A stretch of 26,435 nt of DNA, from positions 1 to 26,435 of the IMG/VR virus record IMGVR_UViG_3300034061_003535, one strand, 5' to 3'. The notes under the pieces were generated by a model. That model was not told the DNA's origin. It did not search any database and was given only the letters and a program-made list of their open reading frames with translations. Below are positions 1-26,435 of this stretch, piece after piece. The translations under genes were made by a program, and so were the position numbers. Positions within the stretch are counted from its first letter, which is position 1; the number at the start of each line of letters is the position of its first letter. Origin of the DNA: a virus.

Positions 1-660
1 CGCGGACGGATCAACGCGCCGAACTTCGAGGTTAATTTTCGGTCGTTGAAGTAACCTCCCAGACTGAAAGGTGTTTGTCGCTGGCTCGTAAATCCAGTCC
101 GGCTCCAGCCATTCGGCAATGTCGTAGTGACAGGAAACGGCGATGAACTTCTGGTTGAGATTTCGCACGGTCTTTTGAATCGCGCTGCTGCCGATTTTTG
201 CCACTGTGCGATCCACTACAGAAGTGAATTCATCCACCACGAGCAGCTCACGCATTTCTGCCAGAGAGCGAGCCATGTTCACGCGGAACTGCTCGCCGTT
301 GCTGAGCACGTGAAATGGCCGCACCCACGAAGGCGGCGAGCTGAACCCAACCGAGGAGAGAAGCGCGACGATGTCCTTGATTCCCATATGCGCAGGGAAT
401 CCGTCAAGGATTGACGCATCACTCGGCCATTCCCACGAATCACGCATGTAATCGCCGAACAGTTCGCGCGCGACTGTGGACTTCCCGCATCCGGAAGGGC
501 CGACGATCAAACCGACATTCCATTTCTCGGGCAGATCAAGAGAGACCGTCCACCGCTCCGCACTGCGATCGGACGGCGCAACGTCAAACAGGCCTTCCAT
601 TTGCATCAAGCGGCTTGTGCGCTTGATCTTGGTTTCTCTCACGATATCAACGCTTTGCAT
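1..660 (-). CDS. ABC-type ATPase, likely N-terminal part of an ATPase-acetyltransferase (COG2401/Mom-like) protein, partial
   Basis: The frame is open from an ATG at 660 to the left edge, giving 220 codons with no stop, so the C-terminus is missing. Translated on the minus strand it shows a Walker A GPSGCGKST (residues 54-62), an ABC signature LSNGEQFR (119-126), a Walker B LLVVDEFTS (139-147) and an H-loop His in SCH (about 178). There are no membrane segments, so it is a soluble ABC ATPase and not a transporter subunit. The start has an excellent AGGAAGGAG site and overlaps the end of the ParB-like gene by 22 bases. The last visible residues (RPKINLEVRRVDPSA) resemble the junction to the acetyltransferase domain in the COG2401 family, whose GNAT part is related to phage Mu Mom. 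That assignment is inferred, because the GNAT domain itself lies outside the window. Confidence 0.8.
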   Translation of the reverse strand, partial: MQSVDIVRETKIKRTSRLMQMEGLFDVAPSDRSAERWTVSLDLPEKWNVGLIVGPSGCGKSTVARELFGDYMRDSWEWPSDASILDGFPAHMGIKDIVALLSSVGFSSPPSWVRPFHVLSNGEQFRVNMARSLAEMRELLVVDEFTSVVDRTVAKIGSSAIQKTVRNLNQKFIAVSCHYDIAEWLEPDWIYEPATNTFQSGRLLQRPKINLEVRRVDPSA

Positions 661-1202
661 TTGACTCCTTCCTGCACGAGACGATCCAGCAATTCCTTCT
701 GCTCTTCTTCGCTGCTGCATTCGATCATGATCGCCCACTGCGAGGGAATCTCCTCGTTCGCGTGCGATTCATCTGCGATGTTGTCCATGATTAAGCCAGC
801 ATCAGCAGCGAGGTCGGCCAGCATCTGATTCAGCGCAGGGCTGTCGAACGAGGCGGAGTCCATGAGCGCCTGTAGATTCGCCTTGTCCGCTGCGGCCAGT
901 GCGCTGATGGGATCGAGCGTGAGCAGGATTTTCTGCTCCTCTTCCTCGCTCAGCTCCACCTCAACGAACGGCACTGGCGTTTCGTCTCCGAGCTTCAACG
1001 CCTCTTCAATGCGCGCATGACCGTCTACGACGTTGCCCGTCGTCTTATTCACGATCACCGACTGCACCCAGCCGACGTCACCGAGTATCCCCGTGAGCGC
1101 GTCACGCTGCGCCTTCGGATGGATGCGCCAGTTGCCGGGGTTTGCGATGAATTGGCCAGCGGCTTGTTCACCGTGTCCGACGATGCGGTTCTTCCAGGTC
1201 AT
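639..1202 (-). CDS. ParB N-terminal domain-like protein
   Basis: This 187-residue protein has the ParB/sulfiredoxin-fold pattern in its first 95 residues: an NPGNWRIHPKAQRDAL segment, then GWVQSVIVN, then the VVDGHAR motif, which is the conserved (D/N)GxxR box of ParB/Spo0J and related phage nucleases. The C-terminal half is acidic and helical and carries no recognisable HTH, so plasmid-type partitioning is unlikely. Phage members of this family usually sit near terminase or DNA-modification genes. Here the gene is followed by an ABC ATPase with which it overlaps, and the pair is probably translated together. The start overlaps the lysin stop (ATGA) and has a GGGGAG site six bases upstream. 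The family call is firm, but the biochemical role (nuclease, CTPase or modification adaptor) is open. Confidence 0.8.
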   Translation of the reverse strand: MTWKNRIVGHGEQAAGQFIANPGNWRIHPKAQRDALTGILGDVGWVQSVIVNKTTGNVVDGHARIEEALKLGDETPVPFVEVELSEEEEQKILLTLDPISALAAADKANLQALMDSASFDSPALNQMLADLAADAGLIMDNIADESHANEEIPSQWAIMIECSSEEEQKELLDRLVQEGVKCKALIS

Positions 1203-2791
1203 GAACGTCTCCCCTGCCAGAAATCCGTGAGCACGCCGATGTAGCGCGAAACGTCATATCCGCGCCAATTCGGATGCGAGCCGATTTGGAAGATGCACGC
1301 GCCATCCATGACAACGGGCAGCGCGCGTCGATATTGCAGCCACCACGAACACCATCGCGCGAATTGATCGTCGGTGTAACCAGCCCACGGGAATCCACCA
1401 GCTCCCGCCTCGACGCCGGTTTCACCCGACATGTGAATCACGCGCTTGTCCCCTCCGCATTGCGTCCAAAACGATGAATCCCGCCCTTCGAACCATTCAG
1501 GCGCGATGATCGGCGCATCGCTTGGCGGCGCGTCTGCGATGCGCTTGCCCTTCGTGTAGAGATGCCAGCCGATGCGCACGCGTCCGCTGTTCTGCAATGC
1601 GAACTGATAGTAGGTTTCCTTGAACGCCTGCACGATCGCGGGATTGGTGACGTCCGGCGTCCCGTGACTGAATTCACCGATCACGATTCGGCGAGTGGGA
1701 TTTTTGCGCCACACTGCTTCCGCGAATGTGCGTTCGTAATCGAATCGTTTGCGCAGTTCGTCAACGCTTCCGTAGCCGATCCAGTCCGCTTCATTCGCGC
1801 ACGTCGTCCACATGTTTTGCGGAATGTCGCTCAGCCCTGCTCCCGCGTGATCGGCCAGCCACACCGGATCGGGTGCATTTTGAAACCAGAAGCGCGCGAG
1901 AATGCGAGCGTCCGGATACTGCCGAGCGGCGGCTGCTGCACCCATGAGGTTGTCCATGAAAAGCACGGTGCGGCATCCGCGCGCGAGCGCGTCCATCCCG
2001 GCCTGCCCATCGTTCAAGCACGAAACGCCAAGCAGATACTTTGCATGCTTCCAGTCCGCTGGCGGAGGAGCTGGAGGCTGTGGGGTGGTCGTTCCGACCC
2101 ACTGCCAGCCATCCGCGCGCATGTAGCCGTCGCTCACACGCACGCCGCCGATGGTGACCGTGACGCGTCCCCAGTCCATCTTGTCGTCGCCCTTCACGAC
2201 GCCGAGCACATCGAATTCCTGTCCTGGCTGAAGCAGATAGCCCGTTGCTGTGGACGATGCAGTCGAAGGGGATCGCCTCACGTTCCACGGCGTCGACTTG
2301 ATGCGCGCTTTGCCTGATGTCTGGGTCATAGTTTCCTTGAATCCAACGCGGAGCGGAGCAGTGCGCGACCATCGCCGGCATTCGCGCTCCGCTGTGTCCA
2401 AAATCGCTTTGCTCGTCACCAGATTTGCGCCGCGCGCTCCGGTGTAAAGCGGATCGTGATATGCGGTGTCGGACAAACGAACGATCCAGTGGCCAAAATC
2501 CCCGCCCTGCTGATACCGATACGGCAGCCTACGGTAGTCGACCAGTGCGATATAGGGATACTGCGGCACCGCCTGCTGGTAGAGCGTGATTCCCAAATAG
2601 ACGGCCATGTCTTCCAGATCAGCCGCTGTTGTGCCATCCTGGGGAGCGTCGAACAGCTGGGACAGCATCGTCACGTTCTGAGGCGTAACGCGATCCGGGA
2701 ATAGTGCGCCCGTCATCATGACGACACACGCAGGTCCGCAGTCGTTGCGACGCGGTGCGCTGTCAATCTGGTTGATGTAGGGGATGTTCAT
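1199..2791 (-). CDS. Modular lysin: C39-like peptidase, SH3-like linker, glycosidase-like C-terminal domain
   Basis: This is a 530-residue protein of apparent three-part build. Residues 1-150 look like a C39/papain-like peptidase, with Gln8, Cys18 in NDCGPAC, His101 in GHW and Asp113 as the likely catalytic set. Residues about 160-235 look like a bacterial SH3-type wall-binding segment (GYLLQPGQEFDVLG, then GYMRADGWQWV), followed by a proline-rich linker at 236-246. Residues about 247-530 resemble a TIM-barrel glycosidase, with Asn333-Glu334 (CANEADW) and Glu373 (IGEFSHG) as candidate acid/base and nucleophile. Together this suggests cell-wall cleavage at both peptide and sugar bonds. It lies directly after two holin-like genes, which supports an endolysin role. 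The start has a GGGAGG site and overlaps the preceding stop as ATGA. No signal peptide is seen, so export would depend on the holins. Confidence 0.7.
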   Translation of the reverse strand: MNIPYINQIDSAPRRNDCGPACVVMMTGALFPDRVTPQNVTMLSQLFDAPQDGTTAADLEDMAVYLGITLYQQAVPQYPYIALVDYRRLPYRYQQGGDFGHWIVRLSDTAYHDPLYTGARGANLVTSKAILDTAERECRRWSRTAPLRVGFKETMTQTSGKARIKSTPWNVRRSPSTASSTATGYLLQPGQEFDVLGVVKGDDKMDWGRVTVTIGGVRVSDGYMRADGWQWVGTTTPQPPAPPPADWKHAKYLLGVSCLNDGQAGMDALARGCRTVLFMDNLMGAAAAARQYPDARILARFWFQNAPDPVWLADHAGAGLSDIPQNMWTTCANEADWIGYGSVDELRKRFDYERTFAEAVWRKNPTRRIVIGEFSHGTPDVTNPAIVQAFKETYYQFALQNSGRVRIGWHLYTKGKRIADAPPSDAPIIAPEWFEGRDSSFWTQCGGDKRVIHMSGETGVEAGAGGFPWAGYTDDQFARWCSWWLQYRRALPVVMDGACIFQIGSHPNWRGYDVSRYIGVLTDFWQGRRS

Positions 2792-2976
2792 TCGTCCTCC
2801 CGCCGCCTGCGCATTTCCTCAATCCACTCCGGCTTCACGTCGATGCCCGACAGCCTCAGTGACGCGACGACCTCGCGGATATCGTGTTCGCGCGTGTGGT
2901 GTTTCGCGAAAATTTGCGGATCGCGCTGCATCTGCGCCAGCCATGCGAGAACGTCCGTAAATTCGTCGTTGTCCAT
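2788..2976 (-). CDS. Small charged protein of unknown function in the lysis cassette
   Basis: This is a 62-residue, charged, mostly helical protein ending in an Arg/Glu-rich tail (RRRREDE type). It has no membrane segment and no recognised domain. Its stop overlaps the lysin start by four bases (ATGA), so the two are likely translationally coupled, and the lysin site GGGAGG lies inside its last codons. Upstream is a weak GCAGGA site about ten bases before the ATG, which lies in one copy of an 11-base direct repeat. Position alone suggests a lysis-associated role, but no function is assigned. Confidence 0.6.
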   Translation of the reverse strand: MDNDEFTDVLAWLAQMQRDPQIFAKHHTREHDIREVVASLRLSGIDVKPEWIEEMRRRREDE

Positions 2977-3003
2977 GAATCAGTTTATCCTGCAGGGATA
3001 TTT

Positions 3004-3207
3004 TCATTTATCCTGCATGTGCTCAATTTCCCGTGACAGCGCTTCAAGCTGCGAGGTGATTTTGCCGAGGATGTGCGCGTGTTCGTCAAGCTTGGCCAGC
3101 AAGCGTTCTTCACGTCTGGTAGACGCGTGCAGCGTGTAAACGAGCAGCAGCGCAAACATCGCAGGGATGCCGCCATCCGTGAGAAGTTTGATCAGCGATT
3201 CAGCCAT
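3004..3207 (-). CDS. Small holin-like protein (BhlA/UviB type)
   Basis: This 67-residue protein has one N-terminal hydrophobic segment (about residues 10-25, GGIPAMFALLLVYTL), followed by a charged coiled-coil tail rich in Glu, Lys and Arg. That is the layout of the BhlA/UviB holin-like family. I chose the ATG at 3207 because it overlaps the upstream gene's stop (ATGGCTGA) and has an AAGGGG site. A TTG at 3240 would add 11 residues but lacks a site. It lies between another membrane protein and the lysin. Its role in host lysis is inferred from topology and neighbours. Confidence 0.65.
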   Translation of the reverse strand: MAESLIKLLTDGGIPAMFALLLVYTLHASTRREERLLAKLDEHAHILGKITSQLEALSREIEHMQDK

Positions 3208-3499
3208 TGCGTCCGGTTCCCCTTTGAATGCTATGCGCAACCTGCTGAATGATGATTGACGCAGCTGCGATGACGATTTGCAGATATGGGTTCATCGCCA
3301 CGAGCTCCAATGGATTCGTGAGGAAATAATCGTGCGTCCACATCGCTGCAATGGCGATAAGCGTAGCAACCGTAACTGCGATCAATGATTTCGCACTTGA
3401 TGACAGCTGCTGAAACCCGCTCAACCGTTCAAGCACGAATGCCGATACAGCGCTGATCCCCGCGCCGCTCAGCCACACCAGCAGTTGCAAAATATCCAT
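3200..3499 (-). CDS. Holin-like membrane protein with two to three transmembrane segments
   Basis: This 99-residue protein has hydrophobic stretches near residues 3-22, 38-55 and 66-85 and a basic C-terminus (SIQRGTGRNG). The start at 3499 is fixed by a GGAGG site five bases upstream. A longer reading from 3532 starts inside a hairpin and is unlikely. It precedes the BhlA-like protein with an eight-base overlap, so the two membrane proteins are probably made together as a holin/antiholin or a two-component holin. No sequence family is recognised beyond the phage holin-like pattern. Confidence 0.6.
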   Translation of the reverse strand: MDILQLLVWLSGAGISAVSAFVLERLSGFQQLSSSAKSLIAVTVATLIAIAAMWTHDYFLTNPLELVAMNPYLQIVIAAASIIIQQVAHSIQRGTGRNG

Positions 3500-3518
3500 G
3501 AGTCCTCCACTGTGAATG

Positions 3519-3550
3519 CGCCTGCGGAGCATGTCCGGACACCGCAGGCG
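3519..3550 (-). other. Hairpin between methyltransferase and holin-like genes
   Basis: A perfect 9-bp inverted repeat is seen: CGCCTGCGG at 3519-3527 and CCGCAGGCG at 3542-3550, with a 14-base loop that itself holds the palindrome GTCCGGAC. It lies just after the methyltransferase stop and ahead of the lysis genes on the minus strand. No T-run follows on either strand, so it is not a standard intrinsic terminator. It may be an mRNA-processing or stability element, or a protein-binding dyad. Confidence 0.6.
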
Positions 3551-3556
3551 TAAGCA

Positions 3557-4591
3557 CTATACACGATCGGACGTGTGATATTGCAGCCTTGCGCGCGCGA
3601 TCTCAGCGTATTCCGCTTCGCGCTCTACGCCGACGATCGTGTCCCATCCTGCAAGCGCTGCGCCGATGCATTCCGATCCGCTGCCAGCAAATGGGACGAG
3701 AATGCGTCGTTCTCCGACAGGAGGGAGGATGATTCGCGCGAGATACTCGGTTAGTGCAAGAGGCTTGACGGTTGGATGATGATTGGCACGAGGAGATGGT
3801 TCAACCCAAGAAAAATCATCATGCCCGCAGTGTGACTTTCCACACACATTGCATTTGCGAATCCATGCCGACCGGTCATCTCTAGTTTTCTTTTCGAACT
3901 CTTCAAGCCCCTCGTCCCTCTCGCGCTTACTCGCCTTCGCGCAATAGAAGAACCGCTGCGCATCACCCATGACCTCGATGACTTCGTCGCTGCCGTCGTG
4001 GATGATGTTCGCTGGCCAGCGGCCGCTTATGCCATCAGGATGAATTTCAAAAGTGCTCACCGGCTTCGGATCACCACCAACATATTTAGTTTGCCATCCT
4101 GCAACCGCTCGTCTTAATTCATCATCCGTCCCCACCCTCGCCCCGTCCACGTTGATCGCGCCGCATCCATGCGCGAGGCAGTTGCCGGCGACGGTGCCGA
4201 CGAGCGGCTTTCGCGCGACGATGACCGGCTCCCACGCAGGCTTCAGCGCCGTGCCGTAGCCCTGCCATGCGCCGTCTAGATTGTGCGACTTTGGGAAGCC
4301 ACTGCCATACATCCAGCCGATCGTGTCGCGAATTTCGAAGCCCGAGTCTTCGATCGCGACAGCGATGCGATGGAACGTGCGCGTGCCGCCAAAAGCCAGC
4401 AAGTGCGCACCTGGTAGCAAAAGAGACCGAATCGCGCTCCACGTCTCAGCGCGAAATGACACGCCGCGCGAATCCCATGACCTGCCCATGAAACCCAGCT
4501 CGTAGGGCGGATCGCAGAGCACTGCGTGGAATTTCGGCCCGTCGTAGCGCGCCGCGAATTCGAGAATATCGTCGTTGAAAATTGTGTTCAT
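3557..4591 (-). CDS. Beta-class DNA methyltransferase (N6-adenine or N4-cytosine)
   Basis: This 344-residue protein has the catalytic DPPY motif near the N-terminus (residues 27-30) and the S-adenosylmethionine-binding FAGSGS motif near the C-terminus (301-306), which is the beta-class motif order. HPTVKP (272-277) is the usual segment before motif I. A central insert carries a possible zinc knuckle, with Cys247, Cys250, Cys255 and His257. It is predicted to methylate an exocyclic amino group in the phage genome, probably to evade host restriction, because no cognate restriction enzyme sits beside it. The ATG at 4591 follows a strong terminator-like hairpin and has no clear ribosome binding site. 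A TTG at 4606 in the same frame falls within the hairpin. Separate regulation from the upstream genes is therefore plausible. Confidence 0.9.
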   Translation of the reverse strand: MNTIFNDDILEFAARYDGPKFHAVLCDPPYELGFMGRSWDSRGVSFRAETWSAIRSLLLPGAHLLAFGGTRTFHRIAVAIEDSGFEIRDTIGWMYGSGFPKSHNLDGAWQGYGTALKPAWEPVIVARKPLVGTVAGNCLAHGCGAINVDGARVGTDDELRRAVAGWQTKYVGGDPKPVSTFEIHPDGISGRWPANIIHDGSDEVIEVMGDAQRFFYCAKASKRERDEGLEEFEKKTRDDRSAWIRKCNVCGKSHCGHDDFSWVEPSPRANHHPTVKPLALTEYLARIILPPVGERRILVPFAGSGSECIGAALAGWDTIVGVEREAEYAEIARARLQYHTSDRV

Positions 4592-4639
4592 AGCTGAAAA
4601 ACACAATCGCCCGTGTCAGGAGGTGACCACGGGCGATTG
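4592..4639 (-). terminator. Terminator-like hairpin just upstream of the methyltransferase
   Basis: Read on the minus strand, CAATCGCCCGTG, a 12-base loop and CACGGGCGATTG form a perfect 12-bp stem (arms at 4628-4639 and 4604-4615), followed at once by TGTTTTTC. This is the structure of an intrinsic terminator. It lies after the VRR-NUC gene and only about a dozen bases before the methyltransferase ATG, so it would cut off or attenuate transcription into the methyltransferase, holin, lysin and ParB genes. Attenuation or antitermination at this point is an inference. Confidence 0.7.
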
Positions 4640-4707
4640 CCGCTTTCGCGGAGGAGAAACCAACAGCATCCCGGTGAGCGATTCCAAGTGATGCGCCGCC
4701 GATGATA

Positions 4708-5040
4708 TCACAGCTCGTCGGAATCCTGCATCGCCTGCAACCAGCGCGCAAACGCATCCACGTCGTTCATCACGACGTAGCGCAGCGTCGACGATTCATG
4801 CGTCAGGATTTCGGCCCTAAATATGTGCTGGGATGCGCGCAACTTGCCCTTCTTCGATTTGCACTCGATGAGCAGCGTGTGCCCATGCCGAAACGCGATG
4901 ACGTCGGGCATCCCGACCATGCTGCCGCTCACCGCGCGCGGCTGTGACAGTTCGCGCACCATCCATCCATGCCAGCGCAATCGGTCGATGATCGCGCTTT
5001 GGATGTTACGCTCGGATGCCGCTGTCGCGCTCCTGTTCAT
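4708..5040 (-). CDS. VRR-NUC domain nuclease
   Basis: This 110-residue protein matches a stand-alone VRR-NUC (PD-(D/E)XK superfamily) nuclease. It has an N-terminal helix, then GMPD with Asp46, then IECKSKKG with Glu59 and Lys61, then a helix starting ASQ. The family includes phage resolvase-like and structure-specific nucleases, and single-domain members near replication genes are common. The start at 5040 has a GGAGG site about seven bases upstream and overlaps the end of thyX by 35 bases. A likely job is processing branched DNA during replication or recombination. The exact substrate cannot be read from the sequence. Confidence 0.8.
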   Translation of the reverse strand: MNRSATAASERNIQSAIIDRLRWHGWMVRELSQPRAVSGSMVGMPDVIAFRHGHTLLIECKSKKGKLRASQHIFRAEILTHESSTLRYVVMNDVDAFARWLQAMQDSDEL

Positions 5041-5734
5041 CGAATGCCTCCATCGTCCACGGCATCGTTTCCCGCATGATGTCGCGCATCGCCTGCGCAT
5101 ACACGCGAATTTCGTGCTGCGCGTGATCGTGATCGCGCAGACGAATGAACTGCATTAGGTTGTGCGCGTCGACGCTGCAAACGGCCTGATAGAAAACTGC
5201 GAATGCGGGAAGGAACAAGCGCGCCATTTCGCGCGCGACTCCCGCATCCAACGCAGCGCGGTAGAGCTCGTAGCTGTTCGCTGTGTGCTCCAGAAGCGCA
5301 TCCTGCATTGTGTAGCTCACGTCGGCGTCAACCGCTCCGTCGCTGCCCTGTTTGTTCGACATCGACTGTCGCCGCCAGATATCCGGCGCATAAAAACTGT
5401 CTTCCTCAAATTCGGTGTAACGACCGCTCTGGAAATTGAACGACCACGTGCGATGTCTCACCCACTGCCACCAGGTGACGAGCGGAGCCTGCACGCGGAA
5501 CTTGAATACGACCTGCTCGAACGGCGACGTGTGCCGATGCTGCATCAAGTAGCGCAGCAGTTTCTTGTCCTTCATGTCGCCCTTGCTCTCGCCGAGGAAC
5601 GACACGCGCGCAGCGTTGACCACAGCCAGATCGGCGCTGACGCCACACGACGGGTGTGGCATCAGGTCAATGAGCTTCAGGCTGCCGCCGTTGAGCGGGT
5701 TGTATTCCAGGTCAAAAAGGGACGTCTTCGGCAT
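5006..5734 (-). CDS. thyX: Flavin-dependent thymidylate synthase
   Basis: This 242-residue protein, typical for ThyX, makes dTMP from dUMP using methylenetetrahydrofolate and FAD/NADPH. The signature RHRTWSFNFQSGRY begins at residue 93 and fits the RHRxxSxNxxSxRY motif. Upstream RHTSPFE (67-73) and downstream Arg/His-rich helices also fit. The start at 5734 has a GGAGG site eight bases upstream and overlaps the SSB gene by 23 bases. It sits with dCTP deaminase and SSB in a nucleotide-supply and replication segment: the deaminase feeds dUMP and ThyX converts it to dTMP. Confidence 0.95.
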   Translation of the reverse strand: MPKTSLFDLEYNPLNGGSLKLIDLMPHPSCGVSADLAVVNAARVSFLGESKGDMKDKKLLRYLMQHRHTSPFEQVVFKFRVQAPLVTWWQWVRHRTWSFNFQSGRYTEFEEDSFYAPDIWRRQSMSNKQGSDGAVDADVSYTMQDALLEHTANSYELYRAALDAGVAREMARLFLPAFAVFYQAVCSVDAHNLMQFIRLRDHDHAQHEIRVYAQAMRDIMRETMPWTMEAFDEQERDSGIRA

Positions 5735-6119
5735 ACCCCGATCCTCCGCTGTCGCTGCCAGCCGTCGACCATTTGGGCGAATGCACGAGACGAATCTGGT
5801 CGGCGAGGATTTCAAACGATGCGGTATGCGTGCCATCGCGTTTCTGGTAGACGACCGGCCCTCCGGATTTCGGGTCAACGCGCAGGCGTCCCTCGACTGC
5901 AACGGCCGCGCCCTTCACGAGGTATTCGTTCAACGACTGAGCAATCTTCCCGAAGATCGTCACGCGCCACCACGTCGTCTCCTTCTGGCGCTGGCCATTG
6001 CGATCGTTCCATGTGCGATCCGTGGCCATGCTGAACGAAAGCGTGGGATCGCCGTTCGGGAGGATTTTCATTTCTCCGTCGCGCGCCAGTCGACCAACTA
6101 CGATAAGTTTCTGATACAT
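5712..6119 (-). CDS. ssb: Single-stranded DNA-binding protein
   Basis: This 135-residue protein has an OB-fold of SSB type: an N-terminal IVVGRLARDGEM strand, then LSFSMATDR, then ETTWWRVTIFGK, then VEGRLRVD. A short Gly/Ser linker ends in the acidic hydrophobic tip AEDVPF, which in this family recruits replication and repair partners. It would coat single-stranded phage DNA during replication and work with the annealing protein at 10855. The start at 6119 has an AAAGGA site eight bases upstream. It is shorter than the roughly 178-residue E. coli SSB but normal for a phage. Confidence 0.95.
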   Translation of the reverse strand: MYQKLIVVGRLARDGEMKILPNGDPTLSFSMATDRTWNDRNGQRQKETTWWRVTIFGKIAQSLNEYLVKGAAVAVEGRLRVDPKSGGPVVYQKRDGTHTASFEILADQIRLVHSPKWSTAGSDSGGSGYAEDVPF

Positions 6120-6136
6120 GTAAAAATCCTTTGTGG

Positions 6137-6700
6137 TTACAGTTTTGGCGGAACGGGAGCGGATGGTTGATCCTGATACTTGCCGCCGCGTGCATTGTAT
6201 GTGACGAGCGGAGTTGCATCGATCTCGTAAAACACCAGCTGCGCGATTCCCTGTTCGGCGTAGACGCGAATCGGCAGGCGGGATACGTTGCTCAACTCGA
6301 GCGTCACGAATCCGCGCCAGCCCGGTTCGATCGGCGTTGCGTTCACGAGCAGGCCGCAGCGCGCATATGTTGACTTCCCGATGCACAGCGCCATGACGTC
6401 GTCTGGCATGTCGATGAGCTCCATCGTGACCGCGAGGATGCATTCCCCAGGCGTGAGCACATACGCGCCGTCTATCCCGTTGATGCGCTGAGCGCGCCAC
6501 GGGGATTCGCTGGCCATCGGGTCGACGATCCCGCCGGGAATCTGCGTCATGATGCTGCGACCCATGCGCACGTCATAGCCTGCGGACGACAGGCCGTAAC
6601 TGATGCAGCGGCGATCCTCGATCGCGCGCACCTGCTGATGAAAAAACGGGCTGATGCGCGCGCCCATTTTGTGGACGATGGATTTGTCTGAGAGGATCAT
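6137..6700 (-). CDS. dcd: dCTP deaminase
   Basis: This 187-residue protein carries family motifs: SYGLSSAGYDVRMG (35-48), GKSTYARCGL (108-117) and IEPGWRGFVTLELSN (124-138), with Glu125 the expected catalytic acid. It converts dCTP to dUTP (or to dUMP in bifunctional members), the precursor for ThyX encoded two genes downstream. The start overlaps the stop of the zinc-finger/HTH gene (CTATGA) and shows no independent ribosome binding site, which suggests translational coupling. Whether it is monofunctional or bifunctional cannot be told from what I can see. Confidence 0.93.
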   Translation of the reverse strand: MILSDKSIVHKMGARISPFFHQQVRAIEDRRCISYGLSSAGYDVRMGRSIMTQIPGGIVDPMASESPWRAQRINGIDGAYVLTPGECILAVTMELIDMPDDVMALCIGKSTYARCGLLVNATPIEPGWRGFVTLELSNVSRLPIRVYAEQGIAQLVFYEIDATPLVTYNARGGKYQDQPSAPVPPKL

Positions 6701-7737
6701 AGGTGTGTCGTTGCGGACTGAATCTGCTGGATGCGGCCAGCAATGATGGATGAAATTTCGACCTGGCGGCGCTGCCGTTCTTCGCGCAGCGCTTTGCGCT
6801 GAAGCGAACGTTTTGCGTTGTATTTACTGTGTGCGCCCTTTTCGCGCGTCCGCCTTGCTGCAAGCGCGCATTCGTCGGAGCAGTGCCTGGCCTGTGGTCG
6901 ATCGCGCTTGAATTCCTTGCCGCAGTATTTGCAGCGATTCACGCCGGCGAGGTCTGCATATCGCTCGTGGATGATGCGAGACAGGTCTTCCTCGTTCATC
7001 CCGATGTCTTTCGCGGTCTGCGCCATCGTCGCACCGCTGCGCAAAAGTTCCGCCGCCGTCTGCACGCGCGACTCGTATTTGTCTTTGCGCGCCTGTTCTG
7101 CGACAGCGCCCAGTCCCCAGCGGCGAATCGCATTCGAGACCGCATAGCGCGACGCTCCGAATTCTTTCGCAATCGCAGTGCACGATCCGCCATTGCGCAG
7201 GATGGCAGCATGCATCATTTCGAAGTCGCGCTGCTTCCACAGCATCCAGCCGCTTCCGTTCTTTTCGCGGATGCGCTTCGCTGATTGCCGGTGTCGCTCC
7301 ATCCGGCATTCCTGGCTGCAAAGGATCGTACGCCAATGCGTGCTTGCGATTGGTTTACCGCATACCAGGCATCCGCGTTTGGGCATCATCGCCAGACGCT
7401 CCTCATGGGTGAATAGATCGGCCAAAAGATGCTGAACGGTGATCTCAGCAAGATGCAGCTTTTTGGCCACGCACTTCTGAATCCCGCGACATTCGAGCAT
7501 CAATCGCGGGAGCTCGCGACGATAGCGTTCGCGCACCTGCGCACGCCGCCACTCTCTGCGAAGGCCGGACAGTTCGAAGTGCTTGCCCTCGCGGCGAAGT
7601 ACGTACGAAATTGCATCCGCGCTCACGTGATAGTGTTTTGCCAAGTCCTTCAGCGTTTTGCCAGGCTGTTTGGCCAGCTCGATCAATTCCGTGATCCGTT
7701 CATCCGTCCAAAAAAAACGATGTCCTCGTGTGCTCAT
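6697..7737 (-). CDS. Zinc-finger plus multiple helix-turn-helix DNA-binding protein
   Basis: This 346-residue basic protein appears to be built from repeated DNA-binding modules. An N-terminal HTH-like region (LKDLAKHYHVSADAISYVLR) is followed by a treble-clef-like zinc site (CLVCGKP...CSQEC). Then come two further HTH-like regions (CTAIAKEFGASRYAVSNAI and MAQTAKDIGMNEEDLSRII), a second zinc site (CKYCGKEF...CSDEC) and a Lys/Arg-rich coiled tail. The start at 7737 overlaps the preceding stop as ATGA. It lies inside the replication operon, between the helicase-loader segment and the nucleotide genes. A regulator or a sequence-specific nuclease/homing-type accessory is possible, but no catalytic motif was recognised. 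Confidence 0.7.
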   Translation of the reverse strand: MSTRGHRFFWTDERITELIELAKQPGKTLKDLAKHYHVSADAISYVLRREGKHFELSGLRREWRRAQVRERYRRELPRLMLECRGIQKCVAKKLHLAEITVQHLLADLFTHEERLAMMPKRGCLVCGKPIASTHWRTILCSQECRMERHRQSAKRIREKNGSGWMLWKQRDFEMMHAAILRNGGSCTAIAKEFGASRYAVSNAIRRWGLGAVAEQARKDKYESRVQTAAELLRSGATMAQTAKDIGMNEEDLSRIIHERYADLAGVNRCKYCGKEFKRDRPQARHCSDECALAARRTREKGAHSKYNAKRSLQRKALREERQRRQVEISSIIAGRIQQIQSATTHL

Positions 7738-7961
7738 ATCAATCTTGTGTAGTGCGCGATCATCGCGCGGCATCGCATTCCCGATGCCTGGCTGATGATC
7801 CCCGTTGCGACGTATGCCGAAACAATGCCGTGCGCTCGAGCTGCTTCGAGCGCGAACAGATAGGCGCTTTCCTGATCGCGCTGGAGCGCATGCGCGATTT
7901 CACGCAGGTGCTCCAGCGCGCCAAAAAGGAACGCGCGTGCGAGTGCGCGCGTGATGCTCAT
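7734..7961 (-). CDS. Small protein of unknown function
   Basis: This is a 75-residue, alanine-rich, probably helical protein (LEHLREIAHALQRDQESAYLF). It overlaps both neighbours by four bases (ATGA at each end), which is the main evidence that it is translated. A mildly hydrophobic central and C-terminal part is not clearly a membrane segment. I recognise no domain. Confidence 0.55.
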   Translation of the reverse strand: MSITRALARAFLFGALEHLREIAHALQRDQESAYLFALEAARAHGIVSAYVATGIISQASGMRCRAMIAHYTRLI

Positions 7962-8149
7962 GGCATCCTGTCCCGCAGCAGGTCATCGAGCGTGACATGC
8001 TGAGCGACTTCGCCGGCGTCCTTCATGCGCTGGAGGATGCGCGAGAGGCGCTTGCGGATGTCGGCCTTGATCATCGCGGATTCCGCCGCCGCGCGCTTGT
8101 CGTTGTCCGCGCGAAACTGCTTCAAATCTTTCTTCGGTTCATCGCTCAT
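7958..8149 (-). CDS. Small charged helical protein of unknown function
   Basis: This is a 63-residue, highly charged protein (MSDEPKKDLKQFRADNDKR start, many Lys/Arg/Asp/Glu), likely an extended helix or coiled coil. It is joined by ATGA overlaps to the helicase-loader-like gene upstream and to the 75-residue gene downstream. No family is recognised. Its place directly after the loader could mean an accessory role in replication, but that is only positional. Confidence 0.55.
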   Translation of the reverse strand: MSDEPKKDLKQFRADNDKRAAAESAMIKADIRKRLSRILQRMKDAGEVAQHVTLDDLLRDRMP

Positions 8150-8748
8150 GCTGCACCATCCTCGTTCTTCTTCGGAGCGGACAGGCGATTCGCGTTCATT
8201 TTGCGCGCCATCTCGGCGATGAGCGCCTGCACGTCCTGTGGCATGCGCTGTCGCTCAATGCGCGTCGTGCGGATGCGCGTGTATGCATCGCGGAATTGCG
8301 CGCGCCAGGTGCTCTCCTGATCGACTTCCATACCGCACAATTCGCGCCATCCGAAGCGCTGAACCAGAGCGCGCGTGTCATCGGCCATCGAGGCAGGCAG
8401 TTTCTCGCCGATGTAGCGCGCGACTTCCTCAGTAGTTCCCCACGCGCCGTAGCGGCTGATCGCGGACTTCACAGCGGCCCATGCTGCGACCCAGTCATCG
8501 CCGCCGTCAGCGACGTCCTCCCACTTTTTGGCAATCTCGAAGATTTCCGCTGGCTTGGGAAACCACTTGCTGGCCTTGACGTGCTGTTTGATCGCGGCGC
8601 TGAACACCGCGTCGTCCATGTCCGCGAACAGGTCGCACCACACGTCGACCAGCATGCGCATGCTCTGCTCCGTCACGCGCTCGCGCTCCTGCGTGTAGGT
8701 CATGTAGAGGATGCCGATGCCCTTGAAAATCGTCTCGTTAGTTGCCAT
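8146..8748 (-). CDS. Helicase-loader-like replication protein
   Basis: This 200-residue protein starts at 8748, fixed by an AAGGAG site and an 11-base overlap with the initiator gene. Residues about 5-75 (MLVDVWCDLFADMDDAVF, then AIKQHVKASKWFPKPAEIFEIA) resemble the small helical domain of phage helicase loaders/inhibitors of the SPP1 G39P type, with the family-like Trp and the FPxxxEI segment. The rest is helical and basic at the end. It follows the replication initiator, as loaders do in lambda (O then P) and SPP1. It would bring the host replicative helicase to the origin. No AAA+ Walker motifs are present, so it is not a DnaC-type loader. Confidence 0.55.
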   Translation of the reverse strand: MATNETIFKGIGILYMTYTQERERVTEQSMRMLVDVWCDLFADMDDAVFSAAIKQHVKASKWFPKPAEIFEIAKKWEDVADGGDDWVAAWAAVKSAISRYGAWGTTEEVARYIGEKLPASMADDTRALVQRFGWRELCGMEVDQESTWRAQFRDAYTRIRTTRIERQRMPQDVQALIAEMARKMNANRLSAPKKNEDGAA

Positions 8749-9673
8749 TTTTCTCCTTGTAAATTCCTCCCAGCATGCTGAGCATGTCGGTAATCTGCGG
8801 CTTCTTCGTCTGTCGATTATCCGTCGGTTTTGGGATATCCGCGTAACCGTCACGGAATTTCTTCCAACTGCCCGTGAGCTGAAACGGGGTAGGAGGCGAT
8901 CCCTGTCGTCCGCGAAAGTCGCTGGTCTTCCACCATTCCAGGAACGCATGAACGTCAGCAGCGTGCGCGGCTGCATCGCCCGTGCGCAGCTGCTTCGCCG
9001 TTCGCGCAATGATGCCCCCGTTCATTTTTGCGTCCAACACGCAGACCTGAGCGACAGCGTCGAACAGTTCGCGGTGACGCGCCTGTTCCTCGGTTGAGAG
9101 AGTCGCGCGCGATGTGGAGGTTTTTGCGCGCTTGGGCTTCTCCTCAGAAACAGAATCACTAGACGCGACTGGATTGCCAGAGGCGACACGCGCGCGCGAA
9201 GCGCGTCGCGGTACCCTCTGATTCTGGTTCTCTTGATCTAGTTGATTTATTCTAGTTAGGGTTTCATTTTTGAACGAATGTAGTTCAGAATTTGAACTAC
9301 TGTTGTTCAAAATTTGAACTACTGGCGAATCGCCCATTCGTTCAATTTCTGAACTACTGTCGTTCAAATTCTGAACTGCTGGACGCGTCAATGTGTAGAT
9401 CGTCGATCCGCTGAATCGCTTCGTCCTCCGAAGCCAGCCGCGCTTTTCGAGCTCATCGATTGCGCGGCTGATGGTCGCGCGTCCGCTGATTCCGCTGCGT
9501 TTCATGATCGCCTCGTAGCCAGGATACACGCGTTGCTCATCGCGCGTGTGATCCACGTGCGACATGAGCGCAATGAACACCAGCCGCGCCGATTGCGATA
9601 AATCGGATTCCAGCAGCTCCATAGGGACAATCGTGAATGATCCCCATGTGCTGCGGACGTTGATTTCTCCCAT
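8738..9673 (-). CDS. Phage replication initiator (O-like), with origin iterons inside the gene
   Basis: This 311-residue protein has an N-terminal winged-helix/HTH domain of the phage initiator type at about residues 1-100: LSQSARLVFIALMSHVD, then YEAIMKRSGISGRATISRAI and DELEKRGWLRRTKRF. A low-complexity Asn/Ser-rich linker (about 100-145) follows, then a second folded region with LSTEEQARHRELFDAVAQV and an aromatic C-terminal stretch. The linker is encoded by the repeated GTTCA-n5-TGAAC units at 9261-9383, so the protein likely binds its own coding sequence, as lambda O binds ori-lambda. The start has an AGGAGG site five bases upstream. It is followed by the helicase-loader-like gene. Confidence 0.75.
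   Translation of the reverse strand: MGEINVRSTWGSFTIVPMELLESDLSQSARLVFIALMSHVDHTRDEQRVYPGYEAIMKRSGISGRATISRAIDELEKRGWLRRTKRFSGSTIYTLTRPAVQNLNDSSSEIERMGDSPVVQILNNSSSNSELHSFKNETLTRINQLDQENQNQRVPRRASRARVASGNPVASSDSVSEEKPKRAKTSTSRATLSTEEQARHRELFDAVAQVCVLDAKMNGGIIARTAKQLRTGDAAAHAADVHAFLEWWKTSDFRGRQGSPPTPFQLTGSWKKFRDGYADIPKPTDNRQTKKPQITDMLSMLGGIYKEKNGN
9225..9383. repeat. Iteron array and AT-rich segment: probable replication origin
   Basis: Four 22-base units start at 9283, 9305, 9340 and 9362. Each begins with the dyad GTTCA-n5-TGAAC followed by TACTG or TGCTG. A degenerate fifth unit fits at 9261 in the same 22-base register. A 13-base spacer carrying the small palindrome GGCGAATCGCC separates the two pairs. 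The flank at about 9228-9275 is unusually AT-rich for this window and holds TCTAGTT twice (9237 and 9251), a candidate unwinding element. The array lies within the initiator gene, as in lambdoid phages. Confidence 0.75.
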
Positions 9674-9682
9674 TCAGTCCTC

Positions 9683-9880
9683 CTAAAACAGTTTGTGATT
9701 CGTCAACCCGAAGACCAAACACGTGAACGCATGCGCCATCGCAAGCAAGATCATTTTGGATGCGATATCGCGCCTGCCGATCAGAACCAGCCCGACGGTA
9801 ATCAGGAAAATCACAATCAGCCCTGACGTGAAATAATCGGTCAGAAACAGAGCCTCAAAGAGTTTGTCCCAGTGGATCAT
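9683..9880 (-). CDS. Small membrane protein with two predicted transmembrane helices
   Basis: This 65-residue protein has hydrophobic segments at about residues 17-35 (TSGLIVIFLITVGLVLIG) and 41-60, joined by a short basic loop (RRD). It overlaps the repressor gene stop by four bases and precedes the replication initiator. Function is unknown. Small membrane proteins cotranscribed with repressors can act in superinfection exclusion, but nothing in the sequence shows that here. Confidence 0.6.
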   Translation of the reverse strand: MIHWDKLFEALFLTDYFTSGLIVIFLITVGLVLIGRRDIASKMILLAMAHAFTCLVFGLTNHKLF

Positions 9881-10125
9881 CGCTCCCGAGGCCCTTTACC
9901 GGATCGGGTGCGCGCAGCCATTTCAAGCGCCTCTGCTGGATTCCATCGAAGCGCTTTGACGATTCGCGCGAACAGCCACACCGCAGGGAGGCCGCCGCCG
10001 CGCTCGATGCGGTAGAGCGTTACGACGTTGACGTCGCAGCGCTTTGCCAGTTCAGCCATTTCCATGTTGTTCTCGATGCGTCGCCGCTGGATTTCAGCGG
10101 CGATTTCGTGTGCGCTCGTATTCAT
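9877..10125 (-). CDS. XRE-family HTH transcriptional regulator (repressor-like)
   Basis: This 82-residue protein is a single XRE/Cro-CI HTH domain: MEMAELAKRCDVNVVTLYRIERGG covers the two DNA-reading helices, and a short basic tail follows. It is the first gene of the leftward operon and faces the rightward operon across a control region with an operator-like palindrome, the usual layout of a phage genetic switch. The ATG at 10125 has no ribosome binding site. A TATCAT hexamer at 10132-10137 would place the transcript start on the A of this ATG, which suggests a leaderless mRNA as for lambda cI from PRM. A GTG at 10131 is an alternative start. It has no cleavage or dimerisation domain, so it may be Cro-like rather than CI-like. 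Confidence 0.8.
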   Translation of the reverse strand: MNTSAHEIAAEIQRRRIENNMEMAELAKRCDVNVVTLYRIERGGGLPAVWLFARIVKALRWNPAEALEMAARTRSGKGPRER

Positions 10126-10131
10126 GCGCAC

Positions 10132-10160
10132 ATGATATCACGTATGTCAATAATTGATAG
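10132..10160 (-). promoter_or_regulatory. Probable leaderless promoter of the repressor gene
   Basis: On the minus strand TATCAT occupies 10137-10132, exactly -12 to -7 from the ATG at 10125. The matching -35 position (CTATCA, 10160-10155, 17-base spacer) is weak, so activation or strong repression is likely. It overlaps the operator-like palindrome and lies back to back with the rightward promoter. The call rests on spacing alone. Confidence 0.45.
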
Positions 10161-10166
10161 TTGACA
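10145..10166. promoter_or_regulatory. Operator-like palindrome in the divergent control region
   Basis: TGTCAA (10145-10150) and TTGACA (10161-10166) are inverted half-sites spaced by ten bases, with a nested perfect dyad TCAATAATTGA at 10147-10157. The right half-site is the -35 box of the rightward promoter, and the left part lies in the leftward promoter. Binding by the adjacent XRE protein could therefore set both promoters. The binding protein is inferred. Confidence 0.6.
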
Positions 10167-10188
10167 ATCCGTAGAGAAGTGTTATTAT
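10161..10188 (+). promoter_or_regulatory. Rightward early promoter
   Basis: TTGACA (10161-10166), a 16-base spacer and an extended -10 TGT-TATTAT (hexamer 10183-10188) form a near-consensus sigma-70 promoter. Transcription should start near 10195, at the first base of a perfect 11-bp hairpin, so the rightward mRNA would begin with a stem-loop. Confidence 0.8.
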
Positions 10189-10194
10189 CTGCAC

Positions 10195-10230
10195 GTCGGT
10201 CGCTGGAATTGTTGGGGCACAGCGACCGAC
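10195..10230 (+). other. 5' stem-loop of the rightward transcript
   Basis: GTCGGTCGCTG (10195-10205) and CAGCGACCGAC (10220-10230) form a perfect 11-bp stem with a 14-base loop. It begins at the predicted transcript start and ends just before the ACAGGAG ribosome binding site of the first gene. No T-run follows, so it is not a terminator. A role in mRNA stability or translational control is inferred. Confidence 0.7.
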
Positions 10231-10243
10231 ACAGGAGAACATC

Positions 10244-10600
10244 ATGAGCGAAATCACGATCTTCGAGGCAGTGAGTTGCGCGCAGTTCGTTGCGCGCGCG
10301 GAGCACGTGCGCGCAGCGTATCGCGCAGGCGAAATCACGTATACGCAACTTCGTCGTGAGCTGGACGCGCTTCAGCCGAAGCCAGTGCAGAGCGCGCGTC
10401 AGCAGTGCCGCATGGCGATCTCGTGGCTGCGCAAAGCGCGCGATGCAGCACGCGCTTCGCTGTGGTATCAGCACAGCCAGTATGTCGCAGCCGCGCGGCT
10501 CAGCATCGAGGGAATCGTCAGCCGCACATGGCGCGTGCGCATGGCCTGCGCAGCAAACGCGATTGCAATGATGGCCAAGCGCCTGGAGGACCCGCGATGA
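10244..10600 (+). CDS. First gene of the rightward operon, unknown function
   Basis: This 118-residue protein is basic and alanine-rich, and mostly helical (VARAEHVRAAYRAGEITYTQL). It has an excellent ACAGGAG site nine bases before the ATG and sits directly under the rightward promoter and its 5' stem-loop. No family is recognised. The high helix content and basic charge would allow nucleic-acid or protein binding, but no motif shows it. Its stop overlaps the next start as ATGA. Confidence 0.7.
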   Translation: MSEITIFEAVSCAQFVARAEHVRAAYRAGEITYTQLRRELDALQPKPVQSARQQCRMAISWLRKARDAARASLWYQHSQYVAAARLSIEGIVSRTWRVRMACAANAIAMMAKRLEDPR

Positions 10601-10752
10601 GACGCAAGCAGCAAAAGACGACGCCCGCCGAGATCATCGCCGGGACGCTGATCATTTTAGGAATTCTCATCGCCACCCTTTACACGGGCTGGGTCGATGT
10701 TCAGACTGAGCGCGAATACCTGCGCTACGCGCAGGAGCACTTGACGAAGTAG
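10597..10752 (+). CDS. Small single-pass membrane protein
   Basis: This 51-residue protein has a basic N-terminus (MRRKQQK), one transmembrane helix at about residues 11-30 (AEIIAGTLIILGILIATLYT) and a charged C-terminal tail. It starts with an ATGA overlap, and a GGAGG site lies in the end of the preceding gene. Function is unknown. It is the first of several tiny membrane proteins in this operon. Confidence 0.65.
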   Translation: MRRKQQKTTPAEIIAGTLIILGILIATLYTGWVDVQTEREYLRYAQEHLTK

Positions 10753-10753
10753 C

Positions 10754-10840
10754 ATGAACGCAAAGGCGGCAATCACGCTTCTTTTTATTACCGGCGTTTT
10801 GTGCGCCATCAGCGTCGTGCTGATGGCGCAAATGAAGTAA
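10754..10840 (+). CDS. 28-residue membrane peptide
   Basis: The ATG lies one base after the stop of the preceding gene. The reading frame gives a 28-residue peptide with a short basic start (MNAKAA) and a single hydrophobic helix (ITLLFITGVLCAISVVLMA), ending in QMK. The last third of the frame is also a perfect 12-bp hairpin, so selection there could be on RNA, protein or both. There is no strong ribosome binding site, so termination-reinitiation from the preceding gene is the likely route. It is too short to assign a family. Confidence 0.45.
   Translation: MNAKAAITLLFITGVLCAISVVLMAQMK
10802..10830 (+). other. Perfect 12-bp hairpin ahead of the annealing-protein gene
   Basis: TGCGCCATCAGC (10802-10813) and GCTGATGGCGCA (10819-10830) pair perfectly around a 5-base loop (GTCGT). 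The hairpin ends ten bases before the CAGGAG site of the gene at 10855 and overlaps the 28-residue reading frame. No T-run is present. It fits the pattern of hairpins that precede ribosome binding sites in this operon. Confidence 0.7.
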
Positions 10841-10854
10841 CAGGAGAAACGAAC

Positions 10855-11565
10855 ATGAGCGAAACGAACACCAATCCGCACTCGATCGTCGAGGCCGTCA
10901 TCGCGGCCGGGGACCTGAGCAAGCTGACGCCAGATCAGCGCAACACGTATTACCTGACGGTGTGCCAGAGCATCGGCCTGAATCCGATGACGCGACCATT
11001 CGAATACATCGTGTTGAACGGCAAGCTGACGCTCTACGCGCGAAAAGACGCAACTGATCAGTTGCGCGCCATCCGCTCGGTGAGCATCACGCGCTGTGAC
11101 GTCTCGCTCTCCGATCCTGACTACGTGATCGTGACGACGGAAGCGCGCGACGCCAGCGGACGCACGGACATCGACGTCGGCGTCGTAAGTCGCAAAGACA
11201 TGCGCGGGGACCTCGGCAACGTCATCATGAAGAGCGTCACGAAGAGCAAGCGCCGGGTGACGCTCAGCCTGTGCGGCCTTGGGATGCTTGACGAAACAGA
11301 AGTGGAGACGATACCCGACGCAAAGCCATTCACCCAGCAGACCGCGCAGGTCGAAGCGCCGAAGCGAGATGACTCGTGGAAGGACGAAGTCATCACGCTC
11401 GGGAAGCGCGCGGTCGAGGCGGCAAAGACCGCTACGCCAGAACAGGCTGAGGTTCTCTCGGCTGCGGCCAGCATGGGACGCGAAGTGCTGAAGAAGAACG
11501 GATCGTCGACAGCAGACGAGCGCGCTGCCGCGATCAACGCGCTCAAGCAGGCGCTCGGCGAATAG
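10855..11565 (+). CDS. Probable RecT/Redbeta-like single-strand annealing protein
   Basis: This 236-residue protein starts at 10855, with ACAGGAGA nine bases upstream. Residues 20-160 follow the pattern of phage annealing proteins: YYLTVCQSIGLNPMTRPFEY, then LNGKLTLYARKDATDQLR, then a strand-rich part with VTTEARDASGRTDIDVG, then NVIMKSVTKSKRRVTLSLCGLGMLDETEV. This resembles the Beta/RecT segments glNP, a DG-like stretch and the TkAkRRa...GLG...DE ending. The tail is helical and charged, possibly for SSB or nuclease contact. It would anneal complementary single strands during phage recombination. The family is inferred from motif pattern only. Confidence 0.55.
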   Translation: MSETNTNPHSIVEAVIAAGDLSKLTPDQRNTYYLTVCQSIGLNPMTRPFEYIVLNGKLTLYARKDATDQLRAIRSVSITRCDVSLSDPDYVIVTTEARDASGRTDIDVGVVSRKDMRGDLGNVIMKSVTKSKRRVTLSLCGLGMLDETEVETIPDAKPFTQQTAQVEAPKRDDSWKDEVITLGKRAVEAAKTATPEQAEVLSAAASMGREVLKKNGSSTADERAAAINALKQALGE

Positions 11566-11575
11566 TCACACAATC

Positions 11576-11600
11576 GGCCTGGTGCGTGCGACACCAGGCC
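11576..11600 (+). other. Leader hairpin with GTGCGA loop
   Basis: GGCCTGGTG (11576-11584) and CACCAGGCC (11592-11600) pair perfectly over 9 bp around the loop CGTGCGA. It lies between the annealing-protein stop and the AACAGGAGA site of the next gene, without a T-run. The loop motif recurs in two other leaders of this operon. Confidence 0.75.
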
Positions 11601-11613
11601 AACAGGAGAAATC

Positions 11614-11889
11614 ATGGAAACCAAGTATCTCTACCTCGTCCTCTCGTTCGAATTCGGGCTGTCCACGCTCACGACCGTGCACGCGTCGGAAGCCGGCGCT
11701 GAGCAGCGCGCAGCTGCGCTCGGCGGAGCGTTTGTTTCGCGCAAGGTCTGGGACGGCGACGTCCGCGTCGGTATGCGCGTCCGACTCGGCGGCGTGAGCA
11801 CGCCGTACGACGATGACTTCACCACGCCGACCATCCGCGATGAATCCGCCGATGAAAGCTGGGGACCACTCGTGGAGGTGCTCCCGTAA
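11614..11889 (+). CDS. Unknown small acidic protein
   Basis: This 91-residue protein is mostly predicted beta-structure (KYLYLVLSFEFGLSTLTTV), with an acidic C-terminal half (YDDDF, DESADESW). The start has an AACAGGAGA site and lies behind a 9-bp leader hairpin. Its stop overlaps the next start by one base (TAATG). No family is recognised. Confidence 0.65.
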   Translation: METKYLYLVLSFEFGLSTLTTVHASEAGAEQRAAALGGAFVSRKVWDGDVRVGMRVRLGGVSTPYDDDFTTPTIRDESADESWGPLVEVLP

Positions 11890-12182
11890 TGGCTAGGAGA
11901 CAGGAAACCGAGGAATTCGAGGAATTCCTAGAATGGAAGCGCAGCAGGCAGCGCGCATCACGATCGCAACATCGCGAATACAGCGGCTGCTTCGTATTCG
12001 CGATGATCGTGATTTTCGTGATCGGATTCACGTACACGATCGTTCTGGATCGTCGCGCAGCGCGCGGCGAAATCACAGAAGCGGAATGCGCGAAAATCGC
12101 ACGATGCAAGCAAATTTACCTGAGTACGCCGACCAATTTGGCGGCAGAACTCGCAACGCGCGTCGCGGCTGAGGGATGGTAG
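11889..12182 (+). CDS. Single-pass membrane protein, unknown function
   Basis: This 97-residue protein has a charged N-terminal part (Glu-rich, then Arg-rich), one transmembrane helix at about residues 34-53 (CFVFAMIVIFVIGFTYTIVL) and a C-terminal domain with two Cys residues (ECAKIARC). It overlaps the preceding gene by one base. Topology by the positive-inside rule suggests an N-in orientation. No family is recognised. Confidence 0.6.
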   Translation: MARRQETEEFEEFLEWKRSRQRASRSQHREYSGCFVFAMIVIFVIGFTYTIVLDRRAARGEITEAECAKIARCKQIYLSTPTNLAAELATRVAAEGW

Positions 12183-12187
12183 GAGCA

Positions 12188-12466
12188 ATGAAACTCTATT
12201 GGACATACGACGAAGAGCTGGGCTGGTGTGAGCGCAGCCGAATCTACCTGTCCGAGCGGCAGGCGAACGCGGAATGCGCGGACGGCCTGCGCGTTGACAG
12301 GCTCGAAGTGCCGGACACATTCGCGCTCGCAACACGCGCGTATGGCGTGTTCGAGCTCATCGACGATGAGCTCATTTCGCCGCGCCTGCTGTGGTTCACG
12401 CGCGAAGAAGCGCTGGATGCACTTGGCATCGACTGGCAGATGATCGAAGAATTCGAAATCCTATGA
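12188..12466 (+). CDS. Unknown acidic protein
   Basis: This 92-residue acidic protein (YWTYDEELGWCERS, then LDALGIDWQMIEEFEIL) looks compact and alpha/beta. The ATG at 12188 is preceded by AGGAG at a very short distance. An ATG at 12176 in the same frame adds four residues and overlaps the previous gene, so the exact start is uncertain. The stop overlaps the following start as ATGA. No family is recognised. Confidence 0.6.
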   Translation: MKLYWTYDEELGWCERSRIYLSERQANAECADGLRVDRLEVPDTFALATRAYGVFELIDDELISPRLLWFTREEALDALGIDWQMIEEFEIL

Positions 12467-13092
12467 ACAACGAAATCCTGAATAACGACTTGTATCCAGT
12501 TACGCCATTTGATCGCGCCTACGCCGCTTTGCTGAACGACATCATTGCATCAAGATCAATGAAGCGCCTTGCGGCAAAACGTCTTCTCCTCAGGCACTTG
12601 GAGTGGATTGAATTTCGCAGATCGGCTGCGTCATGCGACAAAGAGCTGAACGAAAGCCTTTTTGGGGTTTCGTATTTCATCGATAGCTATGCAGGCGATG
12701 TTGGCATATTCGCAGATGATCTATCTGCTTGGATTCCGGAAATGCCAGCGAGCGTGCAAGAATCGTTTGCGGTGCTGTTCAACTACGATCGTCTTCGGCA
12801 TGCAGAACTTGAAGACAATCTGTGGAACCTGGGGGAAAATTTTGTTTCTGGCAGAGAAGCATATACCGATGACTGCTCAGATCCTGAGCACACCGCGATT
12901 CAAAAAATAATAGAAGAGTGCGGAGGACTCGATCAATATCACGCAATTCAGATTTACGAATTGATGCACAAAGTGAAAAAAGAATTTCGAAATGCAATGC
13001 AGCACGAGTTGAGAATCACATTCCTGAAACACGTGCTTGCAATCGCCAAAGCGCTCCCTAGGTATCGCGGACACGCCAGAGTGCAATCATGA
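12463..13092 (+). CDS. Unknown helical protein with divergent base composition
   Basis: This 209-residue protein is mostly helical and acidic with many aromatic residues, and carries no motif I recognise. Its DNA is visibly more AT-rich than its neighbours and uses codons (AAA, GAA, ATA, TTT) that adjacent genes avoid, which suggests recent acquisition. It begins with an ATGA overlap and ends with another, so it is embedded in the operon. The stretch QYHAIQIYELMHKVKKEF near the C-terminus may form an amphipathic helix. Confidence 0.6.
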   Translation: MNNEILNNDLYPVTPFDRAYAALLNDIIASRSMKRLAAKRLLLRHLEWIEFRRSAASCDKELNESLFGVSYFIDSYAGDVGIFADDLSAWIPEMPASVQESFAVLFNYDRLRHAELEDNLWNLGENFVSGREAYTDDCSDPEHTAIQKIIEECGGLDQYHAIQIYELMHKVKKEFRNAMQHELRITFLKHVLAIAKALPRYRGHARVQS

Positions 13093-13325
13093 ACACGAAC
13101 GAAACCCTCCTCCTCGAAATGCTCAAGGCAACGACGCTCGCGCTGCGCGTCGCGCTCGGCAGCATCGAAGCGCCCTACGCGCAGACGGCGGCGACGATCG
13201 CCACGGAAGTCGTCACCGATCCGAACTATCGCGAGCTGACGCCGGCTCAGCGCGCAGCAATGGCTGACGCGGGAACGGCGATCCAAGAGATGCGGATCGC
13301 CGCTAAATGGCTGAAGGTGAAATGA
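13089..13325 (+). CDS. Unknown small helical protein
   Basis: This 78-residue, alanine/threonine-rich, probably helical protein contains LTPAQRAAMADAG, a stretch like the LTPDQRNTYYLTV of the annealing protein but not enough to infer homology. ATGA overlaps join it to both neighbours. Its GC-rich codon use returns to the operon norm, in contrast to the genes on either side. Confidence 0.55.
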   Translation: MNTNETLLLEMLKATTLALRVALGSIEAPYAQTAATIATEVVTDPNYRELTPAQRAAMADAGTAIQEMRIAAKWLKVK

Positions 13326-14065
13326 TGAAACAAACGCAAACCGCGCAAACCGCGCAAACCAGGAGTTACAAAAACATCGCCAGCATCGACGATGGCGAGC
13401 TGGGATCACATGTTGCCGTTTTGGCCATGACTGCGGAGTCGCAGGTCACGCAGTACGATAATCAAGAGGTCTGGTATTGCTGGTGCTTCAGCAAGGGCGT
13501 CAAATTCCAGTGTCAGGTGAGGCCTAGTAATTTCGACGCAAGCAAGCCTCTGCTGCATCGCAACATCTACGTGAGCATTCGCGGCAAGCTTTCTCCGAAG
13601 CTGCGCAACGCCGGCGAGAAAATTCTGTGGGTCGACGACTGCATCGAGATCAAAAATGCACAGATACCGCTTGATGGAATGGAGTGGGTCGTCACTGATC
13701 CATCCCGAAAAGCGCTGATGCGCAAATCCAGCGAACCGCAGAAATGGAATGGGCTCAACGAAAACGAAGTTGCGCTCCTGCAAAGCATCAATCTGCCCAG
13801 CGGATATTTCATTATTCCGCAGGTGAAAATCAAAAATTACACGGTTGATTTTGGCGTATATCGGAGGTCCGACTGCGGGCTGGAGTACATCATCGAAATT
13901 GATGGGTCATCGCACGATGGTCGCATGATTCAGGATCACATGCGACAGAAAGAAATCTGCAAGGCTGCTGGTATTCCGTTCGAAAATTTTATCCGTCGAT
14001 CGGCGCGTGAAATTTTCGAGCAGCGACGACGAATGGGATTTTCTCCTCCACAAAATTTTGGGTAA
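13325..14065 (+). CDS. PD-(D/E)XK nuclease-like protein (DUF559/DUF2726-type C-terminus)
   Basis: This 246-residue protein has a C-terminal half resembling the Vsr/DUF559 nuclease fold: TVDFGVYR with an Asp, then YIIEIDGSSHDG with Glu and Asp, then IQDHMRQKEICKAAGIPF and ENFIRRSAREIFE. The E-x-D-G-x-x-H core is typical. The N-terminal half (about 30-110) is strand-rich and could be an OB-like or other DNA-binding domain. Near the start, three in-frame copies of a 9-base unit encode Gln-Thr-Ala repeats. It probably cuts or processes DNA; the substrate is unknown. The ATG at 13325 has better spacing from AAGGTG than the one at 13322. The base composition is AT-richer than its neighbours. Confidence 0.65.
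   Translation: MKQTQTAQTAQTRSYKNIASIDDGELGSHVAVLAMTAESQVTQYDNQEVWYCWCFSKGVKFQCQVRPSNFDASKPLLHRNIYVSIRGKLSPKLRNAGEKILWVDDCIEIKNAQIPLDGMEWVVTDPSRKALMRKSSEPQKWNGLNENEVALLQSINLPSGYFIIPQVKIKNYTVDFGVYRRSDCGLEYIIEIDGSSHDGRMIQDHMRQKEICKAAGIPFENFIRRSAREIFEQRRRMGFSPPQNFG
13336..13360 (+). repeat. Short tandem repeat, 9-base unit
   Basis: The unit GCAAACCGC occurs at 13336, at 13345 and partially at 13354. It lies inside the nuclease-like gene and encodes Gln-Thr-Ala repeats. Being a multiple of three, copy changes would lengthen the protein without shifting the frame. Confidence 0.75.
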
Positions 14066-14088
14066 ACATGGAGCAACAGGGAGCAACT

Positions 14089-14202
14089 ATGAAACCAATG
14101 CATCTCATCATGGCAATCATCGTAGGATTAATGATCTGGGGCGGATGCGCTGGATTGATGCTGCTGGTCATGCAGGTGATCGATGGACTGGTGCAGCGAT
14201 GA
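14089..14202 (+). CDS. 37-residue membrane peptide
   Basis: The frame from the ATG at 14089 gives a 37-residue peptide that is almost wholly hydrophobic (LIMAIIVGLMIWGGCAGLMLL) with a polar C-terminus (DGLVQR). An AGGGAG site lies six bases upstream, and the stop overlaps the next start as ATGA. An in-frame ATG at 14068 lacks a ribosome binding site. It is the third tiny membrane peptide in this operon. Function is unknown. Confidence 0.6.
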   Translation: MKPMHLIMAIIVGLMIWGGCAGLMLLVMQVIDGLVQR

Positions 14203-14996
14203 ATCACACCATCGCAAGCGTCGGCATTCTGCGACTGTCCAGCCTGATCGACGCAACCGCATACCACGCTGTCCCGCAGACGAGACCGGACGATCATCCC
14301 GAATCATGCGTGCACGTCCAGGTAATCGGACAGGCGCTGAATCTGTTCGGCATGGATGGCGTCTGCGCATCATGGGGATCAATCAACGTGGAAGCCGGTG
14401 ACACCGAATCAATGGCGATCAACGCGAAAGACCTGACTGGCATGATTCGCAAGCTGCGCAAAACGTGCGGACGCAAGCGCGATGAAACGGTAACGCTGTC
14501 GCGCATCGACGGGCACCTGCGCATGGAAGCGTGCGGTGAATCGGCGGAGGCGCTCATCCGATCGAGCTGGGACAAATATCACTGGGTCATGACGCCGCCG
14601 GAGAACGATCTTTTCACGGACGTCATCATCGACACTGACGCCGCATTCGGCGCGCTGAAGAGCGTGGGGAACGATCGCGTGAAACTCTCGGTGAGTGCAG
14701 CAGACGACACCGCCAAACAATGGATCGATCTGCACGCGGCGCACATCGACGACAGGCGCGTCGTCACGTACGAACTGCTGCACACAATCGGCACGGGCAT
14801 GGGAGCCCACGAGCACGAATCGCGCGATGTGTTTTTGTACGCTGACACGTTTCGGAAACTGTTGCGTCACACGCGGAAACGCGCGCTTGCGAAATTGTGG
14901 ATTCACAAACGCTGGCTGCGCCGCAATTACGGATGCGTCGCTATCCACGATGGCATCGCAACACACGTCATCATGCCGTCGGAGCCGATCAAATGA
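14199..14996 (+). CDS. Unknown protein, possibly sliding-clamp-like
   Basis: This 265-residue protein begins at an ATGA overlap. Strand-rich segments (HVQVIGQALNLFGMDGVCAS, then SMAINAKDLTGMIRKL, then ETVTLSRIDGHLRMEACGES) recall the repeating pattern of DnaN beta clamps, where an ATDG-like turn is followed by a helix and two strands. A second stretch (TDVIIDTDAAFGALKSV) could begin another repeat. Its placement in an early replication/recombination operon fits, but the similarity is by eye. If correct it would tether a polymerase to DNA. Otherwise it is an unknown early protein. Confidence 0.35.
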   Translation: MNHTIASVGILRLSSLIDATAYHAVPQTRPDDHPESCVHVQVIGQALNLFGMDGVCASWGSINVEAGDTESMAINAKDLTGMIRKLRKTCGRKRDETVTLSRIDGHLRMEACGESAEALIRSSWDKYHWVMTPPENDLFTDVIIDTDAAFGALKSVGNDRVKLSVSAADDTAKQWIDLHAAHIDDRRVVTYELLHTIGTGMGAHEHESRDVFLYADTFRKLLRHTRKRALAKLWIHKRWLRRNYGCVAIHDGIATHVIMPSEPIK

Positions 14997-15328
14997 CGAC
15001 ACTCAAAAAATCCCTGCCAATGGTCGCCGTTGTGGACGTGCGTGATATGCGCATTGATTCCGCCTGGTATACCTGGCCTGAGGCGAAGGATCGCGCGAAG
15101 CGCGTCGTGCGCATGACGCCCGTTGAAATCATGTTGCTCGTGCGCGACGATTTCGGCAACGTGGTCGGGGTCCAGGAACTGACGCGCGAGGAAAAGCGGG
15201 AATGTGGTCCATGGAGGCCGCAATTCCAGATGAGGCCTGAAGATGTTGTCAACCATCGCCACCGACTCGACCCGATCGAACCTCGATCACCCATCGCCCG
15301 AAATGATCGCGCAATGGAAGCTGATTGA
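14993..15328 (+). CDS. Unknown protein
   Basis: This 111-residue protein starts at an ATGA overlap. The first 75 residues look like a compact fold (SLPMVAVVDVRDMRIDSAWYTW, then VEIMLLVRDDFGNVVGV). The C-terminal 30 residues are Arg/Pro-rich and coincide with the start of the next frame, so they may be less constrained. No family is recognised. Confidence 0.5.
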   Translation: MTTLKKSLPMVAVVDVRDMRIDSAWYTWPEAKDRAKRVVRMTPVEIMLLVRDDFGNVVGVQELTREEKRECGPWRPQFQMRPEDVVNHRHRLDPIEPRSPIARNDRAMEAD

Positions 15329-15452
15329 GCAGTTCGCGCTTGATCCGATCATCTATCGCCGCCGAATCGAGGAGCGCAGGCGCGAAGAGCTGGTGAAGGC
15401 GAAAAAGCTTCGATACCAGCGCAACGAGCGCAAAAAGCGGATGACGCTGTGA
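15243..15452 (+). CDS. Small basic protein, overlapping start
   Basis: This 69-residue protein has a basic helical C-terminal half (IIYRRRIEERRREELVKAKK), likely nucleic-acid binding or a coiled coil. From the ATG at 15243 (GAGG seven bases upstream) it overlaps the preceding gene by 86 bases in another frame. From an internal ATG at 15303 the overlap is 26 bases but no site is seen. The stop overlaps the GTG of the next gene. Confidence 0.45.
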   Translation: MLSTIATDSTRSNLDHPSPEMIAQWKLIEQFALDPIIYRRRIEERRREELVKAKKLRYQRNERKKRMTL

Positions 15453-15811
15453 TCGGCCTGGTGCTTACGCTTACGCTCAGCATCAGCGCATACACCCCGC
15501 AGGCAAACGCGATATCAGGCGGACGCATCATGGCAGACGGGACAGCCCCGTATGTCGGAGCGTTCGCCTGTCCGCGTACGGTGCCGTTGGGCTGGAGCGT
15601 GACCATGATAGGCGATGCCGCTGCAGCTGCGCAGCGCATGGGCTTGCCCACTAGTGGATGGTGCGCTGACCGATTTCATCGTCGATACAGCACGTGTTGC
15701 CTGGATATCGCCGTCCCCGTCGGCATGGATGGTATGGATGATGCCCAGCGGCTGCAGCTTGCCTACGCGTGGGGACGTCGTCGCGGAATCGTCGTGTTCC
15801 GCTCCCCTTGA
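15449..15811 (+). CDS. Secreted 3D-domain/RlpA-like protein
   Basis: This 120-residue protein starts with GTG at 15449, overlapping the previous stop. The first 21 residues form a signal-peptide-like stretch (MIGLVLTLTLSISA, then a probable cleavage after ANA). The mature part resembles the 3D or double-psi beta-barrel fold of MltA/RlpA-type cell-wall proteins: RIMADGTAPYVGAFACP, then VPLGWSVTMIG, a CADRF segment and CCLDIAVPV, with Asp residues in the expected places. Such domains bind or cut peptidoglycan. In an early operon, away from the lysis genes, superinfection exclusion or wall modification is possible. The TGA stop overlaps the -35 box of the next promoter. Confidence 0.55.
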   Translation: MIGLVLTLTLSISAYTPQANAISGGRIMADGTAPYVGAFACPRTVPLGWSVTMIGDAAAAAQRMGLPTSGWCADRFHRRYSTCCLDIAVPVGMDGMDDAQRLQLAYAWGRRRGIVVFRSP

Positions 15812-15835
15812 CGTCATTAGCACATGTGCTACAAT
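15808..15835 (+). promoter_or_regulatory. Internal promoter with operator-like palindrome
   Basis: TTGACG (15808-15813), a 16-base spacer and TGC-TACAAT (hexamer 15830-15835) form an extended -10 promoter. The spacer holds TAGCACATGTGCTA, a perfect 14-base palindrome at 15818-15831, within a longer dyad flanked by GTCATT and AATGAC. A very similar palindrome sits in the promoter at 16220. Confidence 0.75.
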
Positions 15836-15857
15836 GACGGGGTAAGGAGAAACAGAC

Positions 15858-16223
15858 ATGAACTACACCAGAGAGCAGAAAAGCAGGGGCGGGCGAACGA
15901 CACAACGGTTGCGCAGACAGCACGAAGCGCGCATCATCGAGCTGATGATGCAGGAAAACACCATCACGGTTGAGACCCCTTCGCTGATCGCGCGATACAT
16001 GCGCGAAGCGATCAAGGAGATGAAAAAGCACGGGCTGGCGCTTGATTTGACCGATGAAGCGCTGATCAGCATCGCATCGGCTGCTGAGGACGAGCACTGG
16101 AACCCGCGTCTTCCCCGCGAGGAAAGACATGCAGCTGGGTATCGAATGAGCGCAGCGCGAGACGTAATCCAGGCGCGCGCCTGGCAGAAAAAGCTCAACG
16201 AGCTCGTCAATATTGCCCCTTGA
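15858..16223 (+). CDS. Unknown basic helical protein under its own promoter
   Basis: This 121-residue protein starts behind a TAAGGAG site and a very short leader from the promoter at 15808. It is basic at the N-terminus (SRGGRTTQRLRRQHEAR) and helical, with a Met-rich stretch (ARYMREAIKEMKKHG). No HTH is clear, but a small DNA- or RNA-binding protein is possible. Its stop lies within the -35 box of the next promoter, so it is bracketed by two promoters that carry related palindromes. It could be the regulator acting on them; this is an inference from layout. Confidence 0.6.
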   Translation: MNYTREQKSRGGRTTQRLRRQHEARIIELMMQENTITVETPSLIARYMREAIKEMKKHGLALDLTDEALISIASAAEDEHWNPRLPREERHAAGYRMSAARDVIQARAWQKKLNELVNIAP

Positions 16224-16248
16224 CAGTAGTTAGTAGATGTGCTAATAT
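16220..16248 (+). promoter_or_regulatory. Second internal promoter with related palindrome
   Basis: TTGACA (16220-16225), a 17-base spacer and TGC-TAATAT (hexamer 16243-16248) give a near-perfect extended -10 promoter. TTAGTAGATGTGCTAA at 16230-16245 is a slightly broken version of the palindrome in the promoter at 15808, in nearly the same position relative to -35. Shared control by one repressor is inferred. Confidence 0.8.
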
Positions 16249-16301
16249 CTATCCATCGGCGCACACGGAAGCGCGTCGACCACCAACAGGAGACACCAAT
16301 C

Positions 16302-16463
16302 ATGAACACGAACTACACCTACGAGCAGATCGCCCAGGACTACACGCTGTGGCTGGAATTCGTCGACATCGACGGCAATATGAGCCGCGAAACGTTCGAC
16401 TCCACGCCCATCGAGACACTCCTCGCGATGATGACGGACATGTTCGGCGCGGAGAACGCGTAA
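16302..16463 (+). CDS. Small acidic protein, unknown function
   Basis: This 53-residue acidic protein (LWLEFVDIDGNMSRETFDS, then LLAMMTDMFGAENA) starts behind an AACAGGAGA site in a leader (AACAGGAGACACCAATC) that is repeated exactly before the gene at 16550. It is the first product of the promoter at 16220, which points to high expression. Small acidic early proteins can be DNA mimics or anti-restriction proteins, but nothing here proves that. Confidence 0.6.
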   Translation: MNTNYTYEQIAQDYTLWLEFVDIDGNMSRETFDSTPIETLLAMMTDMFGAENA

Positions 16464-16475
16464 GGTCGAAACCTA

Positions 16476-16518
16476 GGGGGTGTGCGATACCCCCGATGGC
16501 CTGTGCGTAAGGCGCACA
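16476..16518 (+). other. Two leader hairpins, the first with a GTGCGA loop
   Basis: GGGGGT (16476-16481) pairs with ACCCCC (16489-16494) around the loop GTGCGAT. A second stem, TGTGCG (16502-16507) with CGCACA (16513-16518), follows. They fill the gap between the gene ending at 16463 and the AACAGGAGA site of the gene at 16550. There is no T-run. Confidence 0.65.
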
Positions 16519-16549
16519 CTGACGAGACCAACAACAGGAGACACCAATC

Positions 16550-16792
16550 ATGAGCAAGACCAACATCCACAACTTCGGCAAGTTCGGCGCGATCCTCAGC
16601 GACTGCACGGCGCGCGACGGCATGACGGTGACCTACGACGAGCGCACCTACGAGCGGCTCGTTCGCATGAGCGACGAGCAGTTCGAAGATGCACGCTACG
16701 ACGAGAGCCGCTACACCATGCGCAAGGCAGTGCGCGCAGCTTACGCAGTCGCTCAGGCGGAGCGCGCCCTCCGCAACTGGCGCAATCGGTAG
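16550..16792 (+). CDS. Unknown small protein
   Basis: This 80-residue mixed-charge protein starts MSKTNIHNFGKFGAILSD and ends in a helical basic segment (RKAVRAAYAVAQAERALRNW). It has an AACAGGAGA site in a leader identical over 17 bases to that of the gene at 16302, with two small hairpins upstream. No family is recognised. Confidence 0.6.
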   Translation: MSKTNIHNFGKFGAILSDCTARDGMTVTYDERTYERLVRMSDEQFEDARYDESRYTMRKAVRAAYAVAQAERALRNWRNR

Positions 16793-16824
16793 AGCATCGA
16801 CCAAGAGACAGAACAGGAGACATG

Positions 16825-17244
16825 ATGAACACGATCTACATCACCACCGACGAGAGGGGATGCGCCACCGGCGCATCGCGCGCAGCAGGCGCGTACGAGG
16901 TTCCGCTGACGGCCACAGGTAAGACCTGGGCGCGCGGAATCGAGAGAGTCTACGTAGCATACGGCCGCGATGGGCAGACGATCATCGCGGCATTCGGCAC
17001 CCGCGCCGACATGGAGGACTACGTCGCAGAGACTGGCAACAAAGACACCGCGAGAATCGCGGTAGATCGCCCGATGCGCGGGTGCATCACCATCGAATGG
17101 CGCGGACACAAGACGTCCCGCATCCAGGATGGGCAGTGGATCGACCCGCTTCCCAGCTACGTCGATGAGGACGAAGCTGCCTACGTGCTCTGGGCAGTTC
17201 AGAACGGCAGCACGCACTGCAACGGCGCGTGGCGGATCGCGTAA
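16825..17244 (+). CDS. Unknown protein
   Basis: This 139-residue, apparently alpha/beta protein (YITTDERGCATGASRAAG, then WIDPLPSYVDEDEAAYVLW) has no recognised motif. Two ATGs stand in tandem at 16822 and 16825. The second is better spaced from the AACAGGAG site and was chosen. It is followed by a 9-bp leader hairpin. Confidence 0.6.
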   Translation: MNTIYITTDERGCATGASRAAGAYEVPLTATGKTWARGIERVYVAYGRDGQTIIAAFGTRADMEDYVAETGNKDTARIAVDRPMRGCITIEWRGHKTSRIQDGQWIDPLPSYVDEDEAAYVLWAVQNGSTHCNGAWRIA

Positions 17245-17250
17245 TCAACA

Positions 17251-17275
17251 AGCCCGGCGAGTGTGACGCCGGGCT
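17251..17275 (+). other. Leader hairpin with GTGTGA loop
   Basis: AGCCCGGCG (17251-17259) and CGCCGGGCT (17267-17275) pair perfectly over 9 bp around the loop AGTGTGA. It lies between two genes, six to seven bases before the CAGGAG site of the next one, with no T-run. The layout and the 7-base loop match the hairpin at 11576, although the stem sequence differs. Confidence 0.75.
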
Positions 17276-17292
17276 CCACAACAGGAGAAATC

Positions 17293-17808
17293 ATGGACGA
17301 CTACGACAACAACGGCATGCTCTACATCGACACGATCGACGACTTTGCACTGGAATCAGGAGACACGAACATGAACTACGACAACACGATCAACACGTTC
17401 ATCGCATACCGCGACATGAACGCAATCAGCCCGCGAACCGAAGTCTCGCGCATGGCGAAACTCGCCAGATACGAGCCCGTGCTGTTCGACGGCATCACGT
17501 CGTCGATGATCAAGGGAGAGTGCAGCGGGATCGTGAAGGATTTCAGTCTGCGCAAGCTCTGGCGCTGGGAGCGCATCGCTGATCGAGACCTGCACACGAT
17601 CGACGTTGTCAACTGCGACAACGAAGAGGAAGCATTCGCGGCCGACGTCATCTTCCCTTGGGGGGAGATCGTGCACAGTTTTTACTGGGACAACGTGATC
17701 GCGATGAGCGACTGGCAGTCGTTGATCATCGACGCGATGATCAACGGCGAAAGCGCAGGACGATTCCAGGATGACCTCGGCGTCACCTGGCGCTGGTGCA
17801 AAGCGTAG
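17293..17808 (+). CDS. Last gene of the rightward operon, unknown, with two in-frame starts
   Basis: This 171-residue protein from the ATG at 17293 (AACAGGAGA site) has an acidic N-terminal extension (DDYDNN, DTIDDF). A second ATG at 17371, in the same frame, has its own CAGGAGA site at good spacing and would give a 145-residue form starting MNYDNT. The main part has helical and aromatic segments (RKLWRWERIADRDLH, WGEIVHSFYWDNVIAMSDW). No family is recognised. It is followed by the operon's terminator. Confidence 0.65.
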   Translation: MDDYDNNGMLYIDTIDDFALESGDTNMNYDNTINTFIAYRDMNAISPRTEVSRMAKLARYEPVLFDGITSSMIKGECSGIVKDFSLRKLWRWERIADRDLHTIDVVNCDNEEEAFAADVIFPWGEIVHSFYWDNVIAMSDWQSLIIDAMINGESAGRFQDDLGVTWRWCKA

Positions 17809-17822
17809 ACGCATCCTGCATC

Positions 17823-17857
17823 AAGGCCTGCTCAGCACGAGCAGGCCTTTTTTGTTT
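17823..17857 (+). terminator. Intrinsic terminator of the rightward operon
   Basis: AAGGCCTGCTC, loop AGCAC and GAGCAGGCCTT form an 11-bp stem, followed by a T-rich tail (TTTTTTGTTTT). It lies between convergent genes ending at 17808 (plus) and 17869 (minus). On the minus strand the tail after the stem is weak, so it mainly stops rightward transcription. Confidence 0.92.
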
Positions 17858-17868
17858 TCCGCGTCCGT

Positions 17869-18420
17869 CTACGCGTGGAAATACCAGCCGGTGAACGACA
17901 CGCTGGACGTGTTCGTGAAGCTGCTATACGTGACGGCAGACAATGCAGCCGTGGTAGTCCCCTGAAATATGCCCATCGTCGTCGCGTTGTTGTTCACGCG
18001 CAGGTGTGTCGGAAAAGGAGATGTCCAGTTACTGACCGTCGAAATGCACGGATGATAGAAGAACAATCCGCTGGTCGCGCTGGTAACGGGGAGTCCGCCG
18101 ATGCTCGCGTTGCCGCCTCCGCCAGTGCCGATGCTGGAGAGCACGATGAATCCGTTGAACCAGACGATGCCACCGAAACGCGCGTAATGCCCGGTTTGCG
18201 TGGTATACGCGATGCTGCCACCGGTAGGCGCTGTGGCAAACGAGATCGTCGGCGTCCACGTCTGCAACGCAGACCCGCGATACGTCGGGACGCCGAGCGC
18301 GGTCTCGATTGCGACGACGGCATCCTGCAGGTTGTTCATGTCGGCTGCGGCGACGGTGTCGATGTTGTTAGCCTTCGTGGTGTAGCTGTCGATGGAGGTA
18401 GTCGGAAATCCTGTCGGCAT
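17869..18420 (-). CDS. Receptor-binding or tail-fibre-like protein
   Basis: This 183-residue protein has a short N-terminal helix that looks like a trimerising segment (NNIDTVAAADMNNLQDAVVA), followed by a strand-rich, Gly/Ser/Thr-rich domain with GHYARFGGIVWFNGFIVL. This pattern is common in phage jelly-roll receptor-binding and baseplate appendage proteins. It ends in an aromatic strand (SVSFTGWYFHA). It is the last gene of the tail block, after the tail hub, where host-recognition proteins usually sit. GCAGGAG precedes the ATG at 18420. The receptor is unknown. Confidence 0.65.
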   Translation of the reverse strand: MPTGFPTTSIDSYTTKANNIDTVAAADMNNLQDAVVAIETALGVPTYRGSALQTWTPTISFATAPTGGSIAYTTQTGHYARFGGIVWFNGFIVLSSIGTGGGGNASIGGLPVTSATSGLFFYHPCISTVSNWTSPFPTHLRVNNNATTMGIFQGTTTAALSAVTYSSFTNTSSVSFTGWYFHA

Positions 18421-18438
18421 GGTATTACTCCTGCGGTA

Positions 18439-20382
18439 TTACACCGCGATTGGCTGAATGGTCACGCGGCCGTAGAACTGAATGTGAATTGAGCACGCCA
18501 CACTGTTGGCGCGAATGAGCCGAAATTGTGTGAACGAATTCCGCCAGTCAATGCTCTGCGTGTAATCCGTTGGCGATATCAGATTGACGCGAGCGGCGAC
18601 AAATCCCTCGATCACCGTTACGTTGTTTACGCCAATGGAAACAGTTTTCACTTCCCCGGTTTGGCTAGACACGTTCGACATGATCGTAGTGTTGCCGCCG
18701 CTTCCCTCAGAAAGCGTGATGTATCCAGGAGAGGGGAAATCCAAGCTGAAAATAGCGATCTGCGGCTTGTCTCCCAGGGTCTGGTTTGTTCCCGTTCCAG
18801 ACCCAACAGCTACGCCAACATTGGTAATTGCGTGGGTGTGGCCACCAAGAGATGTTAAAACGTGGCTATGAGTCGCGCTGTGCAAATGCATTCCACCCGA
18901 TCCGTCAGAAAGGCCGGTCTGCTCTGTGCTTGTGCTGATCGCGGCCGACGACGAAAATGCGTTTTTAGATTGAGTTTCATCGCTGTTGATTACGGCCGAC
19001 GCGTAGGTCAATGGCCGGACATTGATTTCGCAATACATCTCGTTAATCGCCAGCAGCTCAGGTCCGAAACGCACGTTGAATTGAGGCGTGATGTACTCGC
19101 CTTTCTGCGTGATGATCGTATCGTAAGAGCGACTGAAATATGTCTGCGTCGGCTGTGTGCGCAGCTTCAACGTCTGGACGTCGCCAAGAATGTCGTAGAG
19201 CACCTCGGTGTCTCCGATCACCGCTTCGCCGTTCGCCGAAATGCTCACGCTGGTTTGCGGCTCACCGGCGGCGTCAAACGTGCGCGCGATCTCCGTTACC
19301 CAGAAATTATTTGCGACGCTCAGCCACCCGACGCGTCCGTTCTCCAGCTCAGCGACGCCGTTGTATTGCACGCGCACGAGATCGCCAACACGCAGCGTGT
19401 TTGGAACTTCTACGGCTGTGAGCGTGTATGCGTCGATCTCGTTTCGGTATTTCTGGAGATACGCGCTTGCGATGTCATACAGCGCGTTGCCCGCGTTTTG
19501 CAGGTCGGCGGCGCTGTTCGTGATCGGGCGAATCTCATTCCATGCGACCACGCGCTCCACGGTGCCGTACTGCGCGATGGATGCCGTATCCTCGATGTAG
19601 TAGCCAACAGATGTGCTCGTTGAAATCGTCGTGCTCTGGATCGGATACGCAAATCCGCTCGCCGTCGTGCGATTGCTGAAGCGCAAATCGAGCTTCGCCT
19701 GTCCCAGTCCCGCGCCGACGGGATACAGGCGATTCGCAATTTCTCCGCCAGCTCGCGTGCGCGCGATCTGCGTGATGATGGCCTGATCGCTCGGCATCTC
19801 GATGCCGACCAGCGGAGCAGCAACGAACGTGACGACTGGCGTCGTTGAAAGAAACTTGCCGAAACGGATCGCTGTATCGCCCTCGCGCCGGAACCATCCG
19901 CGCACGTATTTGCGTAGATAGTCCGCCATGCGCAGATAGTTTTCGCCTTCTACGCTATACGTGATTTTGTCCGCAAATGCAGTCCCGCCTTCGTAGCTCA
20001 CCGTCCAGCCGAGGGACGTGTTGAACAACGCGCCTGCAACCGCACTGAAATCCAGATTGCTGAAATTGCGCCTGAACCCCGCGACGCGCTCGGCCAGGTT
20101 GATCAGCGAATCGTACGCGCGAATCGTGATCGTCTCCGCGCTTGCGTCGATCGACGATTCAATGTGTTTGAATTCGCCGATGTAGCCGAGCGTCGTGTGA
20201 TAGATGCGGTATTTGTTCCCGCGCGCAAGACCACGCTGGGCGGCGACTGCTGCGGGAATCGTGAACGAAACTTCACCTACCTGGTTGAGCCGCTCGGACA
20301 CGCTGACGCCAAGCACATCCGTGATCGGTCCGCCGCTTGGTTCGCTCCCCGCTGCGGTGAATACGTCGATGCGGAATTTCAT
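18439..20382 (-). CDS. Tail hub/tip protein with C-terminal HxH adhesin-like region
   Basis: This 647-residue protein has an N-terminal 350 residues of the siphovirus tail-hub (Tal/gp37-like) type: SVSERLNQVGEVSFTIP, GYIGEFKHIESS and the region around LRVGDLVRVQYNG. The central and C-terminal parts are strand-rich. HLHSATHSHVLTSLGGHTHA (about residues 495-515) is a His-rich HxH array like the metal-binding motifs in trimeric phage fibres such as T4 gp12. It follows the Dit-like protein, the usual order. The ATG at 20382 overlaps the previous stop as ATGA and has a GGAGG upstream. A GTG at 20400 is a weaker alternative. Confidence 0.7.
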   Translation of the reverse strand: MKFRIDVFTAAGSEPSGGPITDVLGVSVSERLNQVGEVSFTIPAAVAAQRGLARGNKYRIYHTTLGYIGEFKHIESSIDASAETITIRAYDSLINLAERVAGFRRNFSNLDFSAVAGALFNTSLGWTVSYEGGTAFADKITYSVEGENYLRMADYLRKYVRGWFRREGDTAIRFGKFLSTTPVVTFVAAPLVGIEMPSDQAIITQIARTRAGGEIANRLYPVGAGLGQAKLDLRFSNRTTASGFAYPIQSTTISTSTSVGYYIEDTASIAQYGTVERVVAWNEIRPITNSAADLQNAGNALYDIASAYLQKYRNEIDAYTLTAVEVPNTLRVGDLVRVQYNGVAELENGRVGWLSVANNFWVTEIARTFDAAGEPQTSVSISANGEAVIGDTEVLYDILGDVQTLKLRTQPTQTYFSRSYDTIITQKGEYITPQFNVRFGPELLAINEMYCEINVRPLTYASAVINSDETQSKNAFSSSAAISTSTEQTGLSDGSGGMHLHSATHSHVLTSLGGHTHAITNVGVAVGSGTGTNQTLGDKPQIAIFSLDFPSPGYITLSEGSGGNTTIMSNVSSQTGEVKTVSIGVNNVTVIEGFVAARVNLISPTDYTQSIDWRNSFTQFRLIRANSVACSIHIQFYGRVTIQPIAV

Positions 20383-21209
20383 GTGAACGCGTACCTCCAC
20401 ACCAGACTCCCGGTTACTGACGAGCTAAACGTGAATCTCGTCTGCGCATCGTTGTACATGTATCCGAGATTGGGCTGGGTCGCTGGAAGCGTGATGCTGC
20501 TATAGACGTCATTGCCGTTTAGCGTCACCCTGTTCGCTCGCGCATCAATTGCCAGAACACTGCCGGCTGCTTTTGTGCCGCTGTAAACGATGCTCTGCGA
20601 TGTGTTCGCTAGATAAATCGCGCCGCTCAATGGGTTCGTGTTGTATGTCATCGTTCCATACGTGAAAACATTGGCCTGCGACAACGTAATCGTGAGCGGC
20701 GATGTGATTGCCGATGTGATGTAGAGCGTCCACCATGTGGAACGCGCGCTGCCCCTCGATGCCGTGGTCGTCGATGTCGCCGCCGTGAATGATTGCGTGC
20801 GGTCTGTGGTTTCGTACCAATACGGCGAACACGACCACGTTACAGAGTACTCATGGAATTTTGACGTGTTCGCGAATCCGTCCGGCGTGCTCTCGCCGTC
20901 TATCGAAATCAATTTCGCCCAGTTGTAGACGGACGTATATACGCTGTCTGATGTTTGAATCGTCAGCCATCCCGCGCGCCCGAGATATCTGTTGAACGTA
21001 TACAACCACGTATTGGGGTCCCTGTCCCGGAATCGAGCTGTAAATGTCTGCTCCGCTCCATACGTGACCAGTCCATCCAGGTCATACATCGCTCCGCCGA
21101 GAATGCGCGCGCGCGAAGGTGATACAGTTTTTTGCTGCGTCGTTCTGGTCTGTCCCACTGACACCGATGTCAGATCGTTGCCCGCGAAGTTCGTGACATA
21201 TCCCAGCAT
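20379..21209 (-). CDS. Distal tail (Dit-like) protein
   Basis: This 276-residue strand-rich protein lies between the tape measure and the tail hub, the standard site of Dit. The N-terminal part (ARILGGAMYDLDGLVTYGAEQTF, then RYLGRAGWLTIQTS) fits the ring-forming domain. The C-terminal part, rich in Ser/Thr and aromatic residues, fits the galectin-like or accessory domain. It would form the hexameric ring linking tail tube and tip. Sequence similarity alone is weak; the call leans on gene order. Confidence 0.65.
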   Translation of the reverse strand: MLGYVTNFAGNDLTSVSVGQTRTTQQKTVSPSRARILGGAMYDLDGLVTYGAEQTFTARFRDRDPNTWLYTFNRYLGRAGWLTIQTSDSVYTSVYNWAKLISIDGESTPDGFANTSKFHEYSVTWSCSPYWYETTDRTQSFTAATSTTTASRGSARSTWWTLYITSAITSPLTITLSQANVFTYGTMTYNTNPLSGAIYLANTSQSIVYSGTKAAGSVLAIDARANRVTLNGNDVYSSITLPATQPNLGYMYNDAQTRFTFSSSVTGSLVWRYAFT

Positions 21210-21211
21210 GA

Positions 21212-23089
21212 TTACCTCGTCATCGCAAAGCCTGCGCGTCGCAGTGCGTTTACCGTTCCGCGCTCAGCCGCAGCAGCATCGCCGCCGTAAACGTTCATCG
21301 TGATAGTCGCGTTGTTGCTGGTCATATTCCCGCCAGCCGCTCCGCGTCCCTGTGGGACACCGACGCTCTGCGAGCCAAATCCACCGACCGGCATTTGGAT
21401 TAGCCCGAGAAACGGCGCGATCGTGTTGTAAAAACGCAGCGCATCCTCCATCGCGCGCCTCAAATTCGACACCATCGTGTTGAACGACAGCGTGATGTCG
21501 TCGCGCATTTCCTGAAACAGCGCAGTCGTTCGGTTTTTTAGCGTGTTCGCCCACCACTCCAGGCTGCTGCCGTTTTTGGTCAGGTATTCATCGATCGCAT
21601 TCAGCATGCCCTGAACGAGTCCGCTCACGCTGGTCTTGATGTTGTCCCAGATGCGCGTGAATGTGTCCCTGATTGCATTCAGCGCTCCTTCTGTGTCGCC
21701 GTTGAGCACGGCAAGCGTCGTATCCACGATCCCCTTGATGAGATCAAGGGCTGTGCCGACAACGATTTTGATCGCAGCCCACGCAACCTCAAAAATGATT
21801 TTGATCGTCGCCATTGTCGCGTCGATCGTGCGCTGAATTTCGGGCATGTTTTTGTCAATCAACGCAGCGATGACGTCCACGACGCCTTTGATGATGTCCG
21901 ATATCGTCGTCCACGTTTCTTTCACGAACGACATGATTTCGGTGCCGTTGTCCTCCCACAAACTCCATATCGTGCTCAGCACATCGTCGATGATGCCGCC
22001 GATGAAGTCCATCACCGTCTCAATGCTGTCACTTATCGAATCAAAATAGCCTTCAACGGCGTTGAATACCTCGTTGACCACGAACTGAAATTTAGGCCAG
22101 TTCGTTTCGACCCACGTAATGACTGTATCCAGCGTCGATGCGATGCCGTCCGCGAAGCTGGTAATCGCCCCCATCGTTTCAGGCTTGTTCAGGAATTCCA
22201 AGACGCCCGCGAGCTTGTCCTTCAGAACTTCGAAGATTGGCGCACCGAGCGCGCGCAGCGTGTTGCCCTTCCAGTCCTCGAGGTTGCTGACCATTCCCTC
22301 GAACGTCTTCGACTGCGCCTCCATCATGCCGCCGAATCTGTTCTGCGCGACATTGAGCAGCACGGTGAACGCCTCTTGCGTCGGCGTCGTTAGTTCGCCG
22401 CTCTTGCTGAATTCCAAGCCCATCTTCGCGAGCTCTTCGCGCGACGTGATGCCCAGCTCCTGGAAGCGCGAAATCGCTTCGCCCGTTGCGCCGCTGGCGA
22501 ACATGCCGAGATAGCGCGACATGTCCTCGAAGTTTTGGCCCGTTCCCGCTGCGAGATCACCGGCGATCGTGCGAATCTGCGTTCCGCTGAATCCGAAGCG
22601 CTTCGCGGTTTCCTGGCTGTGCAGTCCGAACCCCTGCAAAACTTTGTCAGCGCGAACCACTTCCGGCAGCTCGAACGGCGTTTTCGCGCCGAAGTCCGCG
22701 AGCTCCTTCAGGCGGTCCTTCGCAGCCTGCGCACTGCCGAGCAGGACGCCGAACTGCGTTTCGTATCGCTCGAACTCGGCATTGCCGTTGATCATCGCCG
22801 TAGCGATTTCACCGATGCCGGACACTACGCTGCTGATGGCCTGTGCCGCCAAATTGCCCAGCACGTTCCCGAGCGCGACGATGCGCGTGCTGAATCCGGA
22901 TGATGCATTGCCAGCCTGTTCCGCCTGCGTTTCAAGACGATTGAAGCTGCTGGATGCGTTGTCGCTTTCGCGCGAAACCTTGCTGAGATCATCATCCAGT
23001 CCGCCGAGCGAACGCGCAGCGCGATCCAGCGCGGCCGACATTTCGTCGCGCACGCGCATTACGAGATCGATTGGGATTTCCTCAGCCAC
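21212..23089 (-). CDS. Tail tape measure protein
   Basis: This 625-residue protein has a helical, Ala/Gly/Ser-rich N-terminus with coiled-coil character (AALDRAARSLGGLDDDL), a conserved tape-measure block (TPFELPEVVRADKVLQGFG) and a long hydrophobic helical middle (IIKGVVDVIAALIDKN, AIKIVVGTALDLIKG). This is typical for the protein that sets tail length and aids DNA entry. At about 0.15 nm per residue it predicts a tail of roughly 90-95 nm. It starts with GTG at 23089 behind AAGGAG and overlaps the end of the frameshifted chaperone by eight bases. Confidence 0.93.
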   Translation of the reverse strand: MAEEIPIDLVMRVRDEMSAALDRAARSLGGLDDDLSKVSRESDNASSSFNRLETQAEQAGNASSGFSTRIVALGNVLGNLAAQAISSVVSGIGEIATAMINGNAEFERYETQFGVLLGSAQAAKDRLKELADFGAKTPFELPEVVRADKVLQGFGLHSQETAKRFGFSGTQIRTIAGDLAAGTGQNFEDMSRYLGMFASGATGEAISRFQELGITSREELAKMGLEFSKSGELTTPTQEAFTVLLNVAQNRFGGMMEAQSKTFEGMVSNLEDWKGNTLRALGAPIFEVLKDKLAGVLEFLNKPETMGAITSFADGIASTLDTVITWVETNWPKFQFVVNEVFNAVEGYFDSISDSIETVMDFIGGIIDDVLSTIWSLWEDNGTEIMSFVKETWTTISDIIKGVVDVIAALIDKNMPEIQRTIDATMATIKIIFEVAWAAIKIVVGTALDLIKGIVDTTLAVLNGDTEGALNAIRDTFTRIWDNIKTSVSGLVQGMLNAIDEYLTKNGSSLEWWANTLKNRTTALFQEMRDDITLSFNTMVSNLRRAMEDALRFYNTIAPFLGLIQMPVGGFGSQSVGVPQGRGAAGGNMTSNNATITMNVYGGDAAAAERGTVNALRRAGFAMTR

Positions 23090-23285
23090 GGTTACGCTCC
23101 TTCTCGCGCACTTCCGCTTCCGCGCTCAGCACGGTGAGATGCTTGGCGACTGTCATTGCGTCAGGCAACGGCCACGTGTGATACACGTCGCGCGCCAAAT
23201 ACAACGTCAGGTATTCGAGCGGCGGCGCCGCTCCGACCCAGAGATGGGCGACGACTCTTTCGCGGAGAGTTCGCCCTTCTTCGCT
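23082..23285 (-). CDS. Tail-assembly chaperone T extension, made by -1 frameshift
   Basis: In the -1 frame after the slippery site, 67 residues are open from 23285 to a stop at 23082. They read with a coherent fold (VVAHLWVGAAPPLEYLTLYL, then ARDVYHTWPLPDAMTVAKHL) and have no start codon near the beginning. This is the lambda gpT-type extension, joined to residues 1-65 of the G protein to give a fusion of about 132 residues that chaperones the tape measure during tail assembly. It overlaps the tape-measure start by eight bases. Confidence 0.8.
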   Translation of the reverse strand, partial: SEEGRTLRERVVAHLWVGAAPPLEYLTLYLARDVYHTWPLPDAMTVAKHLTVLSAEAEVREKERNRG

Positions 23286-23479
23286 TTTGGGTTGATCGCC
23301 TCCGCGAATTTCTCCTTGAAGTCGAGAATCACGTCCATCATCTGCGTAGATGGAATGGATTTCAACGCGCCTCCGCTTGCGCGATCCAGCATGCTGAACA
23401 GCTGCTTCCCGCTCACGTCACCCGTCGCCATCAACAGCGCGTCCTCGACGCTCAGCGCGTCAAAATTCCATTCCACCAT
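23207..23479 (-). CDS. Tail-assembly chaperone G
   Basis: This 90-residue protein (LSVEDALLMATGDVSGKQL, then MDVILDFKEKFAEAINPK) lies between the major tail protein and the tape measure, where lambda-like gpG chaperones sit. The last 25 residues (Arg-rich, SERRRRSNT) look like read-out of a frame not under strong constraint. This fits production of a longer -1 frameshift product from the CCCAAAA site at 23285-23291. It wraps the tape measure before tube polymerisation. Confidence 0.8.
   Translation of the reverse strand: MVEWNFDALSVEDALLMATGDVSGKQLFSMLDRASGGALKSIPSTQMMDVILDFKEKFAEAINPKAKKGELSAKESSPISGSERRRRSNT
23285..23291 (-). promoter_or_regulatory. -1 ribosomal slippery site CCCAAAA
   Basis: On the minus strand the codons CCA AAA of the G frame are preceded by C, giving C-CCA-AAA, an X-XXY-YYZ heptamer. 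Slipping by -1 enters the open T frame. The position, about 65 codons into G, and the open -1 frame after it support programmed frameshifting. Confidence 0.8.
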
Positions 23480-23488
23480 ACGCCTCCC

Positions 23489-23920
23489 TTAGGCAACAGC
23501 AGCCTGAGTCACAAACGGAGTCTCGATCACGATTTCGCTCATGATCATGGAAGGCCCGTCCTCGCCAACCGGCCACACGGGATTCTTGACGTATCCGGCG
23601 TCGCTCGTGTAGCGATACTGACCAGTCGTGCCGCCGCGCGGCGACCAGCGCACATACAGATTTGTGCGATTGACCCACGCGGTGTGCGCAAGGCCCCACG
23701 CGCTCGTTGTCGTTTCCGTGTAAACAGCGCGAATCGTGATCGTGCCGATCGCGTATCCGCCAACGGTCTGATCTACCTTCGCCTGACCGAACACGCTGTT
23801 CGACGCGGTCTGAAGCTCGAAGCCCGACATCGTTACGCTGTTCGAATCGCTCGTAACGTCCGTCCAGGTAGTTCCTCCCGCAGAGAATTCGACCTTGCAG
23901 TTCTTCATGGTGTAAGCCAT
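23489..23920 (-). CDS. Major tail (tube) protein
   Basis: This 143-residue protein (MKNCKVEFSAGGTTWTDVT, then IGTITIRAVYTETTTSAWG, then SPRGGTTGQYRYTSDAGY) has the strand-rich makeup of small siphovirus tail-tube proteins. It stands just before the G/GT chaperone and tape measure, the usual position. The start at 23920 overlaps the previous stop (TAATG) and has GGAGG seven bases upstream. It would form stacked hexameric rings around the tape measure. Confidence 0.75.
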   Translation of the reverse strand: MAYTMKNCKVEFSAGGTTWTDVTSDSNSVTMSGFELQTASNSVFGQAKVDQTVGGYAIGTITIRAVYTETTTSAWGLAHTAWVNRTNLYVRWSPRGGTTGQYRYTSDAGYVKNPVWPVGEDGPSMIMSEIVIETPFVTQAAVA

Positions 23921-24354
23921 TACAAATCCTCCATCACCGATACGTTCGCACGCACGGTGAACATGGCCTGCTGATCCCACTCGAGCAGGCCGCTGCCGAT
24001 ATTGTTCACTTGACTAAACACGCATGCGCCGCCCAGCTCTGTATCGTCGTCGATGGCATCCAACAACGCCTGAGCCGTCGCGCGTGCGGCGATGTCCTCG
24101 TCTTTGATCTGGCCACTCGACCCGATCACGACGACAGCCTCGAAGGTGTGAGTACGACGCATGGCATTTCGTGCGTACTTCGCACTTGCAAGGCTACTGA
24201 ACGATTGCGATGCCGGCTCCGTGTTCGCCCATTTCACGATCACGGCCGGTAGACGCTGCGGAGCCTGATTGGGGATGCCCGTGTATTTGCTTTTGGCGCT
24301 GATCCCCGCAGCGATCACATTGACCAGCGCGTCGTAGCAGGACGTGATGCTCAT
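23920..24354 (-). CDS. Tail completion/terminator-like protein
   Basis: This 144-residue protein, with YDALVNVIAAGISAKSKYTG at the start and RRTHTFEAVVVIGSSGQIKD in the middle, has the alpha/beta composition of siphovirus tail-terminator or minor tail proteins. It lies between the head-tail connector and the major tail protein, where such proteins are encoded. It would cap the tail tube for joining to the head. The call is mainly by gene order. The start overlaps the connector stop. Confidence 0.55.
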   Translation of the reverse strand: MSITSCYDALVNVIAAGISAKSKYTGIPNQAPQRLPAVIVKWANTEPASQSFSSLASAKYARNAMRRTHTFEAVVVIGSSGQIKDEDIAARATAQALLDAIDDDTELGGACVFSQVNNIGSGLLEWDQQAMFTVRANVSVMEDL

Positions 24355-24962
24355 CGGATCACCCTGCGCTTGTAGCGCTCGAGCACGATGCGCACGTCAG
24401 TCGGGTAACTGTCGCTCTGCTGCGTGAGCTGCTCGCCAGCAACTTCCGTTGCGCCAGTCTGATTTCGCTTTGTCCAATACCAATACGCGATTCGCATTGC
24501 CGCCCGCACGATATCGACCGGCGCGCCCTGCATGAATCCCCAGCGTCCATTTACGCTAATGCGTCCATCCGTTGGGATATTCCATTCATGCGTGCTCTTC
24601 AGCCTGATCGCGTAATAGCTTCCGTCGAAACCGTTCTGCCCGGTGACGCTTGCGTTCATCGGAAGGAGCCAATAATTCGCAGACGCGATCACAGTGCCAT
24701 CCCCGTTCGTGAGCGTCGTCACGGATACGAGATCGGAATCCAGATACAGCGTGTCGCCGTCGATATCATCTTCGGTGTAATAGTGCGTGTGATTGTTCGC
24801 GCCCTGCCCGAAGCTGCGACCGGTGTAGCCGTCGATTTCCGCGTCCGCTTGGTCGAGGAACAACTGGAGGACGGTGTTCTCGGCAGCGCTAAATGTCGTC
24901 TGGATGCCGCCAGTCATCTCCGAGATATAGCTCTTGAAATCTGCGAGCGTTGCGTAGCTCAT
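24351..24962 (-). CDS. Head-tail connector (gp6/gp15-like adaptor)
   Basis: This 203-residue protein has an N-terminal helix bundle (ATLADFKSYISEMTG, then LFLDQADAEIDGYTGRSF), a strand-rich insert (YYTEDDIDGDTLYLDSD) and a helical C-terminus (VDIVRAAMRIAYWYWTKR), as in phage head-completion adaptors that dock under the portal. It opens the tail block and precedes the completion and tube proteins. It overlaps the glycosyltransferase-like gene by four bases. Confidence 0.7.
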   Translation of the reverse strand: MSYATLADFKSYISEMTGGIQTTFSAAENTVLQLFLDQADAEIDGYTGRSFGQGANNHTHYYTEDDIDGDTLYLDSDLVSVTTLTNGDGTVIASANYWLLPMNASVTGQNGFDGSYYAIRLKSTHEWNIPTDGRISVNGRWGFMQGAPVDIVRAAMRIAYWYWTKRNQTGATEVAGEQLTQQSDSYPTDVRIVLERYKRRVIR

Positions 24963-25699
24963 TCGACCTCCTCCTTCGGCGAAATCTTCATGCCGAGCTG
25001 AGCGTACCTCTTGGAAAATTCCTCCGGGTGCTCAGCGCCCCAGCTGATCTCACGGAACCAATGATCCTCAACGATCATATCCTCGGTGATATGGGGAATG
25101 ACAATCGATGTGTCGCACCAATGAGAGACGCCGATTTTCCGGCACTCGAGTCCAAAATTCCAATCTTCCGTGCGCTGAATCATGTTCTCGATTCCAGGTT
25201 GATAGATGAATCGAAACCATGGCCAATCAAAGCCAGCATCCCGCAGTTTTCGCAGCGCGGATTTGCGAATGGCGATTGCGCCAGTGCCAACAATGTCGCA
25301 TTTCACAAGCGATCCGTCAAAGCTCAGCGGAATGTCGGACGCGTGTCCCTGTTCGTTCAGGCGATAGAAGCACGGATCGTGTGGTTTGCTGCGACGAAAC
25401 GCGAGAGCCCCAACGACCTCGTGCTCGGCATCGCATCGAGACACCAAACGCGGGACGATGTCATGCGGATAGACGTGGTCGTTGTCCAGCATGACGACGA
25501 CGGCGTCGTCGTGTTCGTCGCCCTTGAAATATTCCCAAAACATCCGCGTGATCATGTTGCGCGCATCGTCTACCCGGCGATAGTGCGTGTTGATGCGCAG
25601 GATGTTTTCGTGACGCGCGTGCACGGACACGTCGAGCAGCGACATGACCGTGTGCGAATTGACGTTGCGCTCGACGAGGACAGCCCAAAGCCCTTTCAT
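24959..25699 (-). CDS. Glycosyltransferase-like protein (GT-A fold)
   Basis: This 246-residue protein looks like a GT-A/family-2-type transferase, with a DxD-like site LDNDHVYP (Asp72, Asp74), DDARN near 44-48, and TEDWNFGLECRKIGVSHW near the C-terminal third, matching the ED...G region that shapes the acceptor site. The N-terminus shows hydrophobic strands (VVVMLDND) ending at the metal site. It would move a sugar from a nucleotide donor to a protein or DNA acceptor. It is coupled by a four-base overlap to another such gene and to the connector gene, within the structural block. Confidence 0.75.
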   Translation of the reverse strand: MKGLWAVLVERNVNSHTVMSLLDVSVHARHENILRINTHYRRVDDARNMITRMFWEYFKGDEHDDAVVVMLDNDHVYPHDIVPRLVSRCDAEHEVVGALAFRRSKPHDPCFYRLNEQGHASDIPLSFDGSLVKCDIVGTGAIAIRKSALRKLRDAGFDWPWFRFIYQPGIENMIQRTEDWNFGLECRKIGVSHWCDTSIVIPHITEDMIVEDHWFREISWGAEHPEEFSKRYAQLGMKISPKEEVE

Positions 25700-26352
25700 G
25701 AAATCACCGCCGGAAAGTCGTCAGGCCATCCCATCGAGCGCCGATATTTAAGCGTGCTGATATCGTAGTTGTGCGCGTGACGCGCGATCGCGTACGTCTG
25801 ATCAATCGCGGTCATATTCCACAACCAATGTCTGTGTTCCAGAACCGAGTGCTGGGCGTACGCAAACTGATCCGCGCGCTTTGCGCGAATCGTCGCCTCC
25901 TCGTCCAAACCCCACGAACGGTAATGGGGAACAGCGAGAACTCCGCCGTGATGTTTGACGATGAATTCGCGCGTCATCAAGTAATGCGCGCTCAGAATGC
26001 TGCCGTCCGTTGATCCGTCGTTGATTCCGATGAAACCAACTTCCGCGCCCTGCTGCACCTTCAACGCTTCATCGTGCCAATCGTCATGCGCCCAAAGATC
26101 ATCTGCTCCGAGTACGTATGCTTCGTAGTTCGGCTCGCACTCAAGTCCGTAATTCCATTTCTGGACGGCCGTCATGCGCGGATGCACAGCCTTGAATTTC
26201 ACGCGCGCATTGTCGAGCAGATCACCGAACCCGGTCAGATCGTCCTCGGTGACAATGACCACATCGGCGGCGGACGTGTCGAGCAGGCGACGCGTGCACA
26301 TCGTCGCCCGCTCCACTCGTGACCACGTGGGGAGTATTACCGCAGTCCTCAT
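25696..26352 (-). CDS. Second glycosyltransferase-like protein
   Basis: This 218-residue protein has an N-terminal AVILPTWSRVER strand-loop typical of GT2 donor binding, VVIVTEDDLT, and YVLGADDLWAHDDW, with Asp84-Asp85 at the expected metal site. The C-terminal part is Trp/His-rich (HRHWLWNMTAIDQTYAIARH). It differs from its neighbour at sequence level, so this is not a simple recent duplication. The ATG at 26352 has AAGGA six to seven bases upstream. It probably acts with the next gene to glycosylate a virion or DNA component. Confidence 0.7.
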   Translation of the reverse strand: MRTAVILPTWSRVERATMCTRRLLDTSAADVVIVTEDDLTGFGDLLDNARVKFKAVHPRMTAVQKWNYGLECEPNYEAYVLGADDLWAHDDWHDEALKVQQGAEVGFIGINDGSTDGSILSAHYLMTREFIVKHHGGVLAVPHYRSWGLDEEATIRAKRADQFAYAQHSVLEHRHWLWNMTAIDQTYAIARHAHNYDISTLKYRRSMGWPDDFPAVIS

Positions 26353-26360
26353 GTTGTTCC

Positions 26361-26435
26361 TTACGCCAAGCGAAGAACCTTGATCGCCTCGCTCAGCATG
26401 ACGTTCGCGTCCATGCGCTTGTACCAGCGAAAACC
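26361..26435 (-). CDS. C-terminal end of an unidentified gene, partial
   Basis: Only the last 24 residues are inside the window (ending KRMDANVMLSEAIKVLRLA, stop TAA at 26361). It lies just before the glycosyltransferase pair and in line with the structural operon, so a capsid or other head protein is likely by position. The fragment is too short to identify. Confidence 0.5.
   Translation of the reverse strand, partial: GFRWYKRMDANVMLSEAIKVLRLA

Follow-up and report, generated by a model that had tools for sequence, protein, structure and literature searches.

Genes around a putative replication initiator

The window, that is, the whole stretch of DNA that was analysed, is a virus record of 26,435 bases and is probably a fragment. 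On its leftward strand lies a gene whose family matches support its assignment as a replication initiator (Table 1). Its stop overlaps a gene for a G39P-like helicase loader, the product of which also matches PHROG 2289, 'helicase loader' (E 3e-4), and a Cro/CI-type helix-turn-helix (HTH) regulator is encoded upstream in the same leftward operon. Genes for SSB, dCTP deaminase and ThyX lie farther along the same strand, and together with the initiator and loader genes they constitute a replication and nucleotide module. No helicase was recognised among the scanned window genes of this fragment. Annotated phages show no nucleotide match to the window; the initiator has only weak direct relatives in named phages (E 4e-3), and the loader protein has none there.

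An AT-rich divergent promoter region at 10140-10189, which is one of the least stable parts of the record, separates the leftward replication operon from rightward genes. GC skew has a local minimum at about 9.75-10.25 kb, which coincides with this region and its switch of gene orientation, and skew was therefore dropped as evidence of an origin. DnaA boxes are not in excess in the window (14 found, 22 expected).

The initiator matches HTH_36 (PF13730) at its N-terminus, over residues 24-81, with 47.1 bits against a cut-off of 25, and it matches the PHROG profiles 'replication initiation protein' (E 1e-14) and O-like (E 5e-10). Phage_rep_O (PF04492) is absent among its Pfam matches with E up to 1, and the protein was for this reason kept out of that family; it has no RepA_N Pfam match either. 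The AlphaFold model places a winged helix at residues 20-100 with pLDDT mostly above 90, followed by a linker at about 50, which is predicted to be disordered, and a helical C-terminal part. The best matches among solved structures are the plasmid RepA initiators 4pql, 4pt7 and 5kbj, at a modest E of about 2e-3.

Table 1. Features at the initiator locus of the window
Feature	Position	Strand	Remarks
Putative replication initiator gene, 311 aa	8738..9673	-	N-terminal winged helix, predicted disordered linker, C-terminal domain
G39P-like helicase loader gene	8146..8739	-	Overlaps initiator stop; PF11417 Inhibitor_G39P, 28.4 bits (cut-off 22)
Cro/CI-type HTH regulator gene	9877..10131	-	HTH_31 and HTH_3 above cut-off
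Iteron 1 (first in gene direction), GTTCAAATTCTGAAC	9362..9376	.	Exact dyad; arms same in L001
Iteron 2, GTTCAATTTCTGAAC	9340..9354	.	Exact dyad; in L001 spacer differs, arms same
Iteron 3, GTTCAAAATTTGAAC	9305..9319	.	Exact dyad
Iteron 4, GTTCAGAATTTGAAC	9283..9297	.	Exact dyad
Degenerate iteron 5, GTTTCATTTTTGAAC	9261..9275	.	Two mismatches, one half-site intact, 22-bp register
Predicted DNA unwinding element	9235..9284	.	Least stable 50-bp stretch of the whole record
Three AAC-N-AGA repeats, exact 14-bp spacing (9251-9257, 9237-9243, 9223-9229)	9223..9257	-	Invariant columns in relatives

The iteron array and the adjoining AT-rich DNA

About 300-400 bp inside the initiator gene lies a tandem array of dyads of the form GTTCA-n5-TGAAC. 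An earlier, sequence-only reading had described four such units starting at 9283, 9305, 9340 and 9362, in two pairs of 22-base spacing, with a degenerate unit at 9261, and had assigned them to the part of the gene that encodes the linker. Its description was borne out throughout: the four units are exact, the start-to-start distance is 22 within each pair and 35 between the pairs (22, 22, 35 and 22 from 9261 to 9362), the degenerate unit stands 22 bp from its neighbour with two mismatches, and the disordered linker (pLDDT about 50) is coded there. The degenerate unit is identical in one relative (L009) and is a full unit in two others (L006 and L007).

The four exact dyads fall within 94 bp, and no further exact unit occurs elsewhere in the 26,435 bases, for which 0.017 would be expected from base composition. 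Because the repeats sit in a coding region, synonymous-codon shuffles that keep the protein and its codon usage were also used, and the maximum in 20,000 of them was two units. A chance origin of the array is excluded.

Read along the gene, the predicted unwinding element follows the iterons on their 3' side, an order also seen in oriλ, and the stability minima of the record for lengths of 80 and 100 bp fall at this place too. The sequence-only reading had proposed such a prediction as a check, and had noted an AT-rich flank carrying a repeated TCTAGTT; the least stable stretch of the record does adjoin the array, and the heptamer is present in two copies 14 bp apart (9237-9243 and 9251-9257), with a diverged third, TCTGGTT at 9223-9229, that keeps the register. 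On the initiator strand these form the AAC-N-AGA repeats of Table 1, whose columns are invariant in the window and in L009, L010, L006 and L007, the last despite an unrelated C-terminus. Over 75 genes, AAC-n9..12-AAC has a density of 11.2 per kb just downstream of the arrays against 1.8 per kb in the rest of the gene, about sixfold, and the 60 bp downstream of the array are more AT-rich than the gene in 47 of 56 related genes.

Distribution and DNA-level conservation of the array

The array was sought by DNA pattern only in 2.9 million viral contigs. A pattern of two units at 22-bp distance, with part of the flank, was found in six contigs, in five of which the units lie inside a winged-helix initiator gene. 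Three units at free spacing occur in at least 119 viral contigs or stretches, against 2 contigs for the control pattern of the same composition, CTTGA-n5-TCAAG, and 17 for an n6 spacer. In a test set of the window ORF and 61 non-redundant array-spanning viral ORFs, phrog_270 'replication initiation protein' was matched by 41, the O-like PHROG by 36, HTH_36 by 31, DnaD_N by 11 and Phage_rep_O by 4. These Pfam and PHROG matches are the independent test, whereas a separate HMM built from motif-selected sequences gave a partly circular 91 of 113. Pairwise identity to the window protein is mostly 11-20%, and in most genes the array starts at residue 90-160, directly past the winged helix. Judged by these profile matches, most viral arrays sit inside replication-initiator ORFs and not in general regulators.

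A group of short ORFs of 202-230 residues (L024, L112, L120, L130 and L170, including some in Massilia and Herbaspirillum genomes) carries four units near the C-terminus at spacings of 32-33 and 22; no winged-helix match was found in them, and they possibly encode either a regulator or an initiator of another kind.

Among named phages, initiators selected for their protein similarity have other 5-n5-5 dyads at this point of the gene: GTCAA in Pasteurella phages, GTAAA in Ab1656-2, GTGCA in Ayreon and D_HF5_3, CCCGC in Margaery and TGCCA in RAH1, as well as GTTCA in Alcaligenes phage Piluca. A general 5-n5-5 scan of 19 such initiators found 12 that beat all 25 of their synonymous shuffles. No excess of these dyads was found in those of Helicobacter, Salinibacter, Vibrio D198, VSN-002, IME284 and KpF5, some of which have dyads of other lengths, and the excess in TPWB-05 is a wide pair only. 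The dyad-array architecture is common among initiators, without having been shown to be universal.

Against the origin reading, the same palindrome forms non-origin arrays in bacterial genomes, where 26 of 110 GTTCA-n5-TGAAC arrays lie in or near a winged-helix ORF and several others flank MarR_EPS or polysaccharide genes.

Several types of bacterial array were observed. In several phyla, groups of three palindromes, mostly spaced by 32-33 bp, stand outside genes or at their edges (L133:7232-7311, L152:2614-2685, L167, L171, L205, L148, L138, L186, L219, L165, L180 and L222). These arrays adjoin genes for MarR_EPS (TIGR04176), RfaH, sugar-nucleotide epimerase-like proteins and phosphoenolpyruvate mutase, and are probably operator arrays of the MarR_EPS regulator. 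Streptomyces and related genomes (L125, L137, L139, L144, L156, L166, L172, L176 and L185) have open frames that contain three units spaced by 24 bp; most of these frames belong to a family with a weak ParB_N-like match that is not an initiator. Two nine-unit arrays were also seen, one with a spacing of about 44 bp and no open frame in a Clostridia MAG (L189:3528-3898), the other at 21-bp spacing in a short open frame of a Nostoc genome (L199:5335-5538).

The array in the window might accordingly be read as an operator, at which the winged-helix protein itself or the nearby HTH repressor blocks its own operon while replication starts elsewhere. Lambda-type initiators can be autoregulatory, and since the palindrome stands in threes beside MarR_EPS and polysaccharide genes, winged-helix regulators may use it. 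Yet the array lies well inside the gene rather than at a promoter, the least stable DNA of the record, with conserved 14-bp repeats of its own, adjoins it, and its viral counterparts fall in replication initiators, not general regulators; we regard an operator as improbable.

The closest relative of the initiator (L001, 93% identical), which was found via the protein alone, differs from the window at none of 40 arm bases, at 6 of 20 spacer bases and at 71 of 839 bases in the rest of the gene; through one of the spacer changes EI becomes VS in the protein, with the arms untouched. Among 222 units in 59 genes, 85 start in codon frame 0 and 137 in frame 1, whereas frame 2, in which the unit would read a TGA stop, is never used. 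Two frames are used in 45 of the 59 genes; it is therefore the DNA that is conserved, and the iterons are shown to be conserved as DNA and not as protein. This answers the call of the sequence-only reading for a search for repeat conservation independent of the protein sequence. Unit spacings in relatives are concentrated at 21-24, and smaller groups lie at 30-36 and 42-45; since the helical coherence curve is broad (0.62 over 10.5-11.5 bp), helical phasing is no more than suggestive.

The same counts bear on the notion that VQxLN and SSxxE repeats of the linker do a protein job and that the DNA dyads are their by-product. A low-complexity linker and the 76 of 163 unit spacings that are multiples of three would suit it, but one DNA unit read in two frames within a gene yields unrelated peptides, synonymous shuffles of the gene fail to reproduce the dyads and the linker is predicted to be disordered, which leaves this explanation very improbable.

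Relatives in which the domains are exchanged were returned when the C-terminal domain alone served as query, which gave L245/L246, L002 and known relatives. L245 is 54% identical in its C-terminus but matches only weakly in the N-terminal part (33%, z 9), and the array in its linker reads GTGCA...TGCAC/GGGCAC. L002 is 94% identical in its C-terminus and shows two GTGCA-n5-TGCAC units 23 bp apart at a contig edge, where the C-terminal side alone is visible. Conversely, L007 has a 44% identical N-terminus, GTTCA units and an unrelated C-terminus. Iteron type therefore goes with the winged helix, and iteron specificity would, on these comparisons, reside in the N-terminal domain. The sequence-only reading had named relatives with a conserved initiator but no repeats in the linker as evidence that would tell against it; those with the same C-terminus and another winged helix carry instead a different dyad array in the same place.

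In raw counts that ignore relatedness, recognition-helix position 66 is G, A or N in 49 of 52 proteins of the GTTCA class against 1 of 17 others, and position 69 is S in 26 of 52 against 0 of 17. As both positions differ between the classes, a recognition code is testable. The joint exchange of winged helix and iterons is a natural experiment on the choice of site by an initiator.

A probable origin within the initiator gene

The array might also be a centromere-like site at which a segregation protein acts in the partition or incompatibility of a plasmid-like prophage. TubR, a plasmid segregation winged helix, stands at ranks 6 and 12 of the structural matches, but this reading is scarcely credible given that the family matches are replication initiators, that the best structures are plasmid initiators and that no ParA, ParM or TubZ-like gene was recognised among the window genes examined.

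The array is very likely the initiator-binding part of a theta origin of the oriλ/SPP1-oriL kind embedded in the initiator gene, with the binding and origin activity that we infer for it, and the phage most likely starts DNA copying from these repeats inside its own initiator gene. An origin in this position had been proposed from the sequence, and both the DNA-level conservation and the adjoining least stable DNA support it. A dimer of the N-terminal winged helix would bind each dyad of 15 bp, the half-sites of which are centred 10 bp, or one helical turn, from each other, and an O-some-like complex would assemble on the four to five units, most of them spaced by two helical turns. Strain from this complex may open the AT-rich DNA at 9223-9284 with its 14-bp repeats, as the instability and conservation of that stretch suggest. 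The C-terminal half of the initiator would then recruit the G39P-like loader encoded by the next gene, a step suggested by the G39P similarity and by SPP1 (PMC6316719), and the loader would, by homology, deliver the replicative helicase.

The parallel with ori-lambda drawn by the sequence-only reading holds for the in-gene tandem dyads, their 5-n5-5 geometry and the AT-rich 3' side. Ori-lambda lies in gene O, also in the Stx phages P27 and 933W (PMC7466680), and like the putative origin of the window it lies inside the initiator gene and has tandem dyads with 5-bp arms and a 5-bp centre, an AT-rich stretch after the iterons and the loader gene next. The λ/P27 iteron ATCCCTCAAAACGAGGGA reads CCCTC-n5-GAGGG, and in P27 plasmid establishment was lost when the iterons of gene O were mutated synonymously (PMC7466680). 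The half-site of the window is, however, GTTCA and not CCCTC; the window has 14-bp AAC-N-AGA repeats, its protein matches HTH_36 and not Pfam Phage_rep_O, and its loader is G39P-like and not P-like.

In SPP1, oriL lies within gene 38 and the gene order is 38-39 (gp38, gp39, gp40) (PMC6316719). There too, repeats and an AT-rich unwinding element lie inside the initiator gene, and a G39P-type loader is the next replication gene, an order that the window matches. As to the second origin and DnaB-type helicase of an SPP1-type module, the window, itself probably a fragment, shows a single array, and none of its scanned proteins was recognised as a helicase. RepA_N plasmid initiators bind as a winged-helix dimer to semi-palindromic iterons with an A-rich centre (PMC7145576). 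Those of pSK41 and pTZ2162 (4pt7, 5kbj) are among the top structural matches of the initiator, a resemblance that is structural only (E 2e-3), with neither a RepA_N Pfam match nor the same iteron sequence.

The arrangement is thus of a known kind, that of the oriλ and SPP1 oriL models, while the GTTCA iteron class is apparently new and widespread. No description of this class or of its wide spread was found in the literature searched, the coverage of which was partial, so this counts only weakly towards its being new. Only a minority of sequenced phages have a known origin; here a single short DNA pattern, used without protein similarity, picks out initiators and their likely origins in no fewer than 119 viral contigs. 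The chances seem even that GTTCA-n5-TGAAC arrays, the 14-15-bp repeats beside them and a small residue with which the recognition helix begins form a single portable origin module, consisting of winged helix, iterons and unwinding element, that phages and prophages across many phyla share. If so, the iteron sequence would be readable from the N-terminal domain, and origins, as well as phages competing for the same origin code, would be predictable from sequence alone.
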